Positions 1 to 64,000 of a stretch of 64,000 nt of DNA are shown piece by piece. Position numbers and translations under genes: made by a program. The notes below the pieces were generated by a model. It saw only the letters and a list, made by a program, of their open reading frames with translations. It did not search any database and had not been told where the DNA came from. The first letter of the stretch is position 1, and each line of letters begins with the position of its first letter. Location of the stretch: contig NZ_CP016768.2 in the NCBI RefSeq assembly GCF_002287885.2, positions 930,001 to 994,000 on the forward strand, read 5' to 3'. Origin of the DNA: Candidatus Nanopelagicus limnes (GTDB lineage: Bacteria; Actinomycetota; Actinomycetes; Nanopelagicales; Nanopelagicaceae).

Positions 1-1172
<1,172 letters not shown>

Positions 1173-1259
1173 TTACTTGGCCCCGCCGCGGCAGATAAGA
1201 AGCAGTGATGACAGGCGCAATGAAGAGTTAAGTAAAGAGGTAGCACCTGTGATTAACAT
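1173..1259 (-). CDS. leuL: leucine leader peptide (attenuator peptide)
   Basis: A 28-codon open frame starts with ATG at 1259 and ends with TAA at 1173, 70 bases before leuA. Eight of its 28 residues are leucine, and it ends LRLSSLLLICRGGAK, so three consecutive Leu codons plus an Ile codon lie just before the structured part of the leader. Leader peptides of this kind, which sense charged tRNA-Leu through ribosome stalling, are known upstream of leuA in other actinobacteria. I see no strong ribosome site before the ATG, so initiation could be weak. The call rests on composition and position. Confidence 0.7.
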   Translation of the reverse strand: MLITGATSLLNSSLRLSSLLLICRGGAK

Positions 1260-1324
1260 GGCTAAAGGTTAACTCACTCGTAAGAAATTAACCAAATTAG
1301 ATCAAATGGGCCATTCATTTTCAG

Positions 1325-2764
1325 GTGCAAAGTGCCTATCGTTTAGCCATGGCGTTTGCGACTTCCAAGCCTTATCTAGCCCCAAGGCCAAATGAGTACG
1401 CACAAATTCCAGATCCAATTTTTCGTAAAAACTGGTTTGGCGATATAAATCTGCCAGGACCAAATCCAAAATTTTCAGATTTAATAACTGCCACCTTCAT
1501 GATTAATACGCCAAAGTTTTTACTTGGCATGCAAAGAAAATTTGGTGATAACTGCTCATTTTTTCTATCTAGAAGATTATTTATTGGTTTGTTCTCCCCC
1601 AGCGCAGTTCATGAGGTAACAGTTGCCCAACAACATAATTTTGTTAAGGGTGTGGGCTTTGCCAGAATGCGAAAAGTATTAGGTGAGGGCTTATTAACTA
1701 ATGAGGAGCCAATTCATCTAGCTCACCGAAGAATGATGCAACCACCATTTCATCATGGAAATCTAGATTCCTACGTTGCCATTATGCACAACCTAGTTAG
1801 TGAACACACTAAAGATTGGGAGAGCAAAAAAAGTATTGAGTTAGCCCCGGAGATGATGGCGCTAACTTTAGAGATCGTCTCTCGATGTTTATTTGGCCTA
1901 GATTCTCATAAATACACCCAAGCGATTGCGGAGTCGATGGAGGTGGCAATTGATCGAATTGAACGAACCATGCTGCCTGGCCTAGACCGCTTTGATAAAT
2001 CTGGAATTAAGTACTTTAAGGAGTTTGAGGTTGCCTCAAATCGATTAGTTGAAATTGCCGAGGCGATTATCAATAAGCGGATGCAAAGTGGTGAGAAGAA
2101 AGATGATGATCTTCTAGGAATCTTGTTGCAGATGCGAGATCAAATCTCAACTGATCATATTCGCGATGAGGTTTTAACTTTGATTTTAAGTGGCCATGAA
2201 ACTACTGCAAATGTAATGAGTTGGGCCTTTTCATACTTAGCTAAAAATCCGCAAGTGCAAAAACAACTTGAGGATGAGGCAGATAATGCTTTATGGATTA
2301 AAGAAAATCGCACACCCACCTATCAAGAGTTAGAGGAGAGTTCAAAGATTGCATCCGCCGTTTTGCAAGAGACGATGCGACTTGCTCCTCCAGTTTGGGT
2401 AGCACCCAGAATTGCCACCACCGATTGCATAATTGATGGCGTGAAAATTCCAAAGGGTGCACATGTTTTAGTTAGCCAGTATGTGACACATCGAAATCCA
2501 AGATACTTTCCAGAACCAGAGAAATGGCGGCCAGATCGTTGGTTAGATTCAGAATTTGAAAAATCACTGCCCCGCGGTGCTTACTTCCCATTTGGTGGCG
2601 GTAGTAGGAAATGTTTGGGTGAGTACTTTGCAATTGCAGAGGCTAGATTAATTTTATTAATGGTGGCAAAAAACTTTAGATTAAAAGGTGATTTCCCTAA
2701 AGCCCAACCTAGGGCGACTTATCGCCCAAAGGGTGGGGTAAAAAATAAGGTTTCGCTGCGTTAG
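1325..2764 (+). CDS. cytochrome P450
   Basis: This is a soluble bacterial cytochrome P450 monooxygenase of up to 479 residues. The I-helix oxygen-binding motif is SGHETT, the K-helix ExxR is ETMR, and the haem-binding loop is FPFGGGSRKCLG with Cys about position 430. The frame opens with GTG at 1325; an ATG at 1349 (MAFATSK) is an equally likely start. No ferredoxin or ferredoxin reductase partner is next to it, so the electron donor is unknown. Its substrate cannot be predicted. It overlaps the end of the convergent DUF4389 gene by four bases. Confidence 0.93.
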   Translation: MQSAYRLAMAFATSKPYLAPRPNEYAQIPDPIFRKNWFGDINLPGPNPKFSDLITATFMINTPKFLLGMQRKFGDNCSFFLSRRLFIGLFSPSAVHEVTVAQQHNFVKGVGFARMRKVLGEGLLTNEEPIHLAHRRMMQPPFHHGNLDSYVAIMHNLVSEHTKDWESKKSIELAPEMMALTLEIVSRCLFGLDSHKYTQAIAESMEVAIDRIERTMLPGLDRFDKSGIKYFKEFEVASNRLVEIAEAIINKRMQSGEKKDDDLLGILLQMRDQISTDHIRDEVLTLILSGHETTANVMSWAFSYLAKNPQVQKQLEDEADNALWIKENRTPTYQELEESSKIASAVLQETMRLAPPVWVAPRIATTDCIIDGVKIPKGAHVLVSQYVTHRNPRYFPEPEKWRPDRWLDSEFEKSLPRGAYFPFGGGSRKCLGEYFAIAEARLILLMVAKNFRLKGDFPKAQPRATYRPKGGVKNKVSLR

Positions 2765-3354
2765 TTAAGTGAAAAAGATGGGTACTCATCTGTTATTAAT
2801 AACAGCGCGTATCCATAAAGGCGATTCCAATAAGCAATTACCTTAATTACCTCTTCAGCTTTTTCCTCTGGGTAATGACCTTGACTGATCACGGTAATCC
2901 AAGCAACAAGTGTTAGCGCAAGAGCGTAGATGGCGTAGATAAGTCCAAGTAAGAAAAGTGGAATTGCTAAAAACCACTTAACTAGTGGCATCCAAGGTGA
3001 GAGCTTTTTACCGCCCTCAATTTCTGGATATATCAAGCGCACTTTTTGATTAGCTTCAATTGATGGGTACTCATCAGTGAGTAAAAGTAGGTAGGCATTA
3101 ATTCGATTACTTAACTCAAGGAGTGCTTTATTAAATGCTAAAACATACGATGGATAAACATTTCTAAATAGCAGTGATAGCACTACCGGTAGGACTAGGA
3201 AGCCACCTATTACTCCTGGCAGGTTATCGGCAAACTCAGAGAAGCTGCTTAGGAAGATCAATACTGGGAATGCTAAAAACACTCTAAAGAGGGCGGTGTT
3301 TTTATCGCGGTTATCTAGGTCTACATGAATCTCGGTAAGTATTTGATTGCTCAT
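2761..3354 (-). CDS. DUF4389 membrane protein
   Basis: This 197-residue membrane protein fits the DUF4389 family, whose function is not known. It has hydrophobic segments near residues 20-65 and 120-160, and it twice carries the family phrase LLLTDEYPS / LLITDEYPSF, one after each membrane part, which suggests an internal repeat. It is the last gene of the minus-strand run after glnA, only 13 bases behind it, so it is probably co-transcribed with glnA. Confidence 0.8.
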   Translation of the reverse strand: MSNQILTEIHVDLDNRDKNTALFRVFLAFPVLIFLSSFSEFADNLPGVIGGFLVLPVVLSLLFRNVYPSYVLAFNKALLELSNRINAYLLLLTDEYPSIEANQKVRLIYPEIEGGKKLSPWMPLVKWFLAIPLFLLGLIYAIYALALTLVAWITVISQGHYPEEKAEEVIKVIAYWNRLYGYALLLITDEYPSFSLN

Positions 3355-3367
3355 AACTTGATCCTAC

Positions 3368-4678
3368 CTATAAAACTGGCAAATACCTGTCTAATTCATA
3401 GGCGCTAACCTGTTTGCGATACTCATCCCACTCACTTCGCTTATTGCGCAATACATACTCAAAAACATCATCACCTAATGTTTTCTTCACTAAATCACTC
3501 TTTTCCATCGCGCTAATTGCTTCTGCTAAATCAGTTGGAAGTGGAGCTGGTTTCAAATTTTCCGTTAATTCATAACCACCTTCTACTCCTGCCATACCGG
3601 CCGCGATAATTACTGCAAAAGCAAGGTATGGATTACACGCAGAGTCTGGGGATCTAACCTCAATTCGAGTTGAGGCCTCTTTCTTTGGTTTATAAGTTGG
3701 AATTCTAACCATTGCATTTCGATCAACCTGTGCCCAATTTGCATATGCTGGTGCTTCACCACCACCACTTAATCTCTTATAAGAATTAACCCATTGATTA
3801 GTAATTGCAGTTATCTCAGATGCGTGCTTAATAATTCCGGCGGTGAATGATCTACCAACCTTTGATAATTGCATTGGCGCGCCCTCTTCATAAAATGCAT
3901 TCTTCTCTCCTTCAAATAAAGAGATGTGGGTGTGCATGGCAGAGCCAGGATGATTAGTAAATGGCTTTGGCATAAAGGAGGCGTAAAATCCTTGATCTAG
4001 CGCCACCTCTTTAACCACATGTCTAAATGTCATGATGTTATCTGCGGTGGATAACGCATCGGCATATCGAAGATCAATTTCTTGCTGGCCAGGGCCACCT
4101 TCATGGTGTGAGAACTCAACTGAGATTCCCATTGCTTCTAAAATTGTAATTGCTTGTCTTCTAAAGTCATGACCAACTACAGATGGCGTGTGATCAAAGT
4201 AGCCAGCCGAATCAACTGGGATTGGCTCTTGTCCTGGCTTTGGTTCATCTTTAAATAAGAAGAATTCAATCTCAGGATGTGTGTAACAGGTGTAACCAAG
4301 CTTTGCTACTTTTTCTAATGTTTGACGTAAAACTCTTCTTGGATCAACTGATGCTGGTGTGCCATCTGGAAGTGAAATATCACAAAACATTCGAGCCGCT
4401 CCTGGAGATTCAGTTCGCCATGGCAGAACTGAAAAGCTTGCAGGATCTGGCTTTGCCAACATATCTGCTTCAGTTACTCGAGCAAAGCCTTCAATTGCTG
4501 AGCCATCAAAACCAATTCCTTCAGCAAATGCGTTTTCTAACTCAGCTGGTGCGATTGCAACAGATTTTAAAAAGCCTAAAACATCGGTAAACCAAAGGCG
4601 CACAAATCTAATGTTGCGCTCTTCTAATGTACGAAGGACAAAGTTTTGTTGCTTGGTTAAATCACTTGGGGAGGTCAT
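3368..4678 (-). CDS. glnA: glutamine synthetase, GlnA2 type
   Basis: It makes glutamine from glutamate, ammonia and ATP. The sequence follows the actinobacterial GlnA2 type closely: FVLRTLEERNIRFVRLWF, GIGFDGSAIEGF, HPEIEFFLF, the metal and ATP loops SHHEGGPGQQEIDLR and PGSAMHTHISLF, and VEVRSPDSACNPYLAF. At about 436 residues it has the short GlnA2 length rather than the ~478 of GlnA1, and I do not see the adenylylation loop tyrosine of GlnA1. I chose the ATG at 4678 because family members start there; an in-frame ATG at 4696 would add six residues. It lies downstream of cysK and cysE on the same strand. Confidence 0.95.
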   Translation of the reverse strand: MTSPSDLTKQQNFVLRTLEERNIRFVRLWFTDVLGFLKSVAIAPAELENAFAEGIGFDGSAIEGFARVTEADMLAKPDPASFSVLPWRTESPGAARMFCDISLPDGTPASVDPRRVLRQTLEKVAKLGYTCYTHPEIEFFLFKDEPKPGQEPIPVDSAGYFDHTPSVVGHDFRRQAITILEAMGISVEFSHHEGGPGQQEIDLRYADALSTADNIMTFRHVVKEVALDQGFYASFMPKPFTNHPGSAMHTHISLFEGEKNAFYEEGAPMQLSKVGRSFTAGIIKHASEITAITNQWVNSYKRLSGGGEAPAYANWAQVDRNAMVRIPTYKPKKEASTRIEVRSPDSACNPYLAFAVIIAAGMAGVEGGYELTENLKPAPLPTDLAEAISAMEKSDLVKKTLGDDVFEYVLRNKRSEWDEYRKQVSAYELDRYLPVL

Positions 4679-4747
4679 AGACAGTATTAAAGCCAATGAT
4701 GGTTACGGCTATGTTAACTGGCAAAAATATGCCCAACTTAAGCGTGA

Positions 4748-5254
4748 TTAGATTGCGAAAAACTCCGATGAATCCACACTAGTGCTGGCAGGAACACTTC
4801 TACTTACCACCATGTTGGCAGAAACTTTGGCGCCATCGCCCACGGTGATATCACCAATTATTCGAGCACCCGCACCGATCACCACATTATTTCCAATGGT
4901 TGGATGGCGCTTGCCGGTGCCACCAGATTTAGCACCCAATGTCACATCATGATAAATCATTACATCATCACCAACAACAGCCGTGGCACCAATTACTACA
5001 CCCATGCCATGGTCAATAAAAAATCTTCGACCGATTTTCGCCGCTGGATGAATCTCAATTCCAGTAGTACTTCGCACCAAATTTGAATGGATGCGGGCGA
5101 TTAATTTCAGATTAATGCGCCAAAGAAAATGAGAGATTCGATGTCCCCAAACCGCATGCAAGCCTGGATAGGTAAGTAAAACCTCTAATCGATTACGCGC
5201 AGCTGGATCTTTAGCTAGCGCAGTATCAATATCTTCAACTATGCCTTTAATCAT
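4748..5254 (-). CDS. cysE: serine O-acetyltransferase
   Basis: CysE acetylates L-serine with acetyl-CoA to give O-acetylserine, the acceptor used by CysK. The 168-residue protein has the short helical N-terminus ([19 protein letters not shown]) and the left-handed beta-helix hexapeptide repeats ([37 protein letters not shown]) of the family. It is shorter than the E. coli protein, as usual in actinobacteria. Its start follows the cysK stop with no spacer, so the two are translationally coupled. Confidence 0.95.
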
Positions 5255-6181
5255 TTAATCAGTTAAATCTTCATACAGAACAGTTGAAAGATAACGCTCA
5301 CCAAATGAAGGAATGATTACTACGATATTTTTTCCAGCAAACTCGGCTCGCTTTGCCACAACCGAAGCTGCCCAAAGCGCAGCACCTGATGAGATACCAG
5401 CCAAGATTCCTTCTTCACTGCCTGCACGGCGGGCATACTTAATTGCATCTGCAGCCGAGGCATCTAAAATTTCATCATAAACATTTCGATCCAATACTGG
5501 TGGCACAAAGTTTGCACCAATTCCTTGAATCGGGTGTGAGCCTGGGGCGCCACCATTTAAAATAGGTGATGCTGCTGGTTCAACACCAATCACCTTAACG
5601 CTTGATTTGCGCTCTTTAAGTAGTTGTCCTGTTCCGGTAATCGTGCCACCAGTTCCAATTCCAGAGATTAAAACATCAACTGTGCCATCAGTGTCTCGCC
5701 ATATTTCTTCACCAGTTGTTTGGCGGTGAATGATAGGACCGGCAGCATTTTCAAATTGGCGAACCATTACAGCGCCAGATTTTGCTAGCTCCTCAGATCT
5801 TGCAACAGCGCCCTTCATTCCCTCTGCAGCTGGAGTTAAAATTAACTCAGCTCCGTATGCTCTAATTAATTTACGACGCTCCTTTGAGACAGACTCTGGC
5901 ATCGATAAAATTACTTTGTATCCACGGGCTGCCCCGACCATGGCCAGTGCAACTCCTGTGTTTCCCGAGGTTGCCTCAACAATTGTGCCACCAGGCTTTA
6001 GTTCACCACTTTTTTCAGCAGCGTCAACCATGGCAATCGCAAGGCGATCTTTAACAGTTGCAGATGGGTTATAAAACTCAAGCTTTGCCCAAACATTAGC
6101 GGCGGCGCCATCCATAATTTTATTGATTTTAACTAGCGGGGTATTTCCGAATATCTCAGTGATGTCGTTGTAAATTTTCAT
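5255..6181 (-). CDS. cysK: cysteine synthase A
   Basis: This PLP enzyme of 308 residues makes cysteine from O-acetylserine and sulfide. The PLP lysine is Lys44 in NPSATVKDR, the substrate loop is EATSGNTG near residues 69-76, and the phosphate-binding loop is [12 protein letters not shown]. The family length is normal. It is the first gene of a cysK-cysE operon and is preceded by a leader peptide ending in two cysteines, so cysteine supply may control it. Confidence 0.97.
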
Positions 6182-6250
6182 TTATTTCTCCTAAAAATTA
6201 ATTGGTTGATTTAAAAAAAAGGGCAAAGCAGGATGAGGTTAAAGAAAGTA

Positions 6251-6331
6251 TTAGCAGCTACAAGATGTTGCAAGACCAAAATCAATTACCCGACGGCGCG
6301 TAAACAGCCACTTGCCAATTGATTTAATCAC
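6251..6331 (-). CDS. cysteine-responsive leader peptide upstream of cysK
   Basis: A 26-residue open frame from GTG at 6331 to TAA at 6251 ends RRRVIDFGLATSCSC. An arginine run followed by VIDF and a cysteine-rich end resembles the small leader peptides found upstream of sulfur-assimilation genes in many actinobacteria, as I recall the family. Stalling at the terminal Cys codons would couple cysteine level to cysK-cysE expression. The 69 bases between this stop and cysK contain the cysK ribosome site (AGGAGAAA). The start codon could also be a nearer, non-standard one. Confidence 0.65.
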   Translation of the reverse strand: MIKSIGKWLFTRRRVIDFGLATSCSC

Positions 6332-6410
6332 GGGCTAAATCTAAAGTACCAATTGAGTTAAGGCTAATTGCAAATCATTTGCGTGTTTTAACAATTACGC
6401 TTAATTTAGA

Positions 6411-8105
6411 TTAAGACTCATTCCAATGTGATGTAATCGGCAACCTGCGATCCTTACCAAAGGCCCTATTTGAGATCTTTGTTCCAGGTGGATACTGCCG
6501 GCGTTTGTACTCAGCTCGATCAACTAACCCAACCACCTTATCGACAAGTGCTGCATCAAATCCGGCAGCGAGCGCGGCTGGCTTTCCACCATCTTGATCA
6601 ATATAGATTTCTAAAATCTGATCTAAAACTTTGTAATCAGGCAAAGAGTCAGAGTCCTTTTGATCAGGGCGAAGCTCAGCACTTGGCTCTTTGTTAATTG
6701 AGTTGACTGGAATCGGTGGGGTTTGTCCCTGCAGGATTGCTAACTCATTGCGCCACTTAGCTAATTGCCAAACTTGAGTTTTATATAGATCTTTAATCGG
6801 GGCAAAGCCGCCGACGGCGTCCCCATACAAAGTTGAGTAGCCAACTGCTAACTCAGATTTATTGCCGGTAGCAAGCACTAAGTGCCCCTCTTGATTTGAT
6901 AATCCCATCAAGGTTACCCCGCGCACACGTGCCTGCAGATTCTCCTCTGCCACTCCTGCCAAATGCAGATTCTCAATAAAGTTTGCCACCATTGGAGCGA
7001 TCTCGATGATTCGATAATTTAAACCAATATTTATTGCTAACTCTTTAGCATCAGCTAATGAGTGCTCTGATGAAAACTTACTTGGCATTGCCACGCCATG
7101 TACCCGGCTTGCCCCAATTGCATCTGCAGCTAATGCAGCAACAACTGCTGAATCTATTCCACCAGATACACCAAGGATTACCGATTTAAAATTATTCTTC
7201 TCCACATAATCTCGCAAGCCAATTACCAGCCCCTGCCAGATTTGCTCTAAATCCCCCAGCCTTCTTGCCACACCAGCCTTTATCTTTTGATACTTTAAAA
7301 TTGGTGGGTTTGAAATAATTAAATCTGGATCACTAGATGCTAACTTCACATCAAGATCAATCACCATCAGGCCATCTTCAAATTGCGGAGCTCTGGCAAT
7401 TATCTGACCAGTTTGGGAGGTGATGATTGTGTCGCCATCAAAAACTAAATCATCTTGCCCACCAGTCATATTTACATAGGCAAGTGGGGCGCCGATCTCA
7501 AGGGAGCGCGCTTGCACCAAAGCCAATCTGGCATCATCTTTATTTAACTCAAATGGTGAGCCATTAGGAACTAGTAGTAATCCAATATTTCGCTTGGCTA
7601 ACTCTGCAACTGGGCCCCCTGCTTGCCAAATATCTTCACAAATTGCAATACCAATATCAACCCCACAAACTCTGATTACTAATGAGTGATTTCCAGGGGC
7701 AAAGTTTCGATACTCATCAAAGACTCCATAATTTGGCAGGTGGTGTTTGATATAGGTCGCCATAATCTCACCGCGATAAATAACTGCAACACAGTTTTGA
7801 GGCCGCCCGCCCTCACTTTGGCCTAAGTAGCCAACTAATAAAGTTAGATCTCCATTACCTTCACTATTAATTCGAACTGCAAGTTTTTCAACTGCAGCAA
7901 TGGAGGCAGCTCTAAAGGATGCTCGATTGGCTAAATCCTCAACTGGGTAGCCAGTTAAAATCATCTCCGGATAAACAACTACTACCGCGCCGGCGTTGGC
8001 GGCATCAAATGCGTACTTAGAAATTAGATCAGCATTTTTACTTAGATCACCAACAGTTGGGTTGATCTGGGCAAGGGCAATTCTGATTAGGCCGGTATCA
8101 CTCAC
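6411..8105 (-). CDS. nadE: glutamine-dependent NAD+ synthetase
   Basis: The 564-residue protein makes NAD+ from deamido-NAD+ and glutamine. Its N-terminal nitrilase-type glutaminase domain (about residues 5-250) has the three catalytic regions YPEMILTGYP (Glu), HHLPNYGVFDEYR (Lys) and GIAICEDIW (Cys). The C-terminal synthetase domain has the ATP pyrophosphatase loop ILGVSGGIDSAVV. It is transcribed divergently from panB across 107 bases that hold a perfect inverted repeat. Confidence 0.96.
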   Translation of the reverse strand: MSDTGLIRIALAQINPTVGDLSKNADLISKYAFDAANAGAVVVVYPEMILTGYPVEDLANRASFRAASIAAVEKLAVRINSEGNGDLTLLVGYLGQSEGGRPQNCVAVIYRGEIMATYIKHHLPNYGVFDEYRNFAPGNHSLVIRVCGVDIGIAICEDIWQAGGPVAELAKRNIGLLLVPNGSPFELNKDDARLALVQARSLEIGAPLAYVNMTGGQDDLVFDGDTIITSQTGQIIARAPQFEDGLMVIDLDVKLASSDPDLIISNPPILKYQKIKAGVARRLGDLEQIWQGLVIGLRDYVEKNNFKSVILGVSGGIDSAVVAALAADAIGASRVHGVAMPSKFSSEHSLADAKELAINIGLNYRIIEIAPMVANFIENLHLAGVAEENLQARVRGVTLMGLSNQEGHLVLATGNKSELAVGYSTLYGDAVGGFAPIKDLYKTQVWQLAKWRNELAILQGQTPPIPVNSINKEPSAELRPDQKDSDSLPDYKVLDQILEIYIDQDGGKPAALAAGFDAALVDKVVGLVDRAEYKRRQYPPGTKISNRAFGKDRRLPITSHWNES

Positions 8106-8120
8106 TTTTCAAGAGTACCT

Positions 8121-8135
8121 CAGGTGGCGCACCTG
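8121..8135. promoter_or_regulatory. inverted repeat between nadE and panB
   Basis: CAGGTGGCGCACCTG is a perfect 6-3-6 inverted repeat only 16 bases upstream of the nadE start and 78 bases before panB. Its size and place fit an operator of a dimeric repressor. I cannot name the regulator, and a chance palindrome is possible. Confidence 0.35.
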
Positions 8136-8212
8136 GTGGGAGTTAAGTTAAAGTAAGCACACCTAGTAAAGACAGGGACCAGTAATGGCCTTGATCTAAA
8201 AGGAGATAAATA

Positions 8213-9022
8213 ATGAGTAATGCTCATACCTCACGTATTTCTATCACCGATTTAGCAGCCAAGAAAGAGGCTGGCCAAAAATGGGCAATGCTCACCTGCT
8301 ATGAACAGATCACTGCCGAGATCTTTGATGAAGCTGGTATTCCGGTTCTGCTAGTTGGTGATTCTGCTGGCAATAATTTCCTTGGTTTTGAAAACACAAT
8401 CCCGGTAAGCGTTGATGAGTTGATTCCACTTGCAAGGGCTGTTGTAACAGCTAGCCAAAAAGCGATGGTGGTTGCAGATTTTCCATTTGGTTCCTATGAG
8501 AGCTCCCCCGATCAAGCACTTGCCACGGGTATTAGATTTTTTAAAGAGGCAAAGGTCGGGGCGGTAAAGCTTGAAGGTGGCGCCAAGGTTGTGCCACAGA
8601 TAGAAAAATTAATTGCTGCCGGAATTCCAGTAATGGGACATCTTGGTTTAACCCCACAATCTGTTCACGCCTTAGGTGGCTTTAAGGTGCAGGGCCGAGG
8701 TGAGGATGGGCAGCGAATTATTAATGATGCTAAAGCACTGCAGGCGGCCGGAGTTTTTGCGATTGTGCTGGAGGCAGTGCCGGCAGAACTTGCTGCGCAG
8801 ATTACAAAGGAGCTTTTGATTCCAACCATTGGCATTGGCGCAGGTGTTAACTGTGATGCCCAGGTCTTAGTTTGGACAGATCTAATGGGAATGAGCGCAA
8901 AGATGCCAAAACTTGCTAAGGCTTATCGAAATCTACGTAAAGAGATGTCTGATGCGGTGGGTGAGTTTGCACAAGATGTGGCAGCGGGTAGATTTCCTAC
9001 CGCAGATCAATCTTTTAATTAA
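8213..9022 (+). CDS. panB: 3-methyl-2-oxobutanoate hydroxymethyltransferase
   Basis: PanB adds a hydroxymethyl group to 2-oxoisovalerate to give ketopantoate, the first step of pantothenate and CoA synthesis. The 269-residue TIM-barrel protein shows the family motifs MLTCYEQITAEIFDEAG, LVGDSAGNNFLG, ADFPFGSYE, VKLEGGAKV, MGHLGLTPQSVH and IGIGAGVNCDAQVLVW. A strong AAGGAG ribosome site sits eight bases before the ATG. No panC or panD is next to it. Confidence 0.97.
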   Translation: MSNAHTSRISITDLAAKKEAGQKWAMLTCYEQITAEIFDEAGIPVLLVGDSAGNNFLGFENTIPVSVDELIPLARAVVTASQKAMVVADFPFGSYESSPDQALATGIRFFKEAKVGAVKLEGGAKVVPQIEKLIAAGIPVMGHLGLTPQSVHALGGFKVQGRGEDGQRIINDAKALQAAGVFAIVLEAVPAELAAQITKELLIPTIGIGAGVNCDAQVLVWTDLMGMSAKMPKLAKAYRNLRKEMSDAVGEFAQDVAAGRFPTADQSFN

Positions 9023-9044
9023 ACCAATCTGCACCGGAGGGTGA

Positions 9045-10316
9045 GTGAAAGCAAATCTAGCAATAGATTTTTCACCCCTTAAAAAGTATCCAGATTTTAG
9101 AAGGCTCTGGCTTTCAGGGCTGATCTCCTACTTTGGTTCGATGTTTACCTACGTCGCACTTCCCTTTCAAGTTAAAGAGTTAACTGGCTCCTATTTGGCA
9201 GTTGGCTTAATCGGTTTAGTAGAGATTATTCCGTTGGTCATCTTTGGCCTTTATGGCGGAGTGCTAGCAGATCATATGGATCGCAAAAAAATGATCTGGG
9301 CAACTGAGTTTGCAGCCCTTTTCTTATCAGCCATTCTCCTAATTAACTCACTGCTTCCCTCACCTAGCCTGGCCCTGATTTATATAGTTGCGGCCCTCTT
9401 TTCAGCTGTTGATGGCTTGCAACGCCCAAGTGCTGATGCGATATTGCCAAGGTTGGTTGAACATAAGGACCTGCCAGCAGCTAGTGCGTTGATGAGTTTG
9501 CGTTGGCAGATGGGAATGATTGCCGGTCCCTCCCTTGCTGGAGTTTTAATCTCGATCTTTGGCGTAAGTGCTGGTTTTATTTTAGATATTGCAACCTACT
9601 TTTTATCACTCATTATTTTGATCAGAGTTAAGAGTGTGCCGCCCATTGAAATCAGTGAAAACCCTTCATTTTCCAGCCTGGTCGCTGGGGTTAAATATGC
9701 AACAAGTCGTAAGGATTTAATGGGCACATACCTTGTTGATTTATCAGCAATGTTTTTTGCAATGCCAACTGCGCTATTTCCATTCTGGGCAGAAGAAGCA
9801 GGAGCACCTTGGGCACTTGGTTTGTTCTATGCCGCCGGAACTATCGGCTCTATTTTGGTAACACTGACAAGTGGTTGGGTTAGAAACTATTCCAAACATG
9901 GTCGGGCGATATTTTTAGCAGCCCTAGGTTGGGGGGTGGCAATAACCTTTGCCGGTTTAGTTAACAACCTCTTTTTAATTCTGCTATTTCTTATTTTGGC
10001 AGGGGCTTCAGACATGGTCAGCGCCCTATTTAGATCCACGTTATGGAATCAATCCATCCCTGATGAATTCCGGGGCAGATTAGCTGGGGTGGAGTTAATC
10101 TCTTACTCAGTTGGACCATTAGGTGGGCAAACTCGCGCCGGCTTTACCGCCGAACGCACCTCACTGCGCACCTCTGTTGTCTCTGGTGGCCTACTTTGCA
10201 TCGGATTTGTTCTCTTTTTCACCGCTTTACTGCCAGATTTTCGAAAATATGACAGCAAAAGTAATAAATTTGCAGTTTCAGAGGCAAAAAAACGTAAAAC
10301 TGCACCAAATAATTAA
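9045..10316 (+). CDS. MFS transporter, EntS-like exporter
   Basis: A 423-residue major facilitator with about 12 membrane segments. It carries the loop motif GGVLADHMDRKKMI between helices 2 and 3 and the segment DGLQRPSADAILPRLV typical of the EntS/enterobactin-exporter-like branch. The start is GTG at 9045 behind GGAGGGTGA. It follows panB by 22 bases and may share its transcript. The C-terminus ends in a basic tail. The substrate is unknown; drug or siderophore export would fit the branch. A weak hairpin (10335-10356) follows it; the remaining bases up to 10514 show no gene. Confidence 0.85.
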   Translation: MKANLAIDFSPLKKYPDFRRLWLSGLISYFGSMFTYVALPFQVKELTGSYLAVGLIGLVEIIPLVIFGLYGGVLADHMDRKKMIWATEFAALFLSAILLINSLLPSPSLALIYIVAALFSAVDGLQRPSADAILPRLVEHKDLPAASALMSLRWQMGMIAGPSLAGVLISIFGVSAGFILDIATYFLSLIILIRVKSVPPIEISENPSFSSLVAGVKYATSRKDLMGTYLVDLSAMFFAMPTALFPFWAEEAGAPWALGLFYAAGTIGSILVTLTSGWVRNYSKHGRAIFLAALGWGVAITFAGLVNNLFLILLFLILAGASDMVSALFRSTLWNQSIPDEFRGRLAGVELISYSVGPLGGQTRAGFTAERTSLRTSVVSGGLLCIGFVLFFTALLPDFRKYDSKSNKFAVSEAKKRKTAPNN

Positions 10317-10514
10317 CTCACCAGTAGTTTTCTGCCAATTTTGACCAAAAAATTGGGTAACTTTTATAAAAAAATACATAAAAAATTAAATAAATAAAGT
10401 TGCGACACGCACCAATATTTTTGCCAAATGAGTGGACTCTTTTCCCATTTAGTGACACGCTTATCCATGAAACAGGTTCGGTGACGGATCGAACCACTTT
10501 GATAGGAGATCTAC

Positions 10515-10703
10515 GTGGCTGCAAAGCGTCGTAAGAAAGCAGCAAAAGCTGCACCAAAGCGTCGTCGCAAGAAGGCAGCAAAAGCTGCTCCAAAGCGTCG
10601 TCGTCGTAAGAAGGCAGCAAAGGCTGCTCCAAAGCGTCGTCGTCGTAAGAAAGCAGCAAAGGCTGCTCCAAAGCGTCGTCGTCGTAAGAAGGCTTCAAAG
10701 TAA
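10515..10703 (+). CDS. Lys/Arg-rich repeat protein, histone-like
   Basis: A 62-residue protein made almost only of Ala, Lys, Arg and Pro. After a short start it repeats the 13-residue unit AAKAAPKRRRRKK about four times, the earlier units being one or two residues shorter; on DNA this is a ~39 bp tandem repeat. Composition resembles histone H1 tails and the basic tails of actinobacterial nucleoid proteins, so DNA or RNA binding is the likely role. It starts with GTG at 10515 behind AGGAGATCTAC and is followed at once by a strong terminator, so it forms its own transcription unit. The codons are real-gene-like (CGT, AAG, GCA). Confidence 0.8.
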   Translation: MAAKRRKKAAKAAPKRRRKKAAKAAPKRRRRKKAAKAAPKRRRRKKAAKAAPKRRRRKKASK

Positions 10704-10713
10704 GTTATTAACT

Positions 10714-10749
10714 AAAAAATCCCGCCAGTCAAATGGCGGGATTTTTTTT
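10714..10749 (+). terminator. rho-independent terminator of the basic protein gene
   Basis: The stem TCCCGCCA / TGGCGGGA is flanked by an A-run and a T-run, loop GTCAAA. It lies 11 bases after the stop of the Lys/Arg-rich gene and can act in both directions. Confidence 0.9.
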
Positions 10750-10788
10750 GCCCAAAATTAATTTAAGAAAAGATAAGGTTGCACCATT

Positions 10789-12747
10789 ATGAAAAGCGGC
10801 TTAGACCTATCCCATATTGATCAGGGGATCCGCCCGCAGGATGATTTATTTAGATTTATGAATGGCAAGTGGTTAAAAGAATCCACCATCCCAGCAGACC
10901 GTGCCAGTGATGGCGCCTTTTATTGGCTATATGAGCAGGCTGAAAAACAGGTAAAACAAATCATTTTAGATCAGTCAGCAAGCAAAGCCGCTACTGGCAG
11001 TAACGCCCAGAAAATTGGGGATTTATATAACTCATTTATGGATGAGGCTGGTATTGAAAAATTAGGGTTGTCCCCTATTGCAGATGATTTAGCAAAAGCA
11101 GCTGGGATTAAAACAGTTGATGATTTTCTAAAAACCTTAGGTGAGTTTGAAGCCCGTGGTTTATCTGGTCTTTTTTATACCTACGTCTCAACTGATAATA
11201 AAGACTCCACTAAAAACATTGTCTACCTAGGCCAATCAGGACTTTCACTTCCGGATGAGGCTTACTACCGCGAGGATGAGTACCAAGAGATTCGCCAAGC
11301 ATTTCTAAAGCATGTTGAAAAGATGTTTGAGTTGGCAAATCTTGAAAACCCTAGCCAATCTGCTGCCCAAGTTCTTGAGATAGAGACAGAGCTTGCCTCC
11401 TTCCACTGGGATCAGGTGAAGGATCGGGATGCTGAACTTACCTACAACAAGAAAAGCTTCAGCGAGCTAAAGCAATTAGCAGCCAGCTTTAACTGGCCAC
11501 TTTGGATTACCGCTTCAAATACCCCAGCCAAAGTTTTAGATCAGGTAATCATTAGACAGCCTTCCTACCTAGAAGGGTTATCAAAATTATTGGCAGCCTT
11601 TGATCTGCCTAAGTGGCGCAGTTGGTTGAGCTGGCATGTTTTATCTGGTGCTAGTCCGTATCTAAGCGCCGCCTTCGTGAATGAGAACTTCAACTTTTAT
11701 GGCACTACTTTGTCTGGAATTCCAAAGCTTAAGGATCGGTGGAAGCGTGGGGTTGGCTTAGTTGAGGGGGCTCTAGGGGAAGCAGTTGGACAGATATATG
11801 TAGAGCGCCACTTTGGTGAGAACGCCAAAACTAAAATGGTTGAACTAGTTGCCAATCTAACTAAGGCATATCGGGTAAGCATTGAAGGACTTTCTTGGAT
11901 GAGCCAGGAGACTAAAGAGCGGGCATATATAAAGCTAGAAAAGTTCACACCAAAGATTGGTTATCCAGATAAGTGGCGGGATTATTCAGCACTTGAAATA
12001 AAGGCTGGTGATTTAATTGGCAACCTTGCCCAAATTGCTAAGTACTCCCAAGATTATGAATACAACAAGATTGGCAAGCCGGTAGATAAATCAGAGTGGT
12101 ATATGACCCCACAAACTGTTAACGCTTATTACAACCCAGGAATGAATGAGATTGTCTTTCCAGCCGCTATTTTACAACCGCCATTTTTTGATGTGAATGC
12201 TGATGATTACGCCGCTAACTACGGCGGTATTGGCGCAGTGATAGGACATGAGATCGGCCATGGCTTTGATGATCAAGGCTCTAAATATGATGGTGATGGC
12301 AACCTAGTTAACTGGTGGAGTGATATTGATCGAAAAGAGTTTGAGAAGCGAACTAAGAAATTAATTGATCAGTATGACCAGCTCTCACCGGCTGCCGCCC
12401 CTGATGTGAAGGTCAATGGCGCACTAACTGTGGGTGAAAATATTGGCGATCTTGGCGGCCTAACAATTGCTTATAAAGCTTATGAGATCTCACTTAATGG
12501 CAAACAGCCACCAGTAATTGATGGCTATAGCGGAGCACAACGATTTTTCATGGGCTGGGCGCAATCTTGGCGAGGAAAGTATCGAGCTGAAGAGGTAAGA
12601 AGGCGGATTGCAACTGATCCCCACTCACCTGATGAGTTTAGGTGTAATCAGATTGTGGCTAATTTAGATGAGTTTTATCAGGCCTTTGGTGTTGGTCAAA
12701 ATGATAAGCACTTTATGAAGGCCGACGCGCGAGTGCGAATCTGGTAA
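10789..12747 (+). CDS. pepO: M13 family zinc metallopeptidase (neprilysin/PepO-like)
   Basis: A 652-residue M13 endopeptidase that cuts peptides. The zinc site is in GHEIGHGFDDQGSKYDGDG (HExxH), the third ligand Glu is in ENIGDLGGL, and the substrate-binding NAYYNP motif comes about 35 residues before HExxH. There is no signal peptide or membrane anchor, so it should act inside the cell. It lies next to the oligopeptide transporter on the opposite strand, which fits a role in degrading imported peptides; that link is inferred. Confidence 0.95.
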   Translation: MKSGLDLSHIDQGIRPQDDLFRFMNGKWLKESTIPADRASDGAFYWLYEQAEKQVKQIILDQSASKAATGSNAQKIGDLYNSFMDEAGIEKLGLSPIADDLAKAAGIKTVDDFLKTLGEFEARGLSGLFYTYVSTDNKDSTKNIVYLGQSGLSLPDEAYYREDEYQEIRQAFLKHVEKMFELANLENPSQSAAQVLEIETELASFHWDQVKDRDAELTYNKKSFSELKQLAASFNWPLWITASNTPAKVLDQVIIRQPSYLEGLSKLLAAFDLPKWRSWLSWHVLSGASPYLSAAFVNENFNFYGTTLSGIPKLKDRWKRGVGLVEGALGEAVGQIYVERHFGENAKTKMVELVANLTKAYRVSIEGLSWMSQETKERAYIKLEKFTPKIGYPDKWRDYSALEIKAGDLIGNLAQIAKYSQDYEYNKIGKPVDKSEWYMTPQTVNAYYNPGMNEIVFPAAILQPPFFDVNADDYAANYGGIGAVIGHEIGHGFDDQGSKYDGDGNLVNWWSDIDRKEFEKRTKKLIDQYDQLSPAAAPDVKVNGALTVGENIGDLGGLTIAYKAYEISLNGKQPPVIDGYSGAQRFFMGWAQSWRGKYRAEEVRRRIATDPHSPDEFRCNQIVANLDEFYQAFGVGQNDKHFMKADARVRIW

Positions 12748-13722
12748 TTACTCCGGGAAATGACAAGCAACCTGAGATTTACCAACAGTTAATAACTCAG
12801 GGGTCTTAGTTCGGCAGATATCTTGCGCCTTCCAACATCTAGTATTAAATACACAACCAGCTGGTGGATTAATCGGTGAAGGTAAATCTCCTTTTAGGAT
12901 GATGCGCTCGCGGGTTCGCTCAGATCTTGGATCTGGTTGTGGAACAGCTGATAACAACGCCGTGGTGTATGGATGGTGTGGGGCGGTGAATAGATCCTCA
13001 GTCTTTGCAATCTCCATAATCTTGCCCAAATACATAACCGCTACTCGATCAGAGATATGTTGAACCACAGATAAATCATGAGCAATAAAAACAATTGAAA
13101 TGCCATCTGCCTTTTGCAGATCATCAATTAGGTTAATTACCTGGGCTTGAATGGAAACATCTAAGGCAGATACTGGCTCATCAGCGACAATTAATTTTGG
13201 CTTAAGTGCAATCGCTCTTGCTATGCCAATGCGCTGACGTTGCCCACCGGAGAACTCATGTGGGTAGCGGTTGTAATGCTCTGGGTTTAAGCCAACTCGC
13301 TCCATAAGGGCTGCAACCTCTTTTTTAACTCCACCCTCTGGTGTCACTTTTTGGATTTCGAAGGGGGCAGCAATGATCTTGCCAACTGTTTGGCGTGGAT
13401 TTAGAGCTGAGAACGGATCTTGGAAAATGATCTGCATCTGCGCTCGAAGTGGAGTCATTAATCCTGGGCGAAGTTTGGTTATATCTTTTCCATCAAAAAC
13501 AATCTCACCAGCAGTTGGCTCAATTAACTTCAAAATTGTTCGACCTGCTGTGGTCTTACCGCAACCTGACTCACCAACTAGACCTAGGGTCTCACCCTTC
13601 ATTAAATCAAAGGAGATGCCATCAACAGCTTTTACCTGCAGCTTCTCTTTTCGAAAGCCAACATTTCGACTTGTTGGAAAGTACTTTTGTAGATTTCTAA
13701 CACTTAATAATGGGGTACTCAT
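12748..13722 (-). CDS. oppF: oligopeptide/dipeptide ABC transporter ATPase, OppF type
   Basis: One of two ATPases that drive peptide import. It has Walker A GESGCGKTTAGR, signature SGGQRQRIGIARA, Walker B LIVADEPVSALD and the C-terminal oligopeptide-transporter extension with Cys residues (PAGCVFNTRCWKAQDIC). Length 324 is normal. Its ATG overlaps the stop of oppD (TAATG), so the two are coupled. Its end abuts the end of the M13 peptidase gene. Confidence 0.93.
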   Translation of the reverse strand: MSTPLLSVRNLQKYFPTSRNVGFRKEKLQVKAVDGISFDLMKGETLGLVGESGCGKTTAGRTILKLIEPTAGEIVFDGKDITKLRPGLMTPLRAQMQIIFQDPFSALNPRQTVGKIIAAPFEIQKVTPEGGVKKEVAALMERVGLNPEHYNRYPHEFSGGQRQRIGIARAIALKPKLIVADEPVSALDVSIQAQVINLIDDLQKADGISIVFIAHDLSVVQHISDRVAVMYLGKIMEIAKTEDLFTAPHHPYTTALLSAVPQPDPRSERTRERIILKGDLPSPINPPAGCVFNTRCWKAQDICRTKTPELLTVGKSQVACHFPE

Positions 13723-14759
13723 TAGGCACGTGCTCCTTTGATCTCTGCGGCAAATGTTTTATCCCGCTTATCTTCAGGCACATGACATCTTGATTTATGC
13801 TCACTGTTATTTCCTAAAAGTTCAGGCTTTAATGATTCACAAGATCCACTTGGGGCCAGTGAGATGTATTCACACCTTGGCGCAAACGCACACCCAGTTG
13901 GCAGATTAATTAATGATGGCGGCTGGCCTGGAATTGCCTTTAAGCGTTCAGAACTTTTAGCACCAATTCTTGGTACTGACTTAAGTAGACCGAGAGTGTA
14001 AGGGGCGTGTGGGGAGTAGAAAATATCATCCACATTACCCTGCTCAACAATTCGACCGGCATACATAACTGAAACTCGATCAGCAACTTGTGCCACCACC
14101 CCAAGATCATGGGTAATTAGCAAAATTCCCATATTCAACTTCTTTTGTAGATCCTTTAGTAACTGCAAGATCTGCGCCTGCACCGTTACATCAAGTGCGG
14201 TAGTTGGCTCATCGGCAATTAGAACTGCTGGATCATTCATCAGCGCCATTGCAATCATTACTCGCTGGCGCATACCGCCGGAGAATTGATGTGGATATTC
14301 CCTTGCCCTTACCTGCGGCTCAGGAATTCCAACTAATTCCAGCATTTCAACCGCTTTTTTATTTGCAGCCTCTTTTTGTCCTGGATTGTGAACTAAATAA
14401 GCCTCAGCTAATTGGCTACCAATTCGATAGTAAGGGTGCAGTGAAGACATTGGGTCTTGAAAGATCATGGAAACTACTCGACCACGATAACTTCTAATTT
14501 TATCTAGCGGCGCACTAACAATATCTAGGCTCTCATTTTTATCATTAACAATAATTGAGCCAGAGATCTGGGTAACCCGGCGGTTATGTAAACCAATTAC
14601 AGAAAGGGAGGTAACAGTCTTACCAGAGCCAGATTCACCAACAATTGCAACTGTCTCCCCTGGGGCAACTGAAATGGATACGCCATCTACTGCGTGGACA
14701 AACCCATCATCAGTTGGAAAGGTGACCTTTAGATCTTTGATCTCAAGTAGGTTTTTCAC
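13722..14759 (-). CDS. oppD: oligopeptide/dipeptide ABC transporter ATPase, OppD type
   Basis: The partner ATPase of OppF. It has Walker A GESGSGKTVTS, signature SGGMRQRVMIAMAL, Walker B LIADEPTTALD and the terminal Cys-containing segment PTGCAFAPRCEY. Length 345 is normal. Its start overlaps the stop of the permease gene oppB by four bases. Confidence 0.93.
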   Translation of the reverse strand: MKNLLEIKDLKVTFPTDDGFVHAVDGVSISVAPGETVAIVGESGSGKTVTSLSVIGLHNRRVTQISGSIIVNDKNESLDIVSAPLDKIRSYRGRVVSMIFQDPMSSLHPYYRIGSQLAEAYLVHNPGQKEAANKKAVEMLELVGIPEPQVRAREYPHQFSGGMRQRVMIAMALMNDPAVLIADEPTTALDVTVQAQILQLLKDLQKKLNMGILLITHDLGVVAQVADRVSVMYAGRIVEQGNVDDIFYSPHAPYTLGLLKSVPRIGAKSSERLKAIPGQPPSLINLPTGCAFAPRCEYISLAPSGSCESLKPELLGNNSEHKSRCHVPEDKRDKTFAAEIKGARA

Positions 14760-15751
14760 TTCATTCTCACCCTTGGATCTAAATATCCATAGGCAATATC
14801 AACAATTAGATTCATAGTAATAACCACGGTAGCTGCCAACATAGTTGTGGCTACTACAACTGAAAGATCAAACTCATAAACTGCTTGAATTGTCATTCGA
14901 CCAAGCCCAGCTAAATTTAATATTGACTCAGTAATAATCGCCCCACCAATTAAGCCAGCAATATCTAAACCAGCACTTGTTGTGATTGGAGCAAGTACTG
15001 CTCGCATTGTGTGCTTAAGTAAGACAACTCTTTCAGTTAAGCCCTTTGCTCTTGCGGTGCGGATGTAATCCTCACCCAAAGTCTCTAAAACTGTTGCTCT
15101 GGTGAATCTGGTGTAAAAAGCGGCGTAGGCAATTGCTAATGTAATCCAACCCAAAATGAAGTATCTAAAGTAACCAAGTGGATCATCAAAGAGGGATTTA
15201 TAACCTTCCAAACTCAGCGGCACAATCTTCCATTTAATACTCACATAAATTAGTAAGAATAATCCGGTAACAAATGTTGGCAGTGAGGTGCCAAGGAGAA
15301 CGAAAACTGAGGACAATGTGTCTGGATAGCGGCCTCGAAACTTTGCTGCTAGTAAGCCAAGACCAACACCGACAATGATCCAGATAATAAAGGCACCGAT
15401 TGCTAAGTTAATAGTTACTGGTAGCGCCTCTTTGAGCATATCTGTCACACACATATTCTCATTAAATGAGTAACCAAAACTTGGGGCTGGGCAGGAGAAC
15501 TCAGCTGAGCCTGCGCCATATGTTCTTCCAACAAAGATTCCAGATAAAAATAACCAGTACTGCTCCCAAATTGGTTTATCAAAACCTAGTTTTATACGGT
15601 TTGCTTCAATTACTTGGGGCGTACATTTTTGGCCACAGGTGAGTGCTGCTGGATCAAATGGCAGGATTGAGAAAACGCCATAAACCACCATTGAAACTAA
15701 TAAAATTGTGATTAGCGAAAAGTAAGCCCGGCGCAATATAAATCTTGGCAA
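14756..15751 (-). CDS. oppB: oligopeptide ABC transporter permease, OppB type
   Basis: A 331-residue inner-membrane permease with six predicted membrane segments. The N-terminus (RRAYFSLITILLVSMVVYG) is typical of the family, and the cytoplasmic EAA loop that contacts the ATPases is RTARAKGLTERVVLLKHTMR. An extracellular loop carries four Cys (CGQKCTP and near SCPAP/CVTDM). It is separated from the upstream binding-protein gene by a terminator hairpin, so its level may be lower than that of the binding protein. Confidence 0.93.
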   Translation of the reverse strand: MPRFILRRAYFSLITILLVSMVVYGVFSILPFDPAALTCGQKCTPQVIEANRIKLGFDKPIWEQYWLFLSGIFVGRTYGAGSAEFSCPAPSFGYSFNENMCVTDMLKEALPVTINLAIGAFIIWIIVGVGLGLLAAKFRGRYPDTLSSVFVLLGTSLPTFVTGLFLLIYVSIKWKIVPLSLEGYKSLFDDPLGYFRYFILGWITLAIAYAAFYTRFTRATVLETLGEDYIRTARAKGLTERVVLLKHTMRAVLAPITTSAGLDIAGLIGGAIITESILNLAGLGRMTIQAVYEFDLSVVVATTMLAATVVITMNLIVDIAYGYLDPRVRMK

Positions 15752-15797
15752 TTACTTCCCCTTATTAATTAATAATTTTTACAAGCCTATCGCAAGT

Positions 15798-15829
15798 AAA
15801 TAGGACTCGCATTGCTGCGAGTCCTATTT
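15798..15829 (-). terminator. hairpin between oppA and oppB
   Basis: A 14-base perfect stem (AAATAGGACTCGCA paired with its complement) with a four-base loop, located 19 bases after the oppA stop on the minus strand. A T-rich stretch follows on that strand. It probably ends most oppA transcripts and lets some read through into oppBDF, the usual way binding protein is made in excess. It might also protect the oppA mRNA end. Confidence 0.75.
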
Positions 15830-15847
15830 AACTTAATTGCTAATGGA

Positions 15848-17626
15848 TTATTGATTAATCCACATCTTGCCGTATGCAGGATTTCCCTGTGGAACCCAGA
15901 AGAAGACGTTTTGGACCTTTGAGCCCCAAACCTCTTGAGCCTTACCAAACAATGTTGGTAGTACCCAGAAGTTCTTCATTGCTTCTTTATCTAGTTCTTT
16001 CCATAGTGCTGCCTGCTTCTTACGATCAGTTGTCTTCATCGCAAGATTTACCTTGTCCTCAAATGCCTTGTAGGCAGGATCTTTTGAGTTCTGGCTTAGG
16101 TTAAATCCACCTGCAGTTGTGAATAGCTCAGGAATAACTGTTGAGGCGTTAGCCCAGTCAGCTCCCCAGCCTGAAGTTGATAGATCACTCTGCTTTGAAG
16201 CAGTCATAACTGTTGGGTAGTAACCACTCTTGATGATGTTGTAGTTAACCTTAATTCCAACACGAGCAAATGCTTTCTCGTTTATTGGAATAGTGTCATT
16301 AAGAGTTGATGACTGGCTCACATCGAATGTGATGCCCTCTGTGGTTGCCTTGGCGTGATCAGCAGGACACTTAGTCTTTGCTGCATCCATCAATGCTTGA
16401 GCCTTTGCCACGTTACCTGATGGTTTGAAGCCTGTTGTGGCATCTAGTACATCAGCTGTGTTCTTGTGATCAGATGGTCCAACAACCTTAGTTGCTGCGA
16501 AATCTGTTGCAAGAAGTGGGCTAATTACACCGGTTGCATATGAACCTGCATAATCTGGACCACCGGCATAATCAAGAAGTGCCTTGGCATCACGTACGTA
16601 GTACATCGCCTGACGAATCTCAAGACATGGCATCTTTGCAAGGTTAAATGCAAAGTAGCGAGCGTAAGGGTCAGAGTTGTTCATACGACGGTTAGCGAAT
16701 TTTGCATCCTTGAAGAACTTATCGCGGTTAGTTGGAAGTGGTCCACCAAAGTTAACAGCATTTGGAATTGAATCTTCCAAAATAATCTGGTCGATTACTT
16801 CTTCATCCAAACCGAATTGGATAATTACCTCATCTGGATATGGAGTACGGACGGTGTCAGATGACTTGTTCCACTTGGTATTACGAACCATACGAAGTTG
16901 AGTATTGCTGTTTTCAACAATCTTGTATGGGCCAGTTGCCTGTGGGTTAAGGTCATACTTATCGCCAGTGTCCTTCTTCTTCTGAACTGGTGAGATAACT
17001 CCATAAGTTGCTAGGTAGTTAAAGTCAGCAATTGATTTGTTCAGATTGAAAGTGATGGTACGGCCTGAACAAGTAACAGCCTTATTGAAAGCTGCAACAC
17101 CAGCTGGGGTGTTCTTGTATGGACCGGTATAGATAGATGTTCCATCTGCGTTCTTTGGAATATCTAGCCATGAAACTAGGTATTGAGGTCCGTCAGAGAT
17201 TACATCTGTAGCGAATACACGTGATGAGCCGTACTTAACATGCTCACAGGTAATTGCAACGCCATCTTCAAATGTAGTTCCTGGACGTAGTGTGAACTTC
17301 CAAGTCTTAGCTTGATTGCTTGGGATACCAGTGTTAGTTGCAAGGTCAGGAACAAGATCTGCTCCCTTATCACCTGGAACTGGATTGTAAGCAACAAGTG
17401 TTCGAGTGTGGAATGAGTTCATGAACGCTAGATCTCGGCCAGTATAAATTCTGGATGGATCGTAGTGATCAAGGCGTGGTGTGTGCTCTAATAAATAAAG
17501 CGTTCCGCCAGCTTTTGGTGTTGCTGCATTTGCTGAAGATGTTGCGCCAACAGTAATTACTGTGCTGACGAGTGCACCTACAGAAAGAGCAGCTAGCACG
17601 CGAGTGCTAATTGCATTTCTACGCAT
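15848..17626 (-). CDS. oppA: peptide ABC transporter substrate-binding protein (SBP_bac_5)
   Basis: A 592-residue family 5 solute-binding protein that captures peptides outside the membrane. It has a classic signal peptide ending SSANAATPKAGG, the family phrase KTWKFTLRPGTTFEDG, and the C-terminal SBP_bac_5 core. It has no lipobox cysteine, although binding proteins of Gram-positive bacteria are normally lipoproteins, so how it stays at the cell is unclear. The ribosome site AGGAGG is strong. It sits between oppC and oppB in the order oppC-oppA-oppB-oppD-oppF. Confidence 0.9.
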   Translation of the reverse strand: MRRNAISTRVLAALSVGALVSTVITVGATSSANAATPKAGGTLYLLEHTPRLDHYDPSRIYTGRDLAFMNSFHTRTLVAYNPVPGDKGADLVPDLATNTGIPSNQAKTWKFTLRPGTTFEDGVAITCEHVKYGSSRVFATDVISDGPQYLVSWLDIPKNADGTSIYTGPYKNTPAGVAAFNKAVTCSGRTITFNLNKSIADFNYLATYGVISPVQKKKDTGDKYDLNPQATGPYKIVENSNTQLRMVRNTKWNKSSDTVRTPYPDEVIIQFGLDEEVIDQIILEDSIPNAVNFGGPLPTNRDKFFKDAKFANRRMNNSDPYARYFAFNLAKMPCLEIRQAMYYVRDAKALLDYAGGPDYAGSYATGVISPLLATDFAATKVVGPSDHKNTADVLDATTGFKPSGNVAKAQALMDAAKTKCPADHAKATTEGITFDVSQSSTLNDTIPINEKAFARVGIKVNYNIIKSGYYPTVMTASKQSDLSTSGWGADWANASTVIPELFTTAGGFNLSQNSKDPAYKAFEDKVNLAMKTTDRKKQAALWKELDKEAMKNFWVLPTLFGKAQEVWGSKVQNVFFWVPQGNPAYGKMWINQ

Positions 17627-17782
17627 TAAATCCTCCTAGTGGATTTTAAGGGCGTTAGCCCGGTGGGAGAATATTGTCAGCAATTGTTACTTTTGAGTAG
17701 CCCAAGCAGATTAAAGGCGGTGAGTTAGGGGTGAGGCCAGGTTCAAATCTAGGCTTATTGCCTAAGGTTTATAACAAATTTG

Positions 17783-18754
17783 TTAGCGCTCAGATCTTGG
17801 ATCTAGGGCATCTCGCAAAGCATCGCCAACTAAGTTAAAGGCAAGAACTACTAAAACAAGTGAGCCGGCAGTGATAAGAAAGAAGTTTGGATAAACAGTT
17901 ACAAATCTTCTTGAGTTATCAAGCAAAATTCCCCAAGTAGTTGCAGGTGCTTGAATACCAATTCCTAAAAATGAGAAGACCGCCTCTGCTGCTAAGTAAC
18001 CAGGTAATGATAATGAGACCACCACAATTACTGGCGCCCATAAATTTGGCATTAACTCTTTAAAAATAATTCTTCTTCTTGAAGCACCCATTGCTTGGGC
18101 TGCGGTGACAAAGTCGCGCTCGCGAAGTGAGAGAACTTGGGAGCGAACTAATCTAGAAAATCCTGGCCAACCAAAAAATGAAAGGAAGAAAATTAAGAAG
18201 ATAATTCGTGCGCCATTTCCTTGCGCAATGCCAGCATCTTGAATTCGAGCCACCATTGGCTCAGAGAGAGCAACAATCATAAAAAATGCTGGGAAAGCCA
18301 ATAGAAAATCAGTAAATCTTCCAACGTAATCATCAACTCGGCCGCGGAAATAACCACCCACGATGCCAACGACTAATCCAATAAATAATGTTAAGGAGGT
18401 AGTAAGAATTGCCACCATAAATGAGATACGTGAGCCATAAAGTAAATTTGCTAGTAGATCTCGGCCAGTACCAGGGGTAAGCCCGAGTGGGTGATCAAGT
18501 GAGATGCCGCCATAAGGCAAATTTGGAACACCTGCCGTGTCTAAAACATCTAGATTTAAATCATCTGGATTTATGCCCAGTACTTTGCATACCAATGGCG
18601 CAAAGATTGAAAGCAAAATTACGGTTACTGATATTGCAGCTGCAACCATTCCTACCTTGTTGCGCTTAAAGCGCATCCAAGCGATCTGGCGAGGGCTACG
18701 ACTTACAATCTGACCAGCATGACTGGCATTATCGATTTTAGTCGTGGAGACCAT
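17783..18754 (-). CDS. oppC: oligopeptide ABC transporter permease, OppC type
   Basis: The second permease of the importer, 323 residues with about six membrane segments and the N-terminal family phrase WMRFKRNKVGMVAAAISV. The EAA loop is TAAQAMGASRRRIIFKELMPN. Placing oppC first, before the binding-protein gene, is less common than the usual A-B-C-D-F order. The 157 bases to oppA hold no gene; the 176 bases upstream, shared with the divergent lipoprotein gene, should hold both promoters. Confidence 0.93.
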   Translation of the reverse strand: MVSTTKIDNASHAGQIVSRSPRQIAWMRFKRNKVGMVAAAISVTVILLSIFAPLVCKVLGINPDDLNLDVLDTAGVPNLPYGGISLDHPLGLTPGTGRDLLANLLYGSRISFMVAILTTSLTLFIGLVVGIVGGYFRGRVDDYVGRFTDFLLAFPAFFMIVALSEPMVARIQDAGIAQGNGARIIFLIFFLSFFGWPGFSRLVRSQVLSLRERDFVTAAQAMGASRRRIIFKELMPNLWAPVIVVVSLSLPGYLAAEAVFSFLGIGIQAPATTWGILLDNSRRFVTVYPNFFLITAGSLVLVVLAFNLVGDALRDALDPRSER

Positions 18755-18930
18755 CTCTCACCCTTCCTTAATAATTAATTCAAACTGCGGTGGCAAAGGT
18801 AGCCTACCTGGGCCATGTATTTAAAGGGTGATTCTGCAGGCCATGGATAAACGGCAATGGGAGTGCTTTTTTATTTAGTAGGATTGGTACATACGGCGCA
18901 GGCATTTCTGGGCCAGATTGTGAGATAAAA

Positions 18931-19464
18931 ATGAGATCAGATTTAAAACTTCGCGCAGCAGCATTAGCTGTTATAGCAGCATTGGCATTGAGTGCTTGTG
19001 GTGGGGATTCATCAAGTGAATCAAATCAATCAAATGAAGAATTAATTGCTCCACCGGTACAAGAGGTTGAAGCATCAGGTGGCTTTAATACGCCAGTAAA
19101 GATTGCCTCTGGTGTCTCATTTACATTATCTGAGCCAACTGGTTTTAAGCCAGGAAAGTTTGCAGCTGGTCAGCTACCAGGACAGCGCTACCAACAATTT
19201 AAAGTAGATATTAATAATGGCTCAACTGCTGCGGTTGATCTAGCAACTTTTATTATTACAGGTAAGACAACTTCTGGTGTTTGCGTTGATGTTTTTGATG
19301 GTGATAACGGCATGGAGGGTGCACCACAAGAGCCACTTGCTGCAGGTAAATCAATCTCATTTAACTGGGGACTTTCTTGTGATGGAAAATCAGGTGAAGA
19401 TCTCTCATTAATTCTCTCAAATGAGGGCGTTGCAATTATTGAGGTCACTGGCAAACTTGCTTAA
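18931..19464 (+). CDS. putative lipoprotein with DUF4352-like domain
   Basis: A 177-residue secreted lipoprotein. The signal peptide ends in the lipobox LSAC (Cys22), followed by a Ser/Asn-rich linker and then a single beta-rich domain (about residues 50-175) that looks like the immunoglobulin-like DUF4352/telokin-like fold, with two further Cys in the second half (GVCVDVFDG, GLSCDGKSG) that could form a disulfide. Function unknown. It precedes tgt by 41 bases on the same strand. Confidence 0.7.
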   Translation: MRSDLKLRAAALAVIAALALSACGGDSSSESNQSNEELIAPPVQEVEASGGFNTPVKIASGVSFTLSEPTGFKPGKFAAGQLPGQRYQQFKVDINNGSTAAVDLATFIITGKTTSGVCVDVFDGDNGMEGAPQEPLAAGKSISFNWGLSCDGKSGEDLSLILSNEGVAIIEVTGKLA

Positions 19465-19505
19465 CTAGGTTTTTTAAACTTAGTTGTAGTAGTTGCTAGT
19501 TAAAT

Positions 19506-20723
19506 ATGTCCTTCTCCTTTAAGGTTGAAAAAACTTTAAAGGGCGCCCTAGGTCGAAGTGGTGTGATCACCACCCCCCATGGGCAGATTAAAACTCCAGC
19601 TTTCATTCCAGTTGGAACCAAGGCAACCTTAAAATCAGTATTACCTGAATCATTAAAGGATTTAGGTGCGCAAGCAGTTCTAGCAAATTCATACCATTTA
19701 TATCTACAACCTGGACCAGAGATCGTTGATCAAGCAGGGGGTCTGGCCAAGTTTATGAATTGGCAAGGTCCAACCTTTACTGACTCTGGTGGCTTTCAAG
19801 TTTTATCACTTGGTGTTGGTTTTAAGAAAGTTATTGCCATGGATGAAAACACATTTCAAGCCGATGATGTAATTGCAGATGATAAGGAACGCTTAGCTCA
19901 TGTTGATGATGATGGTGTCACCTTTAAATCTCATTTAGATGGCTCACTTCATCGCTTCACCCCAGAGGTTTCTATGCAGGTGCAACATCAAATTGGGGCA
20001 GACATAATTTTTGCCTTTGATGAGTGCACTACTTTGCATAACACCAGGAGTTATCAAGAAAAAGCATTAGAGCGAACTAGGTTATGGGCGATTAGATGTT
20101 TGAAAGAACATGATGCCTTAACAAAAAAGCGAGAAGGCAAGCCCTATCAAGCACTCTTTGGTGTGCTGCAAGGCGCCCAATATGAGGATCTGCGGCGCAA
20201 GGCTGCTAAAGATTTAGCATTAATGAATGTTGATGGAGTTACCTTTGATGGCTTTGGCATTGGCGGGGCGTTAGATAAACAAACACTGGGTGATATTTTA
20301 AAGTGGGTTAATGAGGAACTGCCGGTAGAAAAGCCAAGACACTTTTTGGGAATTGGTGAACCAGATGATCTATTTGTTGGCGTTGAAAATGGCGCAGATA
20401 CATTTGATTGTGTTGCACCTTCAAGGCAAGCTCGAACAAGTTCAGTCTTTACCAAAGATGGTCGCTTAAATATCTCAAATGCCCCACATAAAAATGAGTT
20501 CTTCCCAATTGAAAAAGATTGCACTTGCTACACCTGCCGCAATTACACCCGGGCCTACCTTTGTCATTTATTTAGAGCCAAAGAGATGGTGGCAGCCACC
20601 TTGGCCACAATTCATAATCAGCACTTTATTGTTGGCTTGGTAGATCAAATGCGCTTAAGCATTGAAGATGGCACATTTTTTGATTTTAAGGCTCAATTTA
20701 TGGCCAGGTACTACGGAAAGTAA
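19506..20723 (+). CDS. tgt: tRNA-guanine transglycosylase (queuine tRNA-ribosyltransferase)
   Basis: Tgt swaps guanine at the wobble position of GUN-anticodon tRNAs for a queuosine precursor. The 405-residue protein has the substrate loop TDSGGFQVLSLG, the catalytic Asp region TFDCVAPSRQART and the zinc site CTCYTCRNYTRAYLCHLF. It is slightly longer than the E. coli enzyme (375). No other queuosine gene is in the window, so the cell may salvage queuine or its precursor. Confidence 0.96.
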   Translation: MSFSFKVEKTLKGALGRSGVITTPHGQIKTPAFIPVGTKATLKSVLPESLKDLGAQAVLANSYHLYLQPGPEIVDQAGGLAKFMNWQGPTFTDSGGFQVLSLGVGFKKVIAMDENTFQADDVIADDKERLAHVDDDGVTFKSHLDGSLHRFTPEVSMQVQHQIGADIIFAFDECTTLHNTRSYQEKALERTRLWAIRCLKEHDALTKKREGKPYQALFGVLQGAQYEDLRRKAAKDLALMNVDGVTFDGFGIGGALDKQTLGDILKWVNEELPVEKPRHFLGIGEPDDLFVGVENGADTFDCVAPSRQARTSSVFTKDGRLNISNAPHKNEFFPIEKDCTCYTCRNYTRAYLCHLFRAKEMVAATLATIHNQHFIVGLVDQMRLSIEDGTFFDFKAQFMARYYGK

Positions 20724-20743
20724 TTTGAGGGTAGATTAAAGAT

Positions 20744-21754
20744 ATGAATGATGCTCGCAAACCACTTCGTATTGGAATATTAGGCGCAGCCCGAATTGCA
20801 CCGAGCGCCATTATTTTTCCAGCCCAAGCAACAGGTCATCAATTAGTTGCAGTTGGCGCTAGAGATAAAGGACGGGCTACTGAGTTTGCCAAGCAGTATC
20901 AGATTGAAAAAGCTTATGGCTCATACCAAGAGGTAATCGATGATCCAAATGTTGATGTTGTTTACAACGCACTACATAACGGTGGCCATGGACCTTGGAA
21001 TATCAAGGCATTAGCAGCTGGTAAACATGTTCTATCTGAGAAGCCATCTGCTTCAAATGCTGCTGAAGCCAAAGAGGTTGCAGCTGCGGTAAGTAAATCT
21101 GGCAAGGTGTTTATGGAAGGTTTTCATTATTACTACCATCCGGTTTTCCAAAGATTACTTGCGATAGTTAAATCAGGTGAGATTGGTGAGGTAATTAAGG
21201 TTGAATCATCCTTGCTTATTCCGATGCCTGATAAGGAAGATTTGCGATTGAAATATGATTTAGCGGGTGGCTCCATGATGGATGTTGGCTGCTACGCACT
21301 TCACAGCCAGCGAATGATTAGTCAGGCTGTTGCAGATGGTGAGCCAACAATTGTTAAGGCAGAGGCAAATGCTGCAGATGGCAAAATTGATACCAAGTTA
21401 TATATGCAACTTAAATATCCAAATGGAGTAGCAGCCCTAGCCAAAGGTGATTTTGAATCAGAGGCAATGACTGCACCACTTACAGTTACTGGAAGTAAGG
21501 GAAGTGTTCACCTGCCCAACTTTGTAGTCTCTGGTTGGGATCCAAGAGTTATTGTTGAAGTAGGCGGGCAAAAACGTGTTGAACACTTGCCATCAATTTC
21601 TACATATACCTATCAACTCATTGCATTTGCTGATGCAGTTGATCTTGGTAAACCAGTTAAAACTGATGCAAAGGATGCATTAATCCAAGCGCAATTAATT
21701 GATTTGGCATATGAAGCTGCTGGCCTGCCACTTCGGCCAACTTTTAATATTTAA
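20744..21754 (+). CDS. Gfo/Idh/MocA family oxidoreductase
   Basis: An NAD(P)-dependent sugar or inositol-type dehydrogenase of 336 residues. The Rossmann dinucleotide loop is GILGAARIAPSAI, the family EKP motif is HVLSEKPSASNAAEA, and the substrate domain has GGSMMDVGCYALHS. It resembles trans-1,2-dihydrobenzene-diol dehydrogenase-like members, but the substrate is not predictable. It is 20 bases after tgt and overlaps the LuxR gene by four bases tail to tail. Confidence 0.9.
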   Translation: MNDARKPLRIGILGAARIAPSAIIFPAQATGHQLVAVGARDKGRATEFAKQYQIEKAYGSYQEVIDDPNVDVVYNALHNGGHGPWNIKALAAGKHVLSEKPSASNAAEAKEVAAAVSKSGKVFMEGFHYYYHPVFQRLLAIVKSGEIGEVIKVESSLLIPMPDKEDLRLKYDLAGGSMMDVGCYALHSQRMISQAVADGEPTIVKAEANAADGKIDTKLYMQLKYPNGVAALAKGDFESEAMTAPLTVTGSKGSVHLPNFVVSGWDPRVIVEVGGQKRVEHLPSISTYTYQLIAFADAVDLGKPVKTDAKDALIQAQLIDLAYEAAGLPLRPTFNI

Positions 21755-23325
21755 ACCAATAACTTAGCTTTTGCGATTTCGGCTGCTTGCTTGCGATCAT
21801 TAACCTCAAGTTTGCGGTAAATATTTCTTAAATGAGTTTTCATTGTATTTTTTGAAATATGCAGAGTTTTACCAATTTGCTCAATTGATTTATCCGCACT
21901 TAGGTATTTCAATACCTCAATCTCACGGCTAGTTAATTGCTCACCGCTAAATTCCAATAAAGTATTGCGCTCTTTTATCCGCTCTAAGCAGGATCTACTT
22001 AAAGACTCCAGCCATTGTGAATTTATCGACTCCGCTAAATTAACAATTGCTTCCAATGTTGAGTTTTCTTGCCTTAAGAAGATCTCTCGTGCTCCCACCT
22101 GTTCACCTTGATCTAGCGCCAACTTAAGGTACTCGCGCTGCTTTTTAACTCCTGCATCTTTAGTCTTGGATAACTCCAAATTCTTTCTGATCACCTGAAA
22201 AGGTGTTACTTCTGGCAAAGTTTTTAATGTATTAAAATCTGCAGTGACAGGTCGTTTTAAAATGCTTTGACCTAGCTTTTGTATGTAGTTAGCCTCAGGA
22301 TTTCGATTAACAATTGTATTAATCCGGGCTAAATCACTTGATGCTCCCCTAACAAAAACTTCAGCTAAATCCACAAGCCAGGCCAATGATTTAGCATTTG
22401 GATTTAGCAGGATTTCATTTCTAAGGCTCTCAATTTTGCTAGTGGTTTTAGATTGATTGTTAGGGGTGCGAGATAAAATTCTAATCTGCCCTACCTCACA
22501 CAAAGATTTAATAAATACTAGATTTTTCCCCTCTGCCTGGCGCCTTAAGCTTTCTAACTCTTTAAGTGCCTCTTCAACTAATGAGAACTCATATAGGCAC
22601 CGAGTTAATACAAACTTACAATCAAACGGGGCAGCAATTCCGGTGCGCCCTGCAGCCTCCTCCAAACTAATGCAAGCTCTTGCTAACTCATAAGCTTTTT
22701 TGTACTCCCCATTAGCTAAAAGCTGCATCGCGTTAATTGCAGATTTTGCTTGATGCAAAACATTTAACTCATCTGGGTTGTCAATTTTATTTATCTCTTC
22801 GGCGCACTTGTCTATTCTTTTAGAATCTGAGGTGATTAAACTTATGCAGCAGATCAATCGAATTAATCTACCCTTATCCATTGGATCTAATGTTCCGCTC
22901 TTAATTGGTGAGCTAAGGGAGATCTCTGCATACTTTAAAGCTGATTTGTAATCTCCAATATGAAAATTGATATATGCCCGACAAAGACTACTTATTTGAT
23001 CTACCCAAACTTTAATTTCAAGATCTCGCGTGATCTCTTCTAACTCATCAAGAGTTTTCACGCATTTAATAAAATCTAAATCAATTAAGCTACCAATAGC
23101 TTCAAAGCCTTTTGCCATAAATAAGTTTGCAGGTGATTCATCTAAGGCACTTTTTGCATGAGTAATAAATTCTTTACCCTGACCATTTAATGACAACTCA
23201 GCCATTCTGGTTAGATAAAGTCGATAGAAAAAATCTAAATCATTACTTTTAATTGCGTTATCGATAATTTTGTGAACGCCATCGGTAAAACCAGGTAGGG
23301 GTGATTTACTCTGCTCTTTGCTCAC
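21751..23325 (-). CDS. LuxR-family regulator with helical repeat domain
   Basis: A 524-residue regulator. The last ~60 residues form a LuxR-type helix-turn-helix (LTSREIEVLKYLSADKSIE, IGKTLHISKNTMKTHLRN). The long N-terminal part is all helical and reminiscent of the TPR-like arm of MalT-type regulators, but there is no N-terminal ATPase, so it resembles a MalT arm without its motor. The start is GTG at 23325. Its upstream region has three copies of CTCACCCC, possible binding sites for itself. Confidence 0.88.
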   Translation of the reverse strand: MSKEQSKSPLPGFTDGVHKIIDNAIKSNDLDFFYRLYLTRMAELSLNGQGKEFITHAKSALDESPANLFMAKGFEAIGSLIDLDFIKCVKTLDELEEITRDLEIKVWVDQISSLCRAYINFHIGDYKSALKYAEISLSSPIKSGTLDPMDKGRLIRLICCISLITSDSKRIDKCAEEINKIDNPDELNVLHQAKSAINAMQLLANGEYKKAYELARACISLEEAAGRTGIAAPFDCKFVLTRCLYEFSLVEEALKELESLRRQAEGKNLVFIKSLCEVGQIRILSRTPNNQSKTTSKIESLRNEILLNPNAKSLAWLVDLAEVFVRGASSDLARINTIVNRNPEANYIQKLGQSILKRPVTADFNTLKTLPEVTPFQVIRKNLELSKTKDAGVKKQREYLKLALDQGEQVGAREIFLRQENSTLEAIVNLAESINSQWLESLSRSCLERIKERNTLLEFSGEQLTSREIEVLKYLSADKSIEQIGKTLHISKNTMKTHLRNIYRKLEVNDRKQAAEIAKAKLLV

Positions 23326-23451
23326 CCCTTAAGGGTGATACACCCAAGGCGATTTTCCAAGGTGATTTTGAGCGTAACGGGGTGAGAAGAAGGGGGATTT
23401 AATCTGATCAGCTAGTTCAGATCTTCAATTTGAGCGCAAAATTCTCACCCC
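23321..23451. promoter_or_regulatory. repeated CTCACCCC motifs upstream of the LuxR gene
   Basis: CTCACCCC occurs at 23321-23328 and 23444-23451 and inverted at 23379-23386. The last two extend to a 10-bp inverted pair (GGGGTGAGAA / TTCTCACCCC), and TTTGAGCG precedes both. The first copy is part of a TCACCC-N5-GGGTGA dyad over the start codon. This clustering in a 150-bp divergent promoter region suggests an operator array for the LuxR protein and for trhO. Confidence 0.45.
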
Positions 23452-23476
23452 TTCATTGGGAGGTTAAAATCAACTT

Positions 23477-24385
23477 ATGGATCTTCCCAAGGTAATTCTT
23501 TACTACATCTTCACGCCATTATCTGATCCGGCTGCGATAAAGATTTGGCAGAAAAATCTTTGCCAAACATTAAATTTAAAGGGACGAATAATTATCTCCC
23601 CCCATGGCATCAATGGCACTTTGGGTGGGGAGATGAATGATCTAAAAAAATATATTCGCCAAACAAGATCATATGAAGGCTTTGCCAAGATGAAATTTAA
23701 GTGGTCTGAAGGCACTGGAAATGATTTTCCAAAGTTAAGTGTGAAGGTGCGAGCTGAGTTGGTGGCATTTGGCTATCCAAATGAGATTAAAGTTGATAAA
23801 AATGGCGTAGTTGGTGGTGGAAAACATTTAAAGCCTGCTCAGGTTGATGAGTTGGTAGCAAAACGCGGTGATGATGTCATTTTCTTTGATGGCCGAAATG
23901 CATATGAGGCAAAGGTTGGCCGATTTAAAAATGCAGTAGTTCCGCAGGTTGAAACCAGTAGAGATTTTGTGCAAGAGATTGAAAGTGGCAAGTATGACCA
24001 TCTAAAGGATAAGCCAATTGTTACTTACTGCACCGGTGGTATAAGATGTGAGGTTTTATCCTCAGTGATGAAGACACGAGGATTTAAAGAGGTTTATCAA
24101 ATTGATGGTGGCATTGTTACCTACGGTAAAGAGTTTGGTGATGATGGCCTATGGGAGGGCGCTCTTTATACCTTTGATAATCGGATGTCGATTGAGTTTA
24201 GTGAGAAGACAAAATCAATAGCTAACTGTGAAAAGTGTGCTGCCCCAGCTAATCGTTTTTATGATTGTCCAAAGCCGCCATGTAACTCTCTGAATTTATT
24301 GTGTGTCACTTGTGCTGAAAAACTAAATGATGAGATCTGCAAACACCCACAGCGAAAATACTCTAAGGCTGAATTAATCGGCTAA
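23477..24385 (+). CDS. trhO: tRNA uridine(34) hydroxylase, rhodanese-like
   Basis: This YceA/TrhO-type protein of 302 residues hydroxylates U34 of some tRNAs. It has the N-terminal acylphosphatase-like domain (to about residue 95), a rhodanese domain with the active loop YCTGGIRCE (Cys185), and a Cys-rich C-terminus (NCEKCAAP, YDCPKPPC, CVTCAEKL) that may bind metal. Its tail overlaps the convergent DinB gene by 12 bases. Confidence 0.92.
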   Translation: MDLPKVILYYIFTPLSDPAAIKIWQKNLCQTLNLKGRIIISPHGINGTLGGEMNDLKKYIRQTRSYEGFAKMKFKWSEGTGNDFPKLSVKVRAELVAFGYPNEIKVDKNGVVGGGKHLKPAQVDELVAKRGDDVIFFDGRNAYEAKVGRFKNAVVPQVETSRDFVQEIESGKYDHLKDKPIVTYCTGGIRCEVLSSVMKTRGFKEVYQIDGGIVTYGKEFGDDGLWEGALYTFDNRMSIEFSEKTKSIANCEKCAAPANRFYDCPKPPCNSLNLLCVTCAEKLNDEICKHPQRKYSKAELIG

Positions 24386-24835
24386 CAACTGATTTGCGTG
24401 ATCCCTTGGGTGATTTATATAGGATGAAAACCACTTTTTAAGATCATAAGCACCAGATTCAGTATGGATTCCAGCATTTGATAATTGTTCAAACTCTAAT
24501 CTTTTAACGATTTCAAGGCTTGCTGCCCTTGATGCTTTATAGAAAGCTAAAGAGTTTTCAATTGGCAGCACGGTGTAACCCAAAGTGGTGTTTTGTGCCC
24601 AGATATTTTCATCATAACCTTGAATTGTCGAGCCTGGCTCTGCGATTAATCTTTTTAACCGAGCACAAGATTGGGATTCGCTATCTGCTAAATGATGGAT
24701 TACCTGCCTGGCGTTCCAGCCATCTTTTTTAGGCTTATCTAAATCAGCCAGGTTTACCTTTTTAAAAGCTTCTAAAAATACATTTGTAGCCGCTTCATAC
24801 TCAGCAGCTAATTTTTCAATCTCAGGATGACTCAT
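24374..24835 (-). CDS. DinB family protein
   Basis: A 153-residue four-helix-bundle protein of the DinB/YfiT type. The three putative metal-binding histidines are in VIHHLADSES and NHPRDHANQL. Members include mycothiol- or bacillithiol-dependent transferases and uncharacterised metal proteins; the actual reaction here is unknown. It is the distal gene after the FUSC transporter gene on the same strand. Confidence 0.82.
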   Translation of the reverse strand: MSHPEIEKLAAEYEAATNVFLEAFKKVNLADLDKPKKDGWNARQVIHHLADSESQSCARLKRLIAEPGSTIQGYDENIWAQNTTLGYTVLPIENSLAFYKASRAASLEIVKRLEFEQLSNAGIHTESGAYDLKKWFSSYINHPRDHANQLLAD

Positions 24836-24847
24836 GTATTTATCCTA

Positions 24848-26041
24848 CTAGCGGCGCAAGAATGTGCGAAGAGTCAAAAGAATCCTTCGATACAACCGGC
24901 TTGTCTGCTTAACTGGGGATAGGCCAATTACCTTGGCACTTGTTGGCTCCCCTGGTGTTGTGACTGAGTGCAAGGCGGGTGAGCTCTCATCTAATGAGTT
25001 AGCGATAATTTTCATTTGCGAGACGATTGCAATGCATCTAACAAATTGGCTACGAGGTAGCTTATCTGCCATTGCTATCAATTCTTCAGTTAAATTATCA
25101 GCTGCTTGCCGCAAATCCCTGGCAATGTTGTCGATGATTCGCTCTCGATTTGATGATTGCAATAACTCTAGCTTTTCAGTAATTGCATTTGAGGTAGCAG
25201 AGAGTGCGTAAGCAATCTGGCGATCAACCGTATCTTTTCGATTTGGATCAGAGGTTGAATCAAATAATGCTCTTGCCATTCCCCTTATTTGAACCACCAT
25301 ATGTTCAATTGCTACTCCTTGTATATATAAAGATTCAGCCACATCAACTTCAGCAAGTGGTGACCATTTGGCATAACGCTTTGCCTCTATTGCTTGGCTT
25401 CTTAAAGTTGGAATCTCCTCAACTAATAATCTAGCTCTTGATAACCAAGCACCCGCCTGCTTTTGGGTGAAGCCACCGGCAACTCCCTCTGCCATATCAC
25501 TAATTAACTCAGCCCCTCTTTTACCCAACCTTGTTATTTGATTAACAGTTCGACCAGCTGGGGTATTTGGATGTGAGAAGTAGGAAAAAATGATTGCAAC
25601 TGCTGCGCCAATTAATGTGGAAACTAATCTATGTTCTGCTGTTGAGCCAGAGATTCCAGGACCAATAACAATTAATGCCGTTACTGGAACGTTTACCGAG
25701 GCCACCTCACCCAGGCGAAGTCCACGAGCAACAACTGAGCATAAAAATACGGTAGTGCCAATAGCAATTACCCCAAAGCTAAAGTAGTGAACAGTTAACA
25801 AGGCAACGCCTGCGCCAATTGCAGTTCCAACTATTTGTCCTAATCCTTCTCTTACTGATTTATAGAGTGAGATTCGAATGCTTAAAGCGCAAACAATTGC
25901 TGCTACTAAGCCGCCTTTAAAAACTAAGGAATCACCTATTACCCAGGCGGTAGCAGATGCAAGGGCGGCCACCGTAATTTGGCGAACCCAAATCCTGCGA
26001 TCGCTAAATAACCTTATAAACCAGAGGAAAAAATTTTTCAC
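24848..26041 (-). CDS. FUSC/aromatic acid exporter family membrane protein
   Basis: A 397-residue membrane protein with about six N-terminal membrane segments (residues 15-165) and a helical cytoplasmic part, as in the DUF939/ArAE-2 exporters. The conserved start (RIWVRQITVAALASATAWVIG) and GQIVGTAIGAGVALL are family-like. Export of small aromatic acids is the family suggestion only. Its start overlaps the stop of the upstream helix-hairpin-helix gene. Confidence 0.82.
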   Translation of the reverse strand: MKNFFLWFIRLFSDRRIWVRQITVAALASATAWVIGDSLVFKGGLVAAIVCALSIRISLYKSVREGLGQIVGTAIGAGVALLTVHYFSFGVIAIGTTVFLCSVVARGLRLGEVASVNVPVTALIVIGPGISGSTAEHRLVSTLIGAAVAIIFSYFSHPNTPAGRTVNQITRLGKRGAELISDMAEGVAGGFTQKQAGAWLSRARLLVEEIPTLRSQAIEAKRYAKWSPLAEVDVAESLYIQGVAIEHMVVQIRGMARALFDSTSDPNRKDTVDRQIAYALSATSNAITEKLELLQSSNRERIIDNIARDLRQAADNLTEELIAMADKLPRSQFVRCIAIVSQMKIIANSLDESSPALHSVTTPGEPTSAKVIGLSPVKQTSRLYRRILLTLRTFLRR

Positions 26042-26301
26042 GGGCGAAACTTAATTTTTTTAGCATTCATTAATACTTTAAGCCTTGCAACAGCTGATTT
26101 TCCCATGCCATGTAAGCCTTCTAATTCAGCCAGTGAAATCTTTCGAAGATCTGAGACCTTATATAACTTAGCATCAACTAATGCTCGCCTCGCAGGTGCT
26201 GCAATGTTGTATTCGCGCCACTCTTGGTCTAATTTCTCATAGCGATCTAGCTCTGCTTGTGGGATATCACATACTTGATTTGGCTTAGCTACTTTTCCCA
26301 T
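26038..26301 (-). CDS. small helix-hairpin-helix protein
   Basis: An 87-residue protein whose second half (DLRKISLAELEGLHGMGKSAVARLKVLM) is a helix-hairpin-helix of the kind found in the RNA polymerase alpha C-terminal domain and in DNA-repair proteins. Nucleic acid binding is therefore likely. It is coupled by a four-base overlap to the FUSC gene. No specific function is known to me. Confidence 0.7.
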   Translation of the reverse strand: MGKVAKPNQVCDIPQAELDRYEKLDQEWREYNIAAPARRALVDAKLYKVSDLRKISLAELEGLHGMGKSAVARLKVLMNAKKIKFRP

Positions 26302-26318
26302 GAGCTGATCTTACAACT

Positions 26319-26678
26319 TTACTTACCTTTTCTTTTGACCATTATCTGCACCATTCGCTGCGTCATCAGTTTTCTCACCAAAGTTTTAGGAAGTGGTGCA
26401 TCAAAGTGCAAAGCACTCTTTGTTTGCTTATAAATGACTAAATCTTTATTTAAGGCTTCAAGCACTGAGCCACTGAATGGATAAAAGGAGCAACCAGTAC
26501 GTCGGGCAGCAATTCCACAAACAACATCTTTTCCTAATTTAAAGGCAGGAATTCCATAAGAGATCCCCTGCTTAAGCTCTGGTTCAATCTCTAATATCAT
26601 CTTGCGCATATTTTTAAGCAAGGTTTTCTCAGGCTCTTTTTGGGCTGAAATATATTGATCGATCTCTAACTTACTCAA
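26319..26678 (-). CDS. DUF1801 protein (YdhG-like)
   Basis: A 119-residue protein with the DUF1801 fold, seen in the phrases KMILEIEPELKQGISYGIPAF, FYPFSGSVLEAL and SALHFDAPLPKTLVRKL. B. subtilis relatives were proposed as iron-transfer proteins (Fra), but the role of most members is unknown. It is two bases after the GNAT gene on the same strand. Confidence 0.85.
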   Translation of the reverse strand: MSKLEIDQYISAQKEPEKTLLKNMRKMILEIEPELKQGISYGIPAFKLGKDVVCGIAARRTGCSFYPFSGSVLEALNKDLVIYKQTKSALHFDAPLPKTLVRKLMTQRMVQIMVKRKGK

Positions 26679-26679
26679 T

Positions 26680-27162
26680 CTATTTCACCTGCCTATACAT
26701 TCCTAAGTACATCTGACCTGGTTTAGATCTAGATGGTAATGGCTTATCTGCCTCCACAAATCCTAACTTCTTATAAGCACTCCTAGCCCTTAAATTCTCT
26801 GGCCACACACCCAATCCAATTATTTGCCACTGATTTTCCTTAGATAACTTAACTACCCATTCCAACATTAATTGTGGAATTTCTTTGCCTCTAAAATCCT
26901 CGTTAATCCACCAACTAGATAGCCAGCAATCACTATTGCGATCTTTATCCGCTTTATCTACTGCAAGTAATCCAATATCAACACCATCTGCAACCACAAA
27001 ACACCAATAGGTATTTTTTAATCGCTCCTGCCACTGGGTATCTTCAATCAATAATTCATCCTCATACTTCGCTCCAAATGCGTAAGGAGCATCTTTTAAC
27101 GCACTAAGCCGAAGTGATTTAAGGCGGCTGGCACTATCTCCTACTACAACTTCAATTGCCAC
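26680..27162 (-). CDS. GNAT family N-acetyltransferase
   Basis: A 160-residue acyl-CoA transferase. The acetyl-CoA site corresponds to the segment WWINEDFRGKEIPQLMLEW, and the C-terminal region GVWPENLRARSAYKKLGFV is the usual GNAT ending. The substrate is not predictable. It directly follows a small Cys-rich gene. Confidence 0.88.
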   Translation of the reverse strand: MAIEVVVGDSASRLKSLRLSALKDAPYAFGAKYEDELLIEDTQWQERLKNTYWCFVVADGVDIGLLAVDKADKDRNSDCWLSSWWINEDFRGKEIPQLMLEWVVKLSKENQWQIIGLGVWPENLRARSAYKKLGFVEADKPLPSRSKPGQMYLGMYRQVK

Positions 27163-27166
27163 CTAT

Positions 27167-27331
27167 TTACCTACTAAATAACTTGCTAAATATTCCTGAC
27201 TTTTTTACCTGACCTTCATGGCCTTGGCAACGATCAGCTTCAGTAATACCGAATAACACCTCTTCAATATGTTCACCGCATCCAGACCAGGTTAGCTTCT
27301 TACATGTCCGACAAATTACCTTGCTACACAT
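27167..27331 (-). CDS. 54-residue Cys/His-containing small protein
   Basis: ATG at 27331 to TAA at 27167 encodes a protein that begins MCSKVICRTCKKLTWSGCGE and contains HIEEVL and DRCQGHEGQ. The CxxC pair plus further Cys and His suggests a zinc-binding knuckle. As I recall, proteins with this exact pattern (CxTCxKxTWxGCGxH) are widespread in bacteria and uncharacterised. It ends four bases before the GNAT start, so it is in the same operon. It is often missed because of its size. Confidence 0.75.
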   Translation of the reverse strand: MCSKVICRTCKKLTWSGCGEHIEEVLFGITEADRCQGHEGQVKKSGIFSKLFSR

Positions 27332-27333
27332 AT

Positions 27334-28152
27334 CTAATTCCTAACTCTTCTGGAGCCAATAATCAAAATCAAACTACCAATAACTGCAGATAAAAGCGCA
27401 GCAACTAATAAGCCAACTTTAGCCTGATTAAGCAAAATATCAGAGGTATAACTCAAGTTTGCAATCATGATTGATACTGCAAGTCCCATGCCAGCAAGGG
27501 CAGATCCGCCAACTAATTCTAGTTTGCCTACCAACAAATGACTCTTAAAGAGTTTAGCTCCAACTAATCCAAAGAGTGTGATACCAACAATTTTGCCAAC
27601 CACTCTAGCGATAATAATTGAATTACCAAGGTCTGATTGCAGTTCAAGATCAGCCGTTAGGGTTGGATAAACATTTGCAAAGACATAGATCGGCAAAATT
27701 ACAAAGTTAACAAACTTAATAAAGTATTTTTCAAGTGGTGCTTTACCAATTAACGCCCCAAGCAGTACTGCGCCAATACTTGCCAAAACCTCTGTTGCCT
27801 TTAGAGCGCCAGTGTATTTAACACCTAAAACAATTATAGAAAGTAGATCATCAGCAACAGCTAAAGCTAATAAAAAGGTTTTTAAAGAAACTGATGCGCG
27901 TTTGCCTAAGGCAAGGACAACCAACATCACAAGTGCGATATCGGTTGGCATAACTAAAGGCCAACCTTGAGCTATTACAGGATCAGAATTTAAACTGATA
28001 AAAATTAATGCTGGAAATAGCATTCCACCTAAGGCAGCAAGGGTTGGCAGCAAAATCTCTTTTGGATGTGAGATCTCATTCCTTAGTTGCATGCCAATCA
28101 AAAAGAAAAATGGTGCTAACACCTCACTGTGAGCGAAAAATTCTAATTCCAT
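27334..28152 (-). CDS. NhaA-like Na+/H+ antiporter, N-terminally short
   Basis: A 272-residue membrane protein matching NhaA from its second membrane helix on: VLAPFFFLIGMQLRNEI, PTDIALVMLVVLALG and the ion-site Asp pair in LALAVADDLLSIIVLG. E. coli NhaA has about 388 residues; here roughly 55 N-terminal residues including the first helix are absent, and the C-terminus is short as well. I see no in-frame upstream extension. It may be a shortened but working antiporter or a decayed one. Confidence 0.78.
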   Translation of the reverse strand: MELEFFAHSEVLAPFFFLIGMQLRNEISHPKEILLPTLAALGGMLFPALIFISLNSDPVIAQGWPLVMPTDIALVMLVVLALGKRASVSLKTFLLALAVADDLLSIIVLGVKYTGALKATEVLASIGAVLLGALIGKAPLEKYFIKFVNFVILPIYVFANVYPTLTADLELQSDLGNSIIIARVVGKIVGITLFGLVGAKLFKSHLLVGKLELVGGSALAGMGLAVSIMIANLSYTSDILLNQAKVGLLVAALLSAVIGSLILIIGSRRVRN

Positions 28153-28179
28153 GGGGATAGTTAATCAGATTACTGCTGA

Positions 28180-28737
28180 TTAATGCTCAGTACTTCGCCA
28201 CACCTTTATCGCCGCATCTGCATTTAGCATTCCAATGGCAAGACCAACTGCTAAATCTGGAATAGCACTGCTCCAAAAGATAGTGGTGATGCCAGCGGCA
28301 ATAATTGCCACATTTGCTAGTGCATCATTTCTGGCTGATAAATATGCAGCTAGTACCAAACTTTTCGCAGAACTTCGAAATTTTGCTAGTAAAAAAGCAC
28401 AAGAGAAATTAACTATTAACGCACCTATTCCAACCGTGGTTAATGAGATTGCATCAGGAGTTGATGGATTATTGATCTCATAGATGGTTGAGATCAATAC
28501 AGAAATAGCAGGGACTAGAAGGAGGAGAGCGAAGAATTTACTTAATCTTTTTCTAGCCAACAAGCTCCAGCCCATTGCCATAAAGATCAGGATGTTAACG
28601 GAGGCATCCTCAAGAAAATCTATGCTGTCCGCGAAGAGTGCAACAGAGCCAATCCTTAGGGCAAAGAAGAACTCCACACAAAAGTATGCAAAATTTGCGA
28701 TTGCAACTATTCGAACTACATTTCTAATTGAGTTCAC
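28180..28737 (-). CDS. cation-diffusion-facilitator-like membrane protein
   Basis: A 185-residue protein with about six membrane segments and the CDF pattern FADSIDFLEDASVNI, with the second metal-site region SARNDALANVAII. It lacks the C-terminal cytoplasmic metal-sensing domain of full-length CDF exporters. Heavy-metal export (Zn, Co) is plausible. It precedes the NhaA-like gene by 27 bases. Confidence 0.8.
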   Translation of the reverse strand: MNSIRNVVRIVAIANFAYFCVEFFFALRIGSVALFADSIDFLEDASVNILIFMAMGWSLLARKRLSKFFALLLLVPAISVLISTIYEINNPSTPDAISLTTVGIGALIVNFSCAFLLAKFRSSAKSLVLAAYLSARNDALANVAIIAAGITTIFWSSAIPDLAVGLAIGMLNADAAIKVWRSTEH

Positions 28738-28772
28738 TTACCCATGTTAGGACAATAATTGGGAATAAATAA

Positions 28773-28798
28773 AACAGGGGCCATATTTGGCCCCTGTT
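28773..28798 (-). terminator. hairpin terminator downstream of the tRNA-like locus
   Basis: AACAGGGGCC and GGCCCCTGTT form a 10-bp stem with a six-base loop; on the minus strand it is followed by TTATTTATT. It lies 58 bases downstream of the tRNA-like sequence and upstream of the CDF gene. Confidence 0.75.
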
Positions 28799-28855
28799 GC
28801 TCAATTGTTTAATCTTAAGACCGCTGCCAGTTGATCAATTAAATAATCGAGACTG

Positions 28856-28932
28856 TGGTGTAGATGACGAGATTTGAACTCGCACCTTCAATTTGGCAAA
28901 AATAGATATGCTGCCAATTACAACACATCCAC
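28856..28932 (-). tRNA. tRNA-like sequence with encoded CCA, possibly tRNA-Gln or its pseudogene
   Basis: The minus strand gives a 7-bp acceptor stem (GTGGATG / CATCTAC with one G-U pair), a T-arm GCGAG-TTCAAAT-CTCGT, the D-arm TTGTAATTGGCAGCAT that matches actinobacterial tRNA-Gln, and an encoded ACCA end. The anticodon arm is poor. Aligned to tRNA-Gln the loop TTTTGCC reads UUG (Gln), but the stem has mismatches and the base after the anticodon is C. The alternative with one mismatch reads UGC. It could be the single tRNA-Gln(UUG) with an odd stem or a decayed copy. The 28738-29106 gap otherwise holds only the terminator and a 29001-29023 hairpin. Confidence 0.5.
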
Positions 28933-29106
28933 ATCACCAACGTAGAATCTCCAATATAAGCTTGTAGTGGGCATTTTTTGAAAATCTGTGGAAAAGTAAA
29001 ATGACCCGGAGTTATCCGAGTCATTTACCTGCCAAACTGAAGTACTTAATTATTGCACATTACTTGATCACTCGCAGTAACTTCAAAACTCTTATATGAT
29101 TGCGAT

Positions 29107-29550
29107 ATGAGCATAAAAATTCGCCCAATCACAGTCAGTGATAAAGATAGATGGCTTGAGTTGTTTAAAGAGTACATAGTTTTTTATAAATCAAAGTTAA
29201 GTGATGAACAGTTTGAATTAACCTGGCAGCGCTTAAACTCTGGCTTTAATATCAATGGCTTACTTGCTGAATTAGATGGTGAGATTGTTGGCTTCACCCA
29301 TTACATCTTTAGGCCATCAACTTGGGCAGTTGAGGATTTTTGTTACTTAGAAGATCTTTATACCGATCCAAAGGTTAGAGGTAAGGGTGTTGGTAGAGCG
29401 CTAATAAAAGCTGTTGAAGATATTGCAATTGCTAAAGGATCAAAGCGGCTTTATTGGACAACTGCCCCGGACAATGAAACTGCTCGAAAACTCTATGACA
29501 AGGTTGCCATTACAGATCGTGTGCAATACAAGATCTTCTTAAATCAGTAA
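29107..29550 (+). CDS. GNAT family N-acetyltransferase
   Basis: A 147-residue GNAT. The acetyl-CoA loop is DPKVRGKGVGRALIKA and the C-terminal motif is APDNETARKLYDKV. The order of motifs and size fit the general amine acetyltransferase group; the substrate is unknown. It ends directly against the end of the EamA transporter gene. Confidence 0.9.
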   Translation: MSIKIRPITVSDKDRWLELFKEYIVFYKSKLSDEQFELTWQRLNSGFNINGLLAELDGEIVGFTHYIFRPSTWAVEDFCYLEDLYTDPKVRGKGVGRALIKAVEDIAIAKGSKRLYWTTAPDNETARKLYDKVAITDRVQYKIFLNQ

Positions 29551-30441
29551 TTAATGTCCGGCTGTTTTTGAATTCTTAGTAACAATTAAAGTACCCAATG
29601 CAGCCAGTGCCATACCAATTAAACCAATGCCCTTAATTCGTTCATCAAAAAAGTAGTAGGCCTGCACAGCAGCAAGGGGTGGCACAAGGTAGTAAAGACT
29701 TGATACAGATGAAGCACTGTCATTTCTTAGTAAGTAAAAGAGTAAGAATATGGAGCCAATTGAAAGAGCTAAAACAATCCAACTTAAGGCTAAGACAAAC
29801 TCTAAGGTGATATTTACATTAAGTGGCTCAAAGATTACAGATGCAATTGCAAATATAACTGTTGAGGTAGCAAATTGAACTGCCGTTCCAGCTAGGAATG
29901 GAATATCTGCTCCCCCTTTTTTCTGCAGTAAATAACCAGCAGTTGTTCCAAGGAGTGCTAGAACGCAGCAGATAATTCCAAAGGTTGAAAAGCCGGTGGA
30001 GAGATCTCCTTCAAATAACTTTGGTGAGAGCAAAAAGAGAACGCCAATAAAACCAAGTGCTAACCCAAATACCTGGCGGTATGAAAGCTTCTCCCTCAGT
30101 AATGGAATGGCGAGTGCTGAAACTAAAATAGGTTGCAAGCTAACAATTACCGCAGTAATACCTGCTGGGATATCAATAAATATCGCATAGAAAACTCCGC
30201 CGATGTAAATAACATGCAAGAAAAGCGCCACAATCATTGATTGTTTTATTGCCGCCCTACTAATTCGAAGCGGCTCCTTTAATGCCCTTGCGATTAAAAC
30301 CAAAACAAGAGTGGCGAAGAAGTATCTAATTGTTAAGAAAACAAAAGGCTCAGCATAAGGAAGTATGTACTTAGCGCCGATAAAGCCTGTGCTCCAGAGT
30401 AAAACAAATATGACTGGTGCAAATGTTTTTACTCTAACCAT
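29551..30441 (-). CDS. EamA/DMT family permease
   Basis: A 296-residue drug/metabolite transporter with ten predicted membrane segments in two repeats. The first half starts VLLWSTGFIGAKYILPYAEP, typical of EamA proteins, and the second half ends with LIGMALAALGTLIV. The substrate is unknown; amino-acid or metabolite export is typical. Confidence 0.88.
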   Translation of the reverse strand: MVRVKTFAPVIFVLLWSTGFIGAKYILPYAEPFVFLTIRYFFATLVLVLIARALKEPLRISRAAIKQSMIVALFLHVIYIGGVFYAIFIDIPAGITAVIVSLQPILVSALAIPLLREKLSYRQVFGLALGFIGVLFLLSPKLFEGDLSTGFSTFGIICCVLALLGTTAGYLLQKKGGADIPFLAGTAVQFATSTVIFAIASVIFEPLNVNITLEFVLALSWIVLALSIGSIFLLFYLLRNDSASSVSSLYYLVPPLAAVQAYYFFDERIKGIGLIGMALAALGTLIVTKNSKTAGH

Positions 30442-30468
30442 TACAAGATAGTAAGGGCTTTGTCTACA

Positions 30469-30795
30469 TTAACCAAGAAGCGGCCTAAGCTCAACCTTAC
30501 GATTACAAGCCTTAGATCCAGCAAATGCTAACTTTCTTGCTACATCAATACTTTCTGCCTGGATCAACCAAAAACCAGAGAAGTTCTCTTTGTTAGCAAA
30601 TAGTGGTTTTCCAGTGGACAAATTCGCATCATTTCGATTATCAATTACATCTGCACTCTCTGGAGAAGCGAGGCCGCCTGCAAAGATAAATTGCCCATTG
30701 ACCCGCAGTTGATCATTAAACTTATTTATCTCAGCCATTTCAGCTGGTCTGCCAGAGTTTGATTGATCATCTATTACGTTGATAATGAATTTCAT
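30469..30795 (-). CDS. YCII-related domain protein
   Basis: A 108-residue protein with the YciI-like ferredoxin fold: MKFIINVIDD at the start, NGQFIFAGGLASPESADV, and NFSGFWLIQAESIDVARKLA. The usual DGPFAE stretch is replaced by GKPLFANKE. Function unknown. Its start is only 15 bases from the distal copy of the rnpB end, so it marks the chromosome side of the island. Confidence 0.8.
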   Translation of the reverse strand: MKFIINVIDDQSNSGRPAEMAEINKFNDQLRVNGQFIFAGGLASPESADVIDNRNDANLSTGKPLFANKENFSGFWLIQAESIDVARKLAFAGSKACNRKVELRPLLG

Positions 30796-30810
30796 TGATT
30801 AATTGTAGTA

Positions 30811-30832
30811 AAGAGTCGCCCTATAAGCCGGA
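30811..30832 (-). repeat. distal copy of the rnpB 3' end (att-like core)
   Basis: These 22 bases (AAGAGTCGCCCTATAA plus GCCGGA) are identical to the 3' end of rnpB at 35617-35638 and to 31513-31534. The identity stops abruptly on both sides here, which is what a site-specific recombination core at the far end of an insertion would look like. Confidence 0.8.
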
Positions 30833-30841
30833 AAGTTTGAA

Positions 30842-31303
30842 TTAGCTCACAATTTGGGGAGCACTAGCGTCTGCAATTCCCGACTTTGCTTGTTTCTCTA
30901 GCCCTGCTGTAACCGCAAAAGTATCTTCATAAACATCGAAGTCATATGCCTTGCCCCAGCGCAGTTTGATTACATGGATTCCAGGATTTACGTAAGGTTC
31001 TCCATTTTCAAGATTGCAGGTTGCTACCCATCGGGCAACAACTGTTGTGTTCCATGGCCCTCCTTGAACTAAAACACTTGTAACCTCAAACTTAAGATTT
31101 GGCAGCACAGTCCCTACTCGTTTGAACCATCGACTCATAGCTTCTTTGTCATGTCGGATGCCACCCAGTGAGTTAGGACCTGCAAAACGATGGGTGAGGT
31201 TGGTAGAGGACACACCCTTTAACACTTCTTCATAATTGTGATTTTGGACGGCAAGAAAAGTTTTACGTACCAATTTCTCAACGATTGAACTGTAAATAAG
31301 CAT
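30842..31303 (-). CDS. SnoaL-like (NTF2 fold) protein
   Basis: A 153-residue protein with the alpha+beta cone of the SnoaL/ketosteroid-isomerase-like group: an N-terminal helix pair, AMSRWFKRVGTVLPNLKFEV, VARWVATC and the ending LRWGKAYDFDVYED. A catalytic role on a small hydrophobic molecule or simple ligand binding is possible. The ATG at 31303 has a good AAGGGGA ribosome site. It is the only gene of the small inserted unit; its promoter should lie in the adjoining conserved segment. Confidence 0.75.
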   Translation of the reverse strand: MLIYSSIVEKLVRKTFLAVQNHNYEEVLKGVSSTNLTHRFAGPNSLGGIRHDKEAMSRWFKRVGTVLPNLKFEVTSVLVQGGPWNTTVVARWVATCNLENGEPYVNPGIHVIKLRWGKAYDFDVYEDTFAVTAGLEKQAKSGIADASAPQIVS

Positions 31304-31352
31304 GTGCTTTTGTCCCCTTCAAGGAGTTATCATTGACAATACTAAACACCAA

Positions 31353-31534
31353 GAAGTTGTTTGAAGTCAAAAATCTGCCCATAGAACTGCCCATATTTGC
31401 CCATGGTTTCCCCATAAAAACATTCAAATCTGCGACAGGTTTTGTCATAACTTGTACAACAAATATGCAGAAAGGTGAGCGCAGTTTTAACCTGCACCCA
31501 CCTAATTGGAAGAAGAGTCGCCCTATAAGCCGGA
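31353..31534. repeat. 182-bp direct repeat, copy 1 (rnpB end, terminator, TGCCCAT motifs)
   Basis: This segment matches 35457-35638 with no net gap and 16 differences by my count (about 91% identity). It contains the 22-bp rnpB end, a copy of the rnpB terminator hairpin (31473-31503, still able to pair through G-U), the palindrome TTGTACAA (31452-31459) and three TGCCCAT motifs (31376, 31388, 31398). Frames crossing it are not genes. Confidence 0.92.
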
Positions 31535-31701
31535 GACGACATTGTTATGCGTGAAGCTACGCTCAAACAGTTCAATTGCCCTCAATATTGCCCCCAAAGA
31601 TTGAGCAAGTTCTGCAATCAATAAAGAAGACTCATAACACTAGGACTGCGATCTACGAACTTTCTAACTAACTCTCGGCCACCCAGCGCCAGGAGTCTTT
31701 T

Positions 31702-32256
31702 CTATGGTAATCCTTGCTGGTCCTTAACGGAATTGTATTTGTACTTCCAAACACTTTCTGCACCTGAATGGCCAACTACATAGGTCATTCCAATCGCACA
31801 AACCGCCAGAAAAGCCATTAGAACTCCTAGGCTTGATGACGCTATCTTGCTTTTCTTATAGAAAGAAAAATATGAAAAAAGTACAAATGAGGATACGAGT
31901 GCAATGGCAAGTAAGACTAGGTAATTGCCCCACTGTGCATGAGACTTTGGAAGACCTACTACGGCCGATAGCGAGTATCCAGACGACTTGGCAGCAAGAA
32001 CGCCTACTACAGAAAGTGCAAGTGCTCCTATAAGGGGAAGATGTAACTTCTTAAGTAGATTTTTCCAAAAAAGTCCTGCAAGCAGAAGAATTGCAAGCAA
32101 TGGCAAAAGAACTACTACGCCATGAATTATCAGCGGGTGCGCTGGCAATTCTCCAAATTCGGCCCAAACTCCACTTGGCAGGAAGTAAGTAACAATAATA
32201 ATTAGCGTTGAAACAATTGTGACTATCAAAAACTTTCGCATTGATGACAATCCCAT
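31702..32256 (-). CDS. DUF2231-type membrane protein
   Basis: A 184-residue protein with about five membrane segments, the first probably a signal anchor. It shares the pattern LPAHPLIIHG, VGLPKSHAQWG and VGHSGAESVWK with the DUF2231-cytochrome b5 protein at 39543-40376. The four histidines (40, 45, 106, 163) are conserved between the two and sit near membrane helix ends, as haem ligands might. I infer a haem-containing membrane electron carrier. The neighbouring Rieske gene, 18 bases upstream, would be a natural partner. Confidence 0.75.
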   Translation of the reverse strand: MGLSSMRKFLIVTIVSTLIIIVTYFLPSGVWAEFGELPAHPLIIHGVVVLLPLLAILLLAGLFWKNLLKKLHLPLIGALALSVVGVLAAKSSGYSLSAVVGLPKSHAQWGNYLVLLAIALVSSFVLFSYFSFYKKSKIASSSLGVLMAFLAVCAIGMTYVVGHSGAESVWKYKYNSVKDQQGLP

Positions 32257-32274
32257 CTATATGCTCAGGCTTAA

Positions 32275-32688
32275 TTACCCGATGGTGGCTAGACCTTTTG
32301 AGATCTTCATTGGTACCCGAGCCAGCCCTGTCGTGGCTGGACCTAACGCCAAATCGCCGTCAGATTCGAATTCAGAGCCATGGGCATTGCAAACCCACCC
32401 TTTCTCATTTTGCGTGACAGTTACCTTTTGATGCGGGCATAAAAGATTAAAGGCAATGTATTTAGAGGTGCCAGTGCGAGCGATCGCAACTGGCACCCCC
32501 TTTACAGAACCAATCCTTGTTGCTCCACCAACTTTTGCCAATGCAGGCACCGCCTTTAGATCAACCGATAGACGGCCACCAGGAAGTTTCTTCACCGCTG
32601 TATTCGCTGCAGCGGGGACCTCACTTCCACCTAATGCGACAACTGCACAAACACCAGCAAGGAAAGAACGACGTGAGATTGGTTCCAT
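32275..32688 (-). CDS. Tat-exported Rieske [2Fe-2S] protein
   Basis: A 137-residue protein with a twin-arginine signal (SRRSFLAGVCAVVALGG) and a Rieske cluster site with CPH and CNAH (LLCPHQKVTV, WVCNAHGSEF), the CxH...CxxH pattern. It should be folded with its cluster and then exported. It is close to the DUF2231 gene and nine bases from a secreted-protein gene, suggesting a small extracytoplasmic redox unit. It is much smaller than the Rieske subunit of actinobacterial bcc complexes and has no membrane helices beyond the signal. Confidence 0.92.
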   Translation of the reverse strand: MEPISRRSFLAGVCAVVALGGSEVPAAANTAVKKLPGGRLSVDLKAVPALAKVGGATRIGSVKGVPVAIARTGTSKYIAFNLLCPHQKVTVTQNEKGWVCNAHGSEFESDGDLALGPATTGLARVPMKISKGLATIG

Positions 32689-32697
32689 TTTGATCCC

Positions 32698-33309
32698 TTA
32701 CTTCAGCTTGCTATAAAGAGTTACATCAGCTGTTCCAAAAGCCAAGCCATCTGGCAATGAACCTGCTGGTAAACCCAGCACCGATGCGATCGTTGCAGCT
32801 ACTCCTGGAGCAAGTACCAATGTGGTGCCTGCGTAAGCAGTTGTGCGCTGCTTTGCCTTCTTATCATTTGTGATCTTTGGCTTTGCAGTTGATGCATTGG
32901 TGATTGTCAAAATATCTACTTTTGCATCTCCTGCCTGAGGAACAGTTGCTGAAACAACACCCTTTGCTAGATCGATAACTGGATTTTTAAGTGTGAGGTA
33001 TTGGTTGTTTGCTGTATTGAAGAAAATAATATTGCTTCCAACATGTTGAACACCAGCCTTATTTGCAGTTACTGGGATGTGAAAAACAACCTGGCTGGTT
33101 GCCGCACTCAGATTGTCACCAATAACAGCAGAAGTTGCTCCACCTTGAACATAAAGAATTACTCCTGCTGCTTCAAGAGTTGATGCAACTCCTGCAGCGG
33201 TCTTCATGTGGGTCATGCTTTGACCAGGCTTTGCAGAATCTGCAAAGGCCACATTTGAGCTTAGAACTAAACCAATTACAGTCGCAATACTTACAATTAC
33301 TTTACGCAT
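32698..33309 (-). CDS. secreted protein of unknown function
   Basis: A 203-residue protein with a Sec signal peptide (MRKVIVSIATVIGLVLSSNVAFA). The mature part is rich in beta-strand-like stretches (VVFHIPVTANKAG, YLTLKNPVIDLAKGVV), somewhat reminiscent of HtaA-type or other actinobacterial surface proteins with a conserved IDL-x-KG turn; I do not recognise the family with certainty. It sits between the Rieske and DUF305 genes in a tight operon. Confidence 0.65.
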   Translation of the reverse strand: MRKVIVSIATVIGLVLSSNVAFADSAKPGQSMTHMKTAAGVASTLEAAGVILYVQGGATSAVIGDNLSAATSQVVFHIPVTANKAGVQHVGSNIIFFNTANNQYLTLKNPVIDLAKGVVSATVPQAGDAKVDILTITNASTAKPKITNDKKAKQRTTAYAGTTLVLAPGVAATIASVLGLPAGSLPDGLAFGTADVTLYSKLK

Positions 33310-33320
33310 TCAATTTCTCC

Positions 33321-33863
33321 TTATTTTAATTTATTAAGTAGTAGTTTCATGGAAGTTATTTCTTTACTTTGTGCGGATTTGATTGCTTTGGCAAGTGCCT
33401 TAGCTTCCGCATTTCTGGAGTCAGAAATTAGATCAAGCATTTCAATTGCCCCCTGATGATGCTTGATCATCAGTTGCAGGAATGTCCGATCGAACTGGGT
33501 TCCAGTCAGACGTTTCAGTGAAGCAAGTTCCTTCGTAGTTAACATGCCAGACATCTGCATATCGTGGTCCATGGTCATTGAAGAATCTGTCGCTTTCAGC
33601 CAATAAGCCAACTGTGACTTTTCGGTGCCTTGAAGGCTCTTTATCTGGTTAGAGAGTTTCAAAATTGCCTGGTTGCGACTCTTCTTGAGAGCGGTTTCCG
33701 ACATAGAAATCGCTTGTTCATGATGCGGAATCATCATCTGTGCAAACATGATTTCATTCATGCCTAGATTTTGTAATGACTTTGCATGCGTCGAAGCATT
33801 AGCGCCACTTGGAATCAGAATGACTCCAACAGCCAACAATAAAACACTGATTTTTTTCAGCAT
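33321..33863 (-). CDS. secreted DUF305 protein
   Basis: A 180-residue protein with a Sec signal peptide ending GANA and one DUF305 domain, seen in MIPHHEQAISMSETAL and LMIKHHQGAIEMLDLI. The two HH pairs and several Met residues (MTMDHDMQMSGM) suit copper binding. DUF305 proteins often sit in copper-resistance loci. It is the upstream gene of a four-gene block ending with DUF2231. Confidence 0.9.
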   Translation of the reverse strand: MLKKISVLLLAVGVILIPSGANASTHAKSLQNLGMNEIMFAQMMIPHHEQAISMSETALKKSRNQAILKLSNQIKSLQGTEKSQLAYWLKATDSSMTMDHDMQMSGMLTTKELASLKRLTGTQFDRTFLQLMIKHHQGAIEMLDLISDSRNAEAKALAKAIKSAQSKEITSMKLLLNKLK

Positions 33864-33904
33864 AAAATTCCTTTCTCGTAGTTAATTTCTGGACGAGAGA
33901 AGAA

Positions 33905-34330
33905 TTAGATGCGAATTATCCCCAACTGAAGATGATTTAAATTGAGATAACCCAGATTTTTAGACAGAAATAGGGGTACGTGATATCTCGGTAGAGAAAA
34001 TCGCTTCGCCGTGAGGGTTGATCTAATCGCACGTGAGAAGCGAAGCAATAGCAAAACGATGAACCCGACCACAACACATATTTCACTGCTGAGCGTGCTT
34101 CCCACAGAGAACAGAGTTTCTTGAGAATTTGAAGCAGCGCTGGTGGTTATTTGAGGTGAATGGCTATGTGTGTGCCCTGCGTGGCTACTAACTGCCTCAG
34201 ATTGGCTAGTCGGTTGCACCGCCGATGCAACATGGCAGTCAGGTGCTGCTGCAGCTCCTGTGCTAAAAAGAAGAAAAAGGGCAGCAAGGGGCACGGCTAA
34301 CCATCTGGCTTTCATACCCCTTAGCAGCAT
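33905..34330 (-). CDS. His-rich exported membrane protein
   Basis: A 141-residue protein with a signal peptide (VPLAALFLLFSTGAAAA), a His-rich stretch SSHAGHTHSHSPQ that could bind copper, one membrane helix (ICVVVGFIVLLLLRF) and a short tail. The layout resembles small copper-inducible actinobacterial proteins (LpqS or DUF6153 type), which is a tentative match from memory. An ATG at 34315 is an alternative start. Confidence 0.6.
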   Translation of the reverse strand: MLLRGMKARWLAVPLAALFLLFSTGAAAAPDCHVASAVQPTSQSEAVSSHAGHTHSHSPQITTSAASNSQETLFSVGSTLSSEICVVVGFIVLLLLRFSRAIRSTLTAKRFSLPRYHVPLFLSKNLGYLNLNHLQLGIIRI

Positions 34331-34518
34331 TGAAGAAGGTTAAAGGATAAACGAGAGTAATTCCAAGTGAAAATTGGTGTGTCTCTACAAAAAGTGGGTT
34401 CTCTTCGCCTCGGAGTGAGAAAGGACACTCATAAATGCAGGGGTGTCCTTGTCGTGATTGAACTTTGCTTTTCGCTCTTAGAAAAACCCAAGTATCGAAA
34501 ATCTTCAGAAAGTTTTAG

Positions 34519-34722
34519 CTACTTAACGACAGAGTAACCAGCTCTTTGCACAGCAAGCTCAATAGATTCTTGTGAGATTTCAACTTCGGATTCAACTATA
34601 ACGTTCGCTTTTTCGGCACTGGCGATAACTTCTGTAACTCCAGGTATTGTCAGGATTTCACTTGTCACCCGTCCTTCACAATGCCCACATGTCATACCCT
34701 TGACTTCGAATGTCTTATTCAT
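34519..34722 (-). CDS. copper chaperone (HMA domain, CopZ-like)
   Basis: A 67-residue single HMA domain. The metal site is GMTCGHCEGRV. Such proteins carry Cu(I) in the cytoplasm, normally to a CopA ATPase; no ATPase is in this island or elsewhere in the window. The 188 bases after it (34331-34518) contain no gene but have a hairpin with stem AAGGACAC / GTGTCCTT at 34421-34450. Confidence 0.93.
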   Translation of the reverse strand: MNKTFEVKGMTCGHCEGRVTSEILTIPGVTEVIASAEKANVIVESEVEISQESIELAVQRAGYSVVK

Positions 34723-34765
34723 TAAAACTCCCCACTTCTGTTTCTAGATTTATAAAGTTTATCAA

Positions 34766-35395
34766 TTACGCACTCATCCGACTGAGTATTTTTTTCATCT
34801 GCTCTATTTCGACAGTTTGAACAGAGATGATTACTTTTCCAAAGTTTCGAAATTCTGGGCGGTTCGAGTCCCTAATCATCGTAACCATATGCAGGGCGCC
34901 TTCATGGTGGGTGATCATGCCCCTAAGCCAGTAAGCATCAAATTTTGAGCCGCTGAGAGAGTTAAGGGTACTTAATTCAGACTCAGTGAGCATTCCACCC
35001 ATTCCATCACCCATCGAGTGGTTCATTCCGTGGCCCATCATTGAACTATCGCCAGCATCTAGAAGCCAATTTTTCATTTGAATAATCTCGGCGGCTTGTC
35101 CATCTCTGATTTTCTGAGCCAATTCAACAAGTTCGGTGTCTTTGGAGCGAGCGATGGCCAGATCAGAGATATCAACGGCTTGTTGGTGATGAGGAATCAT
35201 CATTTCAAAAAACATTACATCTGAACCAAGCAAACTGGAGTTCGTTGAGTTGTTTTCTCCATCCATGGCTGAGTGGTTCATCCCAAACAAACCTGAAGAG
35301 CCATTTTGAGTACCCATTAAGAAAATAATGACGCCAATGAGTACTGCTATGACCCCTGATAAAATTCCATTTTTCTTGTCGATATTGATTTGCAT
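34766..35395 (-). CDS. DUF305 protein, membrane-anchored
   Basis: A 209-residue protein with an N-terminal membrane helix (SGVIAVLIGVIIFLMG), then a His/Met-rich linker (FGMNHSAMDG) and a DUF305 domain (MMIPHHQQAVDISDLAI, MITHHEGALHMV). The middle has GHGMNHSMGDGMGGM, a good metal-binding stretch. I chose the ATG at 35395; the open frame continues to an ATG at 35452, but those 19 residues look non-coding. It is the rnpB-proximal gene of the large unit, 61 bases from the conserved segment. Confidence 0.85.
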   Translation of the reverse strand: MQINIDKKNGILSGVIAVLIGVIIFLMGTQNGSSGLFGMNHSAMDGENNSTNSSLLGSDVMFFEMMIPHHQQAVDISDLAIARSKDTELVELAQKIRDGQAAEIIQMKNWLLDAGDSSMMGHGMNHSMGDGMGGMLTESELSTLNSLSGSKFDAYWLRGMITHHEGALHMVTMIRDSNRPEFRNFGKVIISVQTVEIEQMKKILSRMSA

Positions 35396-35456
35396 GACCC
35401 ACCACCTATCTGTACTTAAACATACTCGTAAATTCTGAAGGTTGCCTGCCACAAGC

Positions 35457-35638
35457 GAAGTTGTTTGTAGTCAGAATTCTGCCCATAGAAATGCCCATAT
35501 TTGCCCATTGATTCCCCATAAAAACATCTAAATCTGCGACAGGTTATGTAACAACTTGTACAAACAAAATGCAGAAAGGTGAGCGCAGTTTTAACCTGCG
35601 CCCACCTAATTAGAAGAAGAGTCGCCCTATAAGCCGGA
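35457..35638. repeat. 182-bp direct repeat, copy 2, at the rnpB 3' end
   Basis: This copy contains the true 3' end of rnpB and continues through its terminator into a segment with TTGTACAA (35556-35563) and TGCCCAT motifs. It matches 31353-31534 at an exact distance of 4104 bp. See the copy 1 entry for the comparison. Confidence 0.92.
35577..35607 (-). terminator. rnpB terminator
   Basis: A 12-bp stem (AGGTGGGCGCAG / CTGCGCTCACCT on the minus strand, one G-U pair) with loop GTTAAAA, followed by TTTCTGCATTTTG. It starts nine bases after the rnpB 3' end. Confidence 0.8.
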
Positions 35639-35967
35639 TCCTGTTCTCTTGCGAGAGATCATCATCCATCTAGATCTGTAATTGCTTACAGATTCAAGCA
35701 ACCTACCCGTTGACTCGAGCGAGTAGCTCTCAAATGCCAACAATCTGGTCTTGCTCCAGGTGGGGTTTACCTAGCCATATACGTTGCCGTAAATGCTGGT
35801 GGTCTCTTACACCACCGTTTCATCCTTACCATTATTGCTAATGGCGGTTTATTTTCTGTGGCACTAATCCCGCAGGTTACCCTGGATGGCCATTAGCCAT
35901 CACCTTACTCTTTGGAGTCCGGACTTTCCTCGGTATTTTCATAACGCGATGATCCAGACGACTCTTC
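35616..35967 (-). ncRNA. rnpB: RNase P RNA, bacterial type A
   Basis: The catalytic RNA that trims tRNA 5' ends, about 352 nt on the minus strand. The P1 helix pairs GAAGAGTCG at 35959-35967 with CGACTCTTC at 35616-35624. The conserved core segments GAGGAAAGTCCGGACTCC near the 5' end and GGATCCGGCTTATAGGGCG near the 3' end are present. A TATCAT box at 35975-35980 is eight bases before the 5' end, a good -10. Its 3' end is the target of the downstream insertions. Confidence 0.96.
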
Positions 35968-36007
35968 AGTGCTAATGATACCGAAGATATTTTTAAGAAG
36001 GAAATGC

Positions 36008-36412
36008 TTACATTCCGCTATCTAATACATCATTAAGTATTGAATCTGCATGTGAGTTCTCCTCGCGGGGAATCCACTGATATGAGACAAGTTTTGGATC
36101 ATGGCTAGCAAAAGCTTGTTTAACTAGCTTTTGCATATTTGGATGCTTCACCTTCCATCTTCCACTCATCTGCTCAACTACTAACTTTGAATCCATCTTC
36201 ACCAATATTGTGGCTGTTGGATCAATCTCATTAGCTGCTTTTAATCCTGCAATTAAACCTTCATACTCAGCCACATTATTTGAAGCAATTCCAATTGACG
36301 CCCCAACCTCTTTAAGGATTTGATCATTTTCATAAACCACTGCGCCATAGGCAGCTTTACCTGGATTTCCCCTGCTGCCACCATCTGCGGTGATTACAAA
36401 ATGTCTTGGCAT
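36008..36412 (-). CDS. RNase H-like protein
   Basis: A 134-residue RNase HI-type domain. The catalytic acids lie in ITADGGSRGNPG, NVAEYEGL, VKMDSKLVVEQM and the final Asp in ENSHADSI. It lacks the C-terminal CobC-like phosphatase domain fused to the mycobacterial homologue. It directly follows the zinc-ribbon gene, an order kept in many actinobacteria. The rnpB promoter overlaps its end. Confidence 0.93.
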   Translation of the reverse strand: MPRHFVITADGGSRGNPGKAAYGAVVYENDQILKEVGASIGIASNNVAEYEGLIAGLKAANEIDPTATILVKMDSKLVVEQMSGRWKVKHPNMQKLVKQAFASHDPKLVSYQWIPREENSHADSILNDVLDSGM

Positions 36413-37138
36413 TTAAATTCTTACCAATATCCGCCGGCACTCTTCACATCTAAGTAATTCATCTTTGGCTAAGGATTTAATTCGATCCATCTCAACTGCG
36501 TTAATTGCCAGATTACAGCCGTTGCATTTATTACCAACTAAGGCAGCAGCACCAACTCCACCACCATTTCCTCTAATCTTTTCATAAAGATCAAGTAACA
36601 CTTTTTCAATTTTGCCAGCAACTAAACTACGCGCCGTATTTTTATCTGTAATTACTTTATTAATTTCATCCGTTGCACTTTGTAATCGGCCTGAGATCTC
36701 ATCCTTTAAGGTTTGAAGGGAGGCTAGATCAGTACTTAAAGTATTAGTTCGAGCAATAACCGCGTCGTTTCTAATCATGATCTCTAGCTCAATCTCCTCC
36801 AATGATTCTTGGCGCTTTTTTAAGGTCTCAACCTCATGTTGGAGTTGCTCTAACTCCTTTGGAGTGGCATTACCGGAGGATAATCTCGCCTCATCTTTTT
36901 TAATACGATCTGTAACAGTTTCAACATCAACCTCACCACGGCGAAGCTCAAGTGCGATTTGATCAGATTCTGATCTGACTACTGCTAGCTCATCATTGGC
37001 GGCAGTAACTCTTTTTTCAATATGAAGTAATTGTTCTATTTCAGGCAAGGATTTAAGTTTGGTATTTGCCTGCATAATTTCATTATCTAGGAGCTGAAGC
37101 TCCAAAATTAGACCTTGTTGCTCGGTAGATGCCTGCAC
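36413..37138 (-). CDS. coiled-coil zinc-ribbon protein
   Basis: A 241-residue protein with a long coiled coil (about residues 5-175) and a C-terminal C4 zinc ribbon, CNGCNLAIN and CEECRRILVRI. This is the zf-RING_7/DUF164-like family, found next to RNase H-like genes in actinobacteria. Its job is not established; nucleic-acid or ribosome-related roles have been suggested. Confidence 0.9.
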   Translation of the reverse strand: MQASTEQQGLILELQLLDNEIMQANTKLKSLPEIEQLLHIEKRVTAANDELAVVRSESDQIALELRRGEVDVETVTDRIKKDEARLSSGNATPKELEQLQHEVETLKKRQESLEEIELEIMIRNDAVIARTNTLSTDLASLQTLKDEISGRLQSATDEINKVITDKNTARSLVAGKIEKVLLDLYEKIRGNGGGVGAAALVGNKCNGCNLAINAVEMDRIKSLAKDELLRCEECRRILVRI

Positions 37139-37224
37139 AATGCACCCCCTGTTTTAATTGTTTAAATCTTTACTTTTTTAGTTGTATTACAAAGGATGAG
37201 TTTACTGATCTTTGCCCACCCTTT

Positions 37225-38187
37225 CTACCTGGTGATTGCAGCCTTAATCTGTGCGCCAAACTGCTTAATCTTTGCAAGCTCGGCTTTGTAATCCCTAGAT
37301 ACCTTAAATTGATCACTTCCTATTGCCGTTGGTAATTGCGAGAGCTCAGTAATACATATCCCGCCGCCATATAACTTATTAAAGGCTGCAATCTTTGGAT
37401 CAAATGAGATTGCAATATATGGTCGATTAAAGGCGTAGGCGATGATGGCGCCATGTAATCGGGTGGTAACCACATAATCACAATCTTGATACATCTTTAA
37501 GTTCTTCTTTAATGGATTTTTTGTGCTCTCGATATTATCCGTAAAGTTGTAATCAAAACCTGACTCTTTGATTACTCTCTCTATCTCACCAGCTGCGCCA
37601 GTTGGCTCTAAATCCACATGTGAGCTATGCAAGATCCTCTTTCCAACATCACTCTTTGGTGCCACCTTAAATTTATTGGCCACATAGACCAAGGTGGGAC
37701 AGGCGGTTATGGAGATCTCAGATTTTAGATCGTAAAAATCCCGAGTTAACTCATCCCTTACATTTGCAAAAGTTGCTCTGTTAAATACTGATTGCACAAC
37801 TGCCTTTGGCACACCTTTTACTGAATCATTATCAGGCAGGCACACCCCAATTCCCCAGATAATGATTGGTAACTTACAGTTCTTATCTAGATCAACCCAA
37901 AACTTTTCAAAGACTGAGTGCAATAACCCTGCGCCACCAACAATTACCTGGGTGTAGTTTTTATGAACAAACTCCCAATCAACTGGGGATTTATGGATAT
38001 TCCAGGTATCTAGCTCTTGATCTAACATCTGATGAATTGCAAGAACTGGTAAGTAATTACCAATATTTCGATTAGCAGAGTAGAACTGAAGGGTTTTACT
38101 TTTTACAACCCGCTCACCCTTTGAAATATCATTTAATTTAGTAAGGGATGAGCTGGCAGAAAAGATTTTGGCAAACCTAGTGAGCAT
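37225..38187 (-). CDS. polysaccharide pyruvyl transferase family protein
   Basis: A ~320-residue transferase that probably adds pyruvate ketal groups to surface sugars. It has NRNIGNYLPVLAIHQML, IVGGAGLLHSVFEKFW, and the C-terminal YVVTTRLHGAIIAYAFNRPYI typical of the family. The open frame goes to 38241, but I prefer the ATG at 38187, as upstream codons overlap the IDO gene. No other glycan gene is adjacent. Confidence 0.85.
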   Translation of the reverse strand: MLTRFAKIFSASSSLTKLNDISKGERVVKSKTLQFYSANRNIGNYLPVLAIHQMLDQELDTWNIHKSPVDWEFVHKNYTQVIVGGAGLLHSVFEKFWVDLDKNCKLPIIIWGIGVCLPDNDSVKGVPKAVVQSVFNRATFANVRDELTRDFYDLKSEISITACPTLVYVANKFKVAPKSDVGKRILHSSHVDLEPTGAAGEIERVIKESGFDYNFTDNIESTKNPLKKNLKMYQDCDYVVTTRLHGAIIAYAFNRPYIAISFDPKIAAFNKLYGGGICITELSQLPTAIGSDQFKVSRDYKAELAKIKQFGAQIKAAITR

Positions 38188-38212
38188 TAACAAAGCGTAC
38201 CTGCTTGGTGAT

Positions 38213-39373
38213 TTAAGAGATGGTTTGCTTCTTTGTCTCATCTCTGTGCTTGCGCAGGTAGGTCATAAATGGTGTGCCACCAGTGCCAACAGCAGATGGA
38301 TTTCCAGGTGTTGCCTGTGCTTGGGCGTGAATATATGTGCCGGCATACTCCAAATGCATTGCTCGAAAACTAGCTACTAATTCAACACACTCATTAAATA
38401 CTGAGGTTAAAGATGTGCGCTTAGTAGTTGTGACAAAGTTGCGAACAGATGGACCAGCCTCTACCGCTTCAATAAATGCAACATGCTTTGGCGGCATATA
38501 AGTTCTCATCTCCATTAAATACTCACGTAATTCATCGCGCTCATGTTCAATTCCTAATACGCCATCCATCGCTGGAATTATTGCACTCTGTGCTCCAGTC
38601 TCTCCTCTAAATTTTTGACCAACACCTTTGTACTCGTCCACTCCTTCATAGACCACACCATCTGGCAAGGATGGGTTGTTACGCCAACCAAAAATATATG
38701 GACGAACTCTATGGAAGTAAATATATGGGTCACACCTTTCTGGCATTCTGCCCAACACTTGATACATCAAAGCTAGTGCATCGCGTAGTTTCGTAAGGGA
38801 AGCCTCTAACTGATCAGCATCATTTGCAGCAACAGCGGCCTGTGCATCTTCAATTGCTTTAAGTGACTTACCAGCTTTTTTCTCAATATCGATGTGAATT
38901 AAAATAAACCACTCTTCATCTTGTCCACCCAAGAAACATTGTGCCAAGCCAATATTGCCGCATTCAATCGGGCCATTCTTATCAAAGCGGCGCCAATTAT
39001 CTGAGGCATAACTTTGGTAGGAAAGAATTGGCGGCCTGCCTACTAACTTACCAACCTCATACCAAGGCAGCGCTAAGTTTGCTGGCATTACAGTGGCTGG
39101 GGTGTTCTCACTCCACTGATATGACTGACCGATGTAACTTAAAACCAACATCGCTCTTTGAATCTCTGCTTCACCTTTTAATTTATCAATATTAAATTTA
39201 GGAAGAGCTTTAACCTTTGCTCTAAAGTTTGTACTCATTAATAACTTAGGAAGATCCTTACCAAACTGATCCCACTCTTCATTACCAGGTGATAATGACT
39301 GAGCTGGATCTTTAGATGGCAAATAGCCAAACTCTTCAGTGATTCCAAAATCGGCTATTTTTGCAGGTTTCAT
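38213..39373 (-). CDS. indoleamine 2,3-dioxygenase-like haem dioxygenase
   Basis: A 386-residue homologue of indoleamine 2,3-dioxygenase, which opens the indole ring of tryptophan to N-formylkynurenine. It aligns with animal IDO along the C-terminal half: RPYIFGWRNNPSLPDG, GETGAQSAIIPAMDGVLGI, MRTYMPPKHVAFIEAVE and GTGGTPFMTYLRKHR. The proximal haem ligand would be His340 in FRAMHLEYAG, and the substrate-site Arg is kept in HRVRPYIFGW. No kynureninase or formamidase is next to it, so its pathway is open. Confidence 0.88.
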   Translation of the reverse strand: MKPAKIADFGITEEFGYLPSKDPAQSLSPGNEEWDQFGKDLPKLLMSTNFRAKVKALPKFNIDKLKGEAEIQRAMLVLSYIGQSYQWSENTPATVMPANLALPWYEVGKLVGRPPILSYQSYASDNWRRFDKNGPIECGNIGLAQCFLGGQDEEWFILIHIDIEKKAGKSLKAIEDAQAAVAANDADQLEASLTKLRDALALMYQVLGRMPERCDPYIYFHRVRPYIFGWRNNPSLPDGVVYEGVDEYKGVGQKFRGETGAQSAIIPAMDGVLGIEHERDELREYLMEMRTYMPPKHVAFIEAVEAGPSVRNFVTTTKRTSLTSVFNECVELVASFRAMHLEYAGTYIHAQAQATPGNPSAVGTGGTPFMTYLRKHRDETKKQTIS

Positions 39374-39542
39374 TTTCTCTCCTAATTACAGGGTTGAATT
39401 AAAGCACTAAATTGATGTGAGTTAAATGAGCAATAATTTCAGGCTCAAAATAATCAGAAAGTTATCTATCTTTTGCTGCTTTGTGTTATTGAGCCTACTA
39501 TAAGAGAAAGATGATGATTTGTTAGAGCGGAGCTGTAAAAAA

Positions 39543-40376
39543 ATGGATCTAATCACCGGCCTTCCAATTCATCCACTCATTAATCATGGTGTGGCTGTAC
39601 TGGTGCCACTAGCGGCTATAGGTGCGCTACTGGTGATATTTATTCCTAAACTTAGGCTGAACTATTCACCGCTTGTGTTAGTCACAGTTTTACTCGCCAC
39701 TGTTAGTGCTTTTATTGCTACCCAATCAGGTGAGGCCTTAGCCGAGCGAGTTGGATTACCAAATGCTCATGCCACCCAAGGTGAGCGCTTGTCTTATGTT
39801 GTACTTGCATTTGCCATCTTATTTTCCATTTGGTTTGCACTTGAGAAATCAGAACGGACACGAGAGAGAGTTGCCAACCTCGGTAAAAGAGTGCTTAAAG
39901 TAGTTATTCCAATTACCGCAATTTCAAGTTTTGTTCTTACGATATTAGTTGGTCACTCAGGGGCGCAGGCAACTTGGAAGGATCGAATTGATCAAACTCA
40001 GGCAACTGCTTTAGCGGAAACTGGGCCTAAACCAATTAATCCAGCTGGCACCATTAATTTATCTAATTCTGAGATTAAGACTCATAACTTAAAATCTGAT
40101 TGCTGGAGCATTGTTAATGGAAATGTTTATAACCTGACTAGCTACGTAAAAAGCCATCCAGGTGGTGCATCTGTGATTGCCAATATTTGTGGAAAAGATG
40201 GCAGCAAGGCTTTTGTTAATCAGCACAACACTCAAGGTAAACCCAATAATGTATTGAGTAGTTTTTTACTGGGACCAGTTGGCGCATCTATCACAGCTGA
40301 AGCGGGACAAAAAGTAATTGAGCCACCAGTTGCAGGTAAAGGCGATGAATCAGATGAAGAGTCTGATGAAGATTAA
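39543..40376 (+). CDS. DUF2231 membrane domain fused to cytochrome b5 domain
   Basis: A 277-residue fusion. The first ~155 residues are a four-helix DUF2231-like membrane domain with LPIHPLINHG, VGLPNAHATQG and VGHSGAQATW, sharing its four His with the island protein at 31702-32256. Residues ~175-250 are a cytochrome b5-like domain with the haem His in KSHPGGASV and a second His in VNQHNTQGK. The tail is very acidic (DESDEESDED). I infer electron transfer between membrane and b5 haem. I chose the ATG at 39543 with GGAG upstream over the TTG at 39519. Confidence 0.82.
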   Translation: MDLITGLPIHPLINHGVAVLVPLAAIGALLVIFIPKLRLNYSPLVLVTVLLATVSAFIATQSGEALAERVGLPNAHATQGERLSYVVLAFAILFSIWFALEKSERTRERVANLGKRVLKVVIPITAISSFVLTILVGHSGAQATWKDRIDQTQATALAETGPKPINPAGTINLSNSEIKTHNLKSDCWSIVNGNVYNLTSYVKSHPGGASVIANICGKDGSKAFVNQHNTQGKPNNVLSSFLLGPVGASITAEAGQKVIEPPVAGKGDESDEESDED

Positions 40377-40482
40377 TAACTTAGTCTGACCTTTCCTAGA
40401 TATTGAGCGGTTATAGGTCAGATATGGGCGACATTATTTTCTATCCAAATTCACAGGCTATTAATCCCGAACCAATGAAATT

Positions 40483-40500
40483 TATCAGTTTGCACTGATA
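40483..40500. promoter_or_regulatory. dyad upstream of the DUF2993 gene
   Basis: TATCAGT-TTGC-ACTGATA is a perfect 7-4-7 inverted repeat ending ten bases before the ATG at 40511. It could be an operator or a small hairpin over the ribosome site. A second pair, TCTGACCT (40385) and AGGTCAGA (40415), follows the preceding gene and may be a terminator stem. Confidence 0.35.
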
Positions 40501-40510
40501 GGTTCCGCTG

Positions 40511-41173
40511 ATGAAAATTAAATTAATCGCAACATCAGTACTTGTTTTATCTATTTTTGCTGGAGTTTTTGGCCTTGAAAAATACATTTCATCCCAGATT
40601 GCTTCGGGTGTAAAGCGGGAGATGCCAAATGCTTCTGGGGTAAGCGCATCTATTCCGCTAACTGATATAGCAAGTAACATGACTTCAGATTCAATCAAGT
40701 TAGCTAATATAGATATAGATAAATATCCTTTAAAAGAAAGTAATACAGATTCTTCAATAAAAATTTCGGCAGGAAATATCAGTAAATCTAAGCCAACACT
40801 TATCGGCTCTTTAGAGATAACTGCCACAATTCCTGTATCAACTATTGCAAAGGCATCGGAGTTCGGTGATGCACAGATTGTGGGTAATACTCTGCAGGTT
40901 GCAGCCGGAGCTGGTGGAATGGGTAAAGCAAGTCTGATTCCAAAGTACTCAAACAATCAACTTTATTTTGAACTTAAGAGTGTTTCACTTTTCGGTAATG
41001 ACATTCCCGCTTCATCATTGCCAGCAGATCTTCAAACTCAGATCAAGAGCAAGAGCCAACGCAGTCTTACACCCCCTAAGGGACTTAAAGTGAAATCAGT
41101 ATCACTTAGTAGCAAGGGGCTTTCAGTGAAAATGTATGGCACTAATGTCCAACTTGGTAATTTAGGTTTATAG
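40511..41173 (+). CDS. DUF2993 (LmeA-like) secreted phospholipid-binding protein
   Basis: A 220-residue protein with an N-terminal membrane anchor/signal (LIATSVLVLSIFAGVFG) and a DUF2993 domain: a long amphipathic beta domain with SGVKREMPNASGVSAS and LPADLQTQIKSKSQ. The mycobacterial relative LmeA binds phospholipid and is needed for lipomannan growth. A periplasm-side lipid-binding role is the likely reading. Confidence 0.8.
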   Translation: MKIKLIATSVLVLSIFAGVFGLEKYISSQIASGVKREMPNASGVSASIPLTDIASNMTSDSIKLANIDIDKYPLKESNTDSSIKISAGNISKSKPTLIGSLEITATIPVSTIAKASEFGDAQIVGNTLQVAAGAGGMGKASLIPKYSNNQLYFELKSVSLFGNDIPASSLPADLQTQIKSKSQRSLTPPKGLKVKSVSLSSKGLSVKMYGTNVQLGNLGL

Positions 41174-41180
41174 TTGAATT

Positions 41181-41624
41181 ATGAAGTTTGATTTCAAAAA
41201 GCTACTTCCAAACAACCCCACAAGTTTTGAAGGTTTTCGGGCAATTCGTATAGTCACAGCCATCTATTTGTTAGTAATGGTAGTGCGCAGTTGCATTCAC
41301 CTATTTGCAGCAGATGGCGGTGCTCAGAGTATTGCTGGCATTGATACATCCGTTGCAGGCGGAGATAACATAATTGCGATATTTCACCAATGGGGTGCAA
41401 TACAACTTATTCTTGCAGTGCTTCTATTTGTATTGTTCTTCCGTTATCCAGGATTAACTCCATTGATTTTGTTAACTCTTGCCCTTGATCCAGTTATGCG
41501 TTTTATTGCCGGGCAGATGATGAGTGTAACTTCAACGGGAACTCCACCTGGTGAAGCACTAAATGGGGCATCTTTTTACTTATTGACGTTCTTGTTCATC
41601 GCCTCGCTAGCAAAAAAGAATTAG
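41181..41624 (+). CDS. four-helix membrane protein, unknown
   Basis: A 147-residue protein with about four membrane segments (residues 25-48, 70-90, 92-110, 125-143) and a short cytoplasmic N-terminus. I do not recognise the family. It follows the LmeA-like gene by seven bases and probably shares its transcript. Confidence 0.7.
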   Translation: MKFDFKKLLPNNPTSFEGFRAIRIVTAIYLLVMVVRSCIHLFAADGGAQSIAGIDTSVAGGDNIIAIFHQWGAIQLILAVLLFVLFFRYPGLTPLILLTLALDPVMRFIAGQMMSVTSTGTPPGEALNGASFYLLTFLFIASLAKKN

Positions 41625-41722
41625 GCCGATAGAACTAGTGAAATAGGAGTAATTTCCTTATAAGAATTTGCTGGCTTACATCCTGAAATTAATTAACAAA
41701 GTAAGTTGCTATGCGTGCTGCG

Positions 41723-41794
41723 TGGGCGGTGAGGGTTTCGAACCCCCGACATCCTCGGTGTAAACGAGGCGCTCTACCACTGAGCTAACCACCC
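41723..41794 (-). tRNA. tRNA-Val (anticodon UAC)
   Basis: The minus strand folds as a full cloverleaf: acceptor GGGTGGT / ACCGCCC, D-arm GCTC-AGTGGTAG-AGC, anticodon stem CCTCG with loop TTTACAC reading UAC, and T-arm GGGGG-TTCGAAA-CCCTC. CCA is not encoded, unlike at the tRNA-like locus at 28856. Confidence 0.95.
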
Positions 41795-41847
41795 GGTGAG
41801 AGTGGGAATATTACTAGTAGATCAGCATTACTCCCAATTATCTCTAT

Positions 41848-42306
41848 CTATAAGGCTGAAAGTGCTGCCTTATATTCAACAATATTACGAGCATCACCAA
41901 GGCCGTTAACAATCTGCCACTTTAAATTGCCATCTTTACCAATGATAAATGTGCCACGTTTAGCGCATCCTCGACTCTCTTCAAATGTGCCATACGCCTT
42001 AGCAACAGCGCCATGTGGCCAAAAATCAGAGAGTACTTGGAACTTATAGCCCTCTTGCTCAGCAAATACTTTATTTGCATACATGGGATCACAAGAGATT
42101 GCGATTAATTCAACATTATCATTTTGAAAAGCTGATAGATCATCGCGTAGTGCGCATAGCTCACCAGTGCAAATACCTGAGAAGGCAAACGGATAAAAGA
42201 TCACTACAACATTTTTCTTGCCCTTAAAGGATGATAATGAGATCTTCTCACCATGTTGATTTACTAACTCAAAATCAGGTGCCACACTTCCAATTGCCAG
42301 TGCCAT
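41848..42306 (-). CDS. AhpE-like one-Cys peroxiredoxin
   Basis: A 152-residue peroxiredoxin that reduces peroxides. The active site is YPFAFSGICTGELC with the peroxidatic Cys at about position 46 and a second Cys four residues on. The sequence order (APDFELVNQHGEKISLSSF, SCDPMYANKVFAEQE) fits the AhpE type. I chose the ATG at 42306, which has AAGGAGAGA upstream; the open frame continues upstream but overlaps the DUF3052 gene. Confidence 0.92.
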   Translation of the reverse strand: MALAIGSVAPDFELVNQHGEKISLSSFKGKKNVVVIFYPFAFSGICTGELCALRDDLSAFQNDNVELIAISCDPMYANKVFAEQEGYKFQVLSDFWPHGAVAKAYGTFEESRGCAKRGTFIIGKDGNLKWQIVNGLGDARNIVEYKAALSAL

Positions 42307-42331
42307 TGATATCTCTCCTTTTAGTTGGGGT

Positions 42332-42769
42332 TTACTTACTTTTCTTTTTATTACTGCCAGCATGGCGGGCAATTAATCTTGTTGCACTCCAATCAGCGCA
42401 AGCTGAAAATGAGGTGGTTTGTGACATGCCTGCTGTGGGGGCCGCATCTTGAATATCACTTGATTCAACATAACCTGCTCTTCCAACCTTTGGTGTGAAT
42501 AACCAGATCGCTCCATCTTCGGTTAGGTAGGTAAGGGCATCTACTAACTCATCAACTAAATCACCATCACCATCTCGCCACCACAAAATTACCGCGTCCA
42601 CTACCTCTTGTGAGGTGGCATCTAAAAATTTGTTTCCAGTTTTAGCATTTATTGCATCACGAATAATTTGATCACAATCTGATTGATCAAAACCAACCTC
42701 AAGAATTAGTTGATCTACTTTTATGCCAAGCCGTTCAACGGTGGCAGCAGGTGCCTGGGCTGAATTCAT
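42332..42769 (-). CDS. DUF3052 protein
   Basis: A 145-residue actinobacterial protein of the DUF3052 family, with VDQLILEVGFDQSDCDQIIR and VDAVILWWRDGDGDL. Its role is unknown. It is kept between an AhpE-like peroxiredoxin and aceE, as in mycobacteria. The ATG at 42769 fits the family better than the ATG at 42787. Confidence 0.85.
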   Translation of the reverse strand: MNSAQAPAATVERLGIKVDQLILEVGFDQSDCDQIIRDAINAKTGNKFLDATSQEVVDAVILWWRDGDGDLVDELVDALTYLTEDGAIWLFTPKVGRAGYVESSDIQDAAPTAGMSQTTSFSACADWSATRLIARHAGSNKKKSK

Positions 42770-42893
42770 TAGGAGTAGTCCACCCAACTTTGGCTATTGG
42801 TGCAACTCCTGAAAGTGCGCAATTTAAGACAGATCACGCCTGTGGCTTGGCAAAAATATGACCAAACCCCCCTTTAGGAGAGAGAATAAGCCC

Positions 42894-45614
42894 GTGAGTG
42901 AAAACTTTAAGGCCCCAGACCACTTGGTGGACCAATTAGTTGATACCGATCCAACTGAGAGCGCTGAATGGCGCCAATCATTTGATGCGGTTTTAAAAAA
43001 CGCAGGTCCGGTAAGAGCTCGTTACTTAATGCTTTCATTACTGCAAAGGGCAAATGAAAAAAATGTTGGTGTCTCAGGACTTCGCACAACTGATTACATA
43101 AACACAATTCCACCTGCACTTGAGCCAACCTTTCCAGGCGATGAGTTCTTAGAGCGAAGAATTCGTGCATATATAAGATGGAACGCCGCGGTTATGGTGC
43201 ACAGAGCCCAACGTCCTGGTGTTGGTGTTGGTGGACATATTTCAACTTACGCATCTAGTGCTTCTTTATATGAGGTTGGTTTTAATCACTTCTTTCGCGG
43301 TAAAGAGCATGCCGGTGGTGGGGATCAAATATTTTTCCAAGGACATGCCTCCCCTGGAATGTATGCAAGAGCATTTATGGAAGGACGCCTTACCCAAAAG
43401 CAATTAGATGGTTTCCGCCAAGAGTTATCACATGATGGTGGCGGCTTATCTTCATATCCTCATCCAAGATTGATGCCAAACTTTTGGGAGTTCCCAACTG
43501 TTTCAATGGGAATTGGTCCAATTAATGCAATCTATCAAGCAAGATTTAATCGCTACCTTGATGCTCGTGGTTTTAAAGATACAAGTGATCAAAATGTTTG
43601 GGCATTTTTAGGAGATGGTGAAATTGATGAGCCAGAAACCTTAAGCGCTATTTCACTGGCTGCCCGTGAAGGTTTAGATAACTTAACCTTTGTTGTTAAC
43701 TGTAATTTGCAAAGATTAGATGGACCAGTACGAGGTAATGGCAAGATCATTCAAGAGCTTGAGTCAGTCTTTGGTGGTGCTGGTTGGAATGTAATTAAGG
43801 TGGTTTGGGGCCGTGAGTGGGATCCACTGCTGGCAGCAGACCGTGAAGGTGCGTTAGTTGATTTAATGAATAAGACTCCAGATGGAGATTTCCAAACCTT
43901 TAAATCTGAAAATGGCGCATTTGTTAGAGATAACTTCTTTGGTAGAGATCCAAGAACTGCGGCGATGGTTACATCTTGGAGTGATGATGATATTTGGAAT
44001 CTAAAACGTGGTGGCCATGATTATCAAAAACTATATGCTGCATATAAGGCAGCTAGTGAACACAATGGCAGGCCAACTGTAATTTTGGCAAAGACAATTA
44101 AGGGCTGGACATTGGGTTCACACTTTGAGGCAAGGAATTCAACTCATCAGATGAAGAAGATGACTCTGGAAGATTTAAAGCTCTTTAGAGATCGCTTATT
44201 TATACCTCTTAAAGATGAAGAGTTGGACGCAAAGCTTCCGCCATATTGCCACCCTGGAATTGAATCTCCTGAGTATCAATACATGATGTCTCGTCGCAAA
44301 GAGTTAGGTGGCTCCTTGCCAGCAAGACGAAGTGTTTCAAAGGCTTTGCAACAACCAAAAGATGAAAGTTATGAGTCTGTAAAACGCGGCTCAGGCACCC
44401 AAGAGATTGCAACCACCATGGCATTTGTCAGATTACTTAAGGATTTAATTAAGGATCCAAATATTGGTAAGAGATTTGTGCCAATCATTCCAGATGAGGC
44501 TAGAACTTTTGGTATGGATTCACTATTTCCAACTTTAAAGATCTACTCACCGCAAGGTCAGAGTTACACATCTGTTGATAGGGAGTTAATGCTCTCTTAC
44601 AAAGAGTCTAAAGAGGGTGTGATCTTGCATGAGGGAATTAATGAGGCAGGCTCTGTTGCCTCCTTTACCGCAGTTGGCTCCTCATACTCAACACATGATG
44701 AACCAATGATTCCTATTTATATTTTCTACTCAATGTTTGGTTTCCAACGAACTGGTGACTCATTTTGGGCAGCAAGTGATCAATTAGTTAGAGGCTTTGT
44801 ATTAGGTGCTACCGCTGGTCGAACAACATTAAATGGTGAAGGTTTACAGCATGAAGATGGTCACTCATTGTTACTAGCTTCAACTAATCCTGCTGTTATT
44901 TCTTATGACCCAGCCTTTGGATATGAGGTCGGACATATTGTTAAAGATGGTCTTCGAAGAATGTATGGTGAAAATAGTGAGAATGTTTACTACTACCTAA
45001 CTGTTTATAACGAGCCATACCAACAACCTGCTGAGCCTGAAAAATTAGATGTTGATGGCTTACTAAAAGGCATCTACCTACTTAAAAAGCCACTTAGATG
45101 GCGTAGTAAGAAGGTGGCGATCCTTGCCTCAGGTGTTTCAGTTAACTGGGCACTAAAAGCACAAAAACTTCTAAATGATGATTTTAAGATTGCGGCCACT
45201 ATTTACTCAGTCACCTCATGGAATGAGCTTCGCCGTGATGGTTTAGCAGTTGATCGCCATAACCTACTTAATCCAGATAAGAAGTTGAGCGCCTTTATTA
45301 CCAAGAAGTTAAAGCGGGAAAAAGGTCCAGTAATTGCAGTTAGTGATTTTATGAGATCAGTCCAAGATCAAATTGCGCCTTGGGTGAAACAACCTTTCTA
45401 CTCACTTGGCACAGATGGCTTTGGATTATCCGATACACGTGGAGCACTTCGTCGCCACTTTAAGGTTGATGCTGAGTCCATCGCAGTAGCTGCCTTGTCC
45501 CAATTAGAAAAGGCCGGAGTAATTAATAAGCGTAAGGTTAAGAAAGCTATTAAGAAGTATCAGATTAATGATGTAACTGCTGCTGAGGCTGGAAATACTG
45601 AAGGTTCTGGGTAA
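42894..45614 (+). CDS. aceE: pyruvate dehydrogenase E1 component, homodimeric
   Basis: AceE decarboxylates pyruvate with thiamine diphosphate and passes the acetyl group to lipoyl E2. The protein has ~906 residues, normal for the family. The TPP-binding motif is [10 protein letters not shown] ending in NCNLQ, and the phosphorylation-loop-like region [13 protein letters not shown] is kept. I chose GTG at 42894 behind TAGGAGAGAGA; an in-frame ATG at 42858 lacks a ribosome site. It is transcribed away from DUF3052. Confidence 0.97.
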
Positions 45615-45622
45615 GTAACACC

Positions 45623-45895
45623 TTGGAATCACTAGCCCTCTTCGCTAGTTTAATCATTTCATTAACAGCTTTAGGCGGGCCTATCTCACTTGCACTTACC
45701 TACTTACCGCAACGCTTACTTCCACTTGCAGTCATAAAGATTCTTGCATTCCTAATTGCAATGATTGCAATTTTTATTGGAGTATTTCTAGTGATTAATG
45801 TGAACTCAATTGGGGCAAGAGTTATAGGTGTATTTGGAATAACAACTGCAGTCATTGCGATCTATCGAGTAATAAAGGTAATACCAAAAATATAA
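45623..45895 (+). CDS. small membrane protein
   Basis: A 90-residue protein with three predicted membrane segments and no recognised domain. It starts with TTG at 45623, nine bases after aceE. Its stop lies two bases from the 3' end of the tmRNA gene on the other strand. A role is not predictable. Confidence 0.6.
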   Translation: MESLALFASLIISLTALGGPISLALTYLPQRLLPLAVIKILAFLIAMIAIFIGVFLVINVNSIGARVIGVFGITTAVIAIYRVIKVIPKI

Positions 45896-45896
45896 A

Positions 45897-46268
45897 TGGT
45901 GGAGGTGCCGGGAATCGAACCCGGGTCCTCTAGCACTGCTTCAAAGTTTCTACGGGCGTAGTGCAATTAACGCTTTCTCAGTCCAAACTCTCACATGCAC
46001 AAGTAGTTTGCGGACTCAGTTACAGATTTATGTCCCCATTAACCTCCGTAACACGGTTAGGGGTAAGTCCTCTGGCGACGTTAGATCCGAAGGCGAGAAC
46101 AAACTTCGGGTAACGGATAACAGAGCTAGCTTAGGCAGCTAGTTGATAATCAGCGGCAGTTTTACTTGCGCTTATAGTTTGCCATGTTTTTGTGGTTAAC
46201 GAGATCATCACGGCTTCCTCGGCCCGCTTGCCTTGAAGTAACGACTAAAGTCGAGACCGTTCACCCCC
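45897..46268 (-). ncRNA. ssrA: tmRNA
   Basis: The trans-translation RNA. The 5' end GGGGGTGAACGGTCTCGACT pairs with the 3' end CACCTCC-ACCA (encoded), giving the tRNA-like acceptor, and a TTCGATT T-loop is present. The reading frame encodes the tag ASKTAADYQLAA before TAA, with the resume codon GCA after ACTATAAGC. The ending YQLAA is a normal ClpXP-type degron. Pseudoknot-rich 3' half as usual. smpB lies 640 bases upstream on the same strand. Confidence 0.97.
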
Positions 46269-46354
46269 AAGATTAAAGCGAAATTACTTTTTCTATATTT
46301 AGTTGTGTGCTTATTGTACGGAACAGTGATGACAATTAAGAAATCACCTATTAA

Positions 46355-46906
46355 TTAAACGGAGAATTCTCTCTTTAAGATTGAGTAAAGCCACATATCG
46401 CACCATTCACCTTTAAAAAACTCACCTTCAACAAATGTGCCTTCGCGCCTCATCCCAAGCTTTTCGGCCAAATTAGCAGAAATCTGTACTCGAGTATCAA
46501 TATCTGCAATTACTCGATGTAAATCAAAGTTAGTAAATGCATAAGCTAGTAGTGACTTTGTCGCTTCAAATGCATATCCCTTGCTCTGAAAATCTTGATG
46601 AGTAACCCAGCCTATATTTGAAGTTTTATGTTCTTTTGAAATCAATCCCATGTTTGATTGCCCAATAACTTTGCCAGAATTCTTTAGCTCCCAAACTAAA
46701 ACAATATGATCATTAATCTCTACTAAATCACTCTTTGTAGTATCTATTGTGTTTTGTGCTGCCTCTTTTACCTGCGTCATCGTTCTAGCAGGCCAAGGTA
46801 TATATCGGACAATTTCTGGATTAGATTGATACTCATATAAATCATCCACATCACTCATGAGCATCGGGCGTAAAACTAAACGCTCCGTTTCAATTCGTAG
46901 CGTCAT
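46355..46906 (-). CDS. GNAT acetyltransferase, RimJ/RimL type
   Basis: A 183-residue GNAT with the RimJ/RimL start MTLRIETERLVLRPM and NIGWVTHQDFQSKGYAFEA as acetyl-CoA motif. It likely acetylates an amino group of a protein or small molecule. It follows smpB by four bases. Confidence 0.9.
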   Translation of the reverse strand: MTLRIETERLVLRPMLMSDVDDLYEYQSNPEIVRYIPWPARTMTQVKEAAQNTIDTTKSDLVEINDHIVLVWELKNSGKVIGQSNMGLISKEHKTSNIGWVTHQDFQSKGYAFEATKSLLAYAFTNFDLHRVIADIDTRVQISANLAEKLGMRREGTFVEGEFFKGEWCDMWLYSILKREFSV

Positions 46907-46910
46907 TTAT

Positions 46911-47396
46911 TTAGTTAGATTTACCTGATCGGCGATTAGATACTTCGCGCTCGACTTCACGATTAGATTGGCGTTCCATCAATGTATTTCGCTTGTCATG
47001 AGCTTTCTTTCCCTTAGCAACTGCGATCTCAACCTTGGCTTTGCCATCTTTAAAGTAAAGTGAAAGTGGAATTAAGGTTAAGCCACCTTGTTTAATCACA
47101 CCTGAAATTTGAGCAATCTCTCGCTTATGCAAAAGTAATTTACGATCCCGCCGTGGTGGATGATTTGTCCAAGAGCCTTGGTTGTATTCAGGAATATGAA
47201 TGCCACTGACCCAGATCTCACCATCTTTAGCCATCGCATAACCATCAGTTAATGAGGCACGTCCTGCTCTTAAGGATTTAACCTCAGTACCGGTTAAGAC
47301 CAAACCACACTCATAGACCTCTTCAATAAAGTAATCATGACGGGCGCTTTTATTTTGGGCAATTAACTTCTTGCCTAACTCTTTGACCACAAGCAA
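46911..47396 (-). CDS. smpB: SsrA-binding protein
   Basis: SmpB binds tmRNA and brings it to stalled ribosomes. The 161-residue OB-fold protein shows the hallmarks [39 protein letters not shown] and the basic tail [16 protein letters not shown]. It is part of the ftsE-ftsX-smpB cluster. Confidence 0.98.
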
Positions 47397-47423
47397 CCCC
47401 CAATCTAAATTGTTTGGTGGTAT

Positions 47424-48326
47424 TTAAACCTTTAGGTATTTACGAAGGGTTACAACCGATGCTATTCCTGAGACAAGTAAGCCAGTTAGTAGTAACCAAG
47501 CACTTGCAACCCAAACATCTTTCCAGGTGAAAAATTGGGTAAAGGTCAAAAGTGGTGCCACTTTGGAATCCACAATGGCTTTAAAGCCAGCAAGAAATCC
47601 TGTTGAAACTAACCAACCAAATACAGCTGCAAATACTCCTTCAAGTAAGAAAGGTAATTGGATTGAAAAACTAGATGCACCAACTAACTTCATAACCCCA
47701 GTTTCACGCCTTCTATTAAAGGCAGCAATACGTAAGGTGTTACTTATTAATAATGCGGCAGTTAATACCGAAGCTGCGCCAATTGCTAGTGCACCATTTC
47801 GCAAGACACCGAGCAATCTAAAGAACTTCTCTAAAATTGCCTGCTGATCTTGCACAATATCAACACCTGGTCGGCCAGCGAACGCACTTTCAATTACGGC
47901 AAACTTTGTTGGATCCTTAAGCTTTACGCGAAATGATTCTGGAAGTTGATCTGGTGTGACATTTTGAGCAATTGCAGATCCTTTAAATCTTTCTTGGAAA
48001 CGCTTAAATGCTTCACTCTGTGATTCATAGTAAACCTCTTGCACAACAGGAAGTGCTTGCAAATCCTTTTGAATACCAATTTTTTGATCCTGTGTGATTA
48101 CGCCATTGGCGCAAGATTGTCCTTCAGAAAGTGAACCACATAGAAATATTGAAACCTCAATCTTGTCATACCAATAATCTTTCATAACCCGCACCTGTGA
48201 GTTTGCAAGTAAGCCAATGCCAAGCAGGGATAGTGAGATTGCAACTGTAATAACTACTGCAAATGTCATAGTTAGATTTCGGCGCAGGCCAATGCCCACT
48301 TCACTCATTACAAATTTAGCGCGCAT
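47424..48326 (-). CDS. ftsX: cell division protein FtsX
   Basis: FtsX is the membrane partner of FtsE, controlling peptidoglycan hydrolases at the septum. The 300-residue protein has four membrane segments, the conserved N-terminus IGLRRNLTMTFAVVITVAIS, and an extracellular domain with two Cys (CGSLSEGQSC). It lies 30 bases after ftsE. Confidence 0.96.
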   Translation of the reverse strand: MRAKFVMSEVGIGLRRNLTMTFAVVITVAISLSLLGIGLLANSQVRVMKDYWYDKIEVSIFLCGSLSEGQSCANGVITQDQKIGIQKDLQALPVVQEVYYESQSEAFKRFQERFKGSAIAQNVTPDQLPESFRVKLKDPTKFAVIESAFAGRPGVDIVQDQQAILEKFFRLLGVLRNGALAIGAASVLTAALLISNTLRIAAFNRRRETGVMKLVGASSFSIQLPFLLEGVFAAVFGWLVSTGFLAGFKAIVDSKVAPLLTFTQFFTWKDVWVASAWLLLTGLLVSGIASVVTLRKYLKV

Positions 48327-48356
48327 TTGGTAACCCTATCTTTTCTTATCTTCGCT

Positions 48357-49046
48357 TTAGCCGGTATAGCCATAGACACCACGAGCCTGATCTCGGATGA
48401 CATGACCACCTTCTAATTCAATAACTCGCTTACGCATCTGATCGACAATTCCAGCATCATGGGTTGCCATTACAACTGTAGTGCCCTCTCGGTTGATGCG
48501 ATCAAGTAATTTCATAATTCCTACCGATGTGGCTGGATCTAGATTTCCAGTTGGCTCATCAGCAATTAAAATCGTAGGGCGAGAGACGTAGGCTCTAGCG
48601 ATGGCAACTCTTTGTTGCTCACCACCTGATAACTCACTTGGCTTTCTATCCCCTTTTTCTTCAAGACCAACTAACTCTAAAACCTCTGGCACATCTCGAC
48701 TGATTTGTTTATTTGAATAGCCAAGCACATGCAATGTGAAGGCAACATTTTCTGAAACTGTTTTATTTGGCAGTAATCTAAAATCTTGGAAAACTGTTCC
48801 TACCTGCCGGCGAAGCTCTGGCACCTTATGGTTTGCCAGCGTATTTAAATCTTTGCCTGCCACATGAATCACACCAGAGGTTGGGCGTTCCTCGCGCAAA
48901 ACCAATCTTAAAAAGGTTGATTTACCAGAGCCAGATAATCCAACTAAGAAAACGAATTCACCCTTAGTAATTTCCAAATTCACTCCACCTAGGGCAGCTT
49001 TATCCTGTCTTGGATATAACTTGGTTACATTCTCAAAGCGAATCAA
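48357..49046 (-). CDS. ftsE: cell division ATP-binding protein FtsE
   Basis: The ATPase of FtsEX. The 229-residue protein has Walker [14 protein letters not shown], signature [14 protein letters not shown] and Walker [12 protein letters not shown]. Normal length and position upstream of ftsX. Confidence 0.97.
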
Positions 49047-49171
49047 TTTTAAAACCCTTCAATGCGGTGTGTAGATCAACTAAGAGTAGTTTAGATAAGT
49101 AATCAGATTAATCTGGTGATTTACCACTGCTTTTTGCAATTAAAAGCTGAGAAATAACGCAAAATGTGAGA

Positions 49172-50278
49172 TTACTCGCGCCCCTTGCGCCATTTAATAC
49201 CAGCCTCAATAAATCCATCAAGATCACCATCTAATACACCAGATGGATTTCCAACTTCAAAATCTGTTCGTAAATCCTTAACCATTTGATAAGGAGCAAG
49301 AACATAAGATCTCATTTGATTTCCCCAAGAGCCAGTGTTATCACCTTTTAATGCATCCATCTTTGCTCGCTCTTCTAATCTGCGACGTTCTAATAATTTA
49401 GATTGTAAAACAGCCATAGCTGTTGCACGGTTTTGAATTTGAGATCTTTCATTTTGGCAGGAAACGACAATCCCGGATGGTAAGTGAGTAATGCGCACCG
49501 CTGAGTCAGTGGTGTTAACTCCTTGTCCACCAGGACCAGAGGAGCGGTAAACATCAACTCTTAAATCTTTTTCTTCAATCTCAATATGATCACTTTGTTC
49601 CACCACAGGCACAACCTCAACACCAGCAAAGGATGTGTGGCGACGAGATTGGGAATCAAAGGGTGAAATACGAACTAAGCGATGGGTTCCTTGCTCTACT
49701 GAAAGCCGGCCATAGGCATAAGGGGATGAAATTCTAAATGTTGTTGATTTAATTCCCGCCTCTTCGGCGTAGGAGGTTTCTAGAACATCAATTTTGTAAT
49801 TGTGCCGCTCGCAGTATCTAACATACATGCGCATCAACATCTGCGCCCAATCTGCTGCCTCAACTCCGCCAGCTTCTGAGCGAATAGTCATTAGTGCATC
49901 ACGTTCGTCATACTCACCACTTAGTAGAGTCTGCACCTCTAGATCATTTATTACTTTTGTTAACTCATCTAACTCTTTATCAACATCTTTAAAGGCGGCT
50001 GCTTTATCACTTTCAGAAGCTGATAACTCAACCATTACGGGCAGATCATTTAATCTTGATCTAATTGAACTGATCTTATTTATTGTTGACTGGGCTCTAG
50101 ATAACTTACTAGTAATAACTTGAGCTGCTTGTGGGTCATCCCAAAGATTTGGCACACTTGCCTGTTGTTCTAGATCGGCAGCAGTTTCGATTAATTTGGG
50201 CAGGTTTAAGACTTGCTCAATTGATTTAAGAGTTAAATCAACCTTGCCTATCTCATCTTGATAATCACGGGCGGCCAT
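49172..50278 (-). CDS. prfB: peptide chain release factor 2
   Basis: RF2 reads UAA and UGA. The 368-residue protein has the codon-recognition tripeptide SPF in [15 protein letters not shown] and the GGQ loop [16 protein letters not shown]. It is one continuous frame, so the programmed frameshift known from many bacteria is absent. It follows the pilin-like block by 15 bases. Confidence 0.97.
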
Positions 50279-50292
50279 GGGGTAAGGGTAAT

Positions 50293-50763
50293 CTAATTAG
50301 GGATGTATACCGAACTTGCGCCAACCTTGGTGGTAATAATTACTTTATTTATCGCATCATTATGAATAAATGGAATCTGGATTGGTAGATCACCAATAAT
50401 CGAAAGTTCAGCAGATACTTCATAAAGTTGGCAATTAAATGAGCTTACTTGGATACTTTTTCCAGATATCTGCACCTGTTTTATAAGTGAATAAAATTTA
50501 ATATTCGCTGCCAAACAATCAAGGGGTACTCGTTTGTTATTGCTAAATCTGTTGAGCTGCGCGTAATAGGCCAGTGAGTTAATTGATTGCGCAGATTTAT
50601 TTATCGCACTCTCTGCCACATTGGTTAACTCTTTCTTTACTGCGTATGCAGATGCGATATTGATCGAAATAAGGGCAAGGCTCATGGCTAACAAAAAGAA
50701 GCCAAAGGAAAGTGGAATCAATGAGCCACGGCTTTGAAGATTTAGCCACTTCTTTATCGCCAT
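50293..50763 (-). CDS. TadE/pseudopilin-like membrane protein
   Basis: A 156-residue protein with one N-terminal membrane helix after a polar start ([20 protein letters not shown]). The GS before the helix resembles the cut site of TadE-type pseudopilins, but the Glu5 of the mature helix is not kept. The C-terminal part is soluble and includes two Cys. It overlaps the preceding gene by ten bases. Pilus assembly is the suggestion. Confidence 0.65.
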
Positions 50764-51152
50764 AGATCTACATACTCTGATGCGACAGCAACTTGATCAT
50801 TTCCCACTTTGATGGTGGCAGTTACTAAATTACCTGGCGTAAAGCAGGGATAAGAAGAGCAGGTTAGATCAAGTTCTATTTCTCGCAAGCTCCTCGCGGT
50901 TCTAGATTGTTTAGATTTATAGATCTCAACTACCTGATAAGCCCGCACCCTTGCTAACTCCTCATTAGGACTGCTTACAAATGCTCGCACGCTCTGTCTT
51001 GCCAGATTTTTACTTTCAGAAATAGCCATTGATCGATTTTGGATAGCAGTAATGAGGATAAGAAAAGCTGTGAAAAAAGGGAGAGTAAAGATCAAAAACT
51101 CTGCAATCGCAGAGCCTGGGTCTGATTTATTTATATATTTAATTACTTTCAT
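50754..51152 (-). CDS. TadE-like protein
   Basis: About 132 residues with the TadE pattern GSAIAEFLIFTLPFFTAF: a Gly-Ser cut site, Glu at position 6 and a membrane helix. Two Cys occur in LTCSSYPCF. Start choice is uncertain (ATG at 51152, 51158 or 51167); all overlap the previous gene's end. It is likely part of a Flp/Tad-type pilus or secretion apparatus. Confidence 0.7.
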   Translation of the reverse strand: MKVIKYINKSDPGSAIAEFLIFTLPFFTAFLILITAIQNRSMAISESKNLARQSVRAFVSSPNEELARVRAYQVVEIYKSKQSRTARSLREIELDLTCSSYPCFTPGNLVTATIKVGNDQVAVASEYVDLWR

Positions 51153-51462
51153 CCTCATCAACTGCAATCGTTAATACTTTACGGGGCGATATGTTGCCAA
51201 AATCCATAAACTTTTTTACAACTCCTTGCTGATTAGCCACTAATACCGAACCACCGCCAATTAATGGATATCTTTGATAATTAGCTGAGCCACCATTAAT
51301 CGCAATTCTGGCTAGCTCACCTTGAGAAAGGTTGGTATCTGCCATCATATTAAATTGCATAAAGATCAGTTGAAACATAACTAAAAATACAAAAACTTGC
51401 GGAAGTATTGTTAGAAATGATTCAACTGACCCACGGCTTTGGGCAAGTAATAGCCTGCGCAA
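51139..51462 (-). CDS. TadE-like protein
   Basis: A 107-residue protein with the same layout, SRGSVESFLTILPQVFVFLV: Gly-Ser cut site, Glu-like residue and a membrane helix, then a short soluble domain. It follows the Flp-like gene directly and overlaps the next gene by about 14 bases. Confidence 0.7.
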   Translation of the reverse strand: MRRLLLAQSRGSVESFLTILPQVFVFLVMFQLIFMQFNMMADTNLSQGELARIAINGGSANYQRYPLIGGGSVLVANQQGVVKKFMDFGNISPRKVLTIAVDEDESN

Positions 51463-51675
51463 CTACCTGATACCGCCCATTGCATCTAATGAGTTGCGCA
51501 AGATTGTGGTTAGTTTGGGCGCAGCAATTGACCAGATTCCAGTTACTAAAGCGGTGGTCATCAAAACTACCAAGACCCAGCCCGGAACATCTCCGCGGCT
51601 TTCTGTCTTAATAAATGTGGCTGCCTTTGATTTTAGAAATAGATTTAACTTGATGATTTGTAGTGAAAGATTCAT
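51463..51675 (-). CDS. Flp pilin-like small protein
   Basis: A 70-residue protein with ESRGDVPGWVLVVLMTTALV before a single helix and a short tail. The basic, polar N-terminus and class III-type cleavage region suit a Flp-like or TadE-like subunit. It heads the four-gene block. No TadA ATPase, TadB/C or prepilin peptidase is in the window, so the block is an orphan. Confidence 0.6.
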   Translation of the reverse strand: MNLSLQIIKLNLFLKSKAATFIKTESRGDVPGWVLVVLMTTALVTGIWSIAAPKLTTILRNSLDAMGGIR

Positions 51676-51777
51676 ATAGCTCCAAAAGTTTGTGTTTGGA
51701 AACTATAAAGAATTTAGCTAACTGAAGTAATCACGAGTGAAAAAACTGTGGATTACTTTAGTTAAAACTACTAGATG

Positions 51778-53115
51778 CTAGAGACCAATCTCAGTTAGTG
51801 ATTTAGATAGTAACTCTAAGCCTAACTTGGCATCACTTTCAGAGATATTGCAAGGTGGCACCATGTGAATGCGGTTGAAGTTATTAAATGGCATCAAACC
51901 ATTCTTCTTACAAGTTGCCACAATCTCATTCATCTTTGGACTAGATGCACCATATGGTGCAAGTGGTTCACGGGTTTTTCTATCGGTGACCATATCAACG
52001 CCCCAGAAAACACCTGCTCCTCTAATGTCGCCAATCACTTGATGTTTCTTAGCTAATTCATTTAACCCAGGACCAAGAATCTTCTCTCCGATGCTGGCAG
52101 CATTTTCAACCATCTTCTCACTCTTCATTACATCAATTGTTGCAACCGCAGTCGCGCATGCAATCGGATGGCCCGAATAGGTAAGCCCACCTGGGAATAC
52201 TCTTTCATCAAATGTTTTAGCAATTTTTTCTGGAATTATTACTCCACCAAGTGGGATGTAACCTGAAGTTACGCCCTTTGCAAAGACAATTAAATCTGGT
52301 GTTGATTTTGAGTGCTGGAAGCCAAACCATTTACCAGTTCGACCAAAGCCAGACATAACCTCATCGGCAATCCAAAGGATTTCATACTTATCACAGAGTG
52401 CCCGCAGACCATCTAAGTAACCAGCAGGTGGCACAAGCACACCAGCTGTTCCTGGCACTGACTCAATTAAAACTGCTGCAATTGTTTTTGGGCCTTCAAA
52501 AATAATTGTTTGCTCTAAATGTTCAAGTGCCCTCTGACATTCCTCTTCTTGGTTAGTAGCCCAAAAAGCGGTGCGATATAGATAAGGTCCCCAGAAGTGA
52601 ACATGTCCAAACCCAAACTCATTTGGAAATCTTCGTGGATCACCAGTTGCATTTATCGCAGAGCCAGTATTGCCGTGATAGGAACGATAGGTTGATAAAA
52701 CTTTATGTTTATTGGTGTGAAGTCTGGCCATTCTGATCGCATTTTCAATTCCATCTGCACCACCGTTTGTAAAGAAAACTTTCTTAAAACTATCCCCAGC
52801 AACTGAAGTAATTCGCTTTGCTGCTTCATTTCGCGCTTCGTTAGCATGTTGCGGAGCAACTGTTGCCAAAATATCTGCCTGCTCTTTTATTGCTGAAATA
52901 ACCTTTGGATGTTGATGGCCAATATTTGTGAAAACTAACTGACAGGAAAAATCCAAATATTTCTTTCCATTAAAATCCCAGAAGTAGGAACCGGCGCCGC
53001 CGGCCACTGTCATTGGTGAGATTTGCCCTTGCGCCGACCATGAGTGAAAAACATTGGCGCGATCATCAGCAAAAACTTTAGCTGCTTTATCTGGGTTATT
53101 TTCTGGGGTACTCAC
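51778..53115 (-). CDS. class III (omega) aminotransferase
   Basis: A 445-residue PLP transaminase. The PLP Asp is in IADEVMSGFGRTG (Asp251) and the Schiff-base Lys is Lys280 in FAKGVTSGYIPLGGV. It resembles beta-alanine/GABA or omega-amino acid:pyruvate transaminases. Next to the semialdehyde dehydrogenase on the other strand it could turn beta-alanine into malonate semialdehyde; this coupling is an inference. Confidence 0.9.
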   Translation of the reverse strand: MSTPENNPDKAAKVFADDRANVFHSWSAQGQISPMTVAGGAGSYFWDFNGKKYLDFSCQLVFTNIGHQHPKVISAIKEQADILATVAPQHANEARNEAAKRITSVAGDSFKKVFFTNGGADGIENAIRMARLHTNKHKVLSTYRSYHGNTGSAINATGDPRRFPNEFGFGHVHFWGPYLYRTAFWATNQEEECQRALEHLEQTIIFEGPKTIAAVLIESVPGTAGVLVPPAGYLDGLRALCDKYEILWIADEVMSGFGRTGKWFGFQHSKSTPDLIVFAKGVTSGYIPLGGVIIPEKIAKTFDERVFPGGLTYSGHPIACATAVATIDVMKSEKMVENAASIGEKILGPGLNELAKKHQVIGDIRGAGVFWGVDMVTDRKTREPLAPYGASSPKMNEIVATCKKNGLMPFNNFNRIHMVPPCNISESDAKLGLELLSKSLTEIGL

Positions 53116-53195
53116 ATTGCTCCCTAATGGCTGGCCTAATTATGTAGCCCAATCTAATCACTTATCCCCTTATTTTGGTAGGAAGGGGTAATTTC

Positions 53196-54713
53196 ATGGC
53201 GGTAAAACCTTTGAGGTATGGTTGCGATATGGAAAATATTTCACACTGGATTAATGGCGCAATATCAAATGAAAAATCAGACCGTACTGGTGACGTGTAT
53301 AACCCAGCTACAGGTCAGATTTGTGCAAAGGTAAATTTTGCAACACCACAAACTGTTGATTTAGCGGTCAATGTTGCTACCAAAGCATTTGAGACGTGGC
53401 GACACAGTTCGTTAACAAAGCGCACCCAGGTGTTATTTGCTTTTCGTGAATTAGTAAATCAAAACAAAGAGAAATTAGCTGCTCTTATTACTAAAGAGCA
53501 TGGCAAGGTATTAAGTGATGCCTTTGGTGAGGTAACTCGCGGTCTTGAGGTTGTGGAGTTTGCTTGCGGTATCCCCCATTTACTAAAGGGTGGATTTTCA
53601 GAGGAAGTTTCAACAGGTGTTGATGTTTACTCAATTCGCCAACCATTAGGACCAGTTGCAATCATTTCACCATTTAACTTCCCAGCCATGGTGCCAATGT
53701 GGTTCTTCCCAATTGCAATTGCTTGTGGAAATACCGTCATTGTTAAGCCATCCGAGAAGGATCCAAGTGCAATTATGTTGGTTGCCCAATTATTAAAAGA
53801 GGCTGGCCTACCAGAGGGTGTATTTAACGTTGTGCATGGCGATAAAGTTTCAGTAGATTCACTCTTAACCCATCCTGGAATTAAGTCCGTTTCATTTGTT
53901 GGTTCAACTCCAATTGCAAAATATGTTTATGAGAATGGCACAAAAGCTGGCAAGCGTGTGCAAGCACTCGGTGGAGCTAAAAACCACATGATCGTTTTGC
54001 CTGATGCAGATTTAGATTTAGCAGCAGATGCTGCAATTAACGCAGGATTTGGTTCAGCAGGTGAGCGATGCATGGCGATCTCTGCAATTGTGGCAGTTGA
54101 ACCAATTGCCGATAAGTTAATTGAAAAGATTACTGAAAGAGCTACAAAGATTAAAACCGGTGATGGCACAAAAGGTGCTGACATGGGACCACTTGTAACC
54201 AAGGTGCACCGCGACAAGGTTGCTTCATATATTGAAGCTGGTGAAAAAGAGGGCGCCAAGATTGTTTTTGATGGCAGAAAAGTTGTCGTAGATGGTGAAG
54301 GATTTTGGCTTGGACCAACCTTATTTGATCAAGTAAAGCCAAGCATGAGCATTTACCAAGAGGAGATATTTGGTCCAGTACTTAGCGTTATTCGCGTAAA
54401 GAGTTATGACGAAGCTCTTAAGTTAGTAAATGATCACCAGTATGGAAATGGCACTGCAATCTTTACTAATGATGGTGGAGCTGCAAGACGTTTCCAAAAT
54501 GAGGTTGAGGTTGGCATGGTTGGTATCAACGTACCGATTCCAGTACCAATGGCTTACTTCTCATTTGGTGGTTGGAAGAACTCATTATTTGGTGATTCAC
54601 ATGCGCATGGCACAGAGGGCGTTCACTTCTTTACTCGTGGCAAGGTTGTTACAAGTAGATGGTTAGATCCAAGCCATGGTGGAATTAATTTAGGTTTCCC
54701 ACAAAATACCTAA
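53196..54713 (+). CDS. mmsA: CoA-acylating (methyl)malonate-semialdehyde dehydrogenase
   Basis: This aldehyde dehydrogenase oxidises methylmalonate or malonate semialdehyde to propionyl- or acetyl-CoA. The active Cys is in AGERCMAIS, the CoA-dependent family hallmark, and the protein ends with the mmsA-type FFTRGKVVTSRW. I chose ATG at 53196 behind GGAAGGGG; a TTG at 53175 and an ATG at 53229 are other options, the last matching the family start best. Confidence 0.92.
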   Translation: MAVKPLRYGCDMENISHWINGAISNEKSDRTGDVYNPATGQICAKVNFATPQTVDLAVNVATKAFETWRHSSLTKRTQVLFAFRELVNQNKEKLAALITKEHGKVLSDAFGEVTRGLEVVEFACGIPHLLKGGFSEEVSTGVDVYSIRQPLGPVAIISPFNFPAMVPMWFFPIAIACGNTVIVKPSEKDPSAIMLVAQLLKEAGLPEGVFNVVHGDKVSVDSLLTHPGIKSVSFVGSTPIAKYVYENGTKAGKRVQALGGAKNHMIVLPDADLDLAADAAINAGFGSAGERCMAISAIVAVEPIADKLIEKITERATKIKTGDGTKGADMGPLVTKVHRDKVASYIEAGEKEGAKIVFDGRKVVVDGEGFWLGPTLFDQVKPSMSIYQEEIFGPVLSVIRVKSYDEALKLVNDHQYGNGTAIFTNDGGAARRFQNEVEVGMVGINVPIPVPMAYFSFGGWKNSLFGDSHAHGTEGVHFFTRGKVVTSRWLDPSHGGINLGFPQNT

Positions 54714-54714
54714 G

Positions 54715-56136
54715 TTAGCCGCGAAGAGTTTTTGCTAATTCCCTAAAGTCATTAACCATAAAATCAACTTCGGCCTGATCATGGGCTAGCGAGATTAACC
54801 ACTGCTCATCTAATCCTGGTGGTGTCATAATTCCATGGTTTAGTGACCATAGGAAAGAAAGCTCTGCAATTTGGAAATCTGTTGCTTTGTAATCGCGGTA
54901 ATTTCTAACTGGTCGATCAGACCAAGTCACACAACCTTTAACTCCAAAACCAACGGTGTGCGCAGGTAATTCATACTCATCAATAATTTCGCGAATTCTA
55001 GTTAGTGCTTGGATATTTAAAGATTCTGCCTTTGCTAATGCCTCTGGTGTACAAAGTGTGTCCACTGCTCTTACCGCAGCCATTGCCAAGATATGACCAT
55101 TAAAAGTTCCAAGGTGTGGCATTCGGCCATCAGTTACTGGCTTCATAAATTCTGATTTTCCACCAAATGCTGCAAGTGGAATTCCACCACCAATTGATTT
55201 TGCTAAGCAAATTAAATCTGGAATTACACCTAAGCGTTGGGCAGCACCTTGTGGGCCTGCTGTTAAACCAGTCTTTACCTCATCAAAAATTAATACAATT
55301 TTGTATTGATCACATAGTTCGCGGACCTTTTCAAGGTATCCCTCATCAGGTAAAACAATTCCAATGTTTTCTAAAACAGGTTCAACAATAAAGCAGGCGA
55401 TAGTTGATGAGTACTTTTCAAATACACGCTCAAGTGCTTCGGCGTTGTTGTAAGGAACCACATATGACAAACCTGGAACTGAAGCGTTGCCAATTACTGA
55501 ATTTGGAGCATCTTCAGGTCCTGCCTTATCTAATGATGGCTTAGTTGAAACCATTAGAGCATCGCCGCTTCCGTGGTAGCCACCCTCCACCTTAACTACG
55601 CCTTCTTTGCCGGTGTATGCACGAGCTGTTCTAACTGCATACATAGTTGATTCAGTGCCAGAGTTAGTAAATCTAATTTGATCAATTCCAAATCGACGAC
55701 ATAAACGCTCAGCAGCGTCTCGTGAATCTGGAGATGGTGCGGTGTATAAAGTTCCAATATCTAATGTGGCCTTTAGTTCGGCCATTACTAGAGGATTTAA
55801 GTGACCAACCAACATTGAGCCAAAGCCCATGGATAGATCAAGCATCTTGCGGCCATCAACATCGACCATCCAGGCACCTTTAGCTGACTTTATTGAGATT
55901 GGATATGGATCAAAGGATTGGAAAGTTGAATGCGCACCCAGTGGAATAGTTTTTAACGCAGTTAAATACTCATCACTTGAACTCTTAAGATTTGATTTAT
56001 ACAAATCAAGTTGTTGTTGAAATAATTTTTCAAGACGAGCGGTATCAAGTGGTTTTGAATGTGTTGGTATCGAACGGAAGGTTTGGTTGTGGTGCGTTTG
56101 TGTTTTCATGCGGGTTTGTACTGTCAAAGGGTCCAA
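54715..56136 (-). CDS. class III aminotransferase, glutamate-1-semialdehyde type
   Basis: A 473-residue PLP enzyme close in pattern to glutamate-1-semialdehyde aminomutases (FTNSGTESTMYAVRTARAYT, VEGGYHGSGDALMVS, IFDEVKTGL, LAKSIGGGIPLAAFGG). As it sits in a catabolic block rather than with haem genes, it may be a related transaminase. The N-terminus is long (about 40 residues extra); a later start such as the Met at about position 82 would be too short, so the start is uncertain. The 195 bases upstream hold promoters only. Confidence 0.85.
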   Translation of the reverse strand: MDPLTVQTRMKTQTHHNQTFRSIPTHSKPLDTARLEKLFQQQLDLYKSNLKSSSDEYLTALKTIPLGAHSTFQSFDPYPISIKSAKGAWMVDVDGRKMLDLSMGFGSMLVGHLNPLVMAELKATLDIGTLYTAPSPDSRDAAERLCRRFGIDQIRFTNSGTESTMYAVRTARAYTGKEGVVKVEGGYHGSGDALMVSTKPSLDKAGPEDAPNSVIGNASVPGLSYVVPYNNAEALERVFEKYSSTIACFIVEPVLENIGIVLPDEGYLEKVRELCDQYKIVLIFDEVKTGLTAGPQGAAQRLGVIPDLICLAKSIGGGIPLAAFGGKSEFMKPVTDGRMPHLGTFNGHILAMAAVRAVDTLCTPEALAKAESLNIQALTRIREIIDEYELPAHTVGFGVKGCVTWSDRPVRNYRDYKATDFQIAELSFLWSLNHGIMTPPGLDEQWLISLAHDQAEVDFMVNDFRELAKTLRG

Positions 56137-56331
56137 ATAGACCTAAGTTTGGCGTGCACTCTCCTAGTCAAACGTTGTGTTACTTAGGTAGTTTAGCAGA
56201 GTTAAATCTTTAAGCAACTACGATAATTTCATGCGTAAATTAATGATTATTTATTTAATAACAAAAAGTTAACAAAAAAAGATGCTTTTTCCATTTAAAT
56301 TAATACTTTTAAAAGCAGGTATTATCTATGC

Positions 56332-57720
56332 ATGGTAAATAAGCGAGTTGATTTAACTGCTGCGCAAATTGAGCATTTAAAAACTTTAGTTACTGGTCAA
56401 GTTTCAACTAATGAAACAATTTTAGATCAACACGGCAGAGATGAATCTGCGATTCCACCAGTGCGCCCATCAGCGGTAGTCATGCCGCAAAGTACTGAAG
56501 AGGTTTCTAAAGTTTTGGCTTACTGCAACTCCGAAAAGATTCCAGTAGTTGCCTTTGGTGCTGGTTCATCACTTGAAGGACATGTACTGCCTTTATTTGG
56601 TGGCATTTCTTTAGATTTAACTCAAATGAATAAGGTAATAGAGGTAAGAGGTGATGATTTAATTGTTCGAGTTCAACCGGGTGTTCATCGAGTTGCACTA
56701 AATGAGAAGTTAGCCAGCTCTGGATTATTTTTCTCAGTAGATCCAGGCGCCGATGCAACTCTAGGTGGCATGGCGGCAACTGGTGCTGCCGGTACCACCA
56801 CAGTTAGATACGGTTCAATGCGAGATAATGTTTTAGCACTTACTGCAGTCATGGCAGATGGCACAGTTATCAAGACCGGCCGAGAGACAAGAAAATTATC
56901 TGCTGGTTATGACCTCACAAGATTGCTAGTTGGCTCAGAGGGCACATTAGCTGTGATCACCGAGTTAACCCTTCGCGTCTTTGGAATTCCAGAGAAGATG
57001 GCAGCAGCCATTGTTCGATTCAAGAATTTATCTGATGGCGTAACTGCTGCAACTGCGATTGTTAGATCTGGTATCTCAATTGCAAGATGTGAGTTTTTGG
57101 ATGCGAAGTGCATTAAGAATGTGAACGCTCATGATGGACTTAATTTGGCTGAAGTGCCAACCTTATTTTTTGAATTCCATGGCTCACCACAAGGAGTTGC
57201 CGAGGATGCAGCCTCCGTGAAAGAGATAGTCGAAGAGTTTGGTGGATCAGATTTTGAGTGGACTACTGATGAAGGTGCAAGAAGAAAACTGTGGCAAGCA
57301 AGGCATAATGCTTACTGGGCAGGAATTGCAGCAAACCCAGGAAAGCGCGCAGTTAGTACTGATGCTGCTGTGCCACTTTCAAAACTTGCAGAAGCGGTAA
57401 CGGTGGCAGAGGAAATACTTAGTAAACATCCTTATCCATTTTCAATACTTGGACATGTTGCAGATGCAAACTTTCATTGCTTTATTGTTACTGATCCAGC
57501 TAAGCCAGCTGAGTTAGAGGATGTGCGTCACATAACTCATGAGATAACTATGAAAATGATTGAAATGGGCGGCACTTGCACCGGCGAACATGGAATAGGC
57601 TCAGGAAAAATTCAGGCATTAGAGGCAGAAACTGGAGCGCCTGCGGTTAGTATTATGCGCTCGATAAAGAAAACTTTAGATCCAAACAATATTTTAAATC
57701 CTGGGAAGGTATTTAACTAA
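56332..57720 (+). CDS. FAD-linked oxidase, GlcD/D-lactate dehydrogenase family
   Basis: A 462-residue flavoprotein of the VAO type. The FAD domain contains VVAFGAGSSLEGHVLPLFGG and VDPGADATLGGMAATGAAGT, and the C-terminal domain GTCTGEHGIGSGKIQAL. It oxidises a 2-hydroxy acid, likely D-lactate or glycolate. No GlcE/F partner is next to it, so D-lactate dehydrogenase is favoured. The next gene starts directly after its stop. Confidence 0.9.
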   Translation: MVNKRVDLTAAQIEHLKTLVTGQVSTNETILDQHGRDESAIPPVRPSAVVMPQSTEEVSKVLAYCNSEKIPVVAFGAGSSLEGHVLPLFGGISLDLTQMNKVIEVRGDDLIVRVQPGVHRVALNEKLASSGLFFSVDPGADATLGGMAATGAAGTTTVRYGSMRDNVLALTAVMADGTVIKTGRETRKLSAGYDLTRLLVGSEGTLAVITELTLRVFGIPEKMAAAIVRFKNLSDGVTAATAIVRSGISIARCEFLDAKCIKNVNAHDGLNLAEVPTLFFEFHGSPQGVAEDAASVKEIVEEFGGSDFEWTTDEGARRKLWQARHNAYWAGIAANPGKRAVSTDAAVPLSKLAEAVTVAEEILSKHPYPFSILGHVADANFHCFIVTDPAKPAELEDVRHITHEITMKMIEMGGTCTGEHGIGSGKIQALEAETGAPAVSIMRSIKKTLDPNNILNPGKVFN

Positions 57721-58620
57721 ATGAGTGCAACTGTATGGGAAGTAACAATCGCAGTATTACTGGCCGTACTTGCCTTTGACTTAGCTTTAGCGATAATCCG
57801 CAGAAACAAAGAGACCTCGATGAAAGAGGCAGCCGCTTGGACATTTTTCTATGTCAGCGCTGCAATCATCTTTGGATACTCACTCGGTGAATGGAACACT
57901 ACCCAGGCTCGTGGAGAGTTTTTTGCTGGTTGGATTACTGAATACTCATTATCAGTTGATAACTTGTTTATTTTCATTTTAATTTTGGCTAGATTTAAGA
58001 TAGATAAAACCAAACAACAATTAGTTTTACTTGTTGGAATTATCATGGCGCTGGTGCTTCGTGGAATCTTTATTGCTTTGGGAAGTGCTGCCATTTCAAG
58101 ATACACCTGGGTTTTCTACATATTTGGCGCCTTCCTGCTTTACACCGCATACAAGTTAATTAGTGAGTCTGGTGAAAAGGAATGGAAAGAGGGCAAGTTA
58201 ATTACCTGGTTTAGAAACCGTGGTGCATCCCCATTAACAATCGTTTTGGTGGCAATCGCTTTTACTGACTTGGTATTCGCACTTGATTCAATCCCAGCAA
58301 TTTTTGGATTAACCAAGGATCCTTATATTGTCTTCACCGCAAATGCATTTGCGCTGATGGGTCTGCGCCAACTTTACTTTTTGCTTGGTGGTTTAATGAC
58401 TAAACTTATTTATCTAACAAAGGGTTTGGCGATAATTTTAGGATTTATTGGCGTAAAGCTAATCATTGAGGCAATCCATGGAAATGATATTCATAAAATT
58501 CTTGGCGTTGAGATCCCAGAGATTTCTACTCAATTCTCGCTAACTGTGATTGTTGGAACCTTAGTTACTACCACGATTGCAAGTCTGATCGTAAGTTCTA
58601 AATCAAAGGTGGCAGAATAG
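57721..58620 (+). CDS. TerC family membrane protein
   Basis: A 299-residue protein with about seven to nine membrane segments and the family motifs WITEYSLSVDNLFIFILI and FTDLVFALDSIPAIFGLT. TerC proteins have been linked to manganese export or metal loading of exported enzymes. Starts immediately after the oxidase. Confidence 0.93.
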   Translation: MSATVWEVTIAVLLAVLAFDLALAIIRRNKETSMKEAAAWTFFYVSAAIIFGYSLGEWNTTQARGEFFAGWITEYSLSVDNLFIFILILARFKIDKTKQQLVLLVGIIMALVLRGIFIALGSAAISRYTWVFYIFGAFLLYTAYKLISESGEKEWKEGKLITWFRNRGASPLTIVLVAIAFTDLVFALDSIPAIFGLTKDPYIVFTANAFALMGLRQLYFLLGGLMTKLIYLTKGLAIILGFIGVKLIIEAIHGNDIHKILGVEIPEISTQFSLTVIVGTLVTTTIASLIVSSKSKVAE

Positions 58621-58625
58621 CCCTC

Positions 58626-59498
58626 ATGATTGAGGGTGCTAACAAGATTCAAGTATTTGAGCCACATAGCTCATCGCTGCCCCCGCTGCGTCCTTACTTT
58701 AAGGATTTCTGGCGCAGAAGAGAGTTTGCAACTGAGCTGTCCAAATTCTCAGATAAGGCAGAGTACTTAGAATCAAAGCTTGGCAAAGTTTGGTTAGTTT
58801 TAAACCCACTATTTCTAGCAGTAATTTACTTTCTACTTGTAACTATTATTCAAGGTGGTAGAGGTCAAGGTGGTGGCTTTACAACTTTGGCTCATATTTT
58901 AATTGGCTTATTTACCTTCTACTTCGCCCAAAACACAATATTACTTGGCGCATCTTCAATTACATCAGGTGGCAGTTTGATTTTAAATCAGGCTTTTCCA
59001 CGGGCGCTGTTACCACTATCTAGTGCAATAAGTGCTGCAAGACAGTTTTTCCCAACAATTCCTATTTATATTTTAATTGTTATTGGCGGCAAGTTGTTTC
59101 TAGATGACACCACCTTGCCAGGAATTAATGCAAATTACCTGCTTCTTCCGATTTTATTTGTACTACTTGTTATTACTAGTTTTGGTCTTTCATTGCTATT
59201 TGCAACTATGAATGTTTACTTCCGAGACACCACTAAATTACTTTCATACATTATGAGAATTTGGCTCTACGCATCCCCTGTTTTGTGGCAGCCAGATATG
59301 TTAAATGGTTGGTATCGCATAATTCTTTATTTAAATCCACTAGGGCCAATACTTTCTGCCAATTCAAGAATTTGGATAGATGGCTTAATGCCAACTGCCT
59401 ACCAACTAATTGGCTGTCTATTTTGGGCCCTCTTTTCATTTTTATTAGGTGGCTACTTCTTTATATCAAGGGAGCGCGATTTTGCCGTCCGCATCTAA
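58626..59498 (+). CDS. ABC-2 type permease, polysaccharide exporter (Wzm-like)
   Basis: A 290-residue permease with six membrane segments. The cytoplasmic start LRPYFKDFWRRREFATELSK and the loop MNVYFRDTTKLLSYIMRIWLY fit O-antigen or teichoic-acid type exporters. It pairs with the ATPase gene that follows and overlaps it. Confidence 0.9.
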   Translation: MIEGANKIQVFEPHSSSLPPLRPYFKDFWRRREFATELSKFSDKAEYLESKLGKVWLVLNPLFLAVIYFLLVTIIQGGRGQGGGFTTLAHILIGLFTFYFAQNTILLGASSITSGGSLILNQAFPRALLPLSSAISAARQFFPTIPIYILIVIGGKLFLDDTTLPGINANYLLLPILFVLLVITSFGLSLLFATMNVYFRDTTKLLSYIMRIWLYASPVLWQPDMLNGWYRIILYLNPLGPILSANSRIWIDGLMPTAYQLIGCLFWALFSFLLGGYFFISRERDFAVRI

Positions 59499-60285
59499 AG
59501 TGAGTTTGCCAGATGATTTGGCGATCCGAATTGAGGATCTTTCCATTAGTTACAAAATCAATGTTGAGTCCAAGAAAACTTTGAAAAATGCAATCATGCG
59601 TGCGAGTAAGGGTGAGCGAGTTCGAACTAGAACTGTTGAAGCAGTTAAGCATCTAAATTTAGATATCCCACATGGCTCTGTAGTTGGAATTGTTGGCGCC
59701 AATGGTGCTGGTAAATCTACTTTGATGCGATCTATTGCAGGAATTTTGCCGCCAACAACTGGGCAAATAACTGTTAATGGCAGAATCTCAACATTGTTAG
59801 CTCTCGGTGTTGGTTTTAACAAAGCATTATCTGGCCGCGATAACATAATTTTAGGTGGATTAGCTGCCGGTATGAGCAAAGCTGAAATTGAAAGCCAAAC
59901 TGATGCAATCGCACAATTTGCTGATCTGCCTGAGGGATTTATTGATATGCCAGTTCGAACTTATAGCAATGGCATGTATAGCAGAGTAGCTTTTGCAGTT
60001 GCTGTAAATATGACTCCAGATATCTTGCTACTAGATGAGGCACTCTCTGCTGGAGATGCTGCTTTTAAGGAAAAGTCTTTTAATCGGATGCGAGAGTTAT
60101 GTGAAGAGGCTAGAACTATTTTGATTGTCTCTCATGCTTTGTCTTCAATTAATGAACTATGTGATCATGCAATTTGGATGCACAAAGGAAAAATGTTAGC
60201 CTCAGGTAAGCCAGAGGAAATTACAGAGCAATACTTAAAGTTCTTAAATGTTGGTGAATTACCCTCAAGTTACGAAGATTTATAA
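59482..60285 (+). CDS. ABC ATPase of polysaccharide exporter (Wzt/TagH-like)
   Basis: A ~267-residue ATPase with Walker A GANGAGKSTLMR, signature YSNGMYSRVAFAVAV (the NG form typical of polysaccharide exporters) and Walker B ILLLDEALSAGD. No C-terminal sugar-binding domain is present. The open frame begins at ATG 59449 inside the permease gene; I prefer TTG 59482 behind GGGAG. Confidence 0.92.
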   Translation: MPSASKVSLPDDLAIRIEDLSISYKINVESKKTLKNAIMRASKGERVRTRTVEAVKHLNLDIPHGSVVGIVGANGAGKSTLMRSIAGILPPTTGQITVNGRISTLLALGVGFNKALSGRDNIILGGLAAGMSKAEIESQTDAIAQFADLPEGFIDMPVRTYSNGMYSRVAFAVAVNMTPDILLLDEALSAGDAAFKEKSFNRMRELCEEARTILIVSHALSSINELCDHAIWMHKGKMLASGKPEEITEQYLKFLNVGELPSSYEDL

Positions 60286-60660
60286 GGGTAAGGCAAAAAA
60301 TACTGCAGTAATTACTGCTGCCAGAAATGCTGCTTGCGCAAGAATACTTATCGCAGTCTTACGGTCAGCTTTTCGATCCTCTGCGCTTTGAACCTTTGTA
60401 ATGCTTCCAAGTTTTCCAAAGTTAAAAGTGCCAGCTAATCCATAAGCTAGGCAAAATTTCTTGCGAGATTGAATGAATCCAACTGAAAAAATCATCGCTG
60501 GTAAGAAGATTGAAATTCGAGCTGATCGGACTTGATCTGTTGCTAGCAAAGTTGTGGCAGAAGTTGCGATTAGAAAGATACCAATTAGTGCTACAAATTG
60601 TCGGCGGCGAACTTCACCCTTACCGATGTTGCAAGCACCTGCAATATATTCGCTACTCAC
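60280..60660 (-). CDS. membrane protein, unknown
   Basis: A 126-residue protein with three or four membrane segments and the unusual phrase CNIGKGEVRRRQ at the N-terminus and FCLAYGLAGTFNFGKLG in the middle. I do not recognise a characterised family. The start is GTG at 60660, right after the stop of the small gene upstream. It overlaps the ABC ATPase gene tail to tail by six bases. Confidence 0.65.
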   Translation of the reverse strand: MSSEYIAGACNIGKGEVRRRQFVALIGIFLIATSATTLLATDQVRSARISIFLPAMIFSVGFIQSRKKFCLAYGLAGTFNFGKLGSITKVQSAEDRKADRKTAISILAQAAFLAAVITAVFFALPL

Positions 60661-60810
60661 CTATGCATCTTCTCGTTGTTCATCATCGCTCCATACTTCA
60701 TACTCATCATTTTCAGAGCGAGCCAACCAGTTAAATACAGATTTGATCGCGCCAAAAATAACTAATACTCCAGCAAGGAGTGCGAAGAGTCTTTTGAAGG
60801 CTTTGATCAT
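60661..60810 (-). CDS. 49-residue single-helix protein
   Basis: ATG at 60810 to TAG at 60661. One membrane helix (LFALLAGVLVIFGAIKSVF) after a basic start (MIKAFKR), followed by a very acidic tail (ENDEYEVWSDDEQREDA). The downstream membrane gene starts on the next base, so the two are surely coupled. Function unknown. Confidence 0.65.
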   Translation of the reverse strand: MIKAFKRLFALLAGVLVIFGAIKSVFNWLARSENDEYEVWSDDEQREDA

Positions 60811-60846
60811 GGGGCAAATCTACTATCTTTTAAACTGCCACCCTTA

Positions 60847-61332
60847 CTAATTTACCTCGGTGGCGAGTTTTTCCAGTGAACTCCCAGAAACTCTAAAGAC
60901 CGTCCACTCATCCATTGGCTGCGCACCGATGGACTTATAGAAATCGATGGCGCTCTCATTCCAATCTAAAACCCACCACTGCAATCTTTTATACCCATTT
61001 TCAATACAAATTTGAGCTAACTTTCGAAGCAAAGCTTTGCCGTGGCCCTGGCCTCGAAACTTTGGGTCAACGTAGAGATCTTCAAGATAAATTCCATGCT
61101 TACCCAACCAAGTTGAATAATTTAAGTGCCAAACTGCAAACCCGGTAGTTTCATTATCTTTCTCAGAGATAAGACAGAAAACTTGAGGATTCACCCCAAA
61201 AAGAGATTCTTTTAAATCATCGAGAGAAAGTTCAACCTCGTCCGGTGCTTTTTCATACTCTGCTAAATCATGAATAAATTGCAGAATTACAGGCAGGTCG
61301 GCCTGGACTGCTGATCTAATATTTACTGACAT
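60847..61332 (-). CDS. GNAT family N-acetyltransferase
   Basis: A 161-residue GNAT with DPKFRGQGHGKALLRKL as the acetyl-CoA loop and the diamine-acetyltransferase-like YLEDLYVDP and SAIDFYKSIGA. Spermidine/diamine or thialysine acetyltransferase activity is possible. I chose the ATG at 61332, which overlaps the metB stop as TAATG. Confidence 0.88.
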   Translation of the reverse strand: MSVNIRSAVQADLPVILQFIHDLAEYEKAPDEVELSLDDLKESLFGVNPQVFCLISEKDNETTGFAVWHLNYSTWLGKHGIYLEDLYVDPKFRGQGHGKALLRKLAQICIENGYKRLQWWVLDWNESAIDFYKSIGAQPMDEWTVFRVSGSSLEKLATEVN

Positions 61333-62465
61333 TACTTTATCTTCGCAACATTTAATGCTTGCTGGATATCTGCCCATAGATCATCAACATTTTCAATACC
61401 AACTGAAAATCTAATTAAATTCTCTGGAACTGTTGCGCTCTCAGTTGCCCACCTGCGACGTCGCTCCCAAATAGATTCAACTCCACCAAGGGATGTGGCA
61501 TTAGTAATTAGCTTTGAACTATTACACATTAAATCAAGCTGTTCAACGCTGGCATTTACATCAAAGGAGATCATTGCGCCAAAGCCCTTCATAAAGGATT
61601 TTGCTAGGCCGTGATACGAATCAGTGGGTAGCCCTGGATACCTAACCTTAGATATACGTGAATCCTTTGATAGACGATTAGCTAATTCCATTGCATTCTC
61701 TTGAGAGCGTTGCATACGGATTGCAAATGTTCGAAGGCCGCGCAGTGCAATCCAGGCCTCAAATGGCCCAGCAATTGCTCCACCATATCTTCTAGATTGC
61801 TCAAGTCGACCGTAGAGCGCCTGATCATTTGTTGTTAATGAACCAAGAATTAAATCACTATGACCTGATAAATACTTAGTAACTGAGTGAATTGAAATAT
61901 CAGCACCTAGTGCCAATGGATTTTGTAGAAGTGGTGTTGCCAAAGTGTTATCTACTGCTACCCCACAACCTGCTGCTTTTCCAGCTGCAATAATTTTTGG
62001 TAGATCAACCACTTCAAGTAATGGATTAAGTGGGGATTCCAAATAAAGCATTTGTGCCCCCGGAATGGCAGCAATACATTCATCAGTGTTAGCTAAGTTA
62101 ACAAATCGAACTTTTAGTTTTTCACTTTCATGTAGTTTTTTTAATAATGTTGTAGTTCCCTGATAACCATTATTTGCGGCAACAATTACCGCACCCTCTG
62201 GCAATAGTGAAAAAACTGCACTTATGGCTGCCATACCTGATGAGAAAAGTAATGTTTTGCCACCTTCTAAAACTGAAATCGCTTCTTCTAAAGCACTCCA
62301 TGTTTCATTTCCATATCGGCCATAACCAACTGGTCCACCTTCATGAAAAGTTGAGTTAAGTGCAATTGGTGGATTAAGAGCGCCATCTGGTTGTTTAGCG
62401 GGGCGGCCAGCTGCAACAACTTTGGATTCTGTTGCTAATTTTTCCAAATCCATTGGCTCACTCAT
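61332..62465 (-). CDS. metB: cystathionine gamma-synthase/lyase (PLP Cys/Met family)
   Basis: A 377-residue PLP enzyme of the trans-sulfuration family. The PLP lysine is in SVTKYLSGHSDLILG and the entry loop is YGRYGNETWSALEEAI. Whether it makes or breaks cystathionine, or works as another Cys/Met enzyme, cannot be decided by sequence alone. Met and Cys-related genes (msrB, msrA) follow upstream on the same strand. Confidence 0.88.
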   Translation of the reverse strand: MSEPMDLEKLATESKVVAAGRPAKQPDGALNPPIALNSTFHEGGPVGYGRYGNETWSALEEAISVLEGGKTLLFSSGMAAISAVFSLLPEGAVIVAANNGYQGTTTLLKKLHESEKLKVRFVNLANTDECIAAIPGAQMLYLESPLNPLLEVVDLPKIIAAGKAAGCGVAVDNTLATPLLQNPLALGADISIHSVTKYLSGHSDLILGSLTTNDQALYGRLEQSRRYGGAIAGPFEAWIALRGLRTFAIRMQRSQENAMELANRLSKDSRISKVRYPGLPTDSYHGLAKSFMKGFGAMISFDVNASVEQLDLMCNSSKLITNATSLGGVESIWERRRRWATESATVPENLIRFSVGIENVDDLWADIQQALNVAKIK

Positions 62466-62511
62466 ATCTAAAGCCTAACCCATTACATTAAAGGCAATTA
62501 TTGCTGGGTAA

Positions 62512-62952
62512 TCAATTCTTTGGTTCAAGCACAAGTGCCACTGAGTTAATGCACCAACGTTGATCAGTTGGAACGGCATATCCCTCACCAGAAAAGACAT
62601 GGCCAAGATGAGAGCCACAGGCTGAACATCTAACCTCAGTGCGAACCCTTGGAAAAAGTGATCGATCTTCAATTAACTCAACTGCATCATCTGCAGTTGG
62701 TGCATAGAAAGAAGGCCAACCACAGCCGGAGTGGAATTTTGTGTCAGATCTAAATAATTCAGCGCTACAAGCTTTACATCTATACACGCCAATAGTTTCA
62801 CTATCTGTGTATTCACCAGTAAAAGCAGTTTCAGTTGCTGATTTGCGTAAAACATCAAATGAAAGTGGATCTACCTTACTTTTTAACTCAGCTTCATCAA
62901 TCTTAACTTTATAAGGTTGTCCTTTGGAATTTATCTCTGTTATCTCATCCAT
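62512..62952 (-). CDS. msrB: methionine-R-sulfoxide reductase
   Basis: MsrB reduces R-methionine sulfoxide. The 146-residue protein has two zinc CxxC pairs (CKACSAELF, CSACGSHLGHVF) and the catalytic Cys in RWCINSVAL. It overlaps msrA by eight bases, so both repair enzymes are made together. Confidence 0.97.
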   Translation of the reverse strand: MDEITEINSKGQPYKVKIDEAELKSKVDPLSFDVLRKSATETAFTGEYTDSETIGVYRCKACSAELFRSDTKFHSGCGWPSFYAPTADDAVELIEDRSLFPRVRTEVRCSACGSHLGHVFSGEGYAVPTDQRWCINSVALVLEPKN

Positions 62953-63478
62953 TTTTACTCGCCAATGCTGTTGGAAAAGCTACTCCAGTTGAAGAGTGGC
63001 AGTCATAACCATTTGGATTCTTTTCTAGATATCTCTGATGGTAATCCTCTGCAAGCCAATATGTAATTCCACTTGCTGGCAAAATTTCAGTCACAATTTT
63101 ATCCATGCCATTTTTAGTTAATTCATTTTGATAGATTTCTTTACTTGCTAAGGCTTGCTGCATCTGTTCTGGTGTGGTGGTAAAGATTGATGATCGATAT
63201 TGGGTTCCGATATCTCCGCCTTGTTGATTTAATGATGTTGGATCATGCATAACCCAAAATTCTGCTAACAATCTTTGGTACGAAATAATCTCTGGTTCAA
63301 AAATTACCTCAACCATTTCAGCATGATTTGTAGTACCAGTACAAACCTCTTTGTAAGTTGGATCTGGCTTATTTCCGCCCATATATCCAACTGAAGTTTG
63401 AGTTACGCCAGCTAAATTCCAAAATCTTCGCTCTGCTCCCCAAAAACATCCGGTTGCAAAATATGCGGTCTGGCTCAT
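62945..63478 (-). CDS. msrA: methionine-S-sulfoxide reductase
   Basis: MsrA reduces S-methionine sulfoxide. The 177-residue protein has the active motif GCFWGAERRF and the family phrases GYMGG and YRSSIFTTTPEQ. It is the first gene of the msrA-msrB pair on the minus strand. Confidence 0.97.
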   Translation of the reverse strand: MSQTAYFATGCFWGAERRFWNLAGVTQTSVGYMGGNKPDPTYKEVCTGTTNHAEMVEVIFEPEIISYQRLLAEFWVMHDPTSLNQQGGDIGTQYRSSIFTTTPEQMQQALASKEIYQNELTKNGMDKIVTEILPASGITYWLAEDYHQRYLEKNPNGYDCHSSTGVAFPTALASKNG

Positions 63479-63803
63479 TGGCTAATTCTCTCCTATTGAT
63501 TAATACTGCGCAATCTCAAATTCTTGGCAAACTTTATGCACGCTGTTTCGCTGTAAATCTTGGCCTTCACCTAGATATTCACCCCACATAGCTCAAGGGC
63601 TAGCAAAGCACCTGCCGCAGGCGCATAGGTAGGTTTTATTCATCTAAGGGCCAACTCTCACTGTCAGAGTCGAAATAAATCTAAAATTTTTAAACTTCTT
63701 AGTGAAATATCCTTGTTTATTAATTAAATTAAGGAGAGAATAAGCCAGTTGATTTTATCTTCACTACTAATTAACACCTACTCATCGAAGGAGTTGCTGC
63801 CCT
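63479..63803. other. intergenic region between msrA and whiB
   Basis: This 325-base region separates two divergent genes. I see a GC-rich patch with a small palindrome (CCTGCCGCAGG, about 63611-63621), AT-rich promoter-like sequence around 63715-63735, a ribosome site before whiB (GAAGGAG at 63787-63793) and a possible 29-codon frame on the minus strand without support. No clear RNA gene is visible. Confidence 0.4.
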
Positions 63804-64000
63804 ATGGATTGGCGACATGAAGCAGCTTGTCGCGAAGAAGATCCAGAGGTTTTCTTCCCGGTAGGAAATACAGGCCCAGCCTTGGCTCAAATCGAAGAGG
63901 CAAAAAAGATTTGTGAAAGATGTCCTGTTAAAGAGCCATGTCTTGCCTGGGCATTAGAGAGCGGTCAAGATGCTGGTGTTTGGGGTGGATTATCTGAAGA
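63804..64000 (+). CDS. WhiB-family iron-sulfur regulator, C-terminus beyond window edge
   Basis: The first 65 codons are visible. The four cluster cysteines appear as ACREE, then CERCPVKEPC, matching the C-x(n)-C-x2-C-x5-C pattern, followed by the turn GVWGG. The protein binds a 4Fe-4S cluster and acts with the housekeeping sigma factor. The start ATG has a GAAGGAG site ten bases upstream. The class looks like WhiB1 or WhiB2. Confidence 0.95.
   Translation, partial: MDWRHEAACREEDPEVFFPVGNTGPALAQIEEAKKICERCPVKEPCLAWALESGQDAGVWGGLSE

Follow-up and report, generated by a model that had tools for sequence, protein, structure and literature searches.

The window, a stretch of 64,000 nucleotides (G000:C1:930001-994000) from the complete, 1.24 Mb genome of Candidatus Nanopelagicus limnes, carries the class A RNase P RNA gene, rnpB, on the minus strand at 35614..35965 (Rfam RF00010). 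With a score of 310 bits the gene is full length, i.e., the target gene is restored, and its 3′ end contains a 22 bp core sequence (AAGAGTCGCCCTATAAGCCGGA) at 35617..35638. Two more exact copies of the core lie at 31513..31534 and 30811..30832 (all three on the minus strand, with no mismatches), the last of which shows one mismatch in the relative G067. The expected number of cores in shuffled sequence is zero, even when three mismatches are allowed. These direct copies of the rnpB 3′ end delimit two units, each counted from the base that follows one core through the last base of its neighbour: F2 (31535..35638, 4104 bp), which adjoins rnpB, and F1 (30833..31534, 702 bp). A YCII-like gene (30469..30795, minus strand; Pfam E-value 7e-6) lies directly outside the array, and is found at the same place in G067.

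Unit F1, also on the minus strand, consists of a core, an arm and one gene, and recurs in the genomes G066, G067, G123 and G255. Its sole ORF (30842..31303, minus strand) encodes a SnoaL-like protein of 153 aa (Pfam SnoaL_2, E-value 7e-9). A preliminary description of this DNA had proposed a 702 bp one-gene cassette next to rnpB, the gene of which stops nine bases from a core, and had placed the attachment site at the end of a structural RNA. All of this is upheld: a single ORF is enclosed by exact cores, its stop is nine bases from the core at 30811-30832, and the core at 35617-35638 is the rnpB 3′ end. The conserved arm (31353..31512, 160 bp, minus strand) is 90% identical to the arm of F2 at 35457..35616, and contains four TGCCCA/TCCCCA repeats starting at 31376, 31388, 31398 and 31409. 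As TGGGCA-type repeats these span 31376-31414 with a spacing of 11-10-12, the first being 98 nt from the core. A P arm was sought on the 702 bp unit and is absent, so that F1 carries an arm on one side only.

Unit F2 contains seven genes, without an integrase, all on the minus strand. Nearest to its arm is a gene for a DUF305 protein of 228 aa (34766..35452; Pfam E-value 6e-42), followed by genes for a heavy-metal-associated (HMA) domain protein of 67 aa (34519..34722; E-value 1e-12), a 141 aa protein without a Pfam family (33905..34330), a second DUF305 protein of 180 aa (33321..33863; E-value 4e-38), a 203 aa protein, again without a Pfam family (32698..33309), a Rieske [2Fe-2S] protein (32275..32688; E-value 1e-9) and a DUF2231 membrane protein (31702..32256; E-value 2e-8). 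The repeats of the F2 arm (minus strand) are located at 35480-35518 and share the 11-10-12 spacing. By its distal core F2 also has a P-like arm (31577..31595), which aligns with the P arms at position -60 of other units and comprises a pair of GGGCA-type repeats at a distance of 12 bp (TGAGGGCAA and TGGGGGCAA, minus strand).

In G123, a genome of another genus, F2 is 99.95% identical to the copy in the window, with 2 mismatches in 4104 bp, and the match extends exactly from core to core. Outside F2 the two genomes differ far more, with 36 mismatches across the 250 bp that precede the left core on its upstream side and 116 mismatches in the 300 bp past F1; mismatches restart 25 bases into the next unit, directly after the core, and the DNA upstream of rnpB is 65–80% identical where it can be aligned. 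The close relative G067 has the order rnpB-core-F1-core-YCII gene, with F2 exactly absent, and the flanks of the window, when joined without F2, align continuously to G067 over 2.7 kb at 94.6% identity. The breaks in identity at the cores and the exact empty site in G067 together indicate site-specific insertion at the rnpB core. A further genome, G177, carries an integrase element, then a core, then F2, consecutively.

A survey of 296 Nanopelagicaceae genomes (one per species, including many MAGs with breaks inside the array) found the core, with at most two mismatches, in 179, and the reversed control pattern in none. At least two copies are present in 15 of the 17 single-contig genomes, and the cores within one array are nearly all in the same orientation. 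From about 60 loci, 155 core-to-core units could be closed (median 709 bp; 10th–90th percentile, 378–4042 bp), with genes called from ORFs; as bounding cores were allowed up to four mismatches, older cores went undetected, and a few of the long units could be composites. By sequence the 155 units group into 110 families, which for the most part carry different genes, and 23 of these families recur in different genomes, often with other neighbours. One-gene units carry genes for SMR efflux, GNAT, ASCH, TipAS, glyoxalase/bleomycin-resistance-like, DoxX, DinB, metallo-beta-lactamase-fold and isochorismatase-like proteins, as well as unknown genes. Their genes are oriented in the direction of rnpB in a ratio of 41:14 (p 4e-4), typically start 15–60 nt after the core and often stop within about 10 nt of the next one, and in several the stop codon is supplied by the core itself. 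The arrays occupy the same location, an RNA gene, across species, and variable cassettes are added there, as in an additive flexible genomic island.

This family-wide census makes it clear that the cargo between the constant repeats does vary. The preliminary description had raised the case that different single genes might lie between these repeats in other genomes, and they do. The pattern that it named as support for a cassette, variable cargo with constant arms, holds for the cargo and for the core, but an arm is found in only 29 of 218 core-headed segments (about 13%). The SnoaL-like gene would have spoken against a cassette had it invariably occupied this place; instead, its position and neighbourhood are different in G066, G123 and G255, and in many other arrays it was not detected. 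Outside the family a single match to the core was found in 4 of 302 genomes of the class, and never two, a scan that is limited to this core sequence because rnpB ends diverge. Viral contigs contained no exact cores, and a search of plasmids with the two-unit region gave no match.

Some inner cores (at loci L078, L087, L089 and L075) are preceded by about 110–130 bp of rnpB 3′ sequence rather than by the 22 bp alone, so that some elements carry a longer rnpB end. At locus L060 (G019:C19:1-12000) a single contig has two rnpB-like sequences of nearly full length. They are 78% and 85% identical to the rnpB of the window, each is followed by cores, and they represent either an element with its own rnpB or a mis-assembly.

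Clustered TGGGCA-type repeats follow the core in 29 units, compared to none in shuffled sequences and none in 135 internal windows. Nearly all armed units have their first repeat +95 to +98 from the core, and the 11-10-12 spacing of F1 and F2 is common to many other units and to an integrase-encoding element at rnpB in G195, where the repeat reads ATGGGCA and the distance is +96. An 11.1 kb integrase element in G115 has a spacing of 12-9-12, similar to that of units from G043 and G221 (12-8-12). In 11 of the 155 units (control, 1 of 1133 windows) a P arm was also detected, either 48 or 60 nt ahead of the distal core, and three small units of 566, 581 and 779 bp combine both arms with one gene. 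The G195 element, in which 31 bases separate the integrase stop from the core, also has no clear P arm, so one-armed sites may suffice. By their sequence and position the arm repeats are putative arm-type binding sites of an integrase.

Integrases of the G115 type, with at least 47% identity, are rare and number seven in total, in 6 of the 296 genomes, the next best match being 28% identical. Each of the seven is encoded on a contig that has an rnpB core next to it, and together they make up a single clade (support 100/99) in which the residues R-K-HxxR-H-Y are kept. They are of the phage integrase type, with PF00589 and PF14659 (core-binding SAM domain), and their catalytic residues, SAM domain and separate putative arm-type sites would fit a heterobivalent (lambda-type) enzyme. 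The elements also carry excisionase-like and replication-like genes, and none of the genes scanned could be recognised as structural or as belonging to conjugation. No relatives of the integrases were found in viral contigs, and the matches in phages are distant (27–29% identity only). The rnpB-type integrase is absent from the window genome, where the PF00589 proteins are two Xer-like proteins of about 310 aa, encoded at 383676 and 609335, far from rnpB. A pair of Xer-like PF00589 proteins is likewise the full set in ten complete relatives, the majority of which have arrays. A cognate integrase is thus found at cores in some members, seven times in all, and is lacking in decayed ones such as the window genome.

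Three related rnpB integrase elements (L141:282-2444, L142:264-2537 and L143) carry a gene for a long DUF4379 protein, and the one that was scanned, from L142, has nine DUF4379 treble-clef zinc-finger stretches. The 11.1 kb element of G115 includes a DNA methyltransferase-like and a helicase-like gene as a pair (L054:5404-10102), the sequences of which have the look of a restriction-modification system.

Within the arrays, the farther a core lies from rnpB the more mismatches it has (permutation within arrays, p 9e-4), although this trend could partly stem from the four-mismatch detection limit, and armed units are concentrated in the first two places near rnpB (17/76 versus 2/60; Fisher p 1e-3). 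The F1 gene occurs with an arm in units of 690–703 bp and without one in units of 572 and 592 bp, and the F3 gene is likewise found both with and without an arm. Also found were solo arms (about 210 bp) and the remnant C-terminus of an integrase. These observations fit a course in which units insert beside rnpB and afterwards lose their integrase, cargo and arms. F1, with one gene and one intact arm of the integrase-element type, would be an intermediate in such a series.

The array is probably a tandem accretion of rnpB-specific integrative elements and of integrase-less, progressively trimmed derivatives that are mobilised in trans. The rnpB 3′ end of Nanopelagicaceae would serve as attB for a dedicated clade of phage-type tyrosine integrases, and elements encoding the integrase would enter at the rnpB core, restore rnpB and displace earlier insertions outward. 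Integrase-less elements would retain the core and the arm-type sites, with the integrase coming in trans. Streamlining of the residents would then remove the integrase first, surplus cargo next and the arms last, and the end product would be a compact single gene between two cores. The integron-like look of the array would therefore be that of a tandem accretion of trimmed, cis-mobilizable elements. Comparison between genomes establishes the precise unit boundaries, the movement between genera, the variable cargo, the match of the arms and the linkage to integrases. From these we infer the action in trans, the order of trimming, the polarity of age and the mobility of one-armed and armless units. 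Insertion of the small units was apparently the work of a dedicated integrase, since lost from most of the carriers. Some findings weigh against this reading: the integrase elements are rare, no vehicle came to light among viral contigs, plasmids and phages, and the arm of F1 differs more between the window genome and G123 than its gene does. Armless cassettes, too, are found repeatedly in different genera, and may possibly be transported as passengers in composites. A stronger form, in which the family captures genes in an integron-like way, would have minimal one-gene cassettes with their own arms, such as the units of 566, 581 and 779 bp, arise and be mobilised in trans by a roaming rnpB integrase without any resident recombinase, and perhaps be expressed by read-through from rnpB; it is a tentative extension and rather doubtful.

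A true cassette system, in which armless one-gene units are the usual mobile form and move from core to core by a core-only recombinase in the style of integrons, or of Xer pdif modules with their dif-like XerC/XerD sites in alternating orientation, is an unlikely alternative. It would account for compact armless units that are found across genera with other neighbours, such as F5, with 89% identity along its whole length among G036, G043 and G233, or F8, 97% identical in G228 and G289, and for a cargo like that of integron cassettes (SMR, GNAT, glyoxalase/bleomycin-resistance-like, ASCH, DinB, TipAS). However, it leaves aside the arms at fixed positions, which match a heterobivalent integrase, and the clustering of armed units beside rnpB, and the resident tyrosine recombinases are solely Xer-like. 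Natural transformation with homologous recombination at conserved flanks, which would shuffle segments and leave the cores as fossils of old insertions, is considerably less probable still. The 160 bp arms of F1 and F2 could act as homology, and the F1 gene is near-identical between the window genome and G123 (differing by only about 1%) while the arm is not (about 13%), a pattern that simple transfer of the unit would not predict. On the other hand, the identity of F2 shifts sharply at both 22 bp cores with the upstream DNA diverged between the genera, and the empty site in G067 is exact. That these are ordinary chromosomal genes with repeats arising by chance or assembly is refuted by the results: several MAG contigs do end inside the array and leave it incomplete, but exact cores have zero expectation, the reversed control gave 0/296, many single-contig genomes carry arrays and the empty site is precise.

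The arrays work like known tandem accretions and resemble integrons in form. Integron cassette arrays, which are outlined in PMC4119200, consist of short, tightly packed one-gene units. Their attC sites fold as single strands with an R'-R'' structure, and the IntI integrase is encoded next to attI. The rnpB arrays share the short one-gene units, the tight packing, the orientation bias (41:14) and, apparently, growth at one end, so that the likeness to integron cassettes suggested by the preliminary description holds for size and economy. It does not extend to the sites or the enzyme: the repeats are direct 22 bp copies of the rnpB end and not attC, the integrase is phage-type, putatively arm-binding and encoded away from the array, and the only tyrosine recombinases of the window genome are the Xer-like proteins far from rnpB. 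With resident recombinases of this kind, direct rnpB cores and a putatively heterobivalent integrase elsewhere, the array is not an integron, and is classed with the known accretion systems.

The suggestion of a new class of cassette array is not supported in that form, as tandem accretion at the ends of structural RNA genes, down to one-gene segments, has published precedents (PMC10872708, PMC7771536, PMC3146451, PMC5704250), and as most cassettes have no constant arm. The fGI-2 of 'Ca. Methylopumilus' is an additive island at tRNA-Lys with 20-nt repeats, variable content and sizes of 330 bp to 42 kb, or 1 to 63 genes (PMC10872708). The hosts in both cases are streamlined freshwater bacteria and the content is variable; the present arrays differ in using rnpB and, as far as the description of fGI-2 goes, in their arm sites, matching integrase clade, age polarity and precise empty site (PMC10872708). 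The same paper summarises tycheposons as cargo elements of 4–200 kb at tRNA genes, which likewise place cargo at RNA genes, tied to a tyrosine recombinase, in streamlined plankton (PMC10872708). Here one-gene units are found at rnpB, and since the units are mostly below 1 kb and without a recombinase, they do not belong to the tycheposons.

The fGI1 cassettes of 'Ca. Actinomarinales' are a similar case of small cassettes with a terminal direct repeat of an RNA gene in streamlined actinobacteria, and transfer between genera has been reported for them at about 75% identity (PMC7771536). They use several tRNAs at an envelope-polysaccharide island, whereas the present system has one rnpB site, tandem core-flanked units and transfer at 99.95% identity (PMC7771536). 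The ssrA islands of Dehalococcoides are also tandem behind a structural RNA gene, with 20 bp direct repeats, and 15 of 31 are without an integration module and possibly cis-mobilizable (PMC3146451). They differ in their serine recombinase and in their vcr-island modules of 9–11 kb, compared to a tyrosine integrase and units mostly below 1 kb here (PMC3146451). In CIME accretion, decayed, cis-mobilizable elements derived from ICEs or IMEs keep attL and attR and are stacked by repeated integration at one site (PMC5704250). The rnpB units would be decayed and stacked in the same manner, but no ICE or conjugation genes were seen and the end products are one-gene units. Searches of the open-licence literature yielded no paper in which rnpB serves as the integration site.

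Actinobacteria of the acI lineage dominate lakes, and have genomes of about 1.2–1.5 Mb with few visible mobile elements. From the comparisons made here, the rnpB end is apparently a docking site for small, often one-gene units in variable arrays, and a single gene-swapping place. One defined site at which genes are gathered, with exchange between genera at 99.95% identity, offers a concrete locus for measuring how genes flow among streamlined bacteria. One-gene cassettes could plausibly derive from integrative elements by trimming, and the natural integrase and its attachment site could become a genetic tool for the hard-to-engineer acI bacteria.

In many arrays, distal units or flanks carry a tRNA that ARAGORN assigns to Gly, with anticodon ACC, and that is highly conserved across 10 sequences, as at L048:12331-12405 (minus strand), L037:16304-16378, L038:13406-13480, L035:10548-10622 and five more loci. 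To our knowledge, a glycine tRNA with this anticodon is unusual for bacteria. A 76% identical relative is present in the window at 28856-28932; ARAGORN reports it as tRNA-Ala(TGC), and its aligned loop reads GCC. Beside the tRNA-Gly(ACC) is a short noncoding motif, for which no Rfam family was matched, consisting of a promoter-like AT-rich stretch, GTTTGGTAGTAAT, a hairpin (GGGACTTGGTTAATNNCCAAGTCCC) and a T-run. It is repeated in tandem, with up to six clear copies per locus (L037:11398, 11488, 16085 and 16176; L082:199, 289, 2875 and 5941; and others).
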